NCBI RefSeq assembly: GCF_003841485.1
Contig: NZ_REFY01000004.1
Span: forward strand, 1 to 64,000
Direction of reading: 5' to 3'
Length of the DNA stretch: 64,000 nt
From: Natrarchaeobius halalkaliphilus
GTDB taxonomy: Archaea > Halobacteriota > Halobacteria > Halobacteriales > Natrialbaceae
Shown: piece after piece, positions 1 through 64,000 of the stretch
Layout of the letters: each line of letters begins with the position of its first letter
Numbering within the stretch: position 1 is the stretch's first letter
The notes under the pieces: model-generated
Databases searched by the model: none
What the model was told of the DNA's origin: nothing
What the model saw: only the letters and a program-made list of their open reading frames with translations
Program-made: the position numbers and the translations under genes

Positions 1-125
1 CTGTCTGGGTCGGGGCGCTCTGTAAACCGCCCATCCTCATCCCGCGAAATCGCTTCGCGTGGAGTGCTTACGACGTAGGCTGAGGGAATTACAAAAGCCA
101 CGGGTCACCTGACCCGTGGTTGTTT
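1..125 (+). mobile_element. right end of an IS200/IS605-type (TnpB) element, rest outside window
   Basis: A frame is open from the window edge to a TAG at 76-78 and could be the last codons of a tnpB gene. It is followed at 98-119 by a near-perfect hairpin, CCACGGGTCA facing TGACCCGTGG. A subterminal hairpin just after the tnpB stop is how IS200/IS605-type right ends look, and the same stretch normally carries the 3' part of the TnpB guide RNA. The exact right boundary, about 120-135, is not visible, and the tnpB body lies outside the window, so the family call is inference. Confidence 0.5.
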
Positions 126-129
126 ACGT

Positions 130-309
130 TCAACCACATCTGTCGACCAGATATATATCCAAGAAGATGGTGAGCATACATTCACAGCAGATACAACAAA
201 TGAATATGAAGACCCTGAAAATACTGTTCGCATTAATTATAGTGATGGTTCTACTGATAATAGTTCAACAGTTGAGGTTTCAGAGTTAATCATTGAGACA
301 GCCGAATAA
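130..309 (+). pseudogene. 3' stub of an A+T-rich gene cut by the adjacent element
   Basis: An open frame without its own start runs into a TAA at 307-309. It reads as an acidic, Thr/Ser/Asn-rich stretch (contains QEDGEHTFTADTT and ends SELIIETAE). The DNA is far richer in A+T than the rest of the window and uses A/T-ending codons, unlike the housekeeping genes, which suggests transfer. The composition resembles the beta-rich end of a surface or secreted protein, but no family is recognised. It begins directly beside the TnpB-type end, so the most likely story is that insertion removed its 5' part. Confidence 0.5.
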
Positions 310-450
310 CCCTTCAAAACGAAGTATAGATGTGTGTCTGCTGTGTCTGGTTGTAAGCAATCGACCGATGCGTTACACCCTGTAAGCAACCGCCAGTATT
401 TATATAAGGAACTACCTGTAAGCAGCGGTCCACAGAAATATCAGCATGTT

Positions 451-570
451 ATGTGGTATAGTACAGACAAGCAAGCAGACGACCACCAACGGGAGAGCAT
501 CGAGGCGGAGGATTCCTACAACTCGGTTGCTAAGTCGCTGCCCATCTCTCGGCAAGTAGCGACGACCTGA
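451..570 (+). CDS. small uncharacterised protein (39 aa)
   Basis: A 39-residue ORF begins MWYSTDKQADDHQRESIE and ends RQVATT. It is acidic in the middle, has no membrane segment and no known motif. A TATA-like TTTATATAA lies at about 397-405, some 45 nt before the ATG, so a short leader is possible. A longer in-frame GTG start at 334 exists, but the added part is rich in unusual codons and lies upstream of that TATA box. It sits in a disturbed region next to a mobile-element end, so it may be an accessory mini-gene or chance. No function is proposed. Confidence 0.35.
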   Translation: MWYSTDKQADDHQRESIEAEDSYNSVAKSLPISRQVATT

Positions 571-623
571 ACGGGGGTTCGGATTTACGGATCGAATTCC
601 CGATGAATCGTTTTTCTCTGGAA

Positions 624-1004
624 TCAACGCTCCTCGGCGCGCTCGAGCGTCATCCTCGCTCCGCCCTCGAGCGTCTCGAGTGGCTTCGTCTCGGTTGCGC
701 GCGCGACGACGTTCACCGGCGCGGCGGCTCTCGGTTCGCCGTCGACGCTCGCGGGCGTTTCACCCCAGAACAGACACAGCTTTCCGCCGGCGGGCCAGTA
801 CGCGATCGACCCCTCGGCGACGACCTCGCGCGCGTTCTCGCTCGAAACTCCGAGGGGAGCGTCGAAGTAGAGTTCGTCGCCCCAGCGGATCGCGTCGCCG
901 GAGACCGGAAGCGCCGCATCGAGCTCCGCGCGGGTTTCCGGCGCGTCGTTAGTCCAGGTCGCCTCGAGTTCGATTCCGCCGACGGTGAGACGTAGGTCCG
1001 TCAT
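624..1004 (-). CDS. cyclophilin-like fold protein (TM1367-type)
   Basis: The 126-aa product matches the small prokaryotic cyclophilin-like family (TM1367-type). The recognisable core runs from GDELYFDAPLGV (about residues 41-52) through EGSIAYWPAGGKLCLFWG (about 63-80), where family members have the run of strands ending in a Gly-Thr/Glu-Pro turn. These proteins share the cyclophilin barrel, but prolyl isomerase activity is not established for them, so no reaction is assigned. The ATG at 1004 is the natural start. The gene stands alone, facing away from pyrG with about 220 bp between them. No signal peptide or membrane segment is seen, so it is cytoplasmic. Confidence 0.75.
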   Translation of the reverse strand: MTDLRLTVGGIELEATWTNDAPETRAELDAALPVSGDAIRWGDELYFDAPLGVSSENAREVVAEGSIAYWPAGGKLCLFWGETPASVDGEPRAAAPVNVVARATETKPLETLEGGARMTLERAEER

Positions 1005-1223
1005 ACGCGTTCCAACGGGGAGGCAGTACTTCAGCGGTTGGGATCCGACTCACCTAAGCACCGGTTCGACGGCGCTTGATCACGTCGAGTGTCGTCTCGG
1101 GGTCCTCGAGTACGCGTTCGGATCGTTTCGAATGCCGAGCCACGGTCGCTCGAGGAATGCGAACGGTTGGCGGTGACGGTCCGGTCCCGAAATCGTTTTC
1201 AACTGCTCACGCGGACAGTCGGT

Positions 1224-2912
1224 ATGCCGACGGAATCGGACACTCATTATGACCCGTCTCTGGGGAACAAGTTCATCTTCGTCACCGGCGGGGTGATGTC
1301 GGGACTCGGCAAAGGAATCACGGCTGCGAGCACCGGCCGTCTTCTCAAGAACGCCGGCTTCGACGTCACCGCGGTGAAGATCGATCCGTACCTGAACGTC
1401 GACGCCGGGACGATGAATCCCTACCAGCACGGCGAAGTGTACGTCCTCGAGGACGGCGGCGAGGTCGATCTCGATCTGGGGAACTACGAGCGGTTCCTCG
1501 ACGTCGACATGACGTCGGACCACAACGTCACCACCGGAAAGACCTACCAGCACGTCATCGAAAAAGAGCGCGCTGGTGACTACCTGGGCAAGACCGTCCA
1601 GATCATTCCGCACATCACCGACGACATCAAACGGAGGATCAGAGAGGCGGCCGAAGGAACCGACGTCTGTCTCGTCGAAGTCGGCGGCACAGTCGGGGAC
1701 ATCGAGGGAATGCCGTATCTCGAGGCGCTGCGCCAGTTCGCCCACGAGGAAGACGACGACGATATTCTCTTTGCACACGTCACTCTGGTACCGTACTCGA
1801 AAAACGGCGAGCAAAAGACGAAGCCGACCCAGCACTCGGTCAAGGAGGTACGCTCGATCGGACTTCAGCCCGACGTGATCGTCGGCCGCTGTGAGAATCG
1901 CCTCGAGTCCGAGACGAAAGAGAAGATCGCACTGTTCTGTGACATCCCGACCGAAGCGGTGTTCTCGAACCCCGACGTCGAAGACGTCTATCACGTTCCG
2001 CTGATGGTCGAAGACGAGGGACTCGATCAGTACGTCCTGGAGCGATTCGGACTCGCTGACGAGGCACTTCCCGAGGCGGAGCGAACGAACGACTGGCGCG
2101 ACATCGTCACCAGCGAAAAAGAGGGAACGGTCGACGTCGCGCTGGTCGGCAAGTACGACCTCGAGGACGCCTACATGTCGATCCACGAGTCGCTGAAACA
2201 CGCCGGCTTCGAACTCGGCGTCGACGTCAACGTCCACTGGGTCCACGCCGACGGGATGGCCGACGGCTACGACGACCAGCTCGAGGACGTCGACGGAATC
2301 ATCGTCCCCGGCGGCTTCGGTATGCGCGGTTCCGAGGGCAAGATCCGGGCGGTCCAGTACGCCCGCGAGAACGACGTTCCCTTCCTCGGACTCTGTCTCG
2401 GATTTCAGATGGCCGTCGTCGAGTACGCCCGAAACGTGCTGGGACTCGAGGACGCACACTCCGCGGAGATGGACGAGGACACGCCCCACCCGATCATCGA
2501 CATCCTGCCCGAACAGTACGAGGTCGAGGACATGGGTGGGACGATGCGTCTGGGCGAGCACACGACGGTGATCGAACCTGAGACGCTCGCCTACGAACTG
2601 TACGGCGATACGTCCTGTTCCGAGCGCCATCGACACCGATACGAGGTCAACCCCGAGTACTTCGAGGCGTTCGAAGACGAGCCGCTGACGTTCTCGGGAA
2701 CGGCCGGCAATCGCATGGAGATCCTCGAACTCGAGAACCACCCCTACTTCGTCGGCACGCAGTTCCACCCTGAGTACACGTCCCGGCCTGGACAGCCCAG
2801 TCCGCCGTTTCTCGGACTCGTCGAGGCTGTTCTCGAGGAAATCGAGATCGACGAAACCGGAAACACACAGGAGACGACCGACATCGATTCCGAAACGGAG
2901 GTAACCCACTGA
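1224..2912 (+). CDS. pyrG: CTP synthase (glutamine-hydrolysing)
   Basis: The 562-aa enzyme makes CTP from UTP, ATP and glutamine. The N-terminal synthetase domain opens [17 protein letters not shown], with the P-loop-like GLGKG and the DPYLN and DAGTM motifs. The C-terminal class I amidotransferase (about residue 300 on) has FGMRG and the nucleophile elbow LCLGFQ, with the partner His-Glu in FHPEYTS near the end. A longer frame back to 1089 exists, but ATG 1224 gives the family N-terminus ([16 protein letters not shown]) and is preferred. Its stop overlaps the guaA start as TGATG (2910-2914), so the two are translationally coupled and pyrimidine and purine amination sit in one operon. Confidence 0.97.
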
Positions 2913-3829
2913 TGGTAGACACTGAGACGTTCACCCCGGACGCAGTCGAAGAGATCGAAACCGAAATCGGAGACGAGAACGCCGTCATCGCCCTCTCGGG
3001 CGGCGTCGATTCCTCGGTCGCCGCCGCGCTCGCCTACGAGGCGATCGGCGATCGGCTCACGCCGGTGTACGTCGATACCGGCCTGATGCGAAAAGGCGAG
3101 ACGGAACAGATTCGCGAGACGTTTTCCTACATGGAGTCACTTCGTGTCGTCGACGCCAAAGACCGGTTTCTCGAGGCCCTTTCCGGCGTCAGCGACCCCG
3201 AAGAAAAGCGCGCGATCATCGGAGAGCAGTTCATCCGCGAGTTCGAACGCGAGGCAAACGACGCCGACGCGGACTACCTCGTCCAGGGGACGATCTACCC
3301 CGACCGGATCGAGAGCGAGGGCGGGATCAAGTCCCACCACAACGTCGGCGGACTTCCGGAGGTCGTCGACTTCGACGGCATCGTCGAACCCGTCCGCGAC
3401 CTCTACAAGGACGAGGTCCGCGAGGTCGCTCGCCACCTCGGACTGGACGAACTCGTTGCCGAACGAATGCCGTTTCCCGGTCCCGGCCTCGCCGTACGCG
3501 TGATCGGCCCCGTCACCGAGGAGAAACTCGAGGTCGCACGAGACGCCTGTCACGTCGTCGAAGACGAACTCGAAGAGTACGAGCCATGGCAGGCACTCGC
3601 CGCGGTCATCGGCAAGGCGACCGGCGTCAAGGGCGATAACCGCGTTCACGGCTGGGTCGTCTCGGTTCGATCCGTCGAATCGCGAGACGGGATGACCGCC
3701 CGCGCACAGGAGATCGACTGGGAAACCCTTCAACGCATTCAGTCACGTATCACCGGGACGAACGAGAACGTCGCTCGCGTCGTCTACGACGTCACGCACA
3801 AGCCTCCCGCGACGATCGAGTACGAATGA
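2912..3829 (+). CDS. guaA: GMP synthase, ATP-pyrophosphatase (synthetase) subunit
   Basis: This 305-aa protein is the XMP-aminating half of archaeal two-subunit GMP synthase. The PP-loop [12 protein letters not shown] is at about residues 27-38, followed by [11 protein letters not shown], the [15 protein letters not shown] stretch and the [13 protein letters not shown] motif that begins the dimerisation/XMP-binding domain; it ends with the conserved KPPATIEYE. The glutaminase subunit is not fused and not next to it, so it must be encoded elsewhere. It follows pyrG with a 1-nt overlap and overlaps the next small gene by ATGA at 3826-3829. Cytoplasmic. Confidence 0.96.
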
Positions 3830-4152
3830 GCCGGAAAGTAATCGTCGCGGGTCCCGACGACGACGACATCGCACCGGCCCTCGAGAACGAGGGTGCGGAC
3901 GTGCATCGACTCGACGGCGTCCTGACGCGACCTCGACTCGAAGAGGTCGGGATCGTCGGCGCCGAACTGTACGTCCTCACCGATATCGATCAGGCGACGT
4001 CGATACCGATCGTCTGCGATCTCAGCGATCAGATTCGGACCGTCGTCTACAGCCGAAAGACGATACCCGAGTTCGTCAGGGGACAGCTCGATCTCTCCGT
4101 CGATCCGCGGCTGGTCGATCCGGCCGTCGTGGCCGACGAGCTCGTCGATTGA
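3826..4152 (+). CDS. conserved haloarchaeal small protein downstream of guaA (DUF7126-like)
   Basis: The 108-aa acidic protein ([20 protein letters not shown]...) begins with a beta-strand and a Gly-rich turn like a Rossmann half-domain, followed by alternating short helices and strands. This vaguely resembles the start of TrkA-N nucleotide-binding domains, but the classic GxGxxG is absent. I recall the arrangement guaA followed by this small protein in haloarchaea and associate it with DUF7126, a match not verified here. The 4-nt ATGA overlap with guaA indicates coupled translation. Function unknown; a regulatory or accessory role in nucleotide metabolism is only a guess from context. Confidence 0.65.
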
Positions 4153-4332
4153 ACCCGACGATCCGCGTTCGGCGTTCGCACGTGATGGATTATTATAGAC
4201 TCACGAATAGGGAGGTATGAACAGTCTACACCCCGTTATCGGGGGATTGAATCCGGATTAAATCCGACGGAACTCGGCGTAAGAACGGTATACCGTCATC
4301 CCCGTTGAAGTAGCAGTCACCGATTGGTTACG

Positions 4333-4542
4333 ATGGAGGTCGACGGGCATATCCCACCGAGGCACCCCACGCCTGTTCCCGTGACTTCCAGCAATCCCAC
4401 CACAGCACCCTTCCCACCATTGCCACACCGTTTCGACGCGGGTTCCGCTGCACCGGCCCGCGTCACACCCTGCGGTTCTGGCACCCCGGACGCGCCGTTC
4501 GCGTCCTGGGGGGACTTCTTTCCGACCGAGTACGACGAGTAG
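4333..4542 (+). CDS. possible small Pro-rich protein (69 aa)
   Basis: A 69-aa frame starts at ATG 4333 (MEVDGHIPPRHPTP) and ends WGDFFPTEYDE before a TAG. It is rich in Pro, Ala and Ser in the first two thirds and has an acidic aromatic tail that looks protein-like. Codon third positions are mostly C/G, though the Pro run includes CCA. The overlapping reverse frame (4317-4589) is less convincing because it is Ser/Gly-rich without structure. No domain is recognised. It occupies most of the 480-bp gap between the guaA cluster and the folate/molybdopterin pair. This could instead be an untranslated RNA region. Confidence 0.35.
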   Translation: MEVDGHIPPRHPTPVPVTSSNPTTAPFPPLPHRFDAGSAAPARVTPCGSGTPDAPFASWGDFFPTEYDE

Positions 4543-4551
4543 CTTCGATTA

Positions 4552-4597
4552 GGAGAGTCATTCGACGCGACGTTAGACCGGAGAGTCATTCGACGCG
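4552..4597. repeat. two direct copies of an 18-bp unit, 28 bp apart
   Basis: GGAGAGTCATTCGACGCG occurs at 4552-4569 and again, identical, at 4580-4597, just after the possible small gene and 40 bp before the 3' end of the MTHFS gene. It looks like a local tandem duplication or a pair of binding sites. No third copy was noticed nearby. Confidence 0.8.
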
Positions 4598-4636
4598 GAG
4601 CGACGATCAGTGCACGGGGGACGACACGCTCGACGG

Positions 4637-5386
4637 TTAGCGGTTACCGTGTTTTTCGCGAAGTCGCTCGAGAACGGGTATCTCCTCGAGCCGATCGGGA
4701 TCGAGACGATCCCAGTCGATTCCGGTCGGTGAGTCGCGTTCGTCCGGTCGTCTCACCCGTTCGGGCGTGACGATCAGATCCATCGGGACGTCGTGATCGT
4801 CGGCCTCGATCGCATCGTCGAGTACCTGTCGTTCGTGGACGGTCGTCGCGACCGGCGTCTCGTCGTCGACGAGGTCGAGTTCTCGCAAGATCGCGTACTC
4901 GAGGTCGCTGTACCCCTCTCCCTTACCGACTCGGTTGCCGTCGTCGGTGACTGCGACGCTCCCGGAGACGATCAGGTCGATTCGATCCATCTCGTCCGGG
5001 TGGACGGGCCGGCCGTGTTCTGACGAGCCCGAAACCGTCGTCGCCGCGTCGAAATCCTCGAGTTCGTCGGGATCGAGCTTCAGAAAGCACCGCTCCTCTC
5101 GCAACCGAGGGACCGCCATGTAGACGGTTTTGCCGTCCCGAAGCGCCCGCCGACGGACGGGAAGCTGTGGTGCGTCGGGATTGGCCTTGATCGTCGAGGC
5201 CTCCGTCCATTCGGGTTGTTCAGCGAGTCGTTCGGCCGCTGTCATCGCGTTCTCGTAGTTCGGAATGCGACCGTGGGGCGGGAACGGAAACCGAGCCGTT
5301 CCGCTCTCCTCGAGATCATCCCAGACCCGCTCGCGGATCGCCGGTTTGTCGGCGTCGTCGGGATCCAGAACTCCCTCGTCGGTCAT
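4637..5386 (-). CDS. 5-formyltetrahydrofolate cyclo-ligase family protein
   Basis: The 249-aa protein belongs to the 5-formyl-THF cyclo-ligase (MTHFS) family, which closes 5-formyl-THF to 5,10-methenyl-THF using ATP. It shows the N-terminal basic/aromatic region (IRERVWDDLEESG, FPFPPHGRIPNYEN), the internal PQLPVRRRAL stretch and the hallmark GSVAVTDDGNRVGKGEGY, with YSDLEYAIL following. It is longer than the bacterial ~190-aa enzyme and closer to the MTHFSD-like/archaeal form, so substrate identity is inferred. Its ATG overlaps the stop of the upstream moaB-like gene (ATGA, 5383-5386), placing the two in one minus-strand operon. Confidence 0.85.
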   Translation of the reverse strand: MTDEGVLDPDDADKPAIRERVWDDLEESGTARFPFPPHGRIPNYENAMTAAERLAEQPEWTEASTIKANPDAPQLPVRRRALRDGKTVYMAVPRLREERCFLKLDPDELEDFDAATTVSGSSEHGRPVHPDEMDRIDLIVSGSVAVTDDGNRVGKGEGYSDLEYAILRELDLVDDETPVATTVHERQVLDDAIEADDHDVPMDLIVTPERVRRPDERDSPTGIDWDRLDPDRLEEIPVLERLREKHGNR

Positions 5387-6021
5387 TCGTGTCCACCGGT
5401 CGTTCCACCGCCACTCGACCCATCGTCACGTTCGTTGCCCATCGGCTCATCTCCGTCGTCCGTCCCGTACGTCTCCTCGCGTTCGCGATCCGCTCGAGCC
5501 AGATCGACGAGGTGTGTCGCTTCGGGGAGAACGATCTCTTCGATTCCGAGTCGGGTCGCAGCTTCGTCGCCGGGAAGACAGAACACGGGCGTCTCCTCAG
5601 CGACGCCGGCGAGCGTTCTGGCGGCGACGACTCGAGTGCCGACCGCCTCGTAGGCAAGCGAGGTGAACAGGTGATCGAACGCGGGTAACTTCTTCTCGAG
5701 TAAGGGTTCGACCGCTTCGATGGCGATATCGGTCGGCTCGACGCTCGTCGCGCCGGCGGTGACGACGAGGTCGACGTCGTCGCGTTCGATCACGCGCGAG
5801 ACGATCGACTGAACCCGGTCGTGATCGGTGCCGACGTGTTCTCGAGTCGTCAGTTCGTGATCGGTCCGCTCGATGGCGGTCTCGATAGCTTTACCCGCAC
5901 TGTCGGACGCCAGGGTTCGACTCGAGGCGATCGTCACGGTCGCAACGCCGAGCGTGGGATCCGCCGCCCGGGACTCCTGACCGGTCGCCTCCGAACTCGC
6001 CTGCTGTTCCGTCTCGTTCAT
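5383..6021 (-). CDS. moaB: MoaB/MogA-type molybdenum cofactor biosynthesis protein
   Basis: The product (212 aa from ATG 6021) has the MoaB/Mog fold: a strand ATVTIASSRTL, then DSAGKAIETAIE, VTAGATSVEPTDI (the Gly-Thr-Gly-type MPT loop) and PLLEKKLPAFDHLF with the catalytic acidic segment, then VFCLPGDEAATRLG. The family adenylylates molybdopterin before metal insertion. The loop reads AGATS rather than the usual GGTG. A low-complexity, acidic tail after about residue 175 is typical halophile extension. An in-frame upstream start at 6060 exists; 6021 (MNETEQQ) is preferred as it excludes a non-conserved lead. It is translationally coupled to the MTHFS-like gene. Confidence 0.85.
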   Translation of the reverse strand: MNETEQQASSEATGQESRAADPTLGVATVTIASSRTLASDSAGKAIETAIERTDHELTTREHVGTDHDRVQSIVSRVIERDDVDLVVTAGATSVEPTDIAIEAVEPLLEKKLPAFDHLFTSLAYEAVGTRVVAARTLAGVAEETPVFCLPGDEAATRLGIEEIVLPEATHLVDLARADREREETYGTDDGDEPMGNERDDGSSGGGTTGGHE

Positions 6022-6161
6022 GGAGCCGTCTTCGTGAGCCGACGGGAAAACGATACGCACACGGAACGGGCGCGACGGATCACCGACGACCGTCCGTGTG
6101 AACCGTTCGAACGTGGTCGAGTGCCCAACTGTTATGGATGGAGTTCTCGTCTGTGTGAGAT

Positions 6162-7220
6162 ATGCAGGCAGTCAAAATCACCGAACACGGCGGGACCGAC
6201 GTCATCGAGTACGGCGAGTATCCCGATCCCGATGTCGGCCCGGACGAGGTGCTGGTCGACGTGAAAGCGGGTGCGCTCAATCACCTCGACGTCTGGGTTC
6301 GTCGTGGGTTGCCGACGCTCTCCCTCGAGATGCCCCACGTTCCGGGCAGCGATGCAGCGGGCGTCGTCGCGGAGGTCGGTCGGGACGTGACCCGGTTCGA
6401 GCCGGGGGACAGGGTCGCGGTGACGCCCGGCGTGAGCTGTGGCGACTGCGAGTTCTGTCGACACGGCGATCCGACGCTCTGCGTCAACTTTCATCTCATA
6501 GGCGAGCACGTGCCAGGACTCCACGCCGAGTACACCGCCGTCAACGAGGAAAATCTGATCCCCGTCCCCGACGACGTCGACTGGCTCACGGCCGCATCCA
6601 CCGTTCTGGTCTTTCAGACCGCCTGGCGAATGCTGATCGACCGCGCCGGTGTCGAGGCGGGTGAGAAGATCCTCGTTCTCGGTGCGAGCGGCGGCGTCGG
6701 TCACGCCGCAGTCCAGATCGCGGACTTCGCGGGTGCGGAGGTGTACGCGACGGGAAGCACGGACGATAAACTCGAGTACGCACGCGCGCACGGAGCCGAT
6801 CACGTGGTCAACTACGAGCACCGAGACTTTTCGGAGTGGGTTCGCGAGAAGACGGGAAAGCGCGGGGTCGACGTCGTCGTGGACTACATCGGCGCGGGAA
6901 CCTGGCAGGACTCGATCAAGAGCCTGGCCAAGAACGGGCGACTCGTTACCTGCGGCGGAACCGCGGGCGGGAACCCCCGGACCGATATCCCGCGCATCTT
7001 CTGGAATCAACTCCAGATTATCGGCTCGACGATGGGGACGCCGGGACAGGTCGACGACGTGATGGAACTCGTCTGGGACGGCACCTTCGAGCCGTCGATT
7101 CGCGCGGTCCTTCCGATGAGCGAGATGGCCCGCGCACACGAGATCATCGAAGACCGCGAGGGGTTTGGAAAGGTCGTCGTCCGACCGGACAGCGAGTACA
7201 CTGGACGGCTCTCGCCGTGA
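6162..7220 (+). CDS. zinc-containing MDR-superfamily dehydrogenase/reductase
   Basis: The 352-aa medium-chain dehydrogenase/reductase has an N-terminal GroES-like domain and a Rossmann domain with LGASGGVGHAAVQIA at about residues 177-191. The structural zinc lobe is intact: four Cys in SCGDCEFCRHGDPTLC (about 94-109). The catalytic-zinc Cys near residue 37 is replaced (ALNHLDVWVRRG), as in quinone-reductase-like members, so ordinary alcohol dehydrogenase chemistry is doubtful; NAD(P)H-dependent reduction of an unknown substrate is more likely. It is divergent from moaB with 140 bp between starts. Cytoplasmic. Substrate not predictable. Confidence 0.85.
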   Translation: MQAVKITEHGGTDVIEYGEYPDPDVGPDEVLVDVKAGALNHLDVWVRRGLPTLSLEMPHVPGSDAAGVVAEVGRDVTRFEPGDRVAVTPGVSCGDCEFCRHGDPTLCVNFHLIGEHVPGLHAEYTAVNEENLIPVPDDVDWLTAASTVLVFQTAWRMLIDRAGVEAGEKILVLGASGGVGHAAVQIADFAGAEVYATGSTDDKLEYARAHGADHVVNYEHRDFSEWVREKTGKRGVDVVVDYIGAGTWQDSIKSLAKNGRLVTCGGTAGGNPRTDIPRIFWNQLQIIGSTMGTPGQVDDVMELVWDGTFEPSIRAVLPMSEMARAHEIIEDREGFGKVVVRPDSEYTGRLSP

Positions 7221-7283
7221 GCCGCCCGTGAGCCACAGCGGCGAACCGTGAGTGCTTTGATAGCGCGCTCCGAACGTCCGCCC

Positions 7284-7598
7284 GTGACCTCGAGCGACGA
7301 CGGTGGATACGTTCACGACCCTTCGGCGTTTTCCGACGGGGAGCGCCGGGATGGCTCAGCCGAATCGGACGACAGCGAGTGGACCGACGAGCCGATTCAT
7401 CCCGATAGTGCCGACCGAGAGTTCGACTGGCGAGGGTGGATACTCGTCGGCGTCATCGTCTTCGCGTTTATCGTCTCTCCCGTTGCGATCTTGCTCTGGC
7501 CACCGGACGTGGGCTATCTGTTCGCACTGTTGATCTTGCCGCTGGTCCCCGCTGTATTGCTCGCGGTGACGGCCGTCTGGGCGACGACTCGACCCTGA
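7284..7598 (+). CDS. two-span membrane protein, haloarchaeal
   Basis: The 104-aa product (GTG start at 7284) has an acidic N-terminal tail of about 55 residues, then two hydrophobic segments, ILVGVIVFAFIVSPVAILL and YLFALLILPLVPAVLLAVTA, with a short WPPDVG loop. Both termini are probably cytoplasmic. A longer GTG start at 7248 is possible, but a TATA-like TTTGATAG at 7255-7262 lies about 26 nt before 7284, favouring the shorter leaderless form. No family function is recognised. Confidence 0.65.
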   Translation: MTSSDDGGYVHDPSAFSDGERRDGSAESDDSEWTDEPIHPDSADREFDWRGWILVGVIVFAFIVSPVAILLWPPDVGYLFALLILPLVPAVLLAVTAVWATTRP

Positions 7599-7619
7599 CG
7601 CTGAAAACAGGACGCTGTA

Positions 7620-7943
7620 CTACCGGTCGGAGTCCGACGGAAGCGCGTCCTCGAAGCGCTCGAGGACGGCCGATCCGTGGACGAGATCTCGTTCGGGCGT
7701 CTCGTCGCGATCGACGTACGTCGCCAACTCGCCCGAGAGGTTCCGGATCTGCCGGCCAGTGAACGTCTCGGGATCGTCGTCGGATTCGATCGTCTCGAAC
7801 GCCGACATCGTCCACGAAGGAGGTGTTTTTTCGGCGTCGAGCGCTTCGTCGACTCGGTCGGCCAGAACGTGATGGACGACCCATTGCTCTTCTATAGAGA
7901 GCGTCACTTCGTGCGTTTCGGTTTCCGGTGGTGGGGAACTCAT
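7620..7943 (-). CDS. small acidic conserved haloarchaeal protein
   Basis: A 107-aa soluble, very acidic protein (SSPPPETETHEVTLSIEEQW...). It reads as two helical segments (EEQWVVHHVLADRVDEALD and RQIRNLSGELATYVDR) joined by a variable linker. It has no catalytic motif and no membrane segment. Proteins of this size and pattern are widespread among haloarchaea as unnamed families. It lies downstream of idi on the same strand with a 92-bp gap, so co-transcription is possible but not shown. Confidence 0.7.
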   Translation of the reverse strand: MSSPPPETETHEVTLSIEEQWVVHHVLADRVDEALDAEKTPPSWTMSAFETIESDDDPETFTGRQIRNLSGELATYVDRDETPERDLVHGSAVLERFEDALPSDSDR

Positions 7944-8035
7944 TTCGTCACACGGACCGATTCCGTCGGCCCTCAGAGGACGATACGAACAGCGACGTAA
8001 TAAGCCTTGTCACAAGTTAGCACACACCGAGAATG

Positions 8036-8605
8036 CTACTCGACCGATCGAACGTCTCGACGCATCGCGATTTCGAACCACGGACAGAGCCGAAGCTGTC
8101 GATACCACTCGGGGTTCGAGTGCAATCGTTCGTAGGGAACCCACAGCAGCCCCGCGACTTCCTCCTCGTTCGGATCGAGGGTTCGATCCGTCAGCGTCAG
8201 CTTCAGAACGGCACAGACTTCGTGTTCGACGCCCTGATCTTCGAAGTACCGCTTGTACTCGAATCGGTCCGTAAGCCGGAGGCCGTCGTACTGGTCCGGG
8301 GAGATTCCGAGTTCGTCTTCGAGACGCTCTTGAGTCGCTTCCTCCTGGCTCTGGCCCTCGACGGGGTGTGAGGCGACGGTTCCGTCCCAATAGGTCCCCC
8401 AGAGGCGCTTGTCCGGCGATCGCTGTGCGAGCAGGACGTTGTCGTCCTGATCGAAGACGAGCGACGTAAACGCCCGGTGGCGAATCCCATCGCCCGTGTG
8501 AGCCTCGAGTCGGTTGACGAGTTCGAGTTCACTATCGTTTTCGTCGACAGCGATAACGTCCTGTGCGGCGTTTTTGTGCTCTAGCTCGTCCGTCGGTGTA
8601 CTCAT
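8036..8605 (-). CDS. idi: type 1 isopentenyl-diphosphate isomerase-like NUDIX protein
   Basis: The 189-aa protein matches type 1 IPP isomerase, which interconverts IPP and DMAPP for isoprenoid lipid synthesis. Metal ligands are in place: His in EAHTGDG and IRHRAF, His in ASHP, and the Glu pair in EHEVCAVL. The segment corresponding to the catalytic Cys of the E. coli enzyme (VCGHP) reads VASHP here, so the key Cys is Ala. I recall the same substitution in other haloarchaeal members, so it may be a lineage trait rather than a defect. It starts 6 bp after the lipid kinase gene, indicating an operon concerned with isoprenoid lipids. Confidence 0.8.
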   Translation of the reverse strand: MSTPTDELEHKNAAQDVIAVDENDSELELVNRLEAHTGDGIRHRAFTSLVFDQDDNVLLAQRSPDKRLWGTYWDGTVASHPVEGQSQEEATQERLEDELGISPDQYDGLRLTDRFEYKRYFEDQGVEHEVCAVLKLTLTDRTLDPNEEEVAGLLWVPYERLHSNPEWYRQLRLCPWFEIAMRRDVRSVE

Positions 8606-8611
8606 ACTCGT

Positions 8612-9658
8612 CTAATTGTCTCGACTCGTGAAACCAGTATCGTCTTTCGACCGCGTCGAACGCACACCGTTACTCGCTTTTCTTTCCAGCTGTCGGCCGA
8701 GCGGCCACGGCGTTCCGTCCGCATCTGGATCGGCGCGATAGCTCTCGGTGACGACGACCTCGAGCGCACCGGGATTCGTCTCGAGGACGAGGCGTTCGGT
8801 TTCGAGTATCTCGCCGTCGAGACTGTATCCGACGGGTTCCCCTCCACTCTCGATCGAGAGCGAAGGCGTCCGCAGGCGGACGATGTGTTTTCCGTCGCGG
8901 CCGAACAGTCTCTCGAAAGCGGCGTCTCCGAGTAGCTCGGGTGCCGAGGCGGCTTCGACGATCGTTAGCTCGAACAGGCCGTCCTCGACGTTGGCCTGTG
9001 CAGTCCGCGTCCCGTTGAACCGCCGGCAGTTACCGACGAGAACGAACAGTGCTTCGCCGTCCCAGGTCCGTCCACGTTCGCCGTCCGGTCCAACGGCCGA
9101 CTCTACCCGCAACGGGAGCGAATCGAACGAGCGAGCCGTCTGAAGCGTCGTTTTCACGTACGCGAGCACGCCCAGATTGCGTTTGCTCTCAGAGGACGTT
9201 TCGTCGCTGGCCTCGGCGGTGAGACCGCCGACACAGGAGTTGACGAACGCGAGATCGTTCGCGATTCCGAGGTCGATGATCCGACGGCGACCCCGATCGA
9301 TCGCCTCGAAGGCGTGTTCGATGCCCTCGATCCCGACGTTCGTCGCGAAGTTGTTTCCCGTTCCCGTCGGAACGACGGCGACGGTCGTCGACCCGAGTGC
9401 GTCAGCGTCGAAGACGCCGTTGACGACCTCGTGTATCGTTCCGTCGCCGCCAGCTGCGGCGACGAGACCTGCGTCGACGGCCGCCTCGTGAGCCAACCTC
9501 TTCCCGTCGCCGCTCCGCTCGGTCCGTCGAACCTCGAAGCCGTGATCGCGTGCCAGTTCGACGACGTCGTCGACGCGCGTTTCGTCTCCGCTGACGGGAT
9601 TGAGAACGAGGACGCGATCACCATCCGTCCGGCCTCCGTCCGTGCCGTCCGATCCCAT
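8612..9658 (-). CDS. diacylglycerol/lipid kinase family protein
   Basis: The 348-aa protein has the DAGK catalytic domain: VLNPVSGDE at the start, AAGGDGTIHEVVNG at about residues 67-80 (the nucleotide loop) and VVPTGTGNNFAT at about 95-106. The C-terminal beta-rich domain holds the LDGE motif (YSDLGE-like, here YSLDGEILE). Such enzymes phosphorylate a lipid alcohol with ATP; in archaea the natural substrate may be an isoprenoid glycerol. The start is ATG 9658; the open frame further upstream has no family similarity. It shares a 54-bp divergent gap with the PHP gene and is followed 6 bp later by idi. Confidence 0.85.
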   Translation of the reverse strand: MGSDGTDGGRTDGDRVLVLNPVSGDETRVDDVVELARDHGFEVRRTERSGDGKRLAHEAAVDAGLVAAAGGDGTIHEVVNGVFDADALGSTTVAVVPTGTGNNFATNVGIEGIEHAFEAIDRGRRRIIDLGIANDLAFVNSCVGGLTAEASDETSSESKRNLGVLAYVKTTLQTARSFDSLPLRVESAVGPDGERGRTWDGEALFVLVGNCRRFNGTRTAQANVEDGLFELTIVEAASAPELLGDAAFERLFGRDGKHIVRLRTPSLSIESGGEPVGYSLDGEILETERLVLETNPGALEVVVTESYRADPDADGTPWPLGRQLERKASNGVRSTRSKDDTGFTSRDN

Positions 9659-9712
9659 GCAGTGGAAGACGCCGGCACAGCGCAAAAGCATCTTCCCGGC
9701 GTCTGCATCTCC

Positions 9713-10426
9713 ATGTACGCCGTCGATCTGCACGCACATACCAGGTTCTTCCACGGTCACCGACAGCTCGGAGATCGATTCGACCCGCTCGGCGTTCGAT
9801 TGCTCGCACGAGCGGCCAAGCGACGGGGCCTCGAGGGGGTGGCGACGACCAACCACGATTACTATACGCCCCTCGATCCGCCCGCCGACGTCGAACTCGT
9901 CCCGGGGATCGAGATCACGACGGATCGGGGCCACGTCCTCGCCGTCGGTCCCGACCCGCCCGCGGAGACGAAACCCGGGACGCTCACGCCGGCGGAGGCG
10001 GTCGAGTTAGCTCACGAGCGCGACTGCGCTGCGATCGTTGCCCACCCGTTTCGAAACAGTACGATAAGAGAACTAGAGGAGGTTCCGTTCGACGCGATCG
10101 AGGTCAACGGCAAGCATCCACGGTCGCGACCGCTGGTCGAAGCGTTGGCTGAGGGTCGAAATCTCCCACTGGTCGGTGGCAGCGACGCCCACTACCCGCT
10201 CGAGGTGGGGCGAGCGTACACGATCGTCGACGCTGATCGACTCACGCCCACGGCGGTCGTCGAAGCGATCCGCGACGGACGTGTGGGAGCGCGCGTCGCT
10301 CACTCGCGGTTCGACCGACTGCTTCGTCGAGGCTACCGGACGATCCACCGCCGCAAACGGGTGATCGACGCGCTCGAGGAGCCGACGCCGGGAGTCGGAA
10401 CTCCACCCGGCGAGGAGAGGTCCTGA
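9713..10426 (+). CDS. PHP-domain metal-dependent phosphoesterase
   Basis: The 237-aa protein shows the PHP motifs in order: VDLHAHTRFF (motif I), TTNHDYY (II), VPGIEITTD (III), VAHPFR, and GGSDAHYPLEVG near residue 150, all metal-binding His/Asp/Glu sites. Such stand-alone PHP proteins hydrolyse phosphoesters, for example nucleoside 3',5'-bisphosphate or RNA 5' ends; the substrate here is unknown. ATG 9713 is chosen because motif I begins four residues later. A divergent promoter region of 54 bp is shared with the lipid kinase. The basic Arg-rich tail (RFDRLLRRGYRTIHRRKR) is unusual for a halophile and could touch nucleic acid. Confidence 0.85.
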   Translation: MYAVDLHAHTRFFHGHRQLGDRFDPLGVRLLARAAKRRGLEGVATTNHDYYTPLDPPADVELVPGIEITTDRGHVLAVGPDPPAETKPGTLTPAEAVELAHERDCAAIVAHPFRNSTIRELEEVPFDAIEVNGKHPRSRPLVEALAEGRNLPLVGGSDAHYPLEVGRAYTIVDADRLTPTAVVEAIRDGRVGARVAHSRFDRLLRRGYRTIHRRKRVIDALEEPTPGVGTPPGEERS

Positions 10427-10531
10427 TACGGTCTGCCGTAAGTCAGTACCGGCGTATCCGGAGACCGGATGCCGGGTGCGCCGGTAAACAGTTACAGCAG
10501 ACCGTATGAACCGAAGGGGACCCGAGGACGT

Positions 10532-10945
10532 CTACCCGAGCTGTTCGTCGAGAATGAGCCGCGTCTTCGTGCTCACGACCTCCTCTTGATCGCGGGCCTG
10601 CGTGATGAGATCGTTGACGCCGCGCGTGTCCGCGGCGTCGACGACGAGGACGATGTCCTGTTCTCCGGAAACCATCCAGACGAAATCGACCTCTTCCCAG
10701 CTGGCGATCCGTTCGGAGACGGCCTTCGTGTCGACGTCGACGGCGACGCTGATTTCGACCATCGCCTTGACGTTTCCCGTCCGCGTCGAGATTGTAAACC
10801 GTTCGATGACGTCGTCGTCCATCATTCGCTCGACGCGGTTGCGAACGGTTCCCTCGCTCGTCTCGACCTCGTCTGCGATCTCGGTGTAAGGCGTCCGGGC
10901 GTCTCGGCGGAGAATATCGAGGATCTGTCGGTCCAGGTCGTCCAT
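10532..10945 (-). CDS. Lrp/AsnC-family transcriptional regulator
   Basis: A 137-aa protein with an N-terminal helix-turn-helix (DDLDRQILDILRRDARTPY, then TSEGTVRNRVERM as recognition helix) and a C-terminal RAM/ligand-binding domain (VKAMVEISVAVDVD..., VDFVWMVSGEQDIVLVV). Lrp proteins form dimers to octamers and respond to amino acids. The gene faces carA across about 100 bp holding a perfect palindrome, so it plausibly controls itself and carbamoyl-phosphate synthesis. A GTG eight codons upstream (10969) is an alternative start; ATG 10945 gives the usual MDDLDRQIL family N-terminus. Confidence 0.92.
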   Translation of the reverse strand: MDDLDRQILDILRRDARTPYTEIADEVETSEGTVRNRVERMMDDDVIERFTISTRTGNVKAMVEISVAVDVDTKAVSERIASWEEVDFVWMVSGEQDIVLVVDAADTRGVNDLITQARDQEEVVSTKTRLILDEQLG

Positions 10946-10981
10946 GGAGGTTCGAGAGTACGACGACACCCCACTTACCGA

Positions 10982-10996
10982 TTACGAATTTCGTAA
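10982..10996. promoter_or_regulatory. palindromic operator candidate between lrp and carA
   Basis: TTACGAATTTCGTAA is a perfect 7-bp inverted repeat around one central base. It lies 37 bp before the lrp ATG and 51 bp before the carA ATG, just upstream of the carA TATA-like element and over the lrp promoter region. That position fits an Lrp dimer site that would block lrp and touch carA transcription. Confidence 0.6.
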
Positions 10997-11013
10997 CTCA
11001 GCTTCGAAGACAA

Positions 11014-11022
11014 CACTTATGA
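11014..11022 (+). promoter_or_regulatory. TATA-like box for carA
   Basis: CACTTATGA lies about 28 nt before the carA ATG at 11048. This spacing predicts a transcript starting at or next to the start codon (leaderless), which is common in haloarchaea. Confidence 0.45.
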
Positions 11023-11047
11023 TCGTGTGCCCGATACGTAGATCGTA

Positions 11048-12124
11048 ATGACAGCTGCCTACGTTGCACTGGAGGGTGGCCACGTGATCGAGGGCCGTGG
11101 TCGTTCCCCAGGAACAGCTCGTGGCGAACTGGTTTTCACGACGGCGTACACCGGCTACGAAGAAAGCCTCACCGATCCGTCCTACGAAGAACAGGTGCTC
11201 ACCTTCTCGTACCCCCTGATCGGTAACTACGGCGTCCGCGAAGAGCGGTTCGAAGACGACCGCGTTCACCCGCGTGCAGTACTCGCAAAGGAACTGACCC
11301 GAGACGTCGCGGAGTGGCTCGAGAGCGAAGGCGTGCCGTCGATCGATCACCTCGATACCCGCGAGATCGTCATCGACATCCGCGACGGTGGTGCGATGAA
11401 ATGTGGCATCGCCGTCGGTGACGACGTCACCGAAGAAGACGCTCTGGCGGAACTCGACCGGTGCAAGACGATGAGCGAACACACCGACATCGGCGCACAG
11501 GTCAGCGTCGAGAAACCGACGATCCACGGCGCGGACAACGGCGGTCCCGACGTCGCACTCGTCGACTGCGGTGCGAAGGGATCGATCGTCGACTCCCTGC
11601 TCGAGCGTGAGGCGACGGTTCACGTTCTCCCGTACGATACGAGCGTCGAAGCCATCGACGATATCGACCCGGACGTGTTGTTCATCTCGAACGGACCCGG
11701 TGACCCGACGAACTACGAAAACGCTATTTCGCTCGTTCGGGAGTTCGTCGAGGATACGCCCGTCGCCGGCATCTGTCTCGGCCAGCAGATCGTCGCTGAA
11801 GCGCTCGAAGGGACGACGGAGAAGATGACGTTCGGTCACCGCGGCATCAACCAACCCGTTCTCGATCTCGAGTCGGGTCGAGTCGTCATGACGACCCAGA
11901 ACCACGGCTACACCGTTGCCGACCCCGGCGACCACCTCGAGATAACCCAGGTCAACGTCAACGACGACACGCCGGAGGGACTCGACGGCCTCGAGTACGA
12001 CGTCATCACGCGTCAGTACCACCCCGAAGCCAACCCGGGTCCCGAGGACACCCTCGACTTCTTCGACGACGTCCTCGGGATGACCGACTCGCAGACGACC
12101 GCGGCCGTCCCCGCCGACGACTAA
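11048..12124 (+). CDS. carA: carbamoyl-phosphate synthase small (glutaminase) subunit
   Basis: The 358-aa subunit hydrolyses glutamine and channels ammonia to CarB for carbamoyl phosphate, feeding arginine and pyrimidine synthesis. The N-terminal CarA domain has FTTAYTGYEESLTDPSY and IGNYGV; the class I amidotransferase has SNGPGDPTN, the nucleophile Cys in AGICLGQQ, GHRGIN and NHGYTV, and His-Glu in YHPEANPGP. The acidic tail after FFDDVLG is short and variable. carB is not adjacent here, so the large subunit must be elsewhere. Regulation by the divergent Lrp-type protein through the palindrome at 10982-10996 is likely but inferred. Confidence 0.96.
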   Translation: MTAAYVALEGGHVIEGRGRSPGTARGELVFTTAYTGYEESLTDPSYEEQVLTFSYPLIGNYGVREERFEDDRVHPRAVLAKELTRDVAEWLESEGVPSIDHLDTREIVIDIRDGGAMKCGIAVGDDVTEEDALAELDRCKTMSEHTDIGAQVSVEKPTIHGADNGGPDVALVDCGAKGSIVDSLLEREATVHVLPYDTSVEAIDDIDPDVLFISNGPGDPTNYENAISLVREFVEDTPVAGICLGQQIVAEALEGTTEKMTFGHRGINQPVLDLESGRVVMTTQNHGYTVADPGDHLEITQVNVNDDTPEGLDGLEYDVITRQYHPEANPGPEDTLDFFDDVLGMTDSQTTAAVPADD

Positions 12125-12419
12125 TTCCACCGGCGAGATCGAAACCGAATCGTTCGAAGAGCTGATCGTCGAATACCTCAACCGAGACCTGCCGGACGCC
12201 CACGGCCGACTCGAGTTCATCGTCGAGGGCGTCGAGAGCGGAACCTCGATCCTGTTGACCGGCGACGACACGAACGCGCTCAAAACGGTGTTCGCTCGGC
12301 TGGTCGCGCCGACGAGAGCGAGCGGAGCGTCGTTCTCGCGACGAATAACGACTGACGGACGGTACAGCGATCGCTGGATCAGGCGAAATCCGGTGCGGGC
12401 GACCGGTCGTTTGTGCTAA
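12084..12419 (+). pseudogene. start-less open frame after carA, possible gene remnant
   Basis: In a frame shifted relative to carA, codons are open from 12084 to a TAA at 12417-12419. The part from about 12129 to 12305 reads as an acidic, haloarchaeal-like protein (FEELIVEYLNRDLPDAHG, later TSILLTGDDTNALKTVFAR) with G/C-rich third positions. No ATG or GTG precedes this part in frame, and an in-frame TGA closes it upstream inside carA. After about 12306 the reading becomes basic and loses the pattern. It is best read as a truncated or frameshifted remnant. The rest of the gap to 12459 shows nothing recognisable. Confidence 0.35.
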
Positions 12420-12459
12420 CCGGGTCGGGTCGATCGCTCGACGATCCGGACTCGATACC

Positions 12460-13230
12460 TCAGCCGCGGTTTTCGAAGCCGTAAACGACTTCGACGGACG
12501 CGGTTACGGTTACGGGGTCGGCGTCGATTTCCGTTTCGGCCGCCGACGCTGCGACGTCGTCCTCAGCGACTACATCCCGCGCATCGTACCGCACGGGAAC
12601 GGTATCTACGTTCGTCGTCGAAACCGAAACGATTCCAGCGAGTGAGACGTCTCGATTTTGCGCGATGTACATCGCCTCTTCGTCCGCGTTCTCGAATGCG
12701 GAATCGATCGCACGGTCACGGAGTTCTGCCTCGGTTTCGTCGTGAAGAGAAAAGTTCACTCGGCCGACGTTGTCGACGCCCTCTTCGACCAGGGCGTCGA
12801 TGACCTCGCCGACGCGTTCGACGTCGTCGAGTTCTATCTGAAAGGTGTGCGTCCCCTCGAACCCGTCACCGTCGCCGCGTCGGGGATGGACGCGATATTG
12901 TCCTTCCTCGACGTGTTCGTCCGGAATCCCGAGTTCGTCGAGGGCGTCCCGAAGCGCCTCGGCCCGTTCTGCGAGTTCGTTAGTCACCTCTTCCGCCTCC
13001 GATCCCTCGGCCTCGAGGCCGACCGAGAGTGTCGCCCGATCGGGCTCGGTCTCGACCTCGCCGTTTGCGCTCACCGTGATCTCTCGGTCGACCGCGTCGC
13101 CGGATGCCGCCCCCGTCGTCCCACGATCGGAGCGCTCGCCTTCGTCACTCCCGAGTGCGCGGTCCATACAGCCGGCCATCGCCGCCGTCACGCCGACCGT
13201 CGATGCTGCGAGGAACTGTCTTCGATCCAT
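12460..13230 (-). CDS. SIMPL-domain (DUF541) Tat lipoprotein
   Basis: The 256-aa protein starts DRRQFLAASTVGVTAAMAGC: a twin-arginine signal followed by a lipobox with Cys21, so it should be exported folded and anchored to the outer face of the membrane. After an acidic Ser/Gly linker comes the SIMPL domain from about residue 48 (REITVSANGEVETEPDRATL) to the C-terminus (TVTASVEVVYGF), with the usual EAEEVTNELAERAEALRDAL helix. SIMPL proteins form large assemblies and some sit in stress or envelope pathways; the function here is unknown. It is divergent from the Usp gene, with 158 bp between starts. Confidence 0.85.
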   Translation of the reverse strand: MDRRQFLAASTVGVTAAMAGCMDRALGSDEGERSDRGTTGAASGDAVDREITVSANGEVETEPDRATLSVGLEAEGSEAEEVTNELAERAEALRDALDELGIPDEHVEEGQYRVHPRRGDGDGFEGTHTFQIELDDVERVGEVIDALVEEGVDNVGRVNFSLHDETEAELRDRAIDSAFENADEEAMYIAQNRDVSLAGIVSVSTTNVDTVPVRYDARDVVAEDDVAASAAETEIDADPVTVTASVEVVYGFENRG

Positions 13231-13388
13231 ACCAGGTGTTGGACCGACACTCTCAAATCACCTCGGTAAGCTAAAACGTCTCTTTCAGCGGTCGGTGGAT
13301 CAACGAATCGATCCGAAAACGGTCCCTCGATCGACTGTCGTGAGAACGGTCGACCGACTGATAACCCTGCGCGAGAGAGATCTCCGAT

Positions 13389-14249
13389 ATGTCCGGCGAT
13401 CAGCTCCTCGTCCCGGTCGCGAATCCGGAAACCGCAGACCGACTCCTCGACACCGCCATCGATATCGCCTCCGATCGAGACCTCGAGATTCTCGTTCTCA
13501 CGGTCGTCACCGTGCCGATGCAGCTCTCACTCACACAGGCCCGAGACTCGCTCGAGATCGACGAAAGCGAGGCGCTCGTCGAGGACGTCGTCGAGCGGGC
13601 CCGCGGATACGGTCTCGAGGCGACCGGACGGATTCGGTTCGGTCGGGACGTCGCGAGCGGAATCTGTGGCGTCGCGACCGAGAGTAACGCCGAGGTGATT
13701 CTCCTCGGATGGCGCGGACGACCCCGTCGCCGCGACGTCGTCCTCGGGAGTTACATCGACGAGGTCCTCTCGGATGCTCCGTGTGACGTCCTCGTCAAGC
13801 GCATCGATCGGGATCGGACCGACGTTTCGTCGATACTCGTTCCGGTCGCCGGCGGTCCCCACACCGAGTTCGCCGCCTCGGTCGCCGGCTCGCTCGCTCG
13901 CTCTCACGACGCACGCATCGAGCTCCTCACAGTCGTCCCAGACCGTACCGAAGAGACGATCTCGGACGCCCGAGCCATGCTCACACGGACGTCGTCGATG
14001 CTCGGCGCCGTCGAGTCCGTCGAGGAGACGGCCCTCGAGGGCTCCGTCGTCGAGACGATCGTCGAGCGGACCGCGGCCCACGACGTCACCGTCCTCGGCG
14101 CGGCCGAAGGCGGATTCTTACAGCGTGCTCTCGTCGGGGACGTTCCCGAGACGGTCGGACGCGAGGCAGAGAGCGCGGTTATCATGGCGAAACGACGTCA
14201 GGACATTCCCGAGACGGTGATTCGTCGACTCCGCAACCGCCTCTCGTAG
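13389..14249 (+). CDS. tandem universal stress protein (two UspA domains)
   Basis: The 286-aa protein contains two UspA domains. The first (residues 1-140) begins DQLLVPVANPETADRLLDTA and keeps the ATP-binding pattern G-x2-G-x9-G-S (GWRGRPRRRDVVLGS, about residues 117-131). The second (about 147-275) begins VSSILVPVAGGPHTEFA, but its corresponding loop (GAAEGGFLQRALVGD) lacks the final G-S/T, so only the first half probably binds ATP. Usp proteins act in stress survival and signalling. No membrane segment; cytoplasmic. It stands alone with its own start region and converges on the flavoprotein gene. Confidence 0.9.
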   Translation: MSGDQLLVPVANPETADRLLDTAIDIASDRDLEILVLTVVTVPMQLSLTQARDSLEIDESEALVEDVVERARGYGLEATGRIRFGRDVASGICGVATESNAEVILLGWRGRPRRRDVVLGSYIDEVLSDAPCDVLVKRIDRDRTDVSSILVPVAGGPHTEFAASVAGSLARSHDARIELLTVVPDRTEETISDARAMLTRTSSMLGAVESVEETALEGSVVETIVERTAAHDVTVLGAAEGGFLQRALVGDVPETVGREAESAVIMAKRRQDIPETVIRRLRNRLS

Positions 14250-14288
14250 CGGGATCGAGTGACAGCCGCGGTACGACACTAAGGGGAC

Positions 14289-15914
14289 TCACCGACGGCC
14301 GCCGATCCGGTTGGTCACCGAGCGGAGAGTCTGGGTCACTTCGGCGGGGTGTGCAAGGCCGAGACGGTACCGGAGCCGATCCTGCCGTTTGAACGGCTCG
14401 AAGACGAGGGGTTCCTCGAGGTCCCAGATACGGGCTGTCGATGGGATTCCGTGACGACGACAGATCGCATCGGCCGCGCGGCGACCGGCCTCGGCGGCGG
14501 ATTCCATCGACGCCAGATCGGTGTTCGTCCGAACGTAATCGCCCGCGAGCGTGAGGTTCTCGATCGCGACGTCCGCCGGCGGACGATTGCAAAGCGAGCC
14601 GACGGTGTTGATCAACAGCGGCGAACGGTTCTCGACGCCGTCGTCCGTTTCGACGATCGCCGGGTCCAGGTGCCAATCGACGAGTACGTCGTCCGTCAGT
14701 CGTGGCTCTGCGACGCGGAGGTGCGCTTTGAGTTGGGCCCAGATCTCGCGTGCGATCTCTTCTCGCGTACACGACCTGGCCGGCGTATCGAACAGGATCC
14801 CCGGCGTGTTCCAGTCCGAGGCGACCACCGAGAGCACGCCAGCGACCTCCTCCGGACCCCGCTCGTCGACGTCGCACTCCGTCCAGAACTGGCGCTGAGA
14901 GATCGACGTTAGCGCCCACGGCGAATCGGTGTACACCTGGTGACCGGGACTCAACGCGAGGTCGACGGAGAGGTAAAACTGGATGCCGTTCATCCAGGCG
15001 GTCTCGAGTCGCTCGATTCGACCGAGTTCCGGCGCGGCGCGAGCCAGATCGGGCGTGACGAATTTCGGTGCGACGTCGACCGGAACCGCGAGGACGTACT
15101 CGTCGGCCGAAAGCGTCGTCCCGTCGACAAGTTCGACGCCGTCGATCCGTCGCCCGTCGAACGAGATCGATCGGGCGGCGGTGTTCGGACGGAGGTCGAC
15201 GCCGAGGTTCTCGAGGTGGCGAAGCCAGGGGTCGATCCAGGCCTCGTTCGTCGGCGCGTTCAACACCCGTTCGGTCGGCCTGGTGGGGTCGAGTTGGCCG
15301 AACAACAACTGGAGGTAGATCGTCCCCATCGTGCGGGCGCTGGCGGCCTGGGGCCTGAGCGCGACGAGCGACTGCGTCGTCGAGGTGAGTCGATCCCGAA
15401 ACGCCGGCGAGCGGTTCTCGGCGTCGGTGAACTCCCACCAGGTGACGTCGTCCAGTTCCTCCGTCCGCCGTTTCTCACAGGACGTCAGCAGGTACGCCAA
15501 CCGCTCGAGCAGGAAGCGTACGTCGCGGGATGGTAGGTCGTCCGCAAACGCCGGCCGAAGCGCCTCGAGCCAGCCGCGAATCGAGTCGGGCGTCCGCGTC
15601 TCCGCGATTCGGTCGGCTTCGGTTGTGCTCGCGAGCAGCGTCGCCTCGGTTTCGACGAGGTTGTCCGCGACGGTACCGCTTCCGTCGGGAATGCGCGCCA
15701 TCATCTCGACGACGTGGCGGTAAAACGCCGGGAAGAACCGAAAGCCGTGCTCGCCGTGGAGCGCCGACGGATCGTCGTCGACCGGCATCGATCGCGCTTT
15801 CCCGCCGAAACGGCCGTTGGCCTCGAGGACGGTGACGTCGACGCCGTCCTCGGCGAGTTCGTGGGCCGCCGTGAGGCCGCCGATTCCCCCGCCGATTACG
15901 AGGGTCGTAGTCAT
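14289..15914 (-). CDS. FAD-dependent amine-oxidase/phytoene-desaturase-like oxidoreductase
   Basis: The 541-aa flavoprotein opens TTTLVIGGGIGGLTAAHEL, the FAD dinucleotide motif, followed by VTVLEANGRFGGKARS and LHGEHGFRFFPAFY, the pattern seen in hydroxysqualene dehydroxylase and zeta-carotene/phytoene desaturase relatives. The C-terminal FAD-closing motif is NLTLAGDYVRTNTDLASMESA at about residues 455-475. The physiological substrate, probably an isoprenoid, cannot be read from sequence. No signal or membrane span is obvious, though such enzymes are often membrane-associated. It converges with the Usp gene and has no operon partner. Confidence 0.8.
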   Translation of the reverse strand: MTTTLVIGGGIGGLTAAHELAEDGVDVTVLEANGRFGGKARSMPVDDDPSALHGEHGFRFFPAFYRHVVEMMARIPDGSGTVADNLVETEATLLASTTEADRIAETRTPDSIRGWLEALRPAFADDLPSRDVRFLLERLAYLLTSCEKRRTEELDDVTWWEFTDAENRSPAFRDRLTSTTQSLVALRPQAASARTMGTIYLQLLFGQLDPTRPTERVLNAPTNEAWIDPWLRHLENLGVDLRPNTAARSISFDGRRIDGVELVDGTTLSADEYVLAVPVDVAPKFVTPDLARAAPELGRIERLETAWMNGIQFYLSVDLALSPGHQVYTDSPWALTSISQRQFWTECDVDERGPEEVAGVLSVVASDWNTPGILFDTPARSCTREEIAREIWAQLKAHLRVAEPRLTDDVLVDWHLDPAIVETDDGVENRSPLLINTVGSLCNRPPADVAIENLTLAGDYVRTNTDLASMESAAEAGRRAADAICRRHGIPSTARIWDLEEPLVFEPFKRQDRLRYRLGLAHPAEVTQTLRSVTNRIGGRR

Positions 15915-16002
15915 TATCGCGTCCTACGGCCGCCAGCGGATTAACGGCCACCCCTAACGAGGTGGTTTCGAATCGGTTACTCGAGCACGCTCGTAACGGG
16001 CC

Positions 16003-16047
16003 GCGCTCACTAGTCGTGTCCCGGCAGCCTCGCGCTCACTAGTCGTG
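16003..16047. repeat. 17-bp direct repeat at the 3' end of purNH
   Basis: CGCGCTCACTAGTCGTG occurs at 16003-16019 and 16031-16047. The second copy contains the purNH stop codon (complement of CTA at 16039-16041). The period is 28 bp. It looks like a small duplication of the gene's end. Confidence 0.8.
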
Positions 16048-17679
16048 CCGGAAACTCCGCTGGCCCGTAAACGTCATCGCGATACCGTGTTCGTCTGCCG
16101 CCGCGATCACGTCGTCGTCGTTGACCGAGCCGCCGGGCTGGACGACGGCCTCGATGCCCGCCTTCGCGGCCTCCTCGAGGCCGTCGGGGAACGGGAAGAA
16201 GGCGTCGGAGGCCATCACCGCGCCCTCGGCGTCTTTGCCCTCGGCGTGCTCGTCGGCTTTCATCGCCGCGAGGCGAACCGCGTCGACGCGCGAGACCTGC
16301 CCCATCCCGATTCCGACCGTCTCGGTGCCGTCGGCGAAGAGGATGCCGTTCGATTTGACGTGTTTCAGCGTCCCCCAGGCGAAGACCATCGACTCGAGTT
16401 GTGCCTCGGTGGGCTCGCGCTCGGTGACGACCTCGAGGTCGTCGACCGAGACCGACTGTAAATCGCGTTCCTGGACGAGTCGGCCGCCGACGATGGGTTT
16501 CTCGGTGAACCGTTCGGTCCGTTTCTCGTTCAGTTCACCCACGTCGAGCACGCGCAGGTTCTCCTTCTCGAAGAGGACCTCGAGGGCGTCCTCGTCGTAG
16601 CCGGGCGCGACGACGACCTCCTTGAACGAGTCGACGATCGCCTCGGCCGTGGTCGCGTCGCACTCGCGATTGAGCGCGACGATGCCGCCGAAAGCGCTCA
16701 TCGGGTCCGTCGAGAGCGCCCGGTCGTACGCCACAGACAGCGAGTCCGCCGTAGCACAGCCCGCCGGGTTCGTGTGTTTGATAACCGCGGCGGCGGGCTC
16801 GTCGAACTCCTTGATCAGGTTCAGCGCGCCGTCGGCGTCGTTGTAGTTGTTGTACGACAGGGCTTTCGCGCCCTCGTTCAACTGCTCGGCGTGGACGACG
16901 CTGGCTTCGTCGCAGGTGTAATCGGCGTACACCGCAGCGTCCTGGTGTGGGTTCTCCCCGTAGCGCAAGGTGTCGAGGCGGTCGCTCGAGGTCAGCCGCC
17001 GGCCGGGAAGTCCGTCGTGGTCGCCGCCGTCGGTGCTCGCCACGTCGACGTCGACCGTTACCTCGTCCGCCTCACGGTCGACGTCGATCGCGTCCGCAGC
17101 GAACCACGAGATCGCGCGAGGATACGCCCGAAACTCGCCCTCGTAGAGCACTCGCTCTTTCAGGGAGTCCGAATCGTCGCCCTCGTAGACCGGGATCGGT
17201 TCCTGGGTGACGATCGGACCCGCATCGACCTCGCGTTCGATCACGTTTCCGTCCGCGTCGGTCGCGTCCGTCACGACGTGAACCGTACAGCCGGTCACCG
17301 AGACGCCCGCCGAAAGCGCATCGCTCCAGGCGTCCACGCCGGGAAACGACGGCAGCAACGACGGATGGACGTTCAGCGTCGTCGGCACGCTCTCGAGGAA
17401 CGTATCCGAGAGGATCCGCATGTAGCCGTCGAGACAGACCAGATCGAACTCGTGATCCGACAGCGCCTCGAGCACCGCCTCCTCGTGTTCGCGGCGGCTC
17501 GCCCCGTCCGCTATCGGCACGACTTCGGTCGGAATGCCGCGCTCGGACGCGGACTCGAGCACTGGCGCGTCCTCGCCGTTCGTCAGGATCACGGCGAGTT
17601 CGGCTTCGCCCGGCCGTCGATCGTCGATGTTCAACAGGTTGCGGCCCCGGTTGCCGGCCATCCCGGCGATTCGAGTCAT
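16039..17679 (-). CDS. purNH: fused phosphoribosylglycinamide formyltransferase / AICAR transformylase
   Basis: The 546-aa protein joins two folate-dependent steps of purine synthesis. Residues 1-200 are PurN-like: ILTNGEDAPVLE, the catalytic Asn-x-His in LNVHPSLLPSFPG (about 102-114) and Asp in EVDAGPIVTQ. Residues about 230-546 are the AICAR formyltransferase part of PurH: RYGENPHQ, YNNYNDADGALN, the Lys-His pair in VIKHTNPAGCA, MSAFGGIVALN and the tail TGQRSFRHD. The IMP cyclohydrolase (MGS-like) half of bacterial PurH is missing, so ring closure must be done by another protein, as archaeal PurO does. It is divergent from purB across 176 bp. Confidence 0.93.
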   Translation of the reverse strand: MTRIAGMAGNRGRNLLNIDDRRPGEAELAVILTNGEDAPVLESASERGIPTEVVPIADGASRREHEEAVLEALSDHEFDLVCLDGYMRILSDTFLESVPTTLNVHPSLLPSFPGVDAWSDALSAGVSVTGCTVHVVTDATDADGNVIEREVDAGPIVTQEPIPVYEGDDSDSLKERVLYEGEFRAYPRAISWFAADAIDVDREADEVTVDVDVASTDGGDHDGLPGRRLTSSDRLDTLRYGENPHQDAAVYADYTCDEASVVHAEQLNEGAKALSYNNYNDADGALNLIKEFDEPAAAVIKHTNPAGCATADSLSVAYDRALSTDPMSAFGGIVALNRECDATTAEAIVDSFKEVVVAPGYDEDALEVLFEKENLRVLDVGELNEKRTERFTEKPIVGGRLVQERDLQSVSVDDLEVVTEREPTEAQLESMVFAWGTLKHVKSNGILFADGTETVGIGMGQVSRVDAVRLAAMKADEHAEGKDAEGAVMASDAFFPFPDGLEEAAKAGIEAVVQPGGSVNDDDVIAAADEHGIAMTFTGQRSFRHD

Positions 17680-17855
17680 GGTTCACACGCCACCCGCGAG
17701 GGGCAAAGTGATTGCGGTCTCGGATCGGAACATATCCACATCTGTGTATTGTATCCGCTCTAATACACCGAATTCTGAGATCGATATACATACACGTGGC
17801 TCTTGTCGGTCGGCGTTTCGATACCCTTTTGCACCGCGCTGGAAAGAGTCGGACG
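17680..17855. promoter_or_regulatory. divergent purNH/purB promoter region
   Basis: This 176-bp gap holds the upstream regions of two purine genes. Its middle (about 17730-17800) is clearly A+T-rich, with several TATA-like runs (CTAATACACC, GATATACATACA) on both strands, in contrast to the coding flanks. Shared control of both purine genes from here is likely. No clear palindrome is seen. Confidence 0.5.
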
Positions 17856-19241
17856 ATGACCGACACCCACGCGTTATACGCCGTCTCGCCGCTCGATGGT
17901 CGATACGGGAGGCGGACCGAGCCGCTGTCGCCGTACGCGAGCGAGGCCGCGCTCATGCGCGCTCGAGTTCGCGTCGAAGTCGAGTACCTGATCGCGCTTT
18001 CCGACCTCGAGGCCACGCCGCTCTCGCTCGACTCCGACGAGCGCGGAACGCTCCGTGAGTTGTACGAGGGCTTCGACGAGGACGATGCGGCACTGGTAAA
18101 GAAACTCGAGACGGACGGTCACGCCGGCTTCGATGCGACGAATCACGACGTGAAAGCCGTCGAGTACTTCGTCCGGCATCGGCTCCCCGAAGACAGCGAT
18201 GCCTCGCCCTGGATTCACTTCGGGCTGACCAGCGAGGACGTGAACAACCTGGCCCACCGGCTGCTCGTTCGGGACGCCGTCGACGACGTCCTGTTGCCCG
18301 CCCTGTACGACGTCCGGGACGCCCTCGCGGAGATGGCACGCGAACACCGCGACCTGCCGATGCTTGCACGGACTCACGGCCAGCCCGCGACGCCGACGAC
18401 GTTCGGCAAGGAAATGGCCGTCTACGCCGCCCGTCTCGGCCGCGCAACCGGCCGAATCCGAGGCGCAACCGACGGCCTGCGCGGAAAGCTCGGCGGTGCT
18501 TCCGGCACCTACGCCGCCCACGTCGCTGCCTATCCGAACGTCGACTGGCAGGCGTTTGCCGAGAGGTTCGTGACCGACCTCGGCCTCGGGTTCGAGTCGC
18601 TCACGACGCAGGTTAGCCCCTGTGACGACCTCGCGGCGCTGTTCGACGCTTTCAGAGGTGCGAACGACGTCCTGTTGGATCTCGACCTCGACATCTGGCT
18701 CTACGTCTCGGATCGCTACCTCGGCCAGGAAGCCGTCGACGGCGAGACCGGCTCGTCGACGATGCCTCACAAGGTCAACCCGATCGACTTCGAAAACAGC
18801 GAGGGCAACCTCTCGAAGGCCAACTCGGATCTCACCTTCCTCGCGGACTACGTCACGACGTCTCGGCTCCAGCGCGACCTTTCGGATTCGACGGTCAAGC
18901 GCAACATCGGCGCCGCCTTCGCGCACTGTCTGATCGGCTACGACAAGACGGCCGTCGGCCTCGCGAAGGTCGTCCCCACCGAGACCGTCATGCGCGACGA
19001 CCTCGAGTCCACCCCCGAGATAATCGGGGAAGCGGTCCAGACGATCCTCCGCCGGGAAGGACAAGAAGACGCCTACGAACGGGTCAAAGACGTCACCCGC
19101 GGCAAGGACGTCGCGCTCGCGGACTTCCGAGAGATGTTCGACGACCTCGAAGTCGACGACGACGTCCGCGAGGAACTCCACGCGCTGACGCCGACGGGAT
19201 ACACGGGCGTCGCGAGCGGTCTTGTCGACAACCTCGAGTAA
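17856..19241 (+). CDS. purB: adenylosuccinate lyase
   Basis: The 461-aa lyase removes fumarate from SAICAR and from adenylosuccinate, serving both IMP and AMP synthesis. It starts TDTHALYAVSPLDGRYGRR, with the conserved SPLDGRY; HFGLTSEDVNNLAH (about residues 109-122), ARTHGQPATPTTFGKE with the catalytic His, and the fumarase-superfamily signature GSSTMPHKVNPIDFEN at about residues 302-317 follow. Length and order are standard. A longer frame back to 17712 lies in the A+T-rich divergent promoter and is rejected. Expression is probably coordinated with purNH from the shared intergenic region. Confidence 0.96.
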   Translation: MTDTHALYAVSPLDGRYGRRTEPLSPYASEAALMRARVRVEVEYLIALSDLEATPLSLDSDERGTLRELYEGFDEDDAALVKKLETDGHAGFDATNHDVKAVEYFVRHRLPEDSDASPWIHFGLTSEDVNNLAHRLLVRDAVDDVLLPALYDVRDALAEMAREHRDLPMLARTHGQPATPTTFGKEMAVYAARLGRATGRIRGATDGLRGKLGGASGTYAAHVAAYPNVDWQAFAERFVTDLGLGFESLTTQVSPCDDLAALFDAFRGANDVLLDLDLDIWLYVSDRYLGQEAVDGETGSSTMPHKVNPIDFENSEGNLSKANSDLTFLADYVTTSRLQRDLSDSTVKRNIGAAFAHCLIGYDKTAVGLAKVVPTETVMRDDLESTPEIIGEAVQTILRREGQEDAYERVKDVTRGKDVALADFREMFDDLEVDDDVREELHALTPTGYTGVASGLVDNLE

Positions 19242-19253
19242 CCGTCCTCTTCG

Positions 19254-19991
19254 TCACTCTCGCTCGACGCTCGGGTGCATCGTCGGGACCTCCTCGAGCG
19301 GTTCGTCGAACGCCTCTAAGAGCCGCGTTCGCGCTCGTTCGTCCCGCCGCCGACGCTCTGTGTCGTCGATCTCTTCGCAGGCCGGCGGAACCTCGCGACC
19401 GCGACCGGTGAAATAGCCCTCCGGGACGACCCAGTCGTGATAGAAATTCGCATCCGAGTCGTGGATCACGGCGAGTGCGACCTTCGCGCCGTGACCCGCC
19501 GCGACGATCGTCTGGTGGGGTTCGCCTGCAACCCTGCCGGCGGCGTAGACGCCGTCGACGGCCGTTCGGCCGCCCTCGTCGACGCTCACGAAGTGCTTGC
19601 TCCCGCGTTGCGTTCGGCCGACGTCGAGGGGAACCAGGTACTCGCTGTCGGACCAGGACGCCGCGACCACCCGGCGGGCCTCGAGTGGCTCTCCAGCCTC
19701 GGTCTCGAGGACGAATCCGGCTTCGAAGTTCGTCGCGTCTTTCGCCTCCACGCTCGTCACGTGCCCGAGTTCGAACGTCGCTCCCGCTTCGCTGGCTTGT
19801 TCCCTCGTTAGTTGGAGGTACCGACGGGCGTCGACGCCGTTGGGGAAGCCGGGATAGTTCTCGAGACTGGCGTTGCGCGCGAGGATCGATTCGCCGCCGT
19901 CGACGACGAGCGTGTCCAGGCCGGCTCGAGCGGTGAAGATCGACACGGCCAGACCCGCGACACCGCCGCCGACGATACAGACGTCTCTCAT
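19254..19991 (-). CDS. FAD-dependent oxidoreductase, thioredoxin-reductase-like, shortened
   Basis: The 245-aa flavoprotein begins RDVCIVGGGVAGLAVSIF, an FAD-binding motif, then LENYPGFPNGVDARRY, typical of thioredoxin reductases. The second FAD motif is VDGVYAAGRVAGEPHQTIVAAGHGAKVA. The central NADPH domain with the CxxC redox pair found in true thioredoxin reductases is missing: the chain passes from ARRVVAASWSDSEYLVPLD straight to the second FAD part. It therefore cannot do standard thioredoxin reduction. ATG 19991 starts exactly at the Rossmann strand. It converges with purB (12 bp). Substrate unknown. Confidence 0.8.
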   Translation of the reverse strand: MRDVCIVGGGVAGLAVSIFTARAGLDTLVVDGGESILARNASLENYPGFPNGVDARRYLQLTREQASEAGATFELGHVTSVEAKDATNFEAGFVLETEAGEPLEARRVVAASWSDSEYLVPLDVGRTQRGSKHFVSVDEGGRTAVDGVYAAGRVAGEPHQTIVAAGHGAKVALAVIHDSDANFYHDWVVPEGYFTGRGREVPPACEEIDDTERRRRDERARTRLLEAFDEPLEEVPTMHPSVERE

Positions 19992-20196
19992 ACGCGAGCC
20001 AGAGACACCAGTGTCATATAACGTGTCGGGTTCGTGACTACCTGGATCACCGAACACCTCGGCCACGATATGATTCGAAGCGTCGAACCTGTCGAGTTCG
20101 TGATGTCGAATAACGTACTCGACAACTGTCGGGGGTTTTTGCGGCGCTACGGCAACATCTCGAGGCATTCAAATGCGTAGGTTTCTAACTCGCCGT

Positions 20197-22953
20197 ATGG
20201 TAACCGATGAGTTCTCGGATGCGATCCGGGAGTTCGAACACGACGGCGAATCGTATACGATGGCTGATCTAACGGTTCTCGAGGAACAGGGACTGTGCGA
20301 CCTCGATACGCTTCCTGTAAGCATTCGAATTCTCCTCGAGTCCGTACTCCGAAACGCGGACGGCGAGATGATCGACGACGACGACGTTCGGAACGCCGCC
20401 TCCTGGGAGCCGGACGTCCCGGACGTCGAAGTCCCGTTCACCGTCTCTCGAGTGGTGCTCCAGGACCTCACCGGCGTTCCCGCGGTCGTCGACCTGGCGG
20501 CCCTTCGATCGGCCGCTGAGCGAACGGACGTCGATCCGACGGTCGTCGAACCCGAAGTGCCCTGCGACCTGGTGATCGACCACAGCGTTCAGGTGGATTA
20601 CTTCGGCAGCGAGGACGCCTACGAGCAGAACGTCGAACTCGAGTACGAGCGAAACGAAGAGCGCTACCGCGCGATCAAGTGGGCACAGCAGGCGTTCGAC
20701 GAGTTCAACGTCGTTCCGCCGGGGACCGGGATCGTCCACCAGGTCAATTTAGAGCACCTCGGCCAGGTCGTCCACGACCGCGAAATCGACGGCGAACAGT
20801 GGCTGTTGCCCGACACGCTCGTCGGTACGGACAGTCACACGCCGATGATCGGCGGCATCGGCGTCGTCGGCTGGGGCGTCGGCGGCATCGAAGCCGAGGC
20901 GGCGCTGCTCGGTCAGCCGATCACCATGTCGTTGCCCGAAGTCGTCGGCGTCAGGCTGACCGGCGACCTCCCCGACGGCGCAACGGCGACCGACCTCGTG
21001 CTCCACATCACCGAGCGCCTGCGTCAGGTCGGCGTCGTCGACAAGTTCGTCGAGTTCTTCGGTCCCGGCGTCTCGCAGCTTTCGGTGGCCGACCGAGCGA
21101 CGATTTCGAACATGGCTCCCGAGCAGGGATCGACGATCAGCATGTTCCCGGTCGACGAAAAGACCCTCGAGTACCTCGAGTTGACCGGCCGCGATCCGGA
21201 CCACATCGATCTCGTCAAAGAGTACCTCGAGGCACAGGGTCTCTTCGGGGAGCAAGAACCCGAGTACACCGAAACCGTCGAGTTCGACCTCAGCGAGGTC
21301 GAGCCAAGCCTCGCGGGCCACAAGAAACCCCACTCGCGCATCCCGATGGGCGATCTGGACGAACACTTCCCGGCGCTGTTAGAAGAGCAGAACGTCGTCG
21401 ATAGCGACGGAGCTGCGGTCGGTTCGGACGTCGATACCGGCGACGGTGCGCTCGTCGCGGATCGAGGACTCGATCTGGATGACCGCGTTCCCGTCGAACT
21501 CGAGGACGGAACCGAAGTCGAGATCGGTCACGGGAGCGTCCTCGTCAGCGCGATCACCAGCTGTACGAACACGTCGAACCCGTCGGTGATGGTCGCGGCA
21601 GGCCTGCTCGCGCGCAACGCCGCCGAGAAGGGACTCGAGGTGCCGGAGTACGTCAAGACCAGCCTCGCACCCGGCAGCCGCGTCGTCACGGAGTACCTCG
21701 AGGCAGCAGAGCTGCTCGAGGACCTAGAGGAACTCGGCTACCACGTCGTCGGCTACGGCTGTACGACGTGTATCGGCAACACGGGTCCGCTCGCGGAACC
21801 GATCGAGGCGGCCATCGACGAGAACGATCTCTGGGCGACGAGCGTCCTCTCGGGTAACCGCAACTTCGAGGCGCGTATTCACCCGAAGATCGCGGCTAAC
21901 TACCTCGCCAGCCCGCCGCTGGTCGTCGCCTACGGCCTCGCCGGCAAGATGGATATCGACCTCGAGAACGAACCGATCGGGACAGACGACGACGGAAACG
22001 AGGTGTATCTTTCCGACGTCTGGCCGGAAACCGAGGAGATCCGCGAGACGATCCACGAGAACGTCTCGCCGGAGATGTTCGAAGAGAAGTACGCGAGCGC
22101 CTTCGAAGGCGACGAACGCTGGGAGGCACTCGACGCACCGACCGGCGACGTCTACGACTGGGACTCCGAGTCGACGTACATTCGCGAGCCGCCGTTCTTC
22201 AAGGACTTCCCGCTCGAGAAACCCGGCGTCGAGAACGTCGAGGACGCTCGCGGTCTGTTGACTCTCGGCGACACCGTCACGACCGACCACATCAGTCCCG
22301 CCGGACCGTTCAGCGAGGAGCTGCCCGCGGGTCAGTGGCTTTCCGAACGCGGCGTCGAACCGTACGAGTTCAACACCTACGGCTCGCGCCGTGGCAACCA
22401 CGAAGTGATGATGCGAGGGACCTTCGCGAACGTCCGCATCGAAAACGAGATGCTCGACGGGAAACAGGGCGGATACACGATCCACCACCCCACTGGCGAG
22501 GAGACGACCGTCTTCGAAGCGTCCGAGCGATACCGCGAGGAAGACACGCCCCTCGTCGTGATGGCTGGCGAGGAACTCGGCACCGGCTCGAGCCGTGACT
22601 GGGCGGCCAAAGGTACCGACCTGCTGGGCATCCGCGCGACCATCGGCAAGAGCTACGAACGGATCTACCGGGACAACCTCATCGGAATGGGCGTTCTCCC
22701 GCTGCAGTTCGCGGAGGGAGAGGGATGGGAGGAACTCGGCCTCGACGGCTCCGAGCACTTCACCATCGAAGGACTCGAGGGCGGCCTCGAGCCGAACGCC
22801 GAACTGACCGTCACCGCAGAGTACGACGACGGCGACACCACCGAGTTCGACGTGACCGCACAGGTCGATACGCCTGCTGCGGTCGAGTACGTCGAAAACG
22901 GCGGCGTGCTTCACCTCGTGCTTCGTCGACTGCTGACGTCGGAAGCGAACTGA
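20197..22953 (+). CDS. acnA: aconitate hydratase (AcnA-type)
   Basis: The 918-aa TCA-cycle enzyme interconverts citrate and isocitrate with a [4Fe-4S] cluster. Visible parts: LPVSIRILLESVLRN, VIDHSVQVDYFGS, TDSHTPMIGGIGVVGWGVGG, the first cluster Cys in SAITSCTNTSNPSVM (about 457) and the other two in GYGCTTCIGNTGPL (about 524/527), then the swivel domain with GSRRGNHEVMMRG and AGEELGTGSSRDWAAKG. ATG 20197 matches the family N-terminus (VTDEFSDAIREFEHDG); a start at 20173 is also in frame. It is a single gene with no operon partner, divergent from the flavoprotein gene with about 205 bp between. Confidence 0.95.
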   Translation: MVTDEFSDAIREFEHDGESYTMADLTVLEEQGLCDLDTLPVSIRILLESVLRNADGEMIDDDDVRNAASWEPDVPDVEVPFTVSRVVLQDLTGVPAVVDLAALRSAAERTDVDPTVVEPEVPCDLVIDHSVQVDYFGSEDAYEQNVELEYERNEERYRAIKWAQQAFDEFNVVPPGTGIVHQVNLEHLGQVVHDREIDGEQWLLPDTLVGTDSHTPMIGGIGVVGWGVGGIEAEAALLGQPITMSLPEVVGVRLTGDLPDGATATDLVLHITERLRQVGVVDKFVEFFGPGVSQLSVADRATISNMAPEQGSTISMFPVDEKTLEYLELTGRDPDHIDLVKEYLEAQGLFGEQEPEYTETVEFDLSEVEPSLAGHKKPHSRIPMGDLDEHFPALLEEQNVVDSDGAAVGSDVDTGDGALVADRGLDLDDRVPVELEDGTEVEIGHGSVLVSAITSCTNTSNPSVMVAAGLLARNAAEKGLEVPEYVKTSLAPGSRVVTEYLEAAELLEDLEELGYHVVGYGCTTCIGNTGPLAEPIEAAIDENDLWATSVLSGNRNFEARIHPKIAANYLASPPLVVAYGLAGKMDIDLENEPIGTDDDGNEVYLSDVWPETEEIRETIHENVSPEMFEEKYASAFEGDERWEALDAPTGDVYDWDSESTYIREPPFFKDFPLEKPGVENVEDARGLLTLGDTVTTDHISPAGPFSEELPAGQWLSERGVEPYEFNTYGSRRGNHEVMMRGTFANVRIENEMLDGKQGGYTIHHPTGEETTVFEASERYREEDTPLVVMAGEELGTGSSRDWAAKGTDLLGIRATIGKSYERIYRDNLIGMGVLPLQFAEGEGWEELGLDGSEHFTIEGLEGGLEPNAELTVTAEYDDGDTTEFDVTAQVDTPAAVEYVENGGVLHLVLRRLLTSEAN

Positions 22954-23063
22954 AAACGTCGACGACGGCCGCCCGCGATCGACTCATCGGTCGTCCGATC
23001 GAGCGCAGACGAAAACGGACTTCGTTCTCCGTTCGCGGAACCGAGAGGGAGTGCAGTTCACCA

Positions 23064-23660
23064 TCACAGCGTCTCCTCGAAGAACGATCCAACTCGTTCA
23101 GCGACGTCCACTTCGTTGCCGACGAAGAAGTGATCCGCGGGGAAGGCCTCGATCCTCGAGTCGAGTTCGCGGACGTCTGCGGCCTCGACGACCGGCTCCC
23201 ACTCGGCCGTCGTATCTCGCTCGCCGTAGACGATCTGTACGGGTACCTCGAGCGCCCCGAGGGCGGCGACAGCGTCGAGATCGTCACCGATGCGGGCCGT
23301 CGGAGCGAGCGCGGAGACGGCGGCTATTCCGTCGACGTCGCCCGCGGCGAGGAGCGCCAGACTCGCGCCGAAGCTGTAGCCGAAGAGGCCGACGCGGTCG
23401 TGTCGTTCGCTGGCCCAGCGAACGGTGTTTCGAACGTCTTCTCGCTCGCCGTTCCCCTCGTCCCACGCGCCGTAATCGAACCGAAGGGCTCCGATCGACC
23501 GCTCCTGGAGTGCGGCCTCGAGCGCGAGGAGTCGACTGTCGCGTCGCGAGCCACCCTGTCGAGGATGGGGCGGACACGCGACGACGATGGCGTCCGCTCC
23601 ATCGGCCGGCTCGAGTGATCCGCGAACGTCACGGCCGCCGGGAACGAGCACGTCGGTCAT
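23064..23660 (-). CDS. alpha/beta hydrolase (dienelactone-hydrolase-like)
   Basis: The 198-aa protein has the small alpha/beta hydrolase layout. The oxyanion region is VVACPPHPRQGGSRRD, the nucleophile elbow is LFGYSFGASLALLAAG with Ser at about residue 96, the acid is in IVYGERDTT and the His in FPADHFF near residue 177. Similar archaeal proteins act on esters or serve as peptidase-like hydrolases; the substrate is not readable. No signal peptide. It converges with acnA, and its start lies 52 bp after the 3' end of no other gene, so it is probably monocistronic. Confidence 0.85.
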   Translation of the reverse strand: MTDVLVPGGRDVRGSLEPADGADAIVVACPPHPRQGGSRRDSRLLALEAALQERSIGALRFDYGAWDEGNGEREDVRNTVRWASERHDRVGLFGYSFGASLALLAAGDVDGIAAVSALAPTARIGDDLDAVAALGALEVPVQIVYGERDTTAEWEPVVEAADVRELDSRIEAFPADHFFVGNEVDVAERVGSFFEETL

Positions 23661-23711
23661 ACCCGTGGGTTGGTTTCGATAGCCTTGAATACCACTCGTC
23701 GAAGGTCGCGT

Positions 23712-24182
23712 TTATCCGTCGGTCTCGATCGGTTTCGCCCACCGACCACTTTTGCTCCGAACGTCGAGAGTGTACCACGAAAAATCCAGTTCCGTCGCCT
23801 TCTTCTCGAAGATACTCAGCGAAACCGGAACCGCATAATCGGAGAACGTATCCGCGGCGTCATACAGCTCGTCGTCCGGGAGTTCGTCCAACGAACCTCG
23901 AAGAACGACAGACCGCCAGTCGTCGACTTCGGACCACTCGTAGACCGTCAACGTCACCCGGTTCGATCGCTCGAGATGGGCCTCTTTCGTGCTGTCATCG
24001 TCCGAGACGAACTGGAAGAGACACCGCTGGTTGTCGCGGTCGAACCCGAACGACATCGGGACCGCGTATCCGCCGTCTTCGGTTCCGAACGAGAGCGTTC
24101 CGATACCGGTCTTTTCGAGAAACGAGTCGATTTCGTCTTCGGGCATATCCACCCCGGAGACGGACGCTACGGTGTTAGACAT
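23712..24182 (-). CDS. pyridoxamine 5'-phosphate oxidase-like FMN-binding protein
   Basis: The 156-aa protein fits the split-barrel flavin-binding family related to PNPOx. Its strands include GIGTLSFGTEDGGYAVPMSFGFD (first sixteen or so residues form the typical entry), FQFVSDDDSTKEAHLERSN and VTLTVYEWSE, ending with a Trp-Tyr segment (FSWYTLDV). Proteins of this type bind FMN, F420 or heme; the ligand here is unknown. Haloarchaea have many paralogues. Monocistronic on the minus strand, divergent from rps8e with a 137-bp gap. Confidence 0.8.
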   Translation of the reverse strand: MSNTVASVSGVDMPEDEIDSFLEKTGIGTLSFGTEDGGYAVPMSFGFDRDNQRCLFQFVSDDDSTKEAHLERSNRVTLTVYEWSEVDDWRSVVLRGSLDELPDDELYDAADTFSDYAVPVSLSIFEKKATELDFSWYTLDVRSKSGRWAKPIETDG

Positions 24183-24319
24183 ACGCGACTGTTCGATCGG
24201 GAGGACGGATAAAGCGAGCGTGACCTCCTACCTGCTGGGAACGCGAAGTGTCGCTCGACTCGGTGCTGGCGTCGGTTCGAAAGCGTGCATTCAAGTATTC
24301 GCCGGATCTTTTCCCGGGT

Positions 24320-24694
24320 ATGCAAGATCAGGGACGCTCTACGCGAAAGCGAACCGGCGGCCGACTGAAGAACGTACGCAACCGCCGAAAGGACGAACTC
24401 GGTCGACTGCCGACCGAGACCCAGGTGGGTGAACCCCGGTTCCGTACCGTCGACGTTCGCGGAAACGGCTCGAAGACGCGAGCCCTCGCGACGGACGTTG
24501 CAAGCGTCAACAAAGGCGGTGAGGCGGTCTCCGCGGAAATCGAAGACGTCGTCGAAAACGACGCGAACCCCAACTACGTCCGTCGGAACATCATCACCAA
24601 GGGTGCCGTCATCGCGACCTCCGAAGGACAGGCCCGCGTGACGTCCCGACCCGGCCAGACCGGCCAGGTCAACGCCGTCTCGCTCGAGAACTGA
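24320..24694 (+). CDS. rps8e: small ribosomal subunit protein eS8
   Basis: The 124-aa protein is archaeal/eukaryal ribosomal protein eS8: MQDQGRSTRKRTGGRLKN is the conserved basic N-terminus that contacts 16S rRNA, followed by NRRKDELGRLPTETQVG and, near the C-terminus, NPNYVRRNIITKGAVI and GQVNAVSLEN. The start at ATG 24320 is required by the family N-terminus; the longer frame upstream is not conserved. A TATA-like element (TTCAAGTATT at about 24292-24301) ends about 20 nt upstream, consistent with a leaderless message. It is not in a ribosomal operon here. Confidence 0.96.
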   Translation: MQDQGRSTRKRTGGRLKNVRNRRKDELGRLPTETQVGEPRFRTVDVRGNGSKTRALATDVASVNKGGEAVSAEIEDVVENDANPNYVRRNIITKGAVIATSEGQARVTSRPGQTGQVNAVSLEN

Positions 24695-24729
24695 TCGAAT
24701 CGCTGATCGGAGGTTTCGCGGTTCTTTCT

Positions 24730-24825
24730 GTGGATTTCCGACGGTCGAGTCGATATGCTCTTTCGATCTTCGGGATCATCTCGCTCGTCGCCGCCCTCGC
24801 GGATGAACTCCGTCTGTACGAGTAG
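24730..24825 (+). CDS. possible tiny membrane protein (31 aa)
   Basis: A GTG-initiated frame encodes a basic N-terminus (DFRRSSRYA), one hydrophobic segment (LSIFGIISLVAALA) and a short charged tail (DELRLYE). The arrangement is what a single-span micro-protein would look like, and it sits 35 bp after rps8e on the same strand. Length alone makes this uncertain; no family is recognised. Confidence 0.3.
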   Translation: MDFRRSSRYALSIFGIISLVAALADELRLYE

Positions 24826-24874
24826 ACGCTCCGAGCGCCGGAGCAGAACGCCGATCCGGTTCGTCGAGGACCGG

Positions 24875-25876
24875 CTACGATCCGGGCCGGGGTGCCGCCT
24901 TCTGGAGAGCGGTTTCAGCGATGTTCCCGCCGTAATCTGCGCTCCGAGAGAGCGAGTCGACGATCAGCCCGAGCGATTGGGCCTGAACGGGCTCCAGGTC
25001 GCGAAGCATGTCGTCGATCGTGCGGGTGTGTTCGTCGATCTCGAGGACGGCCTCGCGGGCCGCGTGGCCCAGTCGGATCGCCTCGTCGCTTTCGTCTGCG
25101 AACAGCGCGTCCATCGCCTTCTCGAGGACGTCGCCCGCATCAGTTCGAAGCGCCGCGAGCGCCTCAGCGACCGATTCCGGAATCTCCTCGAGTTTGAGCG
25201 CGAGGTTGCTGATCTTTGCGGCGTGGTCGGCGACGCGCTCTAGCTGACGGGCGCTCGAGTGATAGTCGAAACAGTCCTCGCGGGGAACGCCGAGCTCTTC
25301 GGCTGCTCGGGGCGAACGAAGCGTGGCCCGGAAAATGCGCGAGACGACCAGCCAGAGCCGATCGACGTCGTCGTCGCGCTCGATGACGTCGTGAGCGATG
25401 TCGTCGTCGTTCTCGATCAGGGCTGTGATGGCGTCGTCGAGCATCGAGATCGCGATCAACCGCATTCTGGAAACGGCGTTGACGATGGACAGCTCCGAGG
25501 AGTCGAGCAGGTCCTGGATAACGACGCTCCCGCTCGTCTCCTCTAGAACTTCGACGCCGACGAGACTCTGGGTTGCATCCCTGATCGCCCGGCGTTGATC
25601 GGTCGTGATCCGGCCCGCCTCGAGGCGGATGATGTCGAAGCCGCTTACGTACATCGTCATCACGGCTCGAGTGAGCCGTTCGCCCTCGAGATCGGAGACG
25701 TCGAGCGTCCCCTGTTGTCGTTGCGTGTCGCTCTGAGGGGTCAACAACAGAGAGTCGTCTTCGGGATAGCATTCGACGGTCGTTCCGGCACTCACGTCGT
25801 TGTCGGTCGCCCACTCTTTGGGAAGCGAGACGGTGTACGTCGATCCGCCCGTCACCTGCACCTTGCGCGTCTCCAT
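24875..25876 (-). CDS. AbrB-PhoU domain phosphate-signalling regulator
   Basis: The 333-aa protein begins with a SpoVT/AbrB-like DNA-binding domain (METRKVQVTGGSTYTVSLPK, residues 1-20, to about 55) joined to two PhoU-like three-helix repeats (about 110-215 and 225-325, with SSARQLERVADHAAKISNL and SRSADYGGNIAETAL carrying the E/D-rich metal motifs). PhoU domains damp phosphate uptake and signal phosphate status; AbrB fusions are the archaeal regulator form. It is divergent from pstS with 206 bp of A+T-rich promoter between, so control of the pst operon is the natural guess. A TATA-like ATATTTAT at 25901-25908 fits a leaderless start at 25876. Confidence 0.88.
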   Translation of the reverse strand: METRKVQVTGGSTYTVSLPKEWATDNDVSAGTTVECYPEDDSLLLTPQSDTQRQQGTLDVSDLEGERLTRAVMTMYVSGFDIIRLEAGRITTDQRRAIRDATQSLVGVEVLEETSGSVVIQDLLDSSELSIVNAVSRMRLIAISMLDDAITALIENDDDIAHDVIERDDDVDRLWLVVSRIFRATLRSPRAAEELGVPREDCFDYHSSARQLERVADHAAKISNLALKLEEIPESVAEALAALRTDAGDVLEKAMDALFADESDEAIRLGHAAREAVLEIDEHTRTIDDMLRDLEPVQAQSLGLIVDSLSRSADYGGNIAETALQKAAPRPGS

Positions 25877-25900
25877 AGGTTGGAGTTGGGCTATGGAGAC

Positions 25901-25908
25901 ATAAATAT
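25901..25908 (-). promoter_or_regulatory. TATA-like box for the AbrB-PhoU regulator
   Basis: The minus strand reads ATATTTAT about 27 nt before the start codon at 25876, which predicts a transcript starting at the ATG. Confidence 0.5.
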
Positions 25909-26020
25909 GGCTTCCGCTATGTATCCAGTCCCGATCGTGTATATCGAACCGGGTTCGGTCGACCGTCGTGCAAATATCACTCCGAGATCACGGGAGAGAA
26001 CCCACGACAACGGTTGACTC

Positions 26021-26057
26021 ATATAGATATATATAGCGATCATAGTAGGTTATTTAG
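26021..26057 (+). promoter_or_regulatory. pstS promoter region with TATA cluster
   Basis: A run of alternating A/T (ATATAGATATATATAG, 26021-26036) is followed by GTTATTTAG at 26049-26057, the latter about 28 nt before the pstS ATG at 26083. The nearer element is the likely TATA box of a leaderless pst message. The farther run could be a second promoter element or the binding site of a phosphate regulator. Confidence 0.5.
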
Positions 26058-26082
26058 ATGGAATCTCGCCACTGTTCTGGTG

Positions 26083-27129
26083 ATGCCAACCGAGCCGATA
26101 GCTGATCGAGCCGTCGACCGCTCGCGTCGGCGCGTTCTCCTCGGTGCGGCCGGAGCGACGCTCGCCGGGCTCGCCGGCTGTATCGCTCGTGGATACGAGA
26201 GCGATCTCGAAGGCGAGATCCGGATGGACGGAAGCAACACCGTGTTGCCTCACGGCGCGGTCGTCTCCGAGGAGTTCCAGTGGCGGAACAACCGCGTTCA
26301 GATCCCGGTTCGTGGCTCCGGAACCGGCGCGGGATTCCAGCGGTTTTGTGACGGCGAAACCCACGTCCAGAACGCGAGCCGTCCGATCTTCGACGACGGA
26401 GGAGAGGACGAGGGCGCGCTCTGTACGGCAAACGGAATCGAGTACGTCGAACTCGAGACGGCACTGGACGGGCTCGCCGTTTTCGTTCACCCCGACAACG
26501 ACTGGTGTGACTGTCTCACCGTCGACGAGCTCGCACGGATCTGGGAGACCGGCTCCGACGTCGAGAGGTGGAGCGGCGTTCGCGAGGGGTGGCCCGACGA
26601 AGAGATCGAACTCTACGGGCGCGATCCGGCCTCCGGGACGTTCGATTACTTCACCGAGAATATCACCGGCGAGGTCGGGAACATCCGATCGGATTACTCC
26701 GCGAGCGCGGATACGAACGTCATCGTTCGAGGCGTCCGAGGTAGTCAGTACGCCCTCGGATTCGGCGGGGCGGGCTACTACTACGAGAACGAAGACGAAC
26801 TCGAACTCGTCGGCGTGGACAACGGCGAGGGCTGTATCGAGCCGACGAAAGCGACGATCGAAAGCGGCGACTACGAGCCGCTGACTCGTCCCCTGTACAC
26901 CTATTTCCGGGCCGACGCACTGGCACGAGAAGAGGTTCGTTCGTTTGCCCGGTTTTACTTCGAGGAGATCGACGGCGAGGCGACCGAAGCCGACATCGTC
27001 GAGCCGGGAGAGAGCCTCACCTGGACGCAGTGGGCCGCTCGTCGGGTCGGCTACTACGCGATCCCCGACGACCAGATCGACGATCGACGAGAAACACTCG
27101 CCGGCGCAATCGCGGAGGTGACAGAATGA
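26083..27129 (+). CDS. pstS: phosphate-binding lipoprotein of the Pst transporter
   Basis: The 348-aa protein has a twin-arginine lipoprotein signal: SRRRVLLGAAGATLAGLAGC, so the mature protein would be lipid-anchored at Cys34 or nearby on the cell surface. The phosphate-binding fold follows: IRMDGSNTVLPHG, VPVRGSGTGAGFQRF-like segment (PVRGSGTGAGFQRF), then ELYGRDPASGTFDYFTE, the signature loop of PstS/SphX proteins. It delivers phosphate to PstC/PstA. An in-frame upstream GTG at 26014 falls inside the promoter, so ATG 26083 is preferred. The gene ends with an ATGA overlap onto pstC (27126-27129). Confidence 0.93.
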   Translation: MPTEPIADRAVDRSRRRVLLGAAGATLAGLAGCIARGYESDLEGEIRMDGSNTVLPHGAVVSEEFQWRNNRVQIPVRGSGTGAGFQRFCDGETHVQNASRPIFDDGGEDEGALCTANGIEYVELETALDGLAVFVHPDNDWCDCLTVDELARIWETGSDVERWSGVREGWPDEEIELYGRDPASGTFDYFTENITGEVGNIRSDYSASADTNVIVRGVRGSQYALGFGGAGYYYENEDELELVGVDNGEGCIEPTKATIESGDYEPLTRPLYTYFRADALAREEVRSFARFYFEEIDGEATEADIVEPGESLTWTQWAARRVGYYAIPDDQIDDRRETLAGAIAEVTE

Positions 27130-28055
27130 GCCAGGCCGACACGACGACGGCCATCACGACGGGCGGCCCGGGTGGGATCGACGACCGCAAAAACGCCGCG
27201 ATCCGGTACGTGTTCTTTTCGTGTGCGTTCGTCACCGTTCTGACGACGCTCGGCATTATCCTCGTCCTCGTCCAGGGATCTCTCGAGTTCTTCCAGCACG
27301 TCTCGATCGTCGAATATCTGACCGGAACCGAGTGGTCGCCGGTTATTCGCCCCCACAGCTACGGCGTGTTACCCCTGATCTGGGGAACTCTGGTCGTGAC
27401 GGTCGGATCGGCACTCGTCGCGATCCCCGTCGGAACGGCGACTGCGATCTACCTGAGCGAGTACGCCAGTCCCCGGTTCCGGAAGATCGTCAAACCGACA
27501 CTCGAGATCCTCGCCGGGATCCCGACGATCGTGTACGGCTTTTTCGCCCTCTCGTTTATCACGCCACTGCTCCAGCAGCTTTTTCCCCGAACGGGAACGT
27601 TCAACGCGGTTGCGGGGGCGCTCGTCGTCGGAATCATGATCATCCCGATGGTCTCGAGTCTGAGCGAGGACGCGATGTCGGCCGTTCCGGACGATCTCCG
27701 GAACGCGGCCTACGGACTCGGTGCGACGAAGTTCGAGGTCTCGACGGGCGTCGTCGTTCCAGCGTCGCTCTCGGGCGTTATCGCCTCGTACATCCTCGCG
27801 CTCTCGCGGGCGATCGGAGAGACGATGGCGGTCACGCTCGCGGTCGGAATGCATCCGCAGATCTCGTTCGATCCGCTCGAGCCGATGCAGACGATGACCG
27901 CGTACATGGTCCAGATCGGTATCAGTGACGTCTCCATCGGCTCGATCGGCTACCAGAGTCTGTTCGCGGTCGGATTAACGCTGTTCGCGATGACGCTCTC
28001 GATGAATCTGATCAGCCTCTGGATCAAGTCGCGGTACAGAGAGGAGTACCAATGA
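27126..28055 (+). CDS. pstC: phosphate ABC transporter permease PstC
   Basis: The 309-aa inner-membrane permease has a first span at [20 protein letters not shown], then five more hydrophobic segments. The ABC permease domain includes [20 protein letters not shown], the region [16 protein letters not shown] that lines the path, and the ATPase-coupling EAA loop [17 protein letters not shown]. It starts inside the pstS stop and overlaps pstA by ATGA at 28052-28055, so the three genes are translated as a coupled unit. The matching ATPase (PstB) would dock on the EAA loop but is not encoded nearby. Confidence 0.93.
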
Positions 28056-28954
28056 GCGCGCAGAACCCGTTCGCCGACGGAACGCGCGAGATCGAGCGAA
28101 AGCGGTTGATCGGTCGCGTCTTCGTCGCGGTCTGTCTCGCCTCGACGCTCGTCGGAATCGTCGCGCTCGTCGCCCTGCTCGCGGACGTCCTCTCCGAGTC
28201 CTGGGGCTGGGTGACCTGGGAGTTTCTGACGTACCCGCCGTCGCAGGTGATCGAGAACTTCCTGCCCGACGGTCGCGGTGCCGGGATCTACCCCGCACTC
28301 GTCGGATCGATCTTCCTCATCGCGCTGACGGCCGTCTTCACCGTCTTTCTCGGCGTCGGCGCAGCGGTCTATCTCGAGGAGTACGCAGCCGATAGCCGGC
28401 TGTCTTCGTTCATCGAAGCGAACATCGCCAACCTCGCGGGCGTTCCGTCGATCGTGTACGGACTGCTCGGACTGGCGATCTTCGTGCGAGCGGCGCAGCT
28501 CGGCTCGAGCCTCATCGCCGGCGCACTGACGCTTACGCTGTTGATTCTGCCGATCGTGATCGTCTCGACGCAGGAGTCGCTTCGGGCGGTTCCCGACTCC
28601 CAGCGCCGTGCCGCCTACGGCGTCGGCGCGACGCAGTGGCAGGTCATCCGCGACGTTGTCTTGCCCCGGGCGCTGCCGGGAATCATGACCGGGACCATCC
28701 TCTCGCTCTCGCGAGCGATCGGTGAGACGGCTCCCATCCTCATGGTCGGTGCTGCCACGTCGCTGTTCGTCGCTCCCGACGGATTGACGAGTCCCTTCAG
28801 CGCGATGCCGATGATGATCTTCGAGTGGGCTTCGCTACCCGAACCGGAGTTTCAACACGTCGCGGCCGCGGGAATCGTCGTCCTGTTGACGATCCTGTTG
28901 CTGATGAACGCCGTTGCGATCCTCATCAGAAATCGGTACGACCCTCGGTCGTAA
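28052..28954 (+). CDS. pstA: phosphate ABC transporter permease PstA
   Basis: The 300-aa permease pairs with PstC to form the phosphate channel. It has six predicted spans, beginning [20 protein letters not shown], and the PstA-typical [20 protein letters not shown] followed by the coupling loop [18 protein letters not shown] and [16 protein letters not shown]. It ends near RNRYDPRS. Downstream, instead of pstB and phoU, there is a 110-bp gap with its own TATA-like element and then a sensor kinase. The cluster therefore lacks the ATPase. Confidence 0.93.
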
Positions 28955-29038
28955 CCGGAGTCCGTCCGTTCCGAGGTCCATCGGATCGCCCTCACACTCT
29001 CTCGCCCATCTGGCAGCCATAAATATAAAGTCACCATG

Positions 29039-29056
29039 ATATGTAATGCAACATAT
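29039..29056. promoter_or_regulatory. inverted repeat before the sensor kinase gene
   Basis: ATATGT and ACATAT, separated by AATGCA, form a 6-bp inverted repeat that ends 8 nt before the kinase ATG. A TATA-like ATAAATATAA lies at about 29019-29028. Together they look like an independent, possibly repressed promoter for the kinase gene. Confidence 0.4.
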
Positions 29057-29064
29057 TCTCCAGA

Positions 29065-30738
29065 ATGAAGCTCACGTATCGGTTCGGCTTCGTCTTTCTT
29101 CTCGTCGTCTTCGTCACTGTCGCGGGTCTCGTCGTGACGTTCGACGCACACCGATCCGACGTGGTGGACGGTGCCGATCGATCGCTTTCGGAGCGGGCCG
29201 ACCGATCCGCGTCGACGCTCGACGACCGGATACGAGAACACCAACGAACGGTCGCATTCGCCGCATCGAATCCCAACCTCGCCGCACACGGAACCGATCG
29301 ACAGGCGGATACGCTCGAGCAATTCGTCGAACTGTCGGCGTTCGATGGGGCGAGTATCGTCGACGAGACGGGACAGATCAGGGCGATCGAGTCCACGGCA
29401 GCGGACGATCCGTCGGACGTCACCGGATCGGATCTGAGCGACAGGCAGTACGTGGCTTCGGCTCTCGCGGGTGAAACGTCCGTCAGCGATCCGGTTTCCG
29501 CCGAAACGGGAGCCGAAATCGTCGTCATCAGCGCGCCGATCCGGGACGGGGATGACGTCGTCGGTTCGCTCAACGGCGCGTACTATATAGAGGACGCGGC
29601 GCCGTTCGATTCGCTCGTAACCGACGAACGGTCCGCGGTGACGGTCGAAACGAACGAGGAAACGGTGTTTACCGACGCGGACCGACTCGAGGACCCGATC
29701 GATGAACGCGCCGAACTCGAGACGGTCGACTGGACCGTCGTCGTTCACCGCGAACGGTCGGTCGTGACGTCGCCGGTCGATCGGCTCGTAGAGAGCTACG
29801 TGCTTCTCGCGGTGGCGCTGCTCGGGTCCGTTTTCGTCTTCGGCATCTGGATGTATCGCTCGAACGTCACGCGGATCGGTCGATTCCGAAAACGCATTCG
29901 GGCGATCGAACGCCGCGAGTACGGTTCCGATACCCCGATCGGAGGTCACGCGGAGTGGCAACGAATCGACGACGCACTCGACGGGTTGGCCGATTCGCTC
30001 GCTCGTCGCGAACAGATGCTGTTCGTTCTGAACCGCATTTTGCGCCACAACCTTCGGAACACGCTCACCGTCGTCACCGGTCGAGCGGACGAACTCGAGT
30101 CGACGCTCGAGGGTGAGGACCGCGAGGCCGCCGCGGAGATCGCTACGGCGGCGCGGGAACTGCTCGACGACGCAGAACGCGCCAGAATGACGGAGGCGTT
30201 GGTCGATCCGGTCGACACGCAGGAGTGTCGGGCCGACGTCGCGACTATGGTCCGGGATCGAGTCGATCGGTTGGTTCGAACCGGTGAATCGGAACGGAAC
30301 GACAGTCGCTCGATCTCCGTCTTCGGACCACAGCGGGCGATCGCAGCCTGTGGAACCGAGGTGTCGATCGCGATCGACGAACTGCTCGAAAACGCGGTCG
30401 AACACGCCGGACCGGAGCCGTCGGTGGCCGTCGAAATCGTCTCGACCTCCGACCGGGTTCGGATCCGAATCGAAGACGACGGTCCCGGCATTCCAGCGGA
30501 CGATGTGGCCGTTATCACGGGCAAGCGTGAGCTATCCCAGGTCAATCACACCGGCGGAATCGGGCTGTGGCTGGTCGACTGGATCGTCAGTCGATACGAC
30601 GGCCGGCTTCTGATTCCCGCGTCCGGAACGACCGCCGCTGACGACGAGGAGCTTCCGGAATCTGACGAGAGCGAGGGCGGCGGAACGGTCGTTCTCGAGT
30701 TGCCGCGACCGCCCGCAGAAACGAGTGCGGATCGGTAA
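29065..30738 (+). CDS. membrane sensor histidine kinase with extracytoplasmic Cache-like domain
   Basis: The 557-aa kinase has one span at residues 7-26 (FGFVFLLVVFVTVAGLVVTF), an external domain to about 240 with the Cache-like run DLSDRQYVASALAGETSVSD and SAPIRDGDDVVGSLNG, a second span (SYVLLAVALLGSVFVFGIWM, about 250-269), a HAMP-like linker, an H-box NRILRHNLRNTLTVV (phospho-His at about 330) and a HATPase domain with DELLENAVEHAG and DDGPGIP, ending TGGIGLWLVDWIV. No receiver domain and no response regulator gene is adjacent. It lies after pstA, but with its own promoter-like element, so a link to phosphate sensing is only suggested by position. Confidence 0.9.
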   Translation: MKLTYRFGFVFLLVVFVTVAGLVVTFDAHRSDVVDGADRSLSERADRSASTLDDRIREHQRTVAFAASNPNLAAHGTDRQADTLEQFVELSAFDGASIVDETGQIRAIESTAADDPSDVTGSDLSDRQYVASALAGETSVSDPVSAETGAEIVVISAPIRDGDDVVGSLNGAYYIEDAAPFDSLVTDERSAVTVETNEETVFTDADRLEDPIDERAELETVDWTVVVHRERSVVTSPVDRLVESYVLLAVALLGSVFVFGIWMYRSNVTRIGRFRKRIRAIERREYGSDTPIGGHAEWQRIDDALDGLADSLARREQMLFVLNRILRHNLRNTLTVVTGRADELESTLEGEDREAAAEIATAARELLDDAERARMTEALVDPVDTQECRADVATMVRDRVDRLVRTGESERNDSRSISVFGPQRAIAACGTEVSIAIDELLENAVEHAGPEPSVAVEIVSTSDRVRIRIEDDGPGIPADDVAVITGKRELSQVNHTGGIGLWLVDWIVSRYDGRLLIPASGTTAADDEELPESDESEGGGTVVLELPRPPAETSADR

Positions 30739-30806
30739 TCGGGGGTTTGCCGGAAGTGTCCGCGATCGGGTCCGTTCTCGGAGACGCCGTCGATCGAGGC
30801 GGCGCG

Positions 30807-33800
30807 TTAGTCGTCGCTCGTCGCGTAGCCGGTCGATCCGGTTTCGAGGTCGGTCGTCGGCGTCTCCGGGAGTTCGTTCCTGACGTCGTCCGAGCCCTCC
30901 TCGGTGATCGCCTCGTGGTAGGCTTCGGGCATGACCTTTACGAACGAATCGAGTGCGCCCTCCCAATTGTCGAGGAGTTCCCGTCCGCGTTCGGAGTCGG
31001 TGTACGCGACGTGGTTTTCGACGAGCCGACGGAGGATCCGTTCGTCTTTTTCCTCGAGGTCGCGGTGAATCGAGACCATCTCCGTGTTCGCCCGCGCGTC
31101 GAACTCGTCGTCCGGATCGGAGACGTAAGCGACGCCGCCGGACATTCCGGCCGCGAAGTTCGTTCCCGTCTCACCTAACACGGCGACGACGCCGCCGGTC
31201 ATGTACTCACAGCCGTGGTCTCCGACGCCTTCGACGACCGCTTTCGCGCCGGAGTTTCGGACGGCGAATCGTTCGCCTGCGACGCCGTTGACGTACAGCT
31301 GTCCGTCGGTCGCGCCGTAGAGCGCGACGTTTCCGATCGCGACGTTCTCGGCCGGATCGTAGCTGGCGTTCTCGGGGGTCCGTATCGTCACTTTCCCGCC
31401 GGAGAGCCCCTTGCCGACGTAATCGTTCGCGCTGCCGTCGACGTGCATCGAGACGCCGCTCGCCAGGAACGCGCCGAAGCTCTGTCCGGCCGTCCCCTCG
31501 AGATCGACGGTGATCGTGTCCTCGGGGAGGCCGACCTCGCCGTAGCGGTCGGTAATCCGGTTCGAGAGCATCGCGCCGACGGTCCGGTCGACGTTGGTCA
31601 CGTCGCCCGAGAGGACGACGGGGGTCCCGTTCTCGATGGCGTCGGCGGCGTCCTCGATGAACGTCCGGTCGAGTTGCTCCTCGAGTTCGTGGTCCTGTTC
31701 GCGGACCTTCCGGCGGACGTCGCCGCCGGGATCTGCGAGCACCGCCGAGAGGTCGACGCTGCGAGCTTTCGGGTGGTCGACGTCGTCGCGCTGGCTCAAA
31801 ACCTCGACGTGACCGATCATCTCGTCGATCGTCTCGAACCCGAGGTCGGCCATGATCTCGCGGAGCTCCTGGGCGATGAACGTCATGTAGTTGATGACGT
31901 GTTCGGGCTCGCCGGGGAACCGCTTGCGGAGGTCCTCGCGCTGGGTAGCGACGCCGACCGGACAGGTGTTCTTGTGACACTGTCGGGCCATCACGCAGCC
32001 GCTGGTGACGAGGCTCGCGGTCCCGAAGATGTACTCTTCGGCACCCAGCAGGGCGGCGACGGCGACGTCGCGTCCGGTTTTCATGCCGCCGTCGGCGGAG
32101 ATTCGGATCCGGTCTCGAAGACCGGTTTGACGGAGCATCTGGTTGGCTTCCGCCAGTCCGAGTTCCCAGGGGAGGCCGGCGTTCTTGATCGACGTCCGCG
32201 GCGACGCGCCGGTTCCGCCGGAGTGACCCGAGATGTGAACGACGTCGGCGTTGGCCTTCGCCACGCCCGCCGCGACCGTGCCGATACCGGCCTCGCTCAC
32301 GAGCTTGACGTTGATGTCCGCCCCCTCGTTGGCCGCCTTGAGGTCGAAGATCAGCTGTTTCAGGTCCTCGATCGAGTAGATGTCGTGGAGCGGCGGCGGG
32401 GAGATGAGGCCGACTCCCGGCGTCGACTTCCGGACGTGGGCGATCATCTCGTTGACCTTCTCGCCGGGGAGATGACCGCCCTCGCCCGGCTTCGAACCCT
32501 GTGCCATCTTGATCTGGAGTTCGTCCGCACTCGAGAGGTACGTCGAGGTGACGCCGAACCGGCCCGAGGCGACCTGCTTTACGTTACACTCCCGTTCGGT
32601 CCCGAATCGTTCGGGCGGCTCGCCGCCCTCGCCGGAGTTCGACTTGCCGCCGATGCGGTTCATCGCGATCGAGTTGTTCTCGTGGGCTTCCGGCGAGAGC
32701 GAGCCGAGGCTCATCGCGGCCGTCGAGAACCGCTCGACGATCTCCTCGACGGGTTCGACGTCCTCGAGCGGGACGGGATCCCGGCTCGAATCGAACTCGA
32801 GGAGCCCCCGGAGCGTCTGGAGATTCTGGTTCTGGTCGTTGATCAGTTCGGCAAACTCGCCGTAGCGCTCGTAGTCGTTCGAGCGGACGGCCTGTTGGAG
32901 CGTTCCGACCGTCTCCGGGTTCCACTGATGGTGGATCCCGTTGGTCCGGTGTTCGAACTCGCCGTGGCGCTCCAGGTCGGTCTCCACGCCGAAGGCGCTC
33001 TCGTGGCGCTCCCGGACGTCCGCTTCGATTTCGGAGAGACCGATGCCTTCGGTGCGGTTTTCGGTTCCGTCGAAGTACTCGGAGACGAGATCGGAGTCGA
33101 GGCCGACGGCCTCGAATATCTGGGCACCCTGGTAGCTCTCGACCGTCGAGATCCCCATCTTGGCCATGACTTTCAACAGGCCGTCCTCGACGGCACCGAC
33201 GTAGGCGTCGATGGCGACCTCGGTGTCGGCACCGTCCGGACCCGCCGTGAGGTCGTCGATCGTCCGGTAGGCGAGGTAGGGGTTGATCGCGCCGGCACCG
33301 TAGCCGACGAGCGTCGCGAAGTGGTGGACCGTCCGCGGGTCGGCGGACTCGACGACGAGGCCGACGTGATTGCGAAGGCCGTTGCGAACGAGGTGGTGGT
33401 GGACGCCCCCCGTCGCGAGCAGGCTCGGGATCGCCACGCGGTCGGCGTCGACGCCGCGGTCCGAGAGGACGATCACGTCGTGTCCCTCCTCGATCGCCGC
33501 GACGACGTCCTCGCGGACGCGGTCGATCGCCGCCTCGAGCGCCGTGCCGAGTTCGTCGTCCGGCTCGTAGGTGGTGTCGATCGTCGCGGCGGTGATCCCG
33601 TTGGTCGAACACTCCCGTATCGAATCGAGTTCGGCGTCGGTCAGGATCGGAGAGTCGAGGACGAGTTGGCGGGCGTGTTCGGGCGACTCCGCGAGGAGGT
33701 TGCGCTGGTAGCCCAGTCGGCTCTCCATCGAGGTCACTCGCTCTTCGCGGATGTAATCGAGCGGCGGGTTCGTCACCTGTGCGAACAGCTGCTTGAAGTA

Positions 33801-35351
33801 CGAAAAGAGCGGCCGGTTGAACTCCGTGAGGACCGAAAGCGGGGTGTCGTCGCCCATCGAGCCGACGGGATCTTTACCCTTCTGGGTCATCGGTTCGATC
33901 AGGTTCTCGAGTTCGTCGTGCGTGTAGCCGAAGGCGGCCTGGTGATCGCGGAGCGGAGCGGCCGTCTCCCGCGGTGAACTGTCGTCCGTCGATCGGATGT
34001 CGTCGAGGTGAACCTGGTGGCGGTCGATCCACTCGCCGTAGCGGTCGTCGGTCAGCTCCTCGAACACCTCGTCGTCGGGAATAACTCGTCCTTCGTTGGG
34101 ATCCGCGAGAAACAGCTGGCCGGGCTGGAGACGTCCGCGTTCGTCGATCGTCTCGGGATCGGTCTCGAGTGCGCCCGCTTCGCTGGCCATGATCAGGCGG
34201 TTGTCGGTGGTCACGTCGTACCGGCAGGGTCGCAGGCCGTTGCGGTCGAGAACCGCGCCGACGCGTTCGCCGTCGGTCGCGGCGACCAGTGCGGGGCCGT
34301 CCCAGGGCTCGACGAGCGAGGCGTGAAAGTCGTACCAGTCCGTTCGATCGTCGTCCATCGCGTCGTCGCCGCGCCAGGCTTCGGGAACGAGCATCCGAAG
34401 GGCGTGTTCGAGCTCGCGCCCGTCCTGGATCAGGAGTTCGAGGGCGTTGTCGACGCTTGCGGTGTCGGACTGATCGGGGTCGTTGATCACCGGTTTGATC
34501 GCGTCGAGATCGTCCAGAACGTCGCTCTCGAGGTCGGTCTCGCGGGCGCGCATCCAGTTGATGTTCCCCTGGATGGTGTTGAACTCGCCGTTGTGGATGA
34601 CGTTCCGGTAGGGATGTGCGAGGTGCCAGGCACCGAGCGTGTTCGTCGAGAACCGCTCGTGGACCATCGCGAACGTCGACTCGAGGCGCTCGTCGGTCAG
34701 GTCGGGGTAGTACGATGCGACCTGTTCGCCCTTGAGCAGTCCCTTGTAGACGACGGTCTTCGAATCGAGCGAACAGACGTAGAACCGATCCAGACCGTCG
34801 GCGTCGCCCTCGTCGACCGCGCTTTCGAGGGCGCGGCGTGCGACGTACAGCCGCCGGTCGAACGCCTCGTCCGTCAGGTCGTCCTCCGGGGCGACGAACG
34901 CCTGTCGAACGTCGGGTTCGGACTCGAGAGCCGTCTCACCGAGGTCGTCGTTGATCGTCGGCACGTTCCGCCACTCGAGGACCGAGAGGCCGTAGCGATC
35001 GAAGACGTCCTCGGTGAGCGAAACGAGTTCCTCGCGGGCGTCGCGACGCTGCGGGAAGAAGAACGAGCCCGTGGCGTAGGTGTCGGGGAGATCGGTCTCG
35101 AGAACGTCCGCAAAGAACGTATCGGGCATCTGAAACAGAATCCCGGCTCCGTCGCCGGTGTTTTTCTCCGCGCCGGTGGTTCCCCGGTGCTCGAGATTGA
35201 CGAGAAGATCGAGTCCGTCGGAGACGATGTCGTGGCTCGACTCGCCGTCGAGATCCATGACGACGCCGACTCCGCAGTTCGACCGGGAGTCGGCAGGGTC
35301 CGCGAGCCCCTGTCGCCTCTCGGCGGATAGCGTGCTACGTGGCTGTGGCAT
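30807..35351 (-). CDS. gltB: glutamate synthase large subunit
   Basis: The 1514-aa protein is a full-length glutamate synthase alpha chain. It has an N-terminal Ntn glutaminase domain (SNCGVGVVMDLDGE, the Cys being the probable nucleophile after removal of the lead, and GTTGAEKNTGDGAG), a central domain, an FMN-binding synthase barrel with MSLGSLSPEAHE, GGKSNSGEGGE and ISGHSGGTGASP, the 3Fe-4S Cys cluster in CHKNTCPVGVAT (about residues 1125-1136) and the GXGXG beta-helix C-terminal domain. It makes glutamate from 2-oxoglutarate and glutamine. The small GltD subunit is not adjacent, as is usual for archaea. ATG 35351 fits a leaderless transcript; GTG 35357 is the alternative. Confidence 0.96.
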   Translation of the reverse strand: MPQPRSTLSAERRQGLADPADSRSNCGVGVVMDLDGESSHDIVSDGLDLLVNLEHRGTTGAEKNTGDGAGILFQMPDTFFADVLETDLPDTYATGSFFFPQRRDAREELVSLTEDVFDRYGLSVLEWRNVPTINDDLGETALESEPDVRQAFVAPEDDLTDEAFDRRLYVARRALESAVDEGDADGLDRFYVCSLDSKTVVYKGLLKGEQVASYYPDLTDERLESTFAMVHERFSTNTLGAWHLAHPYRNVIHNGEFNTIQGNINWMRARETDLESDVLDDLDAIKPVINDPDQSDTASVDNALELLIQDGRELEHALRMLVPEAWRGDDAMDDDRTDWYDFHASLVEPWDGPALVAATDGERVGAVLDRNGLRPCRYDVTTDNRLIMASEAGALETDPETIDERGRLQPGQLFLADPNEGRVIPDDEVFEELTDDRYGEWIDRHQVHLDDIRSTDDSSPRETAAPLRDHQAAFGYTHDELENLIEPMTQKGKDPVGSMGDDTPLSVLTEFNRPLFSYFKQLFAQVTNPPLDYIREERVTSMESRLGYQRNLLAESPEHARQLVLDSPILTDAELDSIRECSTNGITAATIDTTYEPDDELGTALEAAIDRVREDVVAAIEEGHDVIVLSDRGVDADRVAIPSLLATGGVHHHLVRNGLRNHVGLVVESADPRTVHHFATLVGYGAGAINPYLAYRTIDDLTAGPDGADTEVAIDAYVGAVEDGLLKVMAKMGISTVESYQGAQIFEAVGLDSDLVSEYFDGTENRTEGIGLSEIEADVRERHESAFGVETDLERHGEFEHRTNGIHHQWNPETVGTLQQAVRSNDYERYGEFAELINDQNQNLQTLRGLLEFDSSRDPVPLEDVEPVEEIVERFSTAAMSLGSLSPEAHENNSIAMNRIGGKSNSGEGGEPPERFGTERECNVKQVASGRFGVTSTYLSSADELQIKMAQGSKPGEGGHLPGEKVNEMIAHVRKSTPGVGLISPPPLHDIYSIEDLKQLIFDLKAANEGADINVKLVSEAGIGTVAAGVAKANADVVHISGHSGGTGASPRTSIKNAGLPWELGLAEANQMLRQTGLRDRIRISADGGMKTGRDVAVAALLGAEEYIFGTASLVTSGCVMARQCHKNTCPVGVATQREDLRKRFPGEPEHVINYMTFIAQELREIMADLGFETIDEMIGHVEVLSQRDDVDHPKARSVDLSAVLADPGGDVRRKVREQDHELEEQLDRTFIEDAADAIENGTPVVLSGDVTNVDRTVGAMLSNRITDRYGEVGLPEDTITVDLEGTAGQSFGAFLASGVSMHVDGSANDYVGKGLSGGKVTIRTPENASYDPAENVAIGNVALYGATDGQLYVNGVAGERFAVRNSGAKAVVEGVGDHGCEYMTGGVVAVLGETGTNFAAGMSGGVAYVSDPDDEFDARANTEMVSIHRDLEEKDERILRRLVENHVAYTDSERGRELLDNWEGALDSFVKVMPEAYHEAITEEGSDDVRNELPETPTTDLETGSTGYATSDD

Positions 35352-35370
35352 ACCCACTCATCTCGGGAAC

Positions 35371-35380
35371 GTACATAAGA
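35371..35380 (-). promoter_or_regulatory. TATA-like box for gltB
   Basis: The minus strand reads TCTTATGTAC about 25 nt before ATG 35351. Farther out, around 35400-35420, lies a second A+T run (GTATTATATATACATAC). The nearer box fits a leaderless start. Confidence 0.45.
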
Positions 35381-35534
35381 GACTACCCCATAATGACTAA
35401 GTGTATTATATATACATACTAGGGTGTATAAGGTATATGGTTTCAGTTGGTTTGTATTGCAGACCGTCGTGAGAACGACGGGTTCGACGGCGGTGCTCTC
35501 GAGTCGTTTTTCGACGAACAGGTGAAAAGACACC

Positions 35535-35720
35535 GGGTTGACATCCTCCCCGCGCTAGAGCACGGAGATTTCTCCTTGAACTCCCGTAACGACCCACCCT
35601 CGCTCGGTTTCGGGCAGACCCAGCGAGGGGGAATGTGTGTCAGAGTCACATAGTGTTCACCACCGGAGTGAACACCAGTATTCCGTTCTCGAGGCACTGG
35701 TAAGCCATCTTGGGTTAAAG
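35535..35720 (-). mobile_element. decayed right end of an IS200/IS605-type (TnpB) element
   Basis: TTGACATCCTCCCCGCGCT at 35538-35556, followed by an imperfect stem and TTTCTCCTTGA, is the haloarchaeal TnpB-type end read from outside inwards, so the element would have been on the minus strand. To its right are two clean hairpins, CCCTCGCT/AGCGAGGG (35597-35629) and GTGTTCAC/GTGAACAC (35653-35675), where the element's guide-RNA scaffold would lie. No tnpB frame of useful length remains. The left boundary of the remnant is not defined. The rest of the 35358-35797 gap holds the gltB promoter and nothing else recognised. Confidence 0.5.
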
Positions 35721-35797
35721 GATTAGGTTCGTCGCACGGTCACAGCGACGACGGTCGAGCGACTCGAAAACGACAGCCTCACGCAGGCTCTTGCCTG

Positions 35798-37279
35798 TCA
35801 GTACGACTTCGCGAAGTAGGCGATTTCGTCGGCGGGCTCGCCACAGACGCCGCAGTCGTCGTGATCCGGCTCCGGAACCGCTCCCGCACTCGAGCCACCC
35901 TCGTCGTCGAGGGGCTGCATGACGATTTCGGCCGCGATTTTCTCCTTGATGGCCTCTTCGCAGGCGGGATCGCCACACCAGGACGTCTTCACGTAGCCGC
36001 CGTGTTTGCCGATCGTTCCGAGGATCTCCTCCGGAGTGTAGGCCTCCCGGACGTTCTCCGTCAGGTTCTCCTCGGCGGCGTCGTACAGCTTCTCGAAGAC
36101 CGTCTCGAGGTGGTCGTCGACCGCGGCCGCGATGTCTTCCCGGTCAGCGACGGCGTTTTCGTTGTCGGGGCGGTGAACGAGGGTGACTTGCTCGTCTTCG
36201 ACCTCGTGCGGGCCGATCTCGAGTCGGAGCGGCACGCCGTTGAGTTCGTGTTCGTTGAACTTGAAGCCGGGATTTCGCTCGTCGCGGTCGTCGAGGTCGA
36301 CGCGGACGCCCGCCTCCTCGAGTTCGGCCGTCAGTGCGTTGGCGTACTCGAGGACGTCGTCTCTGGTCTCTTCTTGCCAGATCGGGACGACGACGACCTG
36401 GGTGGGGGCGATCGTCGGCGGGAGTACGAGTCCCTGATCGTCGGAGTGGGTCATGATGAGTGCACCCAGTGCGCGCCAGGAGAGTCCCCACGACGTCGTG
36501 TGTGCCGTCTGTTCGGCCTCGTCCTCGTCGGCGAAGGTGATGTCGAACGCCTCAGCGAAGCTCTGGCCCAGGTTGTGACTCGTCGCACCCTGGACCGACT
36601 TTCCGTCGGGCATCAGCGCCTCGACCGTCGTCGTGGTGTCGGCCCCGGGGAACTTGTCGTGGTCCGGCTTTTTGCCCCGCAACACCGGAACGGCGAGGAC
36701 CTCCTCGTAGACGCGCTCGTACTGGTCGAGTCGGGTCCAGACCTCCTCCCAGGCCCCCTCGTCGGTCGCGTGGGCCGTGTGCCCCTCCTGCCACATGAAC
36801 TCCTTCGTCCGGAAGAACGGCTTCGTCTCGGTGGCTTCCCACCGGACGACCGAACACCACTGGTTCAGCCGCAGCGGCAGGTCGCGGTGGCTGCGCGTCC
36901 ACTCGGCCATAAAGGGCGCGATGATCGACTCGCTGGTCGGACGCACCGCCAGCCGTTCTTCGAGTTCGTCGTGACCGCCCTGGGTGACCCACGCCACCTC
37001 GGGATCGAACCCCTCGACGATGTCCTTTTCGCGCTCGAGGTAGCTCTCGGGGATGAACATCGGGAAGTAGACGTTGTCGACGCCGGTCGCTTTGAACCAG
37101 TCGTCGAGCGCGTCCTGAATTCGCTCCCAGAGGGCGTAGCCGCGGGGTTTGGTGACGATGAAGCCGCCCATCGGCGCGTAGTCCGCCAGACCCGCCTTCT
37201 GGACGACTTCGGCGTACCACTCGCCCGGTTTGTGCGATTTCGACTCGGTGATCCCGAGTTCTTGACTCTCGTCGCTCAT
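35798..37279 (-). CDS. proS: prolyl-tRNA synthetase (archaeal/eukaryal type)
   Basis: The 493-aa class II synthetase charges tRNA-Pro. It shows motif 1 region DYAPMGGFIVTKPRGYALWE, the VYFPMFIPESYL stretch, the VRPTSESIIAPF motif, motif 2 FFRTKEFMWQEGHTAHA and the anticodon-binding domain with VVVVPIW. The C-terminal zinc-type extension has Cys in TSWCGDPACEE and DDCGVCGEPADE and ends in the conserved aromatic tail YFAKSY, a hallmark of the archaeal/eukaryal form without an editing insert. ATG 37279 gives the family N-terminus; the longer frame to 37399 is not conserved. Monocistronic, with the TnpB-type remnant lying downstream between it and gltB. Confidence 0.96.
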   Translation of the reverse strand: MSDESQELGITESKSHKPGEWYAEVVQKAGLADYAPMGGFIVTKPRGYALWERIQDALDDWFKATGVDNVYFPMFIPESYLEREKDIVEGFDPEVAWVTQGGHDELEERLAVRPTSESIIAPFMAEWTRSHRDLPLRLNQWCSVVRWEATETKPFFRTKEFMWQEGHTAHATDEGAWEEVWTRLDQYERVYEEVLAVPVLRGKKPDHDKFPGADTTTTVEALMPDGKSVQGATSHNLGQSFAEAFDITFADEDEAEQTAHTTSWGLSWRALGALIMTHSDDQGLVLPPTIAPTQVVVVPIWQEETRDDVLEYANALTAELEEAGVRVDLDDRDERNPGFKFNEHELNGVPLRLEIGPHEVEDEQVTLVHRPDNENAVADREDIAAAVDDHLETVFEKLYDAAEENLTENVREAYTPEEILGTIGKHGGYVKTSWCGDPACEEAIKEKIAAEIVMQPLDDEGGSSAGAVPEPDHDDCGVCGEPADEIAYFAKSY

Positions 37280-37465
37280 TAGTTCGACACTCTGCCAGCG
37301 CAGGCTTAAACCATGCGAAGGACGGCTCCCCCGGATTCGCCGTCGACCCCGCGACGTGTTTCGCTCTTCCATTACTTCGATAACGGAAGTATTGGTCAAA
37401 AAGGCCCGAAAGTACCGTTAATTGGATTTTGATCGATTATCCGCCAGACGCCAAGGATCGCCGGA

Positions 37466-37975
37466 TCAGAACTCCTCCGACAGCGGGACGTCCCACTCGA
37501 GGTCGTGGCCGACGAACTCGGCCTCGTCGAGCGGCCGTCCGCCCTCGAACGCGAACTCGCCGCGAACCGTCCGGCCCTCGAGTACCCCCGGAAGCCAGAG
37601 CCGATCGTCCTCCCACATCCGATCGTAGGGGACTTCCTCGATCGCGACCCACTCCGGGCGGGCTTCCGGAGACTCCCGCGGCTGGCCCTCGAACGTCTCG
37701 GTCACGTAGACGTGACAGAACGTGTGCGTCTCGCCGTCGAGGACGAACGTGAGTTCGGCCGCCCTCTCGAGGTCGTCGGGGTCGACCGCGAGATCCACCT
37801 CCTCCCGGGTTTCCCGGACGGCACACTCGCGGGGCGTCTCGTCGGCCTCGAGTTTTCCGCCGGGACCGTTGTACCAGCCCTGGCCCAGCCCCCGCCGTTT
37901 CTCGATCAGGAGAACCTCCTTCGCGTCGCCCTCGACGTCGCCTCGAAGGGGAAAACACAGCGTCGCCTCGATCAT
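37466..37975 (-). CDS. NUDIX hydrolase, 8-oxo-dGTP diphosphatase-like
   Basis: The 169-aa protein begins IEATLCFPLRGDVEGD and carries a complete NUDIX box: GGKLEADETPRECAVRETR followed by EEVDL (about residues 40-63), with all the metal-binding Glu residues. The start and the pattern RRGLGQGWYNGPGG resemble MTH1/MutT-type enzymes that remove oxidised dNTPs; the wide NUDIX substrate range keeps this tentative. ATG 37975 is preferred over the long upstream extension, which has an unhalophilic basic composition. It lies 117 bp after the helicase-nuclease operon on the same strand, so a shared repair context is possible. Confidence 0.85.
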   Translation of the reverse strand: MIEATLCFPLRGDVEGDAKEVLLIEKRRGLGQGWYNGPGGKLEADETPRECAVRETREEVDLAVDPDDLERAAELTFVLDGETHTFCHVYVTETFEGQPRESPEARPEWVAIEEVPYDRMWEDDRLWLPGVLEGRTVRGEFAFEGGRPLDEAEFVGHDLEWDVPLSEEF

Positions 37976-38092
37976 GGTCGTCGATTCGCCCGGAGCAACG
38001 TATGGATACTGATCGCGGCACGTCCTCCCCCGCACCCGCTCGTCCCACTTCGCCCGCACCTCCGCCCGCTGTTCGCTCGATTCGGGTCCCGC

Positions 38093-41000
38093 TCACGTCG
38101 GCCCACAGCCGAGCGAGCGATGCGAGCAGGACCGGCAGTGACCGCCCGGCGTCGTCTCCGCGTAGGCGGGATCGTCGACCGCCTCGATCGTCTCGCGGAC
38201 CGCGGTCCACGGCGGGAGTTCGTCGGGTTCGAAGAGGTCGACGCGCGGCCCATCGAGATCCCCGACGTAGACGTAGCCAGCGGTGGCGATCGACTCCTCG
38301 AAGCGGCGGCCGCAGGCTCGAGCGTAGAGCGCGAGCTGGACGGCCTCGTCGGGATCGATCCGTTCGGCTGTCGCCTTGTAATCGAGGACGGCGAGCGATC
38401 CCTCGCCGGGACCGTCGTCCGGGAGCCGGCGAACGGAGTCGACGTAGCCGACGACGTCGCCGGAGACGCCGTCGACCTCCTCGAGCGAGAACGGCAGTTC
38501 CGCGGCGAGCAGGTCCCAGTCCGCGACCGGCCGGTCGATCGACGGAGCCCCGGCCTCGAAGTAGCGATCGACACAGGCGAGGACCGCCTCGCGATAGCCC
38601 TCGAGATCCCGGGCGGTGAGCTGTCGGACCGCCGCCTCGCGCCACTCGTCCCGGCCGCTGTACTCCCGGTAGAACGCCTCCTCGGCCACGTCGTGAAAGA
38701 CGGTTCCGACGACGCGCGGGCTCGGATCGTCCGAGAGCGTCTCGGCTCCCCTCGAGTCGCCCCCGACCACGACCGGATCGTCGACCGCCCGGACGACGTG
38801 GTCCAGGTAGTGTTTCCGTGGACAGGTGCCGTGGGTCTCCATCGCGGTGTAGCTGTGGCGCATCGCGACCGGGGTTTCGGCTCCCCCTGCGAGCGCCTCC
38901 ACGGGGAACCGGACCGTCTCGTTCGTGAGCGCCGAGGCCTGCCGACCGCTCGGCACCGGCCCCCGTGGCTCGTCGTCTCGGTCCCGTTGCCCGACGGCGG
39001 CCGAATCGACCGCGTCGGTCACGTCCGCCGCATCGGCCGCCGGCAACAGCGTTCCGTCCCTGAGCATCCGCCCCAGTCGGTGGACCGTCTCGATCGCCTC
39101 CCGCGTCTCGAGCGGCTCGATCGACCGATCGTCGATGCCGGCGTAGTACGTGATCGTTCCCGGCCTCGAGTCGGCCGACCGGGCGATCTCGTCGGTTCGG
39201 TCGACGACCGTCTCGGGGTAGGTCTCTCGAACGCGCTCGAAACTCTCGGTCAGCGACGACCAGAGATCCATGCGCTCGCCGGTTACCGACCACTCGATCT
39301 CCGGTGCCAGACAGGCCGTCGCGGTTTCGGCCCCGAGTTCGCCGTCCTCCCCGTCGTAGTCGTACGCCGAACCGAAGACGAACAGGTGATTTTCGGCCCG
39401 CGTGAGCGCGACGTGGAGGACGCGCCACTCCTCACCGACCGTTTCGGCGGCCGGATCCGAACGCAGCGGCGAGTCGACCTCGTCGTCGAGCGTCGCGGCC
39501 AGCAGTTGATACCGTGCGCGCTGTGCGTAATCCGTCTCGACGCACCACTCCTCGTCGGTGAGATACGGAACGAGGACCGTATCGAACTCGAGGCCCTTGG
39601 CCTGGTGGACCGTCATCACGTCCACGCAGTCGTCGGAGCCGCTGGCGCGGGTTCGCTCGCGCTCGCCTCCCCGAAGCGTCCGCTCGAGGGCGTCGACGAA
39701 CTCCGGCGACAGCGCCCGAAGCGTCGCATCGGTGTCGTACGCCTCGACGAACCGCTCGAGGCGGTCGATCTCCCCCCGTTCTTCGGTCGTGAGGAACCAC
39801 TCGACCCGCGTCAGCGCTCGAAACCGGCGGACGAACCCCGTGAGCGGGTAGACGTCGCGCATTCCCGCGAGCGCCTCGAGGTGCGTGCGCGCTCGCTCGA
39901 GACGGGCCGGGCGCTCGAGGGCGTCGCGTTCGACCTCGAAGACCGCATCGTACAGCGCCCCCTCTCGACGCTGGAGGACCGCGAGGTCGTCGTTCGAGAG
40001 CCGGTAGCGATAGAGGAGGACTCGTCTGAGATGGACGTCCGCGCTCGGATCGACGAGAACCCGGAGATACGAGAGGACCGTCCGGACGCCCGGCGAGATC
40101 TCGCCTCGAGGCGAGCCCGAAATCTCACAGGGGATCTGCACCTCGCGAAGTTCGGACGCGATCGCTCGGGCCTGGCGGTTGGTCCGGACGATGACCGCAA
40201 CGTCGCCGAGCGTTCGACGAGGAACGTTCTCGCACTCGCCGTTGAGCAGCCGCGATATCGCTGTCGAGACCTGCTCGGCGCTCGAGCGCTCGATCTCGTC
40301 GCTCTCGACTTTGATGACGCGATCCGGTGGCGTCGCATCCGACTCGTCACCCGTCTCCGGTTCGTCGTCGGCCGCCTTCGATTCTCCGTCGGCCGCGCCG
40401 GATCGTCGGTCGACCTCCCGGAGCGTCTTCGAGGTCTGGGGTCCGTAGTCGCAGTGGTTGGTCAGGTCCAGGATCTCCTGGCGCGACCGGAAATTGAGCT
40501 CGAGTTCGATCGACTCGTGATCGTCGTAGACCGCGCCGAGGCGGTCGAGCCCCTCGCGGTCGGTTCCCCGCCAGCCGTAGATCGCCTGGTCTTTGTCCCC
40601 GATCGCGAGCAGGTCGGGTCGATCGGAGCCGCTCGTGAGCGCCGTAATCAGCGCGAACTGGGTTTCGTCCGTGTCCTGGAACTCGTCGCAATACACCCGC
40701 TCCCAGCGTCCGGCGATCTCGTCTGCGACCGTCTCGGGGGGCGGCGACTCCGCGTCGGTCCCGGACCGAGACGACGGGCCCGTCTCGCCGTCGACCAGCC
40801 CGGTCGCGGTCCTGACCAGCTCGTCGAAATCGAGCGCGCGCTCGGCCTCGAGGTATTCGTGATAGTCGGCGTAGACGTCGGCGTAGTGGCGAGCCAGCCG
40901 GAGGAACTCCACGTAGTGTTTCAGCCGACCGAACGGGCTCTGTTCGATCCGATCGGTCGCCGTCCGCCAGATCTCGTTTCCGAACAGCGCACGCGGCAGC

Positions 41001-41869
41001 TGTTTCGTCGTCGGTTCCGCGAGCGAAAGCGTCTCGATCGTGTTCGTCACGCACCGCTGGAGGATCCGAAGGTAGCGATCGACGTCACGGACGACGGCGT
41101 CGTCGCGAAACGCCGCCGGCGCCTCGACGATCTTCTCGCGACAGTACGAGAGGAGCTTGCCGTAGCCGACCAGCGACTCTCCGGCGTCCCGGAGATGCGT
41201 CTCGTCGGTGAAGTAACGGAGGGCCTCGTTGTCGAACGACAGCTCCTCGTCGGCCCGTCGCTCGAGCCAGAGGACGAACTCGGAGAGCAACTCGAGGGTC
41301 CGAACGTCCGGGAGCTCCGTTCTGAGCGTCTCCGGCGTGATGTCCTCCTGGCTCATCGCCCGGATGAAACGATCGACCGAGTCGACGACGTCGGCCGGCG
41401 ATCCGTCGCCGGTCGCCCGCGGTGCCGCAAAGTCGTACTCGTTTTCAGCGAGCAGCCGGCCGACGATCCGGCGGCGCGTTCGCTCGGTCACGACCTCGAA
41501 CTCCGGCGAGTAGCCGAGGAAGTAGGCGTACTCCCTGACCAGTCGATAACAAAAGGAGTGGTAGGTGTAGACGTCGATCGCCGCCGCGGTTTCGGGATCC
41601 AGGCGTTCGGACACCGCATCGCGGATGTTGCCCGCCGCCTCGTTGGCGAACGTCAGGACGAGCACGTCCTCGGGATCGACGTCCCCGCTCTCGATCTCGC
41701 GCTCGAGTCGCAACAACATCGTCGTGGTTTTTCCGGTTCCGGCACCCGCATCGACGGACGTACAGGCCGACGTGCTCTCGATGACGGCTCGCTGATTTCC
41801 CCTGGGCTCGAGGCGATCGGACCCCGCGTCGTCGGACCGCTCCGGTTCGCGTTCTCCCGTCTCAGCCAT
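38093..41869 (-). CDS. AddA-like UvrD/RecB helicase fused to an Fe-S PD-(D/E)XK nuclease
   Basis: The 1258-aa protein is an SF1A helicase with a C-terminal nuclease. Walker A is AGAGTGKTTT (41-50), Walker B DEFQDTDETQ (about 396), motif III GDKDQAIYGWRG, and motif V/VI VMTVHQAKGLEFD (about 755) with HVALTRAENHLFVF. From about residue 1000 comes a RecB/Cas4-like nuclease: Cys in HGTCPRKHY, His in GTVFHDVAEEAF, Asp in VGYVDS, Asp-Lys in LDYKAT and the QLALYARACG helix, closing with CRSCSHRSLGC. The Cys pattern C...CxxC(x5)C is the Fe-S cage of AddB and Cas4 nucleases. It would unwind and degrade DNA ends. Last gene of a three-gene operon; its start overlaps the middle gene by 8 nt. Confidence 0.9.
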   Translation of the reverse strand: MAETGEREPERSDDAGSDRLEPRGNQRAVIESTSACTSVDAGAGTGKTTTMLLRLEREIESGDVDPEDVLVLTFANEAAGNIRDAVSERLDPETAAAIDVYTYHSFCYRLVREYAYFLGYSPEFEVVTERTRRRIVGRLLAENEYDFAAPRATGDGSPADVVDSVDRFIRAMSQEDITPETLRTELPDVRTLELLSEFVLWLERRADEELSFDNEALRYFTDETHLRDAGESLVGYGKLLSYCREKIVEAPAAFRDDAVVRDVDRYLRILQRCVTNTIETLSLAEPTTKQLPRALFGNEIWRTATDRIEQSPFGRLKHYVEFLRLARHYADVYADYHEYLEAERALDFDELVRTATGLVDGETGPSSRSGTDAESPPPETVADEIAGRWERVYCDEFQDTDETQFALITALTSGSDRPDLLAIGDKDQAIYGWRGTDREGLDRLGAVYDDHESIELELNFRSRQEILDLTNHCDYGPQTSKTLREVDRRSGAADGESKAADDEPETGDESDATPPDRVIKVESDEIERSSAEQVSTAISRLLNGECENVPRRTLGDVAVIVRTNRQARAIASELREVQIPCEISGSPRGEISPGVRTVLSYLRVLVDPSADVHLRRVLLYRYRLSNDDLAVLQRREGALYDAVFEVERDALERPARLERARTHLEALAGMRDVYPLTGFVRRFRALTRVEWFLTTEERGEIDRLERFVEAYDTDATLRALSPEFVDALERTLRGGERERTRASGSDDCVDVMTVHQAKGLEFDTVLVPYLTDEEWCVETDYAQRARYQLLAATLDDEVDSPLRSDPAAETVGEEWRVLHVALTRAENHLFVFGSAYDYDGEDGELGAETATACLAPEIEWSVTGERMDLWSSLTESFERVRETYPETVVDRTDEIARSADSRPGTITYYAGIDDRSIEPLETREAIETVHRLGRMLRDGTLLPAADAADVTDAVDSAAVGQRDRDDEPRGPVPSGRQASALTNETVRFPVEALAGGAETPVAMRHSYTAMETHGTCPRKHYLDHVVRAVDDPVVVGGDSRGAETLSDDPSPRVVGTVFHDVAEEAFYREYSGRDEWREAAVRQLTARDLEGYREAVLACVDRYFEAGAPSIDRPVADWDLLAAELPFSLEEVDGVSGDVVGYVDSVRRLPDDGPGEGSLAVLDYKATAERIDPDEAVQLALYARACGRRFEESIATAGYVYVGDLDGPRVDLFEPDELPPWTAVRETIEAVDDPAYAETTPGGHCRSCSHRSLGCGPT

Positions 41870-42974
41870 CGAATCGAACCTCCGTCGCGATCCGCTCTTG
41901 GCAGCAGACGGCGTACGCACAATCCGGACAGACCGTTCGCTCGATGTCATCCCAGCGATCGCTCGGATCGAAGCCATCCGAGACGAGCTGGGCCGCCACC
42001 GTCTCGAGTCGCGTCTCGACCGTCTCGTTTCGGTGCTCGTGGGTCATTCCGTAGGTGTGATGATCGATGTAGACGTCGGTGAGATCGACGATCTCGAGGC
42101 TCGTCTCGACCGACTCGCTGACCCAGTTCACCGACGTTCCCGACCGGTCTGCGAGCGGAATCACGACGAACCGACAGGTCCGTCCCTCGAGCCCGAGCCG
42201 ATCCCGGAGAGTTCGAAGTCCCTCGAGGACCACGGCAGTCTCCAGGAGCGCGCCGACCGGTCCCGGTTCGAACGCGGCGGCGTCGGGATCGAAGTGATCC
42301 TCGAACAGCGCGGCGACGTCGCCGTCCCACTCCGACCGGTACCGAAGTGGTCCGAGCGGAGCGAGCGTCGGAACGAACCGAACCCCGACGATCGAGGAGC
42401 CCTCGCCGTAGACGTAGTCGACGCTCGCCTCGATCGCCACGGACCGTGGCTCGCACCGAGAGACCGTTCTCGAACCCGACTCGCGGTTCGCGTCGGCGGA
42501 GGACGACGGTTCGGAAGGTGCGGCCGGTGGCGACGCCGACACCCGGCTCGAGAGCGTCCTGTCCGGTCCGACGAGAGCGCCGTCGACGTCGGCTGTCGAC
42601 GCCAGTACGTCGATGCCGGCCGCGTGATCGGCCCCGACGCGGGAAACGTAGGCCTCGAGCGTCGCCTCGAGTACGTTTCGCTCGTGGCGTCGCTGCGCTC
42701 GGGAGTGAAACCGTTCGTCGTGGTCCTCCCACAGCGACGACAGCCGCGTCCGAGCGACCTCACCGAGCGCCTCCGCGTCCGTTTCACCGCTCTCGAGGGC
42801 CGCACAGATCGAGCGCCGGAGGAGGTCGACGCGCTCGTCGACCGCGTCGTCGTCGCGTTCGAGCCCGTAGACGTGTGCGAACTCGTACTGGCGCGGACAG
42901 CGGAGGTACGTGTCGAGGCCGTCGGCGGGGATCCGCGAGTCGGCTCGGGACTGATCGACCGAATCGTCGCTCAT
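41862..42974 (-). CDS. Fe-S PD-(D/E)XK-fold protein, AddB C-terminal-like
   Basis: The 370-aa protein opens with a Cys-containing motif LDTYLRCPRQYEFAHVYGL and ends CPDCAYAVCCQERIATEV. First Cys far upstream and C-x2-C-x5-C at the end reproduce the Fe-S cage of AddB and Cas4 nucleases. The middle holds the beta-sheet of the PD-(D/E)XK fold (SVAIEASVDYVYGEGSSIVG), but where a nuclease has Asp and Glu/Asp-x-Lys it reads Asp then VGVRFV, so the nuclease site looks dead. It probably acts as a structural subunit. ATG 42974 overlaps the upstream gene stop as ATGA, and its own end overlaps the helicase start: strong coupling. An AddB split into two polypeptides is the best explanation. Confidence 0.75.
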   Translation of the reverse strand: MSDDSVDQSRADSRIPADGLDTYLRCPRQYEFAHVYGLERDDDAVDERVDLLRRSICAALESGETDAEALGEVARTRLSSLWEDHDERFHSRAQRRHERNVLEATLEAYVSRVGADHAAGIDVLASTADVDGALVGPDRTLSSRVSASPPAAPSEPSSSADANRESGSRTVSRCEPRSVAIEASVDYVYGEGSSIVGVRFVPTLAPLGPLRYRSEWDGDVAALFEDHFDPDAAAFEPGPVGALLETAVVLEGLRTLRDRLGLEGRTCRFVVIPLADRSGTSVNWVSESVETSLEIVDLTDVYIDHHTYGMTHEHRNETVETRLETVAAQLVSDGFDPSDRWDDIERTVCPDCAYAVCCQERIATEVRFDG

Positions 42975-45250
42975 CTCGATCCACCCGATCCGGTTCGGTC
43001 CGATCCAGGGATCACGTCGCCGACGGCGAACGCGAACTGCGAGCGAACCGCCGCCGCGAGCTCCTCGTCGACGTCTCCTTCGAGGACGACCGCGATCTCT
43101 TCGAACAGCGCCTCCGTCTCCGTGAGGTCCGCTTGTCCACCGGTACTCGCCTCGCACAGCACCCGCTCGAGTTCGCCACGCGGCTGGTCGAGCAGCGCCT
43201 CGATGGCGTTCGATTCGCCGTGAATCGTCGCTTCGGTCGACGTCTCGACGTCCTCCAAGACGAGCCCTGGCGTCGAATCGATCAGTTTCAGATAGCGCGA
43301 CTCGTCGTAGCTCCGACGCAGACCGCCGGAGCCGCGCTCGTAGGAACAGACGTAGAGGACGCTTCGGGCCGCCCGAGAGCCGAGAGCGAGTCGCCGGCGC
43401 GATCGCTGGGCGTGGTAGGTTTCGAAGGGATCACCGATCGCGTCCGGGTCGGCGGCGGTCGCGAACGTGTCCCGGATCGTCCCCCGTGACGGATCGGTGA
43501 CGGCGGGGTACGTCGCCATGGTCCGAAGCCACGCCGTCGGGAACAACCCGGTGAGAAACTGCTCGCCGGGATAGTTCTCGTCGATCAGGTCGAGCACGAA
43601 GACGGCTTCCCGCGAATCGTATTTGAGTGCGTCGACGGAACAGACCGTGACGCCGCCCGTCGGCGGCCGCGTCTCGACCGCGTGGACGTAGGGTGCGTCG
43701 TACTGGATCGTTCGCCTCAGCATCCGTCGGAGTCCCCGCCAGTCGGGGCCGATCAGATCGGTTCGCTCGACGAACCGTGCGATCTCGAGGACGCGGCGGA
43801 TCCCCTCGAACTGTTCGCGGGCGTCGACCCACGACTCGTCGCTCGCGATCCGTCCTTTCAGGTCCGTCCGAACGATCCATCGCTCGAGCGACCGGACGAT
43901 GCTCGCCCGCTCGCAGTCCCCGAGCAGCGACGGCGAAAAGTCGTCGACTCGCGCTCGAAGCCGATCGCGGGCGACGTCCCGGTTACGGTCCCGTCCTCGC
44001 GGCCTCTGTTCTCCGTCGTCCCCGCGGTCTCGAGCGCACAGGAGAGTCACGACGGCGTAGAGTTCGTTGACCGCCGGATCCTCCGCGAGCGACGGCGTGC
44101 CGATCGTCGCGGTCGGAATCCCCGCCTCGCGGAGTCGGCGTCGCGTCTCCGGAACGCGTTCGATCCTCGGGACGGCGACCGCGACGTCGTCGCCGGTCCA
44201 GCCGTGACGGTCGAGAAGCGACTTGATCTCCGTCGCGACCGCCCGGACCTGCTCGCGGGCGGTCCGGGATCGAATCCGTTTCGCCCGGCCCCGATCCTGT
44301 GACCCCGTCTCCGACGGGAGGCTCTCCCGCGTCACTGGTGGGGGTTCTCCCGTCGCGAGAAACCGGGTGATCGCCGCGTGCGGAGGTCGCTCGTCGGACG
44401 CGCTCGGAGCGTGCTCGCCCGGCGGACGAGCCGAGTCGCGTCCAGCGAGAACGTCGACCTCGAGTCCGTCCCCGACGACGCTCTCGATCCGGCCCGGTTC
44501 GACTCGCGTTCGCTCGACGCTCGCGTGGCGCTCACCGAGACAGACGAGGGCTGCGTCCTCCGAAAGAAAGCCGAGATACTGCCGGTCGAGCCGGCGGTAC
44601 TCCTCGAATTCGATTGCGAGCACGGCGTCGATCGACGACGTGATGCGCCCTTGCAGACCGTCCGAATCGGTTTCGAGCAGCGCGGTCGCCCGCGGGACCA
44701 CGTCGGCCCGCTCGACGTATCCGCGGCGCTCGAGTTCCTCGTGGAACCGGTCGTTCATCGCGTAGAGAAACGCGAGACACTCGTGTGGGTCCCGACCGCC
44801 GGCCTCGAGGTCAGCGAGTCGGGTTCGCTGGCGCGTCGCTTCGAGCAGCAACTGTCCCACGTCGCGAGCGAAACTCTCGTGATCCGACGCGCGCTCGAGG
44901 TACGCGGGAACGTCCCGACTCGCACCGTCGATGACGAGCGAAATGAGCTCGATCCGCTCTTCGTACTCGAGACGATCGAGCGTCGGGTCGTACTCCTCGA
45001 TGACTTTCGAGGCGTGTTCGGGCAGCGACTCGACCCGTGGCGACCGCGGCGACCCGTCCGCGACGTCGACGGCCGCAAGCAGTTCGCGGACGCGCTCGAG
45101 ACCCGCCGGATGTCGCTTCAGAACGAGGACGTTCCGCGGGCCGTACTCGGTGGCGAGTTCGGCGTACTCCTCGGTGACCGCCTCGGACAGCGACCCGGTG
45201 GGGGCGGGGAGGAGCCGACAGGAACCCTCGAGCGAGGAGTCGGGCGACAT
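42971..45250 (-). CDS. AddB-like inactivated helicase subunit
   Basis: The 759-aa protein begins SPDSSLEGSCRLLPAPTGSLS, in the place where a P-loop (GxGxGKT) would be in AddB/RecC relatives; Lys is missing, so ATP hydrolysis is not expected. The middle and C-terminal parts keep the UvrD-like fold features: VAVAVPRIERVPETRRRLRE, then GVTVCSVDALKYDSREAVFVLDLIDENYPG, which matches the region 'V...G...FD.V...GL' followed by 'FP' of AddB proteins, and SRRRLALGSRAARSVLYV. AddB-type subunits hold DNA and recognise sequence. The start is ATG 45250. First gene of the operon, with a TATA-like TTTAAATACG about 33 nt upstream. Confidence 0.7.
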   Translation of the reverse strand: MSPDSSLEGSCRLLPAPTGSLSEAVTEEYAELATEYGPRNVLVLKRHPAGLERVRELLAAVDVADGSPRSPRVESLPEHASKVIEEYDPTLDRLEYEERIELISLVIDGASRDVPAYLERASDHESFARDVGQLLLEATRQRTRLADLEAGGRDPHECLAFLYAMNDRFHEELERRGYVERADVVPRATALLETDSDGLQGRITSSIDAVLAIEFEEYRRLDRQYLGFLSEDAALVCLGERHASVERTRVEPGRIESVVGDGLEVDVLAGRDSARPPGEHAPSASDERPPHAAITRFLATGEPPPVTRESLPSETGSQDRGRAKRIRSRTAREQVRAVATEIKSLLDRHGWTGDDVAVAVPRIERVPETRRRLREAGIPTATIGTPSLAEDPAVNELYAVVTLLCARDRGDDGEQRPRGRDRNRDVARDRLRARVDDFSPSLLGDCERASIVRSLERWIVRTDLKGRIASDESWVDAREQFEGIRRVLEIARFVERTDLIGPDWRGLRRMLRRTIQYDAPYVHAVETRPPTGGVTVCSVDALKYDSREAVFVLDLIDENYPGEQFLTGLFPTAWLRTMATYPAVTDPSRGTIRDTFATAADPDAIGDPFETYHAQRSRRRLALGSRAARSVLYVCSYERGSGGLRRSYDESRYLKLIDSTPGLVLEDVETSTEATIHGESNAIEALLDQPRGELERVLCEASTGGQADLTETEALFEEIAVVLEGDVDEELAAAVRSQFAFAVGDVIPGSDRTGSGGSR

Positions 45251-45281
45251 GACTGATACGTCACCGTGTATGTTCGAACTC

Positions 45282-45291
45282 GTATTTAAAT
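45282..45291 (-). promoter_or_regulatory. promoter of the helicase-nuclease operon
   Basis: The minus strand reads TTTAAATACG about 33 nt before the first start codon at 45250. It sits back to back with the CBS-gene promoter in the 104-bp gap. Confidence 0.5.
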
Positions 45292-45324
45292 TGGGCGACC
45301 CGTCCGCGGCTCCGGTCGGACAAT

Positions 45325-45347
45325 CCTTATAGTGTGCAAGCCACACT
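45325..45347 (+). promoter_or_regulatory. TATA box and inverted repeat upstream of the CBS gene
   Basis: CCTTATAG (45325-45332) sits about 26 nt before ATG 45355. Overlapping its right edge is the inverted repeat AGTGTG-CAAGC-CACACT (45331-45347), placed between TATA and start, where a repressor would block transcription. Confidence 0.5.
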
Positions 45348-45354
45348 CTGTCGT

Positions 45355-45762
45355 ATGGAAGATATTTTCGTCGCACGAGTCATGTCGTCATCGCTCAAGA
45401 CCGTCCGTCCGGACACGCTCGTCGAAGACGCGGGACAGCTCATACTCGACAACGACATCAGTTCGGTGATCGTCGTCGACGACGAGGGCCACCTCGAGGG
45501 GATTCTGACGACGACGGACTTCGTCGACATCGTCGCACGGAGCCATCCGAAAGCCGAGACGACGGTCTCGCGGTATATGAGTACGGACGTCGTCACGGCG
45601 TCGGCACAGGACAGCATCCGCGACGTCGCTGACCTGATGGTCGAGCACGGCTTCAAGCACGTTCCAGTCGTCGACGACGAGGAGGGCGCGATCGGGATCG
45701 TCACGACGACCGACCTCGCGTCGTACCTCTCCCGGCTGCAGCGGCCGAGTCCCGAAGAGTAG
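45355..45762 (+). CDS. CBS-domain pair protein
   Basis: The 135-aa protein is little more than two CBS domains: residues 4-58 (DIFVARVMSSSLKTVRPD ... DDEGHLEGILTTTDF) and 70-130 (VSRYMSTDVVTASAQDS ... GAIGIVTTTDLASYL). Each has the usual strand ending in G-I-V/L-T-T-T-D that binds the adenosyl group of AMP, ATP or SAM. Such proteins work as energy or SAM sensors attached to unknown partners. Start ATG 45355 is chosen from the TATA spacing; an upstream start at 45334 would sit within the promoter. Divergent from the helicase-nuclease operon across 104 bp. Confidence 0.9.
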   Translation: MEDIFVARVMSSSLKTVRPDTLVEDAGQLILDNDISSVIVVDDEGHLEGILTTTDFVDIVARSHPKAETTVSRYMSTDVVTASAQDSIRDVADLMVEHGFKHVPVVDDEEGAIGIVTTTDLASYLSRLQRPSPEE

Positions 45763-45919
45763 TCGGCTTTCGCGGTAGTCGACTCCCAAGTGCTGATACG
45801 AACGATCCTTCCTGGCGGCTCGAGGAACCGACGGATCACGGCGGTGTCCGCCACCACATGAGTCCCGTACTGGTGAAGGCCCACCGTCATGTGGTCGTCG
45901 TCACAAACCCCGCTCGAGT

Positions 45920-46261
45920 ATGACCGATCAGCCGCCGTCGCCGTCGTCCCCGGCGTGGCCCTCCGCACCTCGCCCGAGACAGACCGAGTCGCCGGACAGC
46001 CGCTCGGACGGACGCGCGATCGTGACGACCGCCCAACTCGCAGCGAGCCTCGAGAACGCGGTCGGCTACCGCATCGAAGAAGGGAGACTCGACGAGCTTC
46101 TTCTCGAACTGGAGCGCCAAAACTACGTCGAGTGGGCGGGGATCTCTCGGACCGGCGACTACGTCTGGGATCTGACTGACGCTCCCGACCGAATCGCTGC
46201 CGCCGTCGCTACTGCCGTCGGCTCGCGGTTTCGCGCCTGGCTCGAGAGCCGCTGTGGGTGA
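45920..46261 (+). CDS. small winged-helix-like haloarchaeal protein
   Basis: The 113-aa protein has a Pro/Ser-rich N-terminal tail of about 30 residues and then a compact helical-plus-strand domain: VTTAQLAASLENAVGYRIEE, RLDELLLELERQNYVEWAGI and the strand SRTGDYVWDLTDAPDRIA. The helix-helix-strand order with a terminal two-strand wing is what a small winged-helix domain looks like, but DNA binding is not shown. It has no recognised family name to me; similar unnamed proteins occur in haloarchaea. It converges with the downstream kinase gene. Confidence 0.6.
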   Translation: MTDQPPSPSSPAWPSAPRPRQTESPDSRSDGRAIVTTAQLAASLENAVGYRIEEGRLDELLLELERQNYVEWAGISRTGDYVWDLTDAPDRIAAAVATAVGSRFRAWLESRCG

Positions 46262-46412
46262 CCCGCCACCACGTATTCGGGAGACCGCACCGGCGATCTC
46301 GAGGAGACGCGTCCAGAAGACGTCGCACCCGGATTCGTTCTCGAGCGAGAACGGACGGCGAGAGAACCGCAGGACGTCGGGAGGACGTTCGGGAACGACG
46401 ATCTCCACAGAA

Positions 46413-47450
46413 CTACGGATCGACTCTCGGCAGCGAAATCGAGACGACGTTTCCCCTCGGCGAGTTCGATTCGAACTCGAGGCTGCCCCCGAGCGAGTCT
46501 ACGCACCACTTCATCACCCAGAGTCCGACGCCCGAGCCGTGATACACCTCGTTCGGGTCGGTATTCTCGTCGAGGACGTCGATCTCGACGTTCGGGATCT
46601 CGGGTCCGTTATCCGCAATTCGAACGACTCCTCGCCCCGCCTCCGGATCGTCGTCGATCGTCACGGAGACTGTCGGAGACTCCCGGTCGTTGTGTTCGAT
46701 CGCGTTCTCGATCGCGTGGGTGATCGCGTACCGGATACTCCTGTCGGCCACGACCCAGACGTCTTCGCTCGTCTCGACCGAGAGGTCCGTCTCCGGATAC
46801 TCGTCGGGAACGGTTCCGGTGACGGATACCACCACGTCTCGCAGGTTCGTCGGTGAGCGCTTCGTCGCATCCGGCGTTGCGATCTCTTCGATCTGCCTGA
46901 TCGAATCGCTCAACTCACCGACCTCCGTCGCGATCTCGAAGATCGTCTCGGCTTGCTCTTCGAGGGTTTCTTCCTCGATGGCTTCCGTGAGCAGTTCCGC
47001 GTACCCTCGAAGGACCGTCATCTCGTTTCGCAGGTTGTGTCGGAGCACCCGGCTGAGAAGGCGGAGTCGACGTTCGCGCGCTTTGAAGTCAGTGATGTCG
47101 TAGACCTCGGCCAGAACGCACGAGACCCCGTCGAGCACCGTTTCACTGAGGTGGACGCTCACCCAGAGCAACTCCCCGTTCGAGCGCTCGACGTGCCATT
47201 CGAACACCTGTGACTCGCCCGCCGCGGCGGCTCGAATCCGATCGAGCGCTTTTTCCTGAGTGAACCGCGTCGAGGGTGCCGTATACTCTCCGACCGTCAT
47301 CGACCGAAGCTCCGCTCGCGAATAGCCGTACAGTTTTTCTAACTCTTCGTTCACGTCGAGAACGGCTCCGGTCTCCGAATCGTGGAGCGTGATACCCACG
47401 TCTAGGTTATCGAACTCCGCAGGTAGCACCGGCCGGTTATCGTCGCTCAT
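46413..47450 (-). CDS. PAS-domain sensor histidine kinase
   Basis: The 345-aa soluble kinase has one PAS domain (about residues 12-125: VGITLHDSETGAVLDVNE ... LAEVYDITDFK), then the His box RVLRHNLRNEMTVLRGYAELL with phospho-His at about 139, and a HATPase with ITHAIENAIEHND (N-box), VRIADNGPEIP and SGVGLWVMKWCVDSLGG. The H-box LRHNLRN is the haloarchaeal variant. ATG 47450 is preferred; a GTG at 47495 is in frame. No receiver or cognate regulator lies adjacent, common for haloarchaeal orphan kinases. It ends face to face with the winged-helix-like gene and is divergent from the next kinase, 530 bp away. Confidence 0.9.
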   Translation of the reverse strand: MSDDNRPVLPAEFDNLDVGITLHDSETGAVLDVNEELEKLYGYSRAELRSMTVGEYTAPSTRFTQEKALDRIRAAAAGESQVFEWHVERSNGELLWVSVHLSETVLDGVSCVLAEVYDITDFKARERRLRLLSRVLRHNLRNEMTVLRGYAELLTEAIEEETLEEQAETIFEIATEVGELSDSIRQIEEIATPDATKRSPTNLRDVVVSVTGTVPDEYPETDLSVETSEDVWVVADRSIRYAITHAIENAIEHNDRESPTVSVTIDDDPEAGRGVVRIADNGPEIPNVEIDVLDENTDPNEVYHGSGVGLWVMKWCVDSLGGSLEFESNSPRGNVVSISLPRVDP

Positions 47451-47595
47451 CTCCCCGTGATCCGCATTCGACGGTCCGTTCGTCGTCCGCTGCACCGTGG
47501 TTGGTCAGGAATCGACGCTGAACCGTCGGCGGCCGCCGTCTCACCGTCGTCGGTGTCCGCCGCTGCCTGAACGACTGGTCAATCACGGCTGAGAG

Positions 47596-47780
47596 TGTTC
47601 AGCACAGGTATTAATATTTCCTATTTTTTGCCTATTCGTGATAAATCATCTATATCACCACAACATTACAGCACTATTACACAGGTATCTCGTAGTTTAT
47701 CGATGGTAAGAAAACACCAGCGCATCGCTAATTACGTCTGGTTAATAGCCATATTTCTAGAATATGTCTCAAAATATCGG
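47596..47780. other. A+T-rich intergenic stretch upstream of the kinases
   Basis: From about 47596 to 47780 the DNA is rich in A and T (TATTAATATTTCC, CTATTTTTTGCC and similar) in contrast to its surroundings. It has no convincing frame on either strand. It lies between two divergent kinase genes, beside the TnpB-type end remnant, and may hold their promoters or a transferred segment. Confidence 0.6.
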
Positions 47781-47855
47781 GTAGCGCTGGATAATCGTGA
47801 TAGCAGGTGTTTCGACAGACGGAACAGGTCGAGTATCTCAGTGCCGTACGAGAAC

Positions 47856-47935
47856 CCGTGGTATCCTCCCCGCGCTGAACGCGAATCTTTCTCCTTGACT
47901 TTCCGTAATTTCCGTGGTGAGAAGGGGGCCGTCTC
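47856..47935 (-). mobile_element. second decayed TnpB-type element end (solo)
   Basis: GTATCCTCCCCGCGCT at 47862-47877 followed by TTTCTCCTTGACTTTCCGTAA repeats the layout of the remnant at 35538 (ATCCTCCCCGCGCT, then TTTCTCCTTGA at the same distance). The stem arms no longer pair well. No transposase frame is present, so this is a solo end or a short miniature copy. Orientation is minus, as at 35.5 kb. Confidence 0.5.
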
Positions 47936-47979
47936 TCGAGCACAAAGTTATTTCATACGGGGTATTATGGGTGTGGTAG

Positions 47980-49773
47980 ATGCGCGAGGCTCTCGATTCG
48001 GTTACGATACTGTACGTGGACGAGGCTCCGCATCAGTCCACGATGGGACTCGAGGCGGAAGCGTCGTGTCTCGACGTCGTCACGGCGGCCACCGCCCGTG
48101 AGGGAGTCGAAATCCTCGCTGAACGACCGATCGACTGCATCGTCAGCGAGTACGATCTGGCGAACGTGGACGGGCTGGCGTTTCTGGACGCAGTCCGCGA
48201 GAACGACGACGAGATCCCGTTTATTCTATTTGCCGAGAACGGAAGCGAGGCGATCGCGAGCGCGGCGATTTCGAGCGGCGTCACCGACTACATTCCGAAC
48301 GAGCCCGGGACGGATCAGTCCGCCCTACTGGCAACCCGTATTCTGTCCGCCGTCGAATCGACGAGTGGACGAATAGCGTCCGATCGACGCTCCCAGCTGG
48401 AGGCGAGTCGACTCGCGCGAGACGAGATCATCCGGAGTGCAAACGTCTGGATCAACGTCCTCGACGAGTCGGGCAACGTGGTCGTCTGGAACGAGACGGC
48501 CGAAGCGATCAGCGGCTACGCGTCCGAGGAAGTCATCGGCCACAACAGAATCTGGGAGTGGCTCTATCCCGATCGTGCGTATCGGGAGGACATCCTCGAG
48601 CAGGTCGACGACATCCTTCGGAGCGAAACGAACGTCGCGGAGTTCGATACGACGATCAGAACAAAATCCGGCGACGACCGAATCATCTCCTGGTACTCGT
48701 ATGCGCTCACCGATCCGGCGACGGCGTTGAACGGCTCGGTCGCGATCGGCAGGGACGTCACCCAGCAACGAGAAACCAGCCGGCGCCTCGAGACACTCAT
48801 CGAGAATCTCCCGGGAATCGTCTACCGGTCGGGACCCGGCTCCGACTGGCCGTTCGAGTTCGCCGCGGGCGAGTGCGAATCACTGACCGGCTACACCGCG
48901 TCGGAGCTCTGTACCGAGGTCACCTGGGGCGTGGATATCGTTCATCCCGACGATCACGAGCGGATCGCCAACGCGGTTTCCGATGCGATCGACGAGTCGG
49001 AGCCGTTCACCCTCACCTATCGGATTCTGACCCGCGACGGCGACGAGCGCTGGGTCTGGGAACGAGGCCAACAGACCGATACCGATGCTCTCGACGGCTT
49101 CATCATCGATATCACCGAGCAAAAGGACCGCGAGCACGCCCTCGAACAACAGAACGAGCGCCTCGAGAAGTTCGCCAGTATCGTCAGCCACGACCTCCGC
49201 AACCCGCTGAACGTGGCCAGAGGGAGACTGGAACTGGCTCGAGTCGAGCGCGACGACGAACACCTCGACGAAGTCGAACGGGCGCACGACCGGATGGCCC
49301 GGCTGATAGACGACATTCTGTCGCTCGCACGCGGGGGAGAGCGGGCGCGAGATCGCGACGTCGTCGATCTGGCAGAGCTCAGCGAATCCAGTTGGGAAAC
49401 GGTCGAAACCGGGGACGCGCGGCTCATCACCGACATCGACCGATCCGTCCGTGCGGCCCAGAACCGACTCAAACGACTCCTCGAGAACCTCTTTCGAAAC
49501 GCCGTCGAACACGGTGGTGACGACGTGACCGTGACGGTCGGTGAACTCCCGAATCGGACCGGGTTTTACGTCGAAGACGACGGCCCCGGCATTTCGGCGA
49601 AAGACCGGGAAGCCGTCTTCGAAAGCGGGTACTCCACGTCGACGGACGGCACCGGGTTCGGACTCGCGATCGTCGACGAAATAGCCGCTGCACACGACTG
49701 GACGGTAACCGTGACTGACGGGGACCGTGGCGGTGCCCGCTTCGAAATCACCGACGTGTCCTTCCTCGAGTAA
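47980..49773 (+). CDS. hybrid REC-PAS-PAS histidine kinase with altered receiver
   Basis: The 597-aa protein starts with a receiver-like domain (about 1-125: TILYVDEAP, PIDCIVSEYDLANVDGLAFL, PFILFAENG), but the phospho-acceptor Asp of the usual SDY motif is Glu (SEYDL), which cannot be phosphorylated normally and may mimic the active state. Two PAS domains follow (about 150-260 and 270-385), then HisKA FASIVSHDLRNPLNVARG (phospho-His about 405) and a HATPase with NLFRNAVEHGGDD, VEDDGPGIS and GTGFGLAIVDEIAAAH. No membrane segment; a cytoplasmic sensor of redox or small ligands is likely. Promoter-like TATT and TTATTTC elements precede the ATG. Confidence 0.9.
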   Translation: MREALDSVTILYVDEAPHQSTMGLEAEASCLDVVTAATAREGVEILAERPIDCIVSEYDLANVDGLAFLDAVRENDDEIPFILFAENGSEAIASAAISSGVTDYIPNEPGTDQSALLATRILSAVESTSGRIASDRRSQLEASRLARDEIIRSANVWINVLDESGNVVVWNETAEAISGYASEEVIGHNRIWEWLYPDRAYREDILEQVDDILRSETNVAEFDTTIRTKSGDDRIISWYSYALTDPATALNGSVAIGRDVTQQRETSRRLETLIENLPGIVYRSGPGSDWPFEFAAGECESLTGYTASELCTEVTWGVDIVHPDDHERIANAVSDAIDESEPFTLTYRILTRDGDERWVWERGQQTDTDALDGFIIDITEQKDREHALEQQNERLEKFASIVSHDLRNPLNVARGRLELARVERDDEHLDEVERAHDRMARLIDDILSLARGGERARDRDVVDLAELSESSWETVETGDARLITDIDRSVRAAQNRLKRLLENLFRNAVEHGGDDVTVTVGELPNRTGFYVEDDGPGISAKDREAVFESGYSTSTDGTGFGLAIVDEIAAAHDWTVTVTDGDRGGARFEITDVSFLE

Positions 49774-49800
49774 GGAATCGACTCACCGGTTCGTTCCGGA

Positions 49801-51156
49801 TCAGTCGTCGTCGACCGATCTGAGCCGGGTATCTGCGGTCGTCCGATCCTCGAACGACGCCGGGGTGAACGGCATCTCCCCTTCGAAATGAGGATCGAAC
49901 AGCTGGAGCGCCGTGTGTATCGTACTCCAGTCGTCCTCGGCCGCCGCTTCCCGCAGGCTCTTCGTCGGCGGCGCGAGCAACTGACTGACCAGCGTATCGG
50001 CCATCGAGTCGACGACCTCGCGTTGGGCCGGAGAGAACTCCTCGTCCTCGAGTCGGGAGTATGCGGTCTCGAGTTCGCGCTCTTTGATCCGATCTGCGGA
50101 CTCGTACATCGCCGCGATGACTTCGTCCGCGCGGGCGCGCTTGTACTGCTCACAGAGCAACTCGAACTCCCGGTCGATCATCGTCTCGACCTCGCGGGCG
50201 GCGTCGGCACGCTGTTCGCGCGTCTCCTCCGTGATCGACTCGAGATCGTCGAGGTCGTAGACGGTCACGGACGGGATGGAGCCGGCCGCCGGAGCGACGT
50301 CGCGCGGCTGGCCGAGGTCGACGATCACGGTCCGGTCGCCCTCACCGACAACCCCGTTATCCGGCCCGCGTTCGTTCCGTTCGAGATGACTGACCTCGAG
50401 GACGGGATCGGTACTGTTGGTCGCCGTGACGACGACATCCGCATCGGCGGCGACGGTCGAGAGCGCCGGGAGCGGAACGGCGCGCGCGTCGACGTCGACC
50501 TCCGACGCGAGGTGGTCGGCGTGTGAGACGGTTCGGTTCGCGACCACCAGCTCGTCGATATCCGCTCCCGCGAGACTGCGGACGGCGAGTCGTCCCATCT
50601 CACCGGCACCGACGACCAGTGCCGTTGCCCCTGCGAGCGTCACGTCCCGCGCGGCCAGTTGCGTCGCCGCGGATCCGAGCGAGACCACCCCTTCGTTGAT
50701 TTCCGTTTCCGTTCGGGCGCGTTCACCGACGTGGATCGCCTTCGTGACGGCGGCTTCGAGCATCGTGCCGATGCCGTCGACCGACCGGGCGTCCTCGTAT
50801 GCCGTCCGAACCTGGCCGATGATCTGGTCCTCACCGACGACGACCGACTCGAGGCCGGCCGCAACACGAAGCAGGTGTCGAAGACTCTCGTCGTGATCGG
50901 TTTCGACGATCGCCTCGTCGTCGGTTCCGTCAAAAAATCCCTCGAGAGCGGCGCGACCGACGGCTGCGTCGGGGGCGACGACGTAGGCCTCGATCCGGTT
51001 GCACGTCGAAAGAACGTACGCTTCGTCGATTTCGGGGATCGAGCACAGCTTTCGAACGCCGGCTCGCTGGCTCTCGGGGCTCGCGGCTGCGAGATCGTCG
51101 ACGCCCGCACTCCGGTGGGTTACCCGCCCAGCCGCGACGATGCCGGCCGGAATCAC
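49801..51156 (-). CDS. hemA: glutamyl-tRNA reductase
   Basis: The 451-aa enzyme reduces glutamyl-tRNA to glutamate semialdehyde, the first committed step of tetrapyrrole synthesis in archaea. The catalytic Cys is in VLSTCNRIEAYVV (about residue 52); GEDQIIGQVRTAYEDA, the Rossmann motif ALVVGAGEMGRLAVRSL and NRTVSHAD follow, then the dimerisation helix (SITEETREQRADAAREVETM). A GTG start at 51156 overlaps the previous gene's stop (GTGA at 51153-51156), making it the last gene of the heme operon. The C-terminal acidic tail is extended relative to bacteria. Cytoplasmic, partner of glutamate-1-semialdehyde aminotransferase, which is not in this window. Confidence 0.95.
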   Translation of the reverse strand: MIPAGIVAAGRVTHRSAGVDDLAAASPESQRAGVRKLCSIPEIDEAYVLSTCNRIEAYVVAPDAAVGRAALEGFFDGTDDEAIVETDHDESLRHLLRVAAGLESVVVGEDQIIGQVRTAYEDARSVDGIGTMLEAAVTKAIHVGERARTETEINEGVVSLGSAATQLAARDVTLAGATALVVGAGEMGRLAVRSLAGADIDELVVANRTVSHADHLASEVDVDARAVPLPALSTVAADADVVVTATNSTDPVLEVSHLERNERGPDNGVVGEGDRTVIVDLGQPRDVAPAAGSIPSVTVYDLDDLESITEETREQRADAAREVETMIDREFELLCEQYKRARADEVIAAMYESADRIKERELETAYSRLEDEEFSPAQREVVDSMADTLVSQLLAPPTKSLREAAAEDDWSTIHTALQLFDPHFEGEMPFTPASFEDRTTADTRLRSVDDD

Positions 51157-51809
51157 GTCGACTCACCTCCAGTCGAAAGTTCCTCGTCGAGCACGTCCTC
51201 AATCACTTGTCGGTCATTGGAAGTGCCGCTACGTAAAGCTGTCCAAACGGCGGGAGAATTGACAGCGTCAGTGACGATCTCTTGCCGTCGGCTCGACGAT
51301 ACGTTTCGCGATTTGAGCTCGCGGCGAAGCTCCGCACAGAACGTCGCCATCGACCCGGCACCGGAGATGGACTCCTCGAGTTCGCGACGAAGGTACCGGC
51401 TCAGCGCGGGTGCCCGCCCGCCGGTCGCGACCGAAACGACGACCGGATCGTCCCGCACGGTCGCGGGAACCACGACGCTTCCGAAGTCGCGTCCACCCGA
51501 TCGATCGGCGCGATTGACCAGGACGTCGCGCGCTCGAGCGGCCTCATCGACGGCATCGTTGACGTCCCGGTCGTCGGTCGCGGCGACGACCAGCGCCGGT
51601 GACGTTCGGTCGATCCACGCTGCGACCTCTGTCGGCCCGGGAGCGGCCCGCACGCGCTCGCTCGGACCAAAATCTCGATCGGTGAACGTCGGGCTGACGA
51701 CGATTACCGTGGCTTCGCGGGCGAACCGCCGGGCCTTCCGTGCCCCGACCGGACCGCCGCCGAAGACGAGCACCGTCGCGTCCGTAAAGTCGTGCAGGAG
51801 CGGGATCAT
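51153..51809 (-). CDS. precorrin-2 dehydrogenase (siroheme synthase N-terminal type)
   Basis: The 218-aa protein is the NAD-dependent dehydrogenase part of siroheme synthase (CysG-N/Met8p-like). It starts with the Rossmann motif TVLVFGGGPVGARKARRF and has VVAATDDRDVNDAV, LVNRADRSGGRDFGS (a stretch near the Asp that performs catalysis in this family) and VATGGRAPALSRYLRREL. It oxidises precorrin-2 to sirohydrochlorin, the branch-point for siroheme. No methylase domain is fused. Start ATG 51809 overlaps the upstream gene stop as ATGA (51806-51809). With AhbA-AhbB and HemA in the same operon, its product probably feeds siroheme-dependent heme synthesis. Confidence 0.88.
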   Translation of the reverse strand: MIPLLHDFTDATVLVFGGGPVGARKARRFAREATVIVVSPTFTDRDFGPSERVRAAPGPTEVAAWIDRTSPALVVAATDDRDVNDAVDEAARARDVLVNRADRSGGRDFGSVVVPATVRDDPVVVSVATGGRAPALSRYLRRELEESISGAGSMATFCAELRRELKSRNVSSSRRQEIVTDAVNSPAVWTALRSGTSNDRQVIEDVLDEELSTGGEST

Positions 51810-52942
51810 CGCGGTCGTTCGTTCGCTCCGGAGCCGGCGGACTCCGTGTTGGCATCCGCCCGTTCCGCGAGTCGGATTCCCGTCTTCTTCAGTATTTGCG
51901 TCGAGAACAGCGAGTCCCAGTCCTCATCGGTAACGTCCCAGTACTCGGTCATGGCCTCGCGGACCGCTGCGATCCGGCGATCGCTCTCCGCTTCGGTTCG
52001 TCCGTGTGTCATCGCGAAGAAGTTGTACGGCCAGACGCCCTCGTGGCGCGGCCGTTCGTAACAGTGGGTGACGAACGGGAGCGAAGCGACCGCGGGACCG
52101 ACCTCCTCGACGAGTTCGTCCGGAACGTTCCAGACCGTCATTCCGTTTTCCGTATAGCCGAGCGCGTAGTGGTTCGGAACGACGCCGACGCGACGGATTT
52201 TCCCCTCGAGATCGAATCGTTTGACCGTCTCGAGTACCCAGTCCGTCTCCGTTCCGATCGTCGCAGCGACGTCGGAGTAAGGCGTTTCGGTCAACGGAAT
52301 CCCGTCCTGAACCTCGAGGACGAGGTCGCGCTCGGCCGGCGAAAGCGTCGATTTCGTCGTCGGTGAGACGTCGGGGCCGAGATCGGAGCAGTCGATACCG
52401 GTCGAGCCGTCGTCCTTCGGACGTCCGTTTCCGTCTCCCTCTCCGGCTTTCGAGAGCGGTCCATCGACGTAGAACTTGGCCTCGACGCGGAACTCGCGTC
52501 GTTTGGGTAGATTGTACGTCTCCTGTCCGGTTTCCGCCTCGATCTCCTCGAGGACTGCCGCGACCCGGTCCGCGCTCGCGACCGAGACGACGAACCAGAC
52601 GTTCAGATAGGGGTGTTCTCGCTCGTAGTTGTGTGCGACCTCGCGGTGGCCGTTGACCGCCTCGACGATCTCTTCGAAGCGCTCTTCGGGAGCGTGCATC
52701 GCCACGAGCGTCGCCTGTCCGCCGATCTGCTGGGCGTTTACCAGCGGTCCGAACCGCGAGAGGACCCCGCGGTCGTCGAGGTCACGGATCGTCTCGAGCA
52801 GTTCGGTCGCATCGATGTCGACCCCGCGTTCGCACATGGCGGCTGCGGCGGGCTCGAACGGTCGCTCGACGACCGGAAAGCCGCCCTGATAGGCGTTGAC
52901 CACCGCTCGCTCGAGCTCCGTAAGATCGACGTCAGCACTCAT
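51806..52942 (-). CDS. fused siroheme decarboxylase (AhbA-AhbB-like, AsnC/Lrp fold)
   Basis: The 378-aa protein has two Lrp/AsnC-like halves. The N-terminal half (about 1-165) has a winged-helix start LTELERAVVNAYQGGFPVV and an RAM-like domain with AHNYEREHPYLNVWFVVS; the C-terminal half (about 200-378) repeats this pattern with LSPAERDLVLEVQDGIPLTE and CYERPRHEGVWPYNFFAMTH. The YERxx...YN.WF/YNFF signatures are typical of siroheme decarboxylases AhbA and AhbB, which convert siroheme to 12,18-didecarboxysiroheme. Fusion of both subunits is seen here; a role in transcription is much less likely. First gene of the heme operon. Confidence 0.87.
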   Translation of the reverse strand: MSADVDLTELERAVVNAYQGGFPVVERPFEPAAAAMCERGVDIDATELLETIRDLDDRGVLSRFGPLVNAQQIGGQATLVAMHAPEERFEEIVEAVNGHREVAHNYEREHPYLNVWFVVSVASADRVAAVLEEIEAETGQETYNLPKRREFRVEAKFYVDGPLSKAGEGDGNGRPKDDGSTGIDCSDLGPDVSPTTKSTLSPAERDLVLEVQDGIPLTETPYSDVAATIGTETDWVLETVKRFDLEGKIRRVGVVPNHYALGYTENGMTVWNVPDELVEEVGPAVASLPFVTHCYERPRHEGVWPYNFFAMTHGRTEAESDRRIAAVREAMTEYWDVTDEDWDSLFSTQILKKTGIRLAERADANTESAGSGANERPR

Positions 52943-53126
52943 ACGTGTCCATCGGCAGTCCCGAGCCATAAGCCAACCGGACCGTTCCGTCACGAGCCGC
53001 GTCGCCGTCGGCTCCCGACGGACGGCTCCCACGCGAGAGGACCTCGATACCGAGGCTCTCGACGCAGCGATCCGCCCGCCGATCGCGAACGCAACTGTTA
53101 CTCCCTCCCGGCCCGGACTGCAGACG

Positions 53127-53849
53127 ATGACGGACGAACTCGAGAGCGAAGTGGACGGACTAGGCGACGTCGCTGAGCGCCGGGACGACGTCGCCGCGCG
53201 CGTTCGGACGCACGCGGGACAGATCGCCCGCGAACTCGCCGTGTTGCAGGGTGGCGACTACGGACAGGAGACGTTCTCGACGGACGCCGGGAGCTGGACC
53301 CTCAAATACGAGGCTGGCGACGTCCAGTACCTCCGATTCGATCCGAAATCCGGATCCGAGACGTACGTCGTCTCGAGCAAACAGCCGCCCGAACCCGAAC
53401 CGCTCGCGACTGCGATGGCCAATTACGACGCCTTCGTCGCCGCGTACAACGAGTACGTCGCCTCGTTCGACGGCCTGTTCGACGGCGTTTCGACGGAGTT
53501 CCCGCCGATCGAGTCGACGGCCGAACTGGCCGCAGAACGCGATCGGATCGTCGACCGAATCCGCACCGTAGCCGACCGGATGGCGGGCGAACTCTACCGA
53601 TACGACGGCGAGTACGGCACCTACGCGGCGACGGTTTCGGGAACGCGCTGGGAGTTGAAGTGGGACGGCGACGTCGCGTCCTACCTCCGGGTCGGCGGCT
53701 CGGACGGAACGTACCTCGTCTCGCAGTACGGACCGCCTGCCGCACCCGAGGTCCGTCGCCTCGTCGACGACGTCGGCGCGTTCGTCGCGTCGTTCAACGA
53801 CCACGTCGACGATCTGGAGGCCGATCTGTCGACCGTCTCGCTCGAGTGA
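53127..53849 (+). CDS. haloarchaeal protein with an internal duplication
   Basis: The 240-aa protein contains two related halves. Residues about 38-110 (GDYGQETFSTDAGSWTLKYE ... AYNEYVASF) align by eye with about 155-225 (GEYGTYAATVSGTRWELKWD ... SFNDHVDDL): each has a Gly-Tyr-Gly turn, an aromatic W-x-L-K strand, a (V/A)xYLR(F/V) strand, a TY(V/L)V(S) strand, and a final helix rich in Phe and Asn. Such a beta-sheet plus C-terminal helix repeat could form a pseudo-dimer. A helical N-terminus (DELESEVDGLGDVAERRDD) precedes. No signal, no catalytic motif, function unknown. ATG 53127 is chosen as it gives the ordinary acidic start. Confidence 0.75.
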   Translation: MTDELESEVDGLGDVAERRDDVAARVRTHAGQIARELAVLQGGDYGQETFSTDAGSWTLKYEAGDVQYLRFDPKSGSETYVVSSKQPPEPEPLATAMANYDAFVAAYNEYVASFDGLFDGVSTEFPPIESTAELAAERDRIVDRIRTVADRMAGELYRYDGEYGTYAATVSGTRWELKWDGDVASYLRVGGSDGTYLVSQYGPPAAPEVRRLVDDVGAFVASFNDHVDDLEADLSTVSLE

Positions 53850-53877
53850 TCGGACGTCGACCGCGCGTTTGCTGTAG

Positions 53878-54135
53878 GGGGCTGTTTACGGAAGGTACGG
53901 ATACACTACAGCTACGTCGATTCGCGACGTCCGTGTCTCACATGAACCCATCGATCGCGGTGATCCAGTCCCGACGCTCGAGTTGGAGGACGGGACGCCG
54001 TACACGGCATACGAGATCGGGTATCTCGAGCCCGAGCCGGACGAGCCGGCGTTCGACGTCGCTGTCGCCGTCGACGGAACGCCCGACGAGATGCCGACGG
54101 ATTCCTCGAATGAGTACGACGAGACGGATGACTGA
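53878..54135 (+). pseudogene. start-less acidic coding remnant
   Basis: After a TAG at 53875-53877 a frame stays open to a TGA at 54133-54135. From about 53942 it reads as an acidic, proline-containing protein (PTLELEDGTPYTAYEI, then GYLEPEPDEPAFDVAVAVDG, ending SSNEYDETDD), with G/C-ending codons typical of real haloarchaeal genes. No ATG occurs until the last 15 residues. It is probably the 3' part of a decayed gene. The rest of the gap up to the padR-like gene at 54354 has nothing I can recognise. Confidence 0.35.
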
Positions 54136-54353
54136 GACTACCGGCACTCACCCGTAGCCGATAGATCTCAGTTGGTAGGTTTCGATCAGTCGGCTACTGG
54201 TATTTCGACAGCATCCAGAGAACAGCCGGTCGACCGTCTGCATCGCCGGTGGCCGCCAGGAGACGCACTGCACGCACCGAACCGGACAGAATCGACAGTT
54301 CAAAGCCGCCCGTGATTCTGCTCGTGAGTTCGCGAGCAGGCGCGCCTCGACGG

Positions 54354-54641
54354 TCAGTGGCTACCGACGACGTCGACGTACTGACCGACCCATTCCTGGC
54401 GGTGCTGTAACTCGCGTTTCCCTTTCGGCGTCAGTGCGTAATAGTTCGTCCGCCGGTCGAGTTGGCCTTTCTCGACGAGTTCTTTATCGACGAGCGTATC
54501 CAGGTTCGGATAGAGCCGGCCGTGCGTGACCGGCTGGTCGATATAGCCGTTGATATCGTCGAGAATTTGCTGTCCTGACGGCCGATCTTTTCCCGCGATG
54601 ACGTACAACAGATCACGTTGGAATCCGGTTAGTTGATCCAT
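54354..54641 (-). CDS. PadR-family transcriptional regulator
   Basis: The 95-aa protein is a PadR-type winged-helix regulator: FQRDLLYVIAGKDRPSGQQI (first helices), DDINGYIDQPVTHGRLYPNL (recognition helix) and LDTLVDKELVEKGQLDRRTN followed by YYALTPKGKRELQHR, the beta-wing and start of the dimerisation helix. Haloarchaeal versions of this length act on adjacent or distant genes in response to unknown signals. It starts at ATG 54641 and has an A+T-rich upstream region (TTATACTGAAGATACG) shared with the divergent NUDIX gene. Target unknown. Confidence 0.88.
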   Translation of the reverse strand: MDQLTGFQRDLLYVIAGKDRPSGQQILDDINGYIDQPVTHGRLYPNLDTLVDKELVEKGQLDRRTNYYALTPKGKRELQHRQEWVGQYVDVVGSH

Positions 54642-54829
54642 GGATCATCCTCTGAATTTCAACGTTCACCGATTCGTGGCTTTGTTATACTGAAGATACG
54701 TTTCCGCGATACACGATAACGACCGATGGAGACCGGGATACCGCCGCATTCTCCTCGGTAGGGTCCTGTCGTCTTCGAACCGCGCTCGAGGACGCGGTAT
54801 TTTTTACACGGGCGATCCTACCGCTCGAT

Positions 54830-55378
54830 ATGAGCCGTGATTCCCTGGTCTGGGAGACGCTCGATCGCGGGGTAGCGTACTCCTGTCCGGGCTTCGACGT
54901 CGTTAACGAGTCCGTTCGACTTCCCGACGGGACCGAAACTGAATTCGATTACCTCTCCGAACCCGAAAGCGTCTGCATCGTTCCGTTTACTCCGGACGGC
55001 GACGTCGTCTGCATCGAGGAGTGGCGACAGGCCGTCGACCGCGTCAACCGCGGTCTCCCCGTCGGGGGGACCGAGCCCGAAGACGACGACCTCGAGGCGG
55101 CCGCTCGACGCGAACTCGCAGAAGAGACCGGCCACGAGGCCGACCGACTGGAGGCGCTGGTGACCGTCGAGCCGGCGAACGGAACTGCGGACTCCCGTAC
55201 GCACTTTTTCGTCGCTCGCGACTGTCGGCCAACGACCGAACAGCAACTCGATCACAACGAGAGCATTCGCGTGACGACGATTGGACTCGAGGAACTAACC
55301 GACGCGATCGGTACCGGAGATATCGCGGACGGCCGGACCGTTCTCGCGATTTCGTACTATCGGTTGTTCGGCGAGTGA
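54830..55378 (+). CDS. NUDIX hydrolase, ADP-ribose pyrophosphatase-like
   Basis: The 182-aa protein has a NUDIX box [21 protein letters not shown] followed by TGHEA (about residues 76-101): the two-residue longer spacing between the first Gly and Glu is seen in ADP-ribose type enzymes. The preceding strand [20 protein letters not shown], with R-Q and an acidic-basic pair, matches the ADPR/ADP-sugar pyrophosphatase signature 'EQYRxP...ELPAG'. It cleaves ADP-ribose or a similar sugar nucleotide in the cytoplasm, though not verified. It begins 188 bp from padR, divergent, and is 88 bp before tgtA on the same strand. Confidence 0.85.
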
Positions 55379-55466
55379 CGAGCCACGGAACGGGAGTCCG
55401 GTATCCGGTCGATCGGCCCGTCGAAAACCTTCACTGACTTACGTTCGACGGTCCAACGGACGGTCG

Positions 55467-56942
55467 ATGCGCGAGTGCTTCGAAATTCGGGACACCGACG
55501 CGGGTGGGCGAATCGGCCAACTCTCCGTTCCACGCGCCGATATCACCGTCGAGACGCCCGCACTCTTGCCGGTGATTAACCCGAATATAGATACGATCAG
55601 TCCCCGTCGGCTCGCCGAGGAGTTCGGTGCCGAGATTCTCATTACGAACTCATACATCATCTACGGCACCGACGACGTCAGAGAGCGCGCCCTAGAGGAC
55701 GGGCTACACGAGATGTTCGAGTTTCCCGGAGCGATCGTGACTGATTCCGGATCCTTCCAGCTGGCCGAGTACGGCGAGATCGACGTCACCACCGAGGAAA
55801 TCCTCGAGTTCCAGCACGCGATCGGCTCGGACATCGGGACGCCGGTCGACATCCCGACCCCGCCGGACGTCTCACGCGAACGCGCCGAGGACGAACTCGA
55901 GACGACCCAGGAGCGTCTCGAACTCGCGGAAACGGTAGAAACGGGGGAGATGCTCGTCAACGCACCCGTCCAGGGATCGACCTATCCGGATCTCCGCGAG
56001 GCGGCCGGTCGGCACGCCGATGCGACCGCACTCGACGTCTTTCCCGTCGGCGCGGTCGTGCCGCTGATGAACGAGTATCGGTACGACGACGTGGTCGACG
56101 TCGTCGCGGGCGCAAAGCGAGGGCTCGGTGCCGACGCGCCGGTCCACCTCTTCGGTGCTGGCCACCCGATGATGTTCGCACTCGGCGTCGCGATGGGCTG
56201 TGACCTCTTCGATTCGGCGGCCTACGCCCTCTACGCTCGCGACGATCGCTACCTCACCGTCCGCGGTACTCGTCACCTCGAGGACCTCGACTACCTCCCG
56301 TGTTCGTGTCCGATCTGTACCGATTTCTCGCCGGACGAGCTTCGGATGCTCGAGGACGACCGACGGGAGGAGGAACTCGCCGCCCACAACCTCCACGTCA
56401 CGTTCGCGGAGATCCGACGGATCAAACAGGCGATCCGCGCCGGAAACCTCCTCGAACTCGTCGAGGGACGCGCTCGCTCTCATCCGACCATGCTCGACGG
56501 CTATCGAGCACTGCTCGATCACGCCGGCCAACTCGAGCGCACGGATCCGGTTTCGAAGGGGACGTTCTTTTATACGTCTCACGAGAGCGCACGCCGTCCC
56601 GAGGTGATCCGACACCACCGACGACTCGAACGGCTGTCCGTTCCCGACTCGCTATTTCTCACCGAAGGCGAGCCAGCCAGCCGCGAGACGTTCGACGAGT
56701 CCTGGCGCGTCGAACCGCCGTTCGGCCCCTTCCCACGGGCGCTCTCGAGGAGCTACCCACTGACTGCCGAGGTCCCCGGCCGAACCGATCGGTCGGCGCT
56801 CCGTGCCGCGGCCGACGGCGTCAGGCGGCTCGTCGAGACGAACCCTGAGACAGCGGTCACGCTCGGTCATCGGGGATGGCCGGAGAGCGTTCTCGATCGA
56901 GTTCCAGATCGTGTTGCACTGGTCGATCTGACCGACGAGTAG
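55467..56942 (+). CDS. tgtA: tRNA-guanine(15) transglycosylase, catalytic subunit
   Basis: The 491-aa enzyme inserts preQ0 for guanine at position 15 of archaeal tRNAs, the first step to archaeosine. Visible: [44 protein letters not shown] with the catalytic Asp, [19 protein letters not shown], then the zinc site [16 protein letters not shown] with His in [16 protein letters not shown]. The C-terminal 100-residue domain continues with the half-PUA-like region typical of the archaeal split enzyme, ending VALVDLTDE; the full PUA domain of some archaeal TGTs is not present here and ArcS, encoded 2 kb downstream, has its own. Separate gene; transcribed alone. Confidence 0.95.
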
Positions 56943-56966
56943 CGGCGAGTGGATCGGTTTACGAAC

Positions 56967-57257
56967 TCATCCGTCGGTGTTGAACGATGACGCTCCGTCG
57001 TCGACCGTCGATCCGTCGACGGCGACGGTGAGGTCGGCGGCTCGCTCGACGACGACGTCGTGGCCGTCGTAGGTGAACTCGAGACGGAAGGGGGTGGCGC
57101 TACGAGGGACGTCGGTGATGAGGCGATCCAGCGCGTCCGGGTCGACGTACCGGTACAGCGGTGGAAGCGAGAGAGGGTCGACTCCGCGTCGAGTCGCGAC
57201 TGCATCGACGATCGCGAGACTCACGTCGGTCGATCGGTCGGACGAGCGATGGGACAC
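56967..57257 (-). CDS. stand-alone HalOD1 output-domain protein
   Basis: The protein (96 aa from GTG 57257; a GTG at 57281 would add 8) matches the haloarchaeal output domain HalOD1, normally found attached to receiver or PAS sensor proteins: SLAIVDAVATRRGVDPLSLP, LYRYVDPDALDRLITDVP and FRLEFTYDGHDVVVE. Here the domain exists alone, with a short acidic tail. Its role in signal output is unknown; single-domain copies may act as partners of other receivers. It ends 25 bp from the tgtA stop in convergent orientation and is divergent from the TRAM-domain gene. Confidence 0.85.
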   Translation of the reverse strand: MSHRSSDRSTDVSLAIVDAVATRRGVDPLSLPPLYRYVDPDALDRLITDVPRSATPFRLEFTYDGHDVVVERAADLTVAVDGSTVDDGASSFNTDG

Positions 57258-57359
57258 GACGGTACAAGCGCTCCGACACACAAAAGGTTGTATTCGCCGT
57301 CGCCGTCACGGACCATCGATATCAGAACAGCAAAGGGGTCCGCGCTACCCAGCTACGGT

Positions 57360-57722
57360 ATGCTCGGGGTAGCGTCGCTCATTCTCGGTGCGATCGTGAC
57401 GGTCGTGTTCGCATCGTGGCTCGTCCGACGGTTCCGTGGCGGGAGCCGTTCGACCGATCAGGCGGAATCCTGGCAGCGCCACAGGGAGGCGCAACAGCGA
57501 GCGCCGCCGGTCGACGTCGGAGACGTCCGGACGGCCGCGATTCACGAGTTCACCGAACACCACTCCGGCGAACGACAGGCGGTCTGCAAGATCGAGGGAT
57601 TCGTCGTCTTCGTCGAGGACGTTCCCACCGACCTCGAGTCGGCCGACGTGGTCGAGTTCAAACTCCTGTCGTTCAACCGCGGACACACGTCAGCGACGGC
57701 GACGTTCCTCGGACGCGCGTGA
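57360..57722 (+). CDS. membrane-anchored TRAM-domain protein
   Basis: The 120-aa protein starts with one hydrophobic segment (MLGVASLILGAIVTVVFASW) followed by a basic linker (VRRFRGGSRSTDQ) and a C-terminal TRAM-type OB-fold: VCKIEGFVVFVEDVPTDLES, DVVEFKLLSFNRGHTSATAT and FLGRA, the final motif FxRGH(T/R)SA being characteristic. TRAM domains bind RNA, in haloarchaea as small cold-shock-like proteins. Tethering one to the membrane by an N-terminal span is unusual. Start ATG 57360 is chosen because the span begins right there; longer frames are not conserved. It converges with the EamA gene. Confidence 0.8.
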   Translation: MLGVASLILGAIVTVVFASWLVRRFRGGSRSTDQAESWQRHREAQQRAPPVDVGDVRTAAIHEFTEHHSGERQAVCKIEGFVVFVEDVPTDLESADVVEFKLLSFNRGHTSATATFLGRA

Positions 57723-57840
57723 TCGGGGTGGACCTGTTTTGGACCACGTCGCGATGATCTCTCCATCTCGCCTTCGTTCTCGATCGACTTCTCTCCCGAA
57801 TTTCCGAACCCGTTCGTCTCCGCTCCAGTTCGGTCGGTTC

Positions 57841-58758
57841 TCAGCCGGACAGCGACACCAGCGCTGCGCCGACCACGACGACGAGTGCCGACGCGACCAC
57901 CGGCCAGGTCACGCGCTCGAGACGCTGGGGGAGGAACACCATCGAGATCAGGGCGACGATGAGGGGCGTAAGCTGGAGCAGGGGCATGACGATGACGACC
58001 GGTGCGATCTCGAGCGCCGAGAAGTACGCGAGGAATCCGACCGTCGTGGAGACGCCGGCGCCGACGTACCACGCGGTGGACGTGCTTCGAAACTCGATCG
58101 GACGTAACGATCCCATCATCGCGAGATAGCTCACGAATCCGACCGTACCGGCGACGGACATAACCGCGAGTCCCGGCAGGATCGGCGTTCCGCCCGACAG
58201 TCCGGTCGACACGAAGATCGGCTCGATCCCGATACAGACGGCGGCGGCGAACGGCAATACGAGCGTCGCGCCGGTGTCGCGGATCGACTGGTCGGGATTC
58301 GTCGTCGCCGCGGTTTCCCAGGAGACGACCGCCAGTCCGACGACGATCAACACGATACCGACGAAGTGGACGGTCGTCAGTCGCTCCCCGAGGAGGAACA
58401 CGGCGAACACGGTCGCAAAGAGGACGTTCGACGCGATCACCGGGGAGGTCAGGCTCGCGCCGATCTCTTCGATGCTCTTGAACATCAACAGTCGAGCGAC
58501 GAACATTCCCGCGAGACCGGCACCCGCGAACGACGCGAACGAAGCGGGCGTAAACAGCGACGAGTACGGCGGCGAGTACAGGAACGCGACGGGCGGGACG
58601 ACCATCGCGACGTTACACAACAGAACGACCAGAACGGCGTCGTCGACGCCCCCGTCTTCGGTTCCGAGGCGAACGAACAGAAACTGACCCGAGAACGCGA
58701 TAGCGCCGGCGATAGCCAGAAGTACCCCGAGGAGAGCGTCCGAAATCTCGAGCACCAT
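57841..58758 (-). CDS. EamA/DMT-family transporter
   Basis: The 305-aa protein has ten hydrophobic segments grouped in two EamA repeats (first: ALLGVLLAIAGAIAFSGQFL ... FVGIVLIVVGLAVV; second: ATLVLPFAAAVCIGIEPIF ... WPVVASALVVVVGAALVSL). The family exports or imports metabolites, amino acids or nucleotide sugars; the substrate is not readable. FLLGERLTTVHFVGIV is the typical end-of-repeat motif. ATG 58758 (MVLEISDALLG) is preferred to the upstream start at 58785. Divergent from arcS with about 210 bp between; membrane-located. Confidence 0.85.
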   Translation of the reverse strand: MVLEISDALLGVLLAIAGAIAFSGQFLFVRLGTEDGGVDDAVLVVLLCNVAMVVPPVAFLYSPPYSSLFTPASFASFAGAGLAGMFVARLLMFKSIEEIGASLTSPVIASNVLFATVFAVFLLGERLTTVHFVGIVLIVVGLAVVSWETAATTNPDQSIRDTGATLVLPFAAAVCIGIEPIFVSTGLSGGTPILPGLAVMSVAGTVGFVSYLAMMGSLRPIEFRSTSTAWYVGAGVSTTVGFLAYFSALEIAPVVIVMPLLQLTPLIVALISMVFLPQRLERVTWPVVASALVVVVGAALVSLSG

Positions 58759-58971
58759 ACAGCCACGTTCAGATCGACCATCCATAAGGACTTTGATATG
58801 ATTGCCGGCGGTTTCTCGGAGGGAAACTCGTGGTGAGGCGGACTGCTATCGGTCAGTTCCGACGCTCTCAACGTCGGCGGCGGGTGTGCGGGAGATCGGG
58901 ACGCAAAACCCGTTCCACACCGCCCGGATCACACCGACAGCCTCTTTCGCCCTCCCCCACCCAGTTCTGAT

Positions 58972-60729
58972 ATGACCGACTACTTCGAGGTTCACGCACG
59001 CGACGGGGCCGCTCGCGTGGGCGAACTCCGTCTCGAGTCACCGCGGACGACGCCCGCACTCGTCGACGACGTTCTCTCCGATGCTGGCTCGCTCTGGTCG
59101 ACCGAGCGCGACGTTCCCGAGGGAACCGACGCGCAGCTGACCGTCTTGCCCCACCGGGCATTTCCCGGCGGCACCGCCGAGGAGGTCCAGGAATCGTTCG
59201 CCGTCGACTATCCCGACGTCGATTTCCCGAGCGCGGCCGTCGTCTCGAGCGAACTCGCGGCCGACCACGGGACGGACGCCTACGTCGTCTCCGACGTTCA
59301 GTCGATTCTCGGCCACGGCGCGGCGTTTGCCGAGGCCGTCGTTGCGGTTCGGGAGGCGATTCCGGCGGACACCGCCCTCGTTCTATCGGGCGTCGCGACG
59401 CCCCGGAACGTCGCCCTGCTCGCGTACGCCGGCGTCGACTGCGTCGACGAGACGGCCGCCGTCGTGACGGGGACTGAGGGCAGGTATCTGACGACCGACG
59501 AGGCGTACTTCCTAGAGGACCTCGAGGAACTGCCCTGTTCGTGTCCGGCCTGTCAGAAACCCCGCGAAACGTTCACCCGCGAGGACTGCGCCGAACACAA
59601 CGTCAACGCGTTGCGGGCAGAACTCGGGATCGTTCGGCGGCGGATCCGCGACGGCCGCCTGCGGGATTACGTCGAAGGCCAGGTCCGTCACGATCAGTGG
59701 CTCACCGCGGCCATGCGCGAACTCGACTCACAGTGGAGCTACCTCGAGGAACGGACCCCGATCCTCCGGGATTCGCGAATCGACGCGGCGACCGAAGACA
59801 CCCTCCGGCGGGTCGAGATCCAGCGCTTTGCCGACCGCGTGACGTCGCGGTACCGAAACCGCTTCAAGAACCCGCTCGTGTTGGTTCCCTGTTCGGCAAC
59901 GAAACCCTACAGCGACTCCCAGAGCCACCGTCAGTTCCACGACGCCGTCCAGTGGCGCGCTCACCTCGTGTCGATGACGAGCCCGATCGGCGTCGTTCCA
60001 CAGGAACTCGAGACGACGTATCCGGCCCAGCACTACGACACCGTCGTCACCGGTCGGTGGTCCGAGGACGAAAAGCGCTTCGTCAGCCGCGTGTTAGAAC
60101 GCTACCTCGAGCGAAACGACTACCCCGAAATCATCGCACACGTTCCCGACGAGGGCTACCGCGACATCGTCTCCCGCGTCGAGGACGATCTCGATCTCGA
60201 AATTACCTTCACCGTCCCGGAGGATGGTCACCCGACCGACGAGGAGTCCCTGTCGAACCTCTCGGAGGCTCTCTCGGGCGAGTTGAAGTACTCGAAGCGC
60301 GAACGCGAGCACAACACGGTTCGAGCGATCGCGGACTACCTTCTCGGTGACGGTGCGGGCGACGACCTCTTCGAGGACATCCGGACGACCAGTCGCTATC
60401 CGAAGATTCAGGTCCGCGACAGCGAGGAAACCCAGCTGGCGACGATGGTTCCGCAGTACGGGACGCTCTCGTTCACACTCGAGGGCGCAACGCGGTGGGT
60501 CGACAGCGACGCACCGACGAAACGAGTCGAGATCGACGGCTTCGTCCCCCACGGCAGCGTCCTCGCGCCGGGCGTCGTCGACGCAGACGAGGAGATTCGC
60601 GTCGGTGACGAGGTGGTCGTCGAGGGACCACAGGCGTTCGGCGTCGGCCGCGCGGAGATGTTCGGCCGCGAGATGGCCGAGAGCACGCGCGGGATCGCGT
60701 GTGAGATTCGCCACGTCGAAGAGACGTAA
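58972..60729 (+). CDS. arcS: archaeosine synthase
   Basis: The 585-aa protein converts preQ0 at position 15 in tRNA to archaeosine and related forms. The N-terminal part (1-300) resembles a TGT without its insertion function and keeps a zinc-like Cys set PCSCPACQKPRET. The ArcS core has the PC-x3-KPY-x2-S-x2-H motif exactly: PCSATKPYSDSQSH (about residues 305-318). The C-terminal PUA domain (IDGFVPHGSVLAPGVVDAD, VVEGPQAFGVGRAEM) is present. It follows tgtA in function and lies 2 kb downstream of it; together they encode two successive enzymes of archaeosine synthesis. Start ATG 58972; monocistronic. Confidence 0.93.
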   Translation: MTDYFEVHARDGAARVGELRLESPRTTPALVDDVLSDAGSLWSTERDVPEGTDAQLTVLPHRAFPGGTAEEVQESFAVDYPDVDFPSAAVVSSELAADHGTDAYVVSDVQSILGHGAAFAEAVVAVREAIPADTALVLSGVATPRNVALLAYAGVDCVDETAAVVTGTEGRYLTTDEAYFLEDLEELPCSCPACQKPRETFTREDCAEHNVNALRAELGIVRRRIRDGRLRDYVEGQVRHDQWLTAAMRELDSQWSYLEERTPILRDSRIDAATEDTLRRVEIQRFADRVTSRYRNRFKNPLVLVPCSATKPYSDSQSHRQFHDAVQWRAHLVSMTSPIGVVPQELETTYPAQHYDTVVTGRWSEDEKRFVSRVLERYLERNDYPEIIAHVPDEGYRDIVSRVEDDLDLEITFTVPEDGHPTDEESLSNLSEALSGELKYSKREREHNTVRAIADYLLGDGAGDDLFEDIRTTSRYPKIQVRDSEETQLATMVPQYGTLSFTLEGATRWVDSDAPTKRVEIDGFVPHGSVLAPGVVDADEEIRVGDEVVVEGPQAFGVGRAEMFGREMAESTRGIACEIRHVEET

Positions 60730-61111
60730 AGCGCCGTACTTCGTGAGGAGCGGTGAACGTCTGAACGGTTCTCGATCATCTCGTACAGTACCGTACGAAC
60801 AATACTTCACCTATGGAAACGCTGCTATCAAGTCACAAAGCCAGTAGTTAGACCGGCTCAGTTGAAGTTACCTTGTGAGGTACTGAAAATGATTCCTACA
60901 CCAACCCTACCGTATCATTTCTAGCACGACTGGATAACCTGAAACAGGGAAAAGGCCGGACCTGAAGCCGTTCATATGCTGGAACCCTCGGAGCGAGGAA
61001 AGGGAACCGAAAACACGGCTAACCGGGACAGACAATCCGAACTGGAAAGGCGGTATCCAACTGAGCATTCCACTCTCTCTGAAGTGATGGGATAATGGAG
61101 GAGAAACAGCC
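60730..61111. other. lower-G+C intergenic region after arcS
   Basis: This 380-bp stretch has a G+C content visibly below the surroundings and shows no gene of normal length. It contains A-rich runs (CTGAAACAGGGAAAAGG) and short start-less frames. One small frame is listed separately. Nothing here could be assigned to a known RNA or mobile element, so it may be a fragment or an unrecognised RNA. Confidence 0.5.
60976..61095 (+). CDS. possible small protein (39 aa)
   Basis: A 39-residue frame from ATG 60976 encodes a charged, hydrophilic peptide (MLEPSERGKGTENTANRDR ... STLSEVMG). The frame is open upstream to 60943. No promoter-like element is obvious and codon use is mixed, so it might be a remnant rather than a gene. 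Confidence 0.2.
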   Translation: MLEPSERGKGTENTANRDRQSELERRYPTEHSTLSEVMG

Positions 61112-61684
61112 CTACCGAAATAACTCGCTCATCTCGATCTGATTCCATCGAGAATGGTGAGCGTGAACTATCGCCGAAACAGCGAAGACCGAGACAAGAA
61201 TCGTCGAAAGAGCGAGCCCTGATAGATTACTGAACGGGAATACGGACAACCAGACGAGACCCGTGAGGGTGGCCGCGATGGCGGTGAGTCCTAAGTAGTA
61301 GCGGTACCACGGAATGTCGTCAGCGGGCACGTATTCGAGATAAATCCGATATTCACCAATCTCCTCGGTCGGCGTCACTTGTCCGCGCGACCGTTCGTAC
61401 TCGATCGCGCCTGCCTCTGCTAGCTTTGGAAGATGGGACTGGTGTAGTGCAGTATATACTCGCTTTCGTTGCTTCCAGGATAGGTCATCGACCGATTCGC
61501 CGTACTCCCACTCAGAAAGAACGTCGACCAGGGTACGAAGGTCGACTTGTTTGACATCGTGTTGGAGAAGGTAGTAGAGAACGCGTCGCCGTCGTCGGTT
61601 GCTCAGTACCGTGAATAATTCGTCGCGGGACCGCATCGCCACCTCCGGGCGTGGCATTTTGGGTCTCAGTCCGTCGAGCCTCAT
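61112..61684 (-). CDS. DUF7344-like winged-helix membrane protein
   Basis: The 190-aa protein has an N-terminal winged helix (about 15-90: DELFTVLSNRRRRRVLYYLL, VLSEWEYGESVDDLSWKQRK and VYTALHQSHLPKLAEAG), followed by two hydrophobic segments, YLGLTAIAATLTGLVWLSVF and LSTILVSVFAVSAIVHAHHS. This matches the haloarchaeal DUF7344 pattern of membrane-anchored transcription regulators. The start at ATG 61684 is preferred; a TTG one codon earlier is in frame. It lies at the edge of the accessory segment, divergent from a signal peptidase gene, so it may regulate that cluster. Confidence 0.75.
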   Translation of the reverse strand: MRLDGLRPKMPRPEVAMRSRDELFTVLSNRRRRRVLYYLLQHDVKQVDLRTLVDVLSEWEYGESVDDLSWKQRKRVYTALHQSHLPKLAEAGAIEYERSRGQVTPTEEIGEYRIYLEYVPADDIPWYRYYLGLTAIAATLTGLVWLSVFPFSNLSGLALSTILVSVFAVSAIVHAHHSRWNQIEMSELFR

Positions 61685-61687
61685 CAA

Positions 61688-62030
61688 TGGCTTTCTCCTT
61701 GTTCGATTGTTCCTATGTCTGTTAAGTATAGGGCTCTTGACGGAAATTGTGTTAAGAAGTTACTATCATTACTTGCCTGTTACTGTTCTGGTTGGTCAAA
61801 ATTCAATAAGGCAATAAATCACTGTTAGAATTCAGTCACCGATTACTTACATTCCGAACTAACCTGACATCTGGTGTGACTCGTTCATCCGTTCGGCCGG
61901 CCATCCGTCCCTTCACCGGCGAGTGCCCCGATTCGGCAGTCGAGTCTGGCCGTACCGAATTAAACAACGGATGCGACTCACCCGAGAGGCTGGGGCAGTC
62001 GCGGTTTGATCGGATCCGAAGGGTGAACGG
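61688..62030. other. A+T-rich divergent gap before the signal peptidase gene
   Basis: The 343-bp gap between the DUF7344-like gene and the signal peptidase is A+T-rich in its first half (TTAAGAAGTTACTATCATTAC and similar) and G+C-rich in the second. I see candidate promoter elements for both divergent genes (for example TTAAGTATAGG near 61723), but no convincing gene. Confidence 0.5.
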
Positions 62031-63161
62031 ATGAGATTGCGACGGCTGCTCCGCGTTACTTTTGCCGTGGTGATAGTTCTCACCCTAGGATCACTCCTTC
62101 TTGGGGCAATGCTCGGTCAGCCAATTCTGCTGTCATACACCGAGACAGGGAGTATGGACCCGACGATCGCTGAAGGAGATGGATTCGTCGTGATTCCCTC
62201 GACGGGTCTCGGGTCAGCGGAAGTTGGCGATGTTGTCATCTACGACGCCCAAGAGGCTAACGAAGGTGGGTTGACGACTCACCGCGTCGTCGGCGCGACC
62301 GACCATGGATACGAGACTGCTGGAGACGCCAATATCGTGACCGATCAGGATGGAGGTGAACCCGCCGTCACCGACGGGCAGATCGTCGCGAAAGCTTGGA
62401 CGGTCGGTGGGGATGTCGTAACGATCCCTCACCTCGGTACGGTCGTGATGAACATCCAGTCTGGGATCGACTCGATCAGAGATGTACTTGGGATTGGTCC
62501 AAGACTCGGATCCCAAGGAATAGCTACTCTACTGTTCGGGGTCGGCGTTGCCCTCCTCGCGTTCACGTTCCTCACGAAGTCACGGAGCCGACATCGGGAA
62601 CGAACGCGGTCGCGACGTACGTCGGTTTCCGCGCGTGGAATTGTATTCGGTCTGGTTGTCTGTTTGTGCATAGTGACGTTCGGAACGATGCTGGCAATCT
62701 CGGGTTCGACCGAGTTCGGTACCGTCAGCGCCGATTATGAGTCCGACGCTCCGCACGTAATCCAGTCCGGCGAGACCGGCGAGCGTAACTACGAGCGCCA
62801 CAACGGTGGTCTGTTGCCAGTCGTCTCGATTCTCGAGCCCGCCAGCCAGGGCGTGTCGGTCGAAGATGAACCGACCCAGTTGCACCACGGTGAATCTGCG
62901 AACACGACAATTACCGTCACTGCACCGACCGAGCGAGGGTACGTCTTGCACGCCGTCTCGGAGTTTAGGTATCTCGCGGTGCTTCCTCCTCCTCTCCTCG
63001 AAATGCTACACGACGTACATCCTTGGATAGCGATGACAAGTGTGACGGCCGTCGTCGTCTCCCTGTTCACACTCCCGTTTGCCCTGCTCCTCGGAACGGG
63101 TCGAATCGTTCTCCGCGAGCGAAAATCGGGTGGACACACCCACGATTACCTGAGAATATGA
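62031..63161 (+). CDS. signal peptidase I with an extra C-terminal domain
   Basis: The 376-aa protein begins with a span (LRVTFAVVIVLTLGSLLLG) and has the archaeal/ER-type catalytic layout: the Ser in YTETGSMDPTIAEGD, the His in GGLTTHRVVG and the acidic GDAN. Two further spans (IATLLFGVGVALLAFTFLT; IVFGLVVCLCIVTFGTMLA) follow; an external domain of about 120 residues (SADYESDAPHVIQSGETGE ... AVSEFRYLAVL) and a final span complete the protein. Ordinary archaeal signal peptidases lack this C-terminal part. It would cleave signal peptides of a particular client set, probably encoded next to it. It is not the only housekeeping enzyme expected, so it looks like an accessory one. Confidence 0.85.
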   Translation: MRLRRLLRVTFAVVIVLTLGSLLLGAMLGQPILLSYTETGSMDPTIAEGDGFVVIPSTGLGSAEVGDVVIYDAQEANEGGLTTHRVVGATDHGYETAGDANIVTDQDGGEPAVTDGQIVAKAWTVGGDVVTIPHLGTVVMNIQSGIDSIRDVLGIGPRLGSQGIATLLFGVGVALLAFTFLTKSRSRHRERTRSRRTSVSARGIVFGLVVCLCIVTFGTMLAISGSTEFGTVSADYESDAPHVIQSGETGERNYERHNGGLLPVVSILEPASQGVSVEDEPTQLHHGESANTTITVTAPTERGYVLHAVSEFRYLAVLPPPLLEMLHDVHPWIAMTSVTAVVVSLFTLPFALLLGTGRIVLRERKSGGHTHDYLRI

Positions 63162-63179
63162 TCCCCAACATCACACACC

Positions 63180-63185
63180 GGAGGT
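63180..63185 (+). promoter_or_regulatory. Shine-Dalgarno site of the DUF5305 gene
   Basis: GGAGGT sits 7 nt before ATG 63193, a full match to the anti-SD of archaeal 16S rRNA. A site this strong is used by internal genes of operons and supports co-transcription with the signal peptidase. Confidence 0.75.
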
Positions 63186-63192
63186 ATCAACC

Positions 63193-64000
63193 ATGAACGC
63201 CGCTTTCATCCGCCTGCGAGCCGTCGCAGGCGATTGGTTCGTCTTCGTCGTCATCGCCCTACTCGCCCTGTCCCTTCTGGGTGGCTGGATAGCATACTCC
63301 GGCGTCGCGTCCGAACCCGACACGGGGGACGGGCCGACGAGCGCACAGTGGTCGCCGGTCGCCACGTTCGACCACAGCGCAGAAGTAGACCGTGACACAG
63401 AGGTATTTGAGGCCGGTGAAGTGCTCTCGGATCGATCGGCGTACTTCACGACGGTGACGCCCGAACTGGACGGCGAGTTCGCCTACCGCTACGAGGCTGA
63501 ACGTGGCGACGCCGAGGTCGGTATTTCCCTGGAACGACAACTCCGTTCTGTGTCAGACGACGACGAATACTGGTCGACGAACGATCCCATTGATGAGACC
63601 GCGGCGGAGTCGGTCGGGCCCGGCGAGGTGATCACAACGCCGTTCTCCGTCGATGTTCCCGCGATGATGAACGACACAGAGCAGATTGAGTCGAGCTTGG
63701 AGGCCTCTCCAGGAACTGTCGAGATGGTGATCGTCGCACACGTCACCATGGAGGGTACAATTGACGGGGATCCCGTCACTGTGACCGAATCATACGAGCT
63801 GTTGATCGAACAAGATGACGAAACGTATTCCCTCGACACGCCAGGTATCGATCACCACGACACCGAGCAAGCGCCCGTAACCGAGACACAAAGCGCACGT
63901 GGACCCGGTTCGACCCTGATGGGACTCGTGTTAGCGCTCGTCTCGATAACCGCGCTGGGCGTCGTCACCGTCCAGAAAGTCAACGGGACACTTTCCCCTT
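63193..64000 (+). CDS. DUF5305-type membrane protein (3' end beyond window)
   Basis: A frame from ATG 63193 stays open to the window end and is cut there (269 codons visible). It starts with a basic end and a span (DWFVFVVIALLALSLLGGWI), then an external domain with the typical DUF5305 strands: TFDHSAEVDRDTEVFEAGEV, ELDGEFAYRYEAERGDAEVG, and TESYELLIEQDDETYSLDTP, and a second span near the visible end (LMGLVLALVSITALGVVTV). Such proteins accompany signal peptidases in haloarchaea, perhaps handling secreted fibres. A perfect SD 7 nt before the ATG and a 31-bp gap to the peptidase indicate an operon. Partial gene, function unknown. Confidence 0.75.
   Translation, partial: MNAAFIRLRAVAGDWFVFVVIALLALSLLGGWIAYSGVASEPDTGDGPTSAQWSPVATFDHSAEVDRDTEVFEAGEVLSDRSAYFTTVTPELDGEFAYRYEAERGDAEVGISLERQLRSVSDDDEYWSTNDPIDETAAESVGPGEVITTPFSVDVPAMMNDTEQIESSLEASPGTVEMVIVAHVTMEGTIDGDPVTVTESYELLIEQDDETYSLDTPGIDHHDTEQAPVTETQSARGPGSTLMGLVLALVSITALGVVTVQKVNGTLSP

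Follow-up and report, generated by a model that had tools for sequence, protein, structure and literature searches.

Three overlapping genes from the haloarchaeon Natrarchaeobius halalkaliphilus raise the question of whether this organism has its own version of the bacterial helicase-nuclease AddAB, and whether the AddB half of that enzyme has here been divided between two proteins. In archaea, the resection of DNA breaks is usually ascribed to HerA-NurA and Mre11-Rad50, not to RecBCD-type enzymes. In the current study, we used computation to obtain the families, folds, and motif status of the three products (which we call B1, N2, and A3), their co-conservation, their division into two clades, and their gene neighborhoods. 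By analogy with the bacterial enzymes, we infer, with a probability of roughly 0.7, that the trio would form a single heteromeric complex, that it would process DNA ends by the AddAB/RecBC principle, though with another arrangement of subunits, and that it would serve the cell in this capacity.

Gene layout and the three products

The genes lie on the minus strand of a 64,000-nucleotide stretch of DNA, referred to here as the window, and are listed in the order in which they would be transcribed, after a candidate promoter element.

45283..45290, minus strand: TATA-like element TTTAAATA, ca. 33 nt ahead of the B1 start, read in the sequence
42971..45250, minus strand: B1, 759 aa, predicted AddB-type inactive SF1A helicase; putative scaffold and possible sequence scanner
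41862..42974, minus strand: N2, 370 aa, predicted free-standing Cas4/AddB-type nuclease fold with a four-Cys Fe-S cage and loss of the catalytic residues
38093..41869, minus strand: A3, 1258 aa, predicted active SF1A helicase and active Fe-S RecB-family nuclease of UvrD-Cas4 type

Translation of the window gave all three ORFs without internal stops. The genes are coupled as the original prediction had described, with a shared ATGA at the B1/N2 junction (42971-42974) and an 8-nt overlap, ATGGCTGA, between N2 and A3 (41862-41869). The element TTTAAATA sits in the short gap between B1 and a divergent CBS-domain gene and, from its sequence, is a possible promoter for the operon. The nearest conserved neighbors of the window trio are housekeeping genes, with the CBS-domain protein upstream and a NUDIX hydrolase, prolyl-tRNA synthetase (ProRS), and glutamate synthase (GltB) downstream.

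Single-sequence searches with B1 returned no match in Pfam or the PDB, and only a family profile worked. Built from 39 sequences, this profile found B. subtilis AddB as its best match in the PDB (E 1.7e-9); UvrD1, PcrA, and AdnA ranked below it. When members of the family were scanned, weak but repeated matches to UvrD_C, ADDB_N, and addB_Gpos were seen; B1 alone fell below significance against the curated AddB models, whose cut-offs it missed. The AlphaFold2 model of B1 (pLDDT 82) had AddB chains as all four of its top Foldseek matches (E 3.5e-21 to 6e-20), followed by UvrD/Rep and then AdnAB. A regex scan of the family found Walker A at the ATP site in no member; the one match obtained, at residue 685 of a single B1, lies away from the ATP site and was rejected as a chance match. 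Judged by motif, profile, and predicted fold, B1 is an inactive SF1A helicase, and of the solved structures, Bacillus AddB comes closest to it. An AddB-like dead helicase is what had been proposed, and the profile relation to AddB/RecC-type helicases on which that proposal hinged was found.

B1 also carries one conserved insertion in its C-terminal helicase lobe.

43430..43561, minus strand: B1 insertion, residues 564-607, ca. 41 residues relative to active UvrD/PcrA, placed by breaks in the UvrD1 and PcrA profile alignments

In AddB and RecC, a latch insertion in domain 2A is reported to control Chi recognition (PMC4824097). That the B1 insertion falls in the same lobe is only suggestive of a counterpart to this latch.

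The second protein, N2, combines an invariant Cys cage with an active site that differs between members of the family.

42897..42899, minus strand: N2 cage cysteine C26, invariant in 61/61 sequences
41901..41930, minus strand: N2 cage cysteines C349-x2-C352-x5-C358, invariant in 61/61 sequences
42372..42380, minus strand: N2 residues 199-201, R-F-V in place of the catalytic D-x-K, which is intact in 30/61 sequences

All 39 members scanned matched PDDEXK_1, with a best E value of 3e-25 and a value of 2.5e-7 for the window N2. Because the N2 family profile gave only chance matches among PDB sequences, a fold search was needed. The AlphaFold2 model (pLDDT 87) had AddB as its best fold match, modest at E 2e-3, and then RecE, Cas4, and AddA. 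Like the four cage cysteines, a catalytic histidine and a catalytic aspartate are the same in all 61 sequences. The remaining active-site residues, Asp, Lys, Gln, and Tyr, are all present in 30 of the 61 aligned sequences and are lost in 31, including that of the window, where the four positions read R, V, E, and V. We regard N2, on its motifs and model, as a predicted free-standing RecB-family PD-(D/E)XK domain of the Cas4/AddB Fe-S nuclease type. The cage pattern C...C-x2-C-x5-C and the relation to the PD-(D/E)XK fold, both anticipated in the original prediction, hold, the latter by the PDDEXK_1 matches in 39 of 39 members and a weak fold match; the degenerate nuclease core holds for the window protein but not for the family, half of which keeps a complete active site.

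The third protein, A3, appears intact throughout, with matches to UvrD-helicase (E 5e-48), UvrD_C (E 9e-29), and PDDEXK_1 (E 3e-19).

38114..38854, minus strand: A3 nuclease domain, residues 1006-1252, placed by domain match and conserved motifs

Its nuclease active site comprises H1059, D1144, D1163-Y-K1165, Q1178, and Y1182, and this whole site and the helicase motifs are conserved in 60 to 61 of the 61 sequences. The A3 cage (C1016 and C1245-x2-C1248-x6-C1255) is invariant in 60 of the 61, the sole exception being a truncated A3 (A3 is truncated at locus L069). The expectation of an apparently active nuclease with a cage of its own agrees with these motifs, and since this cage comes in addition to that of N2, the machine has two. 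By hhalign, A3 scored 683 against archaeal single-chain UvrD-Cas4 and 545 against archaeal AddA; the Cys cage is present in the former and absent from the AddA comparators. Against the NCBIfam AddA model, A3 reached 134 bits, with a cut-off of 708. From its motifs, A3 reads as a UvrD-Cas4-type fusion in which both the helicase and the nuclease are intact. The label "AddA-like" given to it earlier fits its job, an active helicase-nuclease fusion, but is inexact for its lineage. PADLOC matches of A3 to GajB (Gabija) and RTasHel were set aside as generic UvrD similarity.

Known relatives and the possible origin of the split partner

Bacterial AddAB (B. subtilis; PDB 3u44 and 4cej) shares its plan with the trio, an active SF1A helicase-nuclease chain with a dead-helicase/Fe-S-nuclease partner, and B1 and N2 each have AddB as their best structural match. 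The two differ in that AddB is one chain, whereas its counterpart here is two proteins; that A3 has a four-cysteine cage, which archaeal AddA lacks; and that the AddB nuclease is intact, whereas the N2 of the window's clade is predicted to be catalytically dead. RecBCD offers a parallel to the window's clade, by analogy and not by descent, in that one active helicase-nuclease would work with a partner in which both folds are inactive. However, RecC is a single chain and is joined by the RecD motor, whereas the partner here is split, and we found no third helicase or RecD-like motor in the window operon. RecBCD is not known to have an Fe-S cage, whereas in the trio the cage is retained. In mycobacterial AdnAB, two UvrD-type halves are each joined to a RecB-type nuclease, and B1 also matches the AdnA and AdnB folds. 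AdnA and AdnB are each a single-chain fusion, whereas in the trio only A3 is fused and the other half comes as two proteins, with AddB matching better than AdnA or AdnB. In Gabija, the UvrD-like GajB is encoded with GajA; no GajA-like (OLD-family nuclease) neighbor occurs among the genes examined around the trio. The nearest family of A3 is that of the UvrD-Cas4 fusion helicases, in which an SF1 helicase is joined to a caged PDDEXK_1 nuclease; in the available portion of the paper that describes them, these are reported to stand alone or with restriction genes and not in a B1-N2-A3 trio (PMC5704561). Among the non-subscription papers searched, we found no description of a haloarchaeal AddAB.

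AddAB pairs also occur in archaea. In another family of the same phylum (f20; loci L196-L198 and L219-L238), addB and addA are adjacent, and the AddB has the layout of B1 followed by N2. Unlike in the trio, this AddB is unsplit (ca. 990-1190 aa) and carries the one cage, and both nucleases are intact. AddB-model matches were present in 29 of the 40 genomes searched.

In each of the 60 haloarchaeal loci, which were fetched around B1 homologues with identity down to ca. 31%, B1 and N2 have a gene of their own. Because an unsplit AddB stands beside AddA in the f20 family, it is plausible that the trio represents an ancestral AddB plan that was split. In a helicase tree, B1 groups with archaeal AddB (SH-aLRT 98), both being long branches. 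We set aside a global hhalign alignment of B1 with archaeal AddB, in which the C-terminal part was placed wrongly.

An AdnAB-like origin is a possibility to which we give less credence, though a substantial share of it. A single-chain UvrD-Cas4 would have been duplicated; one copy would have remained active as A3, and the other would have lost its ATPase and broken into B1 and N2. The function would be much the same, but the trio would stand outside the AddAB lineage. This would account for a cage in both halves, unlike the case of AddAB, and for the closeness of A3 to UvrD-Cas4. The hhalign scores against archaeal UvrD-Cas4 are also no lower than those against archaeal AddB, at 137 versus 105 for B1 and 89 versus 64 for N2. 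However, UvrD-Cas4 evolves slowly, so its scores are inflated, the fold search puts AddB above both UvrD and AdnAB, and the grouping of B1 with archaeal AddB in the tree speaks for descent from AddB. Of the proposal that AddB was split in two, then, the separateness of the two genes stands, and the split itself is plausible alongside a duplicated UvrD-Cas4.

Two clades in different genomic settings

A tree of B1 and A3 requires just one change in the state of N2, and the branch on which it falls has full SH-aLRT support. Among the trios with a dead N2 is the window-type copy (at least 57% identity), which is present in 38 of the 46 sampled genomes of the window's family; four further genomes of that family have only a version that is 42-45% identical. 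The remaining four (G036, G087, G134, and G169, three of them from one genus) have no trio, so it is not essential there. Named records of the window-type copy are Natrialbaceae. In that family, the form is chromosomal and near-universal and lies beside the ProRS, NUDIX, CBS, and GltB genes. Trios with an intact N2 have a patchy distribution over other haloarchaeal families and are often plasmid-borne, with methylase, Mrr nuclease, AAA ATPase, PLD, and Argonaute genes as neighbors. The window's family includes at least four genomes that carry both kinds of trio (G063, G100, G205, and G240).

The Argonaute (pAgo) and PLD genes form a recurrent pair at the following loci.

L050, L053, L056, L057, L061, L063, and L065: Argonaute-PLD pair directly upstream of an intact-N2 trio
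L246, Salinigranum marinum plasmid: Argonaute-PLD pair with an intact-N2 trio

At the first seven, the order is pAgo, PLD, B1, N2, A3, with a gap of 5 nt between PLD and B1. These pAgo-PLD-trio loci appear to be five-gene operons, and in many cases methylase, Mrr, or DUF234 ATPase genes come next. Their PLD protein shares 31% identity (E 6e-90) with the frame that follows the pAgo of N. pellirubrum, whose system has been named APAP and consists of a long-A Argonaute and a PLD protein, AgaP (PMC11442185). A helicase gene close to some ago-agaP operons is noted in the same paper, although its available portion does not identify this neighbor as an AddAB-like trio. At the loci listed here, the helicase-type neighbor of the Argonaute-PLD pair is the whole trio. 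The window copy, in contrast, has neither a pAgo nor a PLD gene.

The window's chromosomal Natrialbaceae form is most likely a housekeeping enzyme of repair, recombination, or DNA degradation, and the patchy intact-N2 form is most likely a defense effector that accompanies an Argonaute-PLD system at some of its loci. The original prediction had left the role as recombination or defense; these appear to divide between the two clades and are not an open choice for one protein. It could be argued that the whole trio, the window copy included, is primarily an antivirus or antiplasmid system and not a repair enzyme, given the plasmids and the pAgo, PLD, methylase, and Mrr neighbors of the sister clade and the fact that enzymes of the RecBCD/AddAB type also degrade foreign DNA. 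We consider this unlikely. The chromosomal position of the window's clade, its presence in 38 of 46 family genomes, and its conserved housekeeping flanks all speak against it. In PADLOC, moreover, neither B1 nor N2 is represented by a model, and the A3 matches are generic UvrD similarity. As for phages, no link was seen, B1 having no match among 50,697 phage records.

A proposed machine and its meaning

The order B1-N2-A3 is kept in 60 of 60 loci, with overlaps mostly of 4 or 8 nt. Since the genes keep this order, nearly always overlapping, down to ca. 31% identity, the arrangement is more than chance. In the other direction, B1 is present in every one of the 48 genomes that have a strong A3 match, so the co-conservation on which the original prediction staked its case holds in both directions. 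Pairwise distances of the three proteins are correlated at r = 0.95-0.99, also inside each clade, which indicates that they travel as a unit. That A3 acts by itself as a UvrD-Cas4 helicase-nuclease, with B1 and N2 as separate regulators or recruiters that merely share its operon, would agree with the single-chain UvrD-Cas4 proteins found without B1 or N2 elsewhere in the phylum, but is improbable in light of this joint retention and codivergence and given that B1 and N2 resemble the halves of AddB, which is itself an obligate partner.

If the three proteins do form one complex, A3 would be its motor and cutter, B1 a dead-helicase scaffold, and N2 a separate AddB-type module with a nuclease fold. 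The complex would bind a double-strand DNA end, which the Fe-S domains of A3 and N2 would help to hold; a role of the Fe-S cage in end binding is reported for B. subtilis AddAB (PMC4176176, citing Yeeles 2009). A3 would then pull 3'->5' along one strand with ATP, while B1 would channel the other through its dead helicase, where it may search that strand for a regulatory sequence in the way that AddB and RecC look for Chi. The A3 nuclease would cut the emerging DNA. In the window's clade, where N2 presumably cannot cut, one nuclease would serve the complex, as in the RecB/RecC logic; in the sister clade, an intact N2 would provide a second, as in the AddAB logic.

Other enzymes are at hand in the same cell. 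A role for the trio as a substitute for a missing HerA-NurA is unsupported, since NurA-family (PF09376) matches above the curated cut-off occur in 224 of 243 genomes of the order, including that of the window (G000:C2:337477-338427). Matches above this cut-off were also found in the Haloferax volcanii control genome; a review gives HerA and NurA as absent from H. volcanii (PMC7776575). The window's genome further encodes a Dna2-like protein of 936 aa (G000:C2:242713-245523; L248) that has a caged RecB-family nuclease at its N terminus and an SF1 helicase at its C terminus, a layout judged by eye and from a PF12705 match. With NurA-family and Dna2-like proteins in the same genome, redundancy in end processing is likely, and either could do this work instead of the trio.

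One speculative extension, which we put forward tentatively and would sooner doubt than assert, is that the trio is the haloarchaeal lineage's own AddAB/RecBC, a three-subunit, two-cage enzyme whose dead helicase and AddB-type nuclease came to be separate proteins and in which one inactivation of N2 then gave rise to a fixed, one-nuclease housekeeping form in the Natrialbaceae, next to a mobile, two-nuclease form that serves Argonaute-PLD immunity by degrading DNA marked or cut by Argonaute.

The trio would follow the known AddAB/RecBC logic with another subunit arrangement, including a split partner and two cages, and it presents a clean evolutionary contrast. This contrast amounts to a natural experiment, in which a single change within one protein family separates two-nuclease from one-nuclease complexes, just as AddAB differs from RecBCD. 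Because the Fe-S cage is kept in all members while N2 activity varies, a noncatalytic role of the caged domain is directly testable. The Argonaute-PLD link of the two-nuclease form hints at how such systems might clear targeted DNA. For the Natrialbaceae, a near-universal AddAB-like machine would add a player to the resection of DNA breaks.
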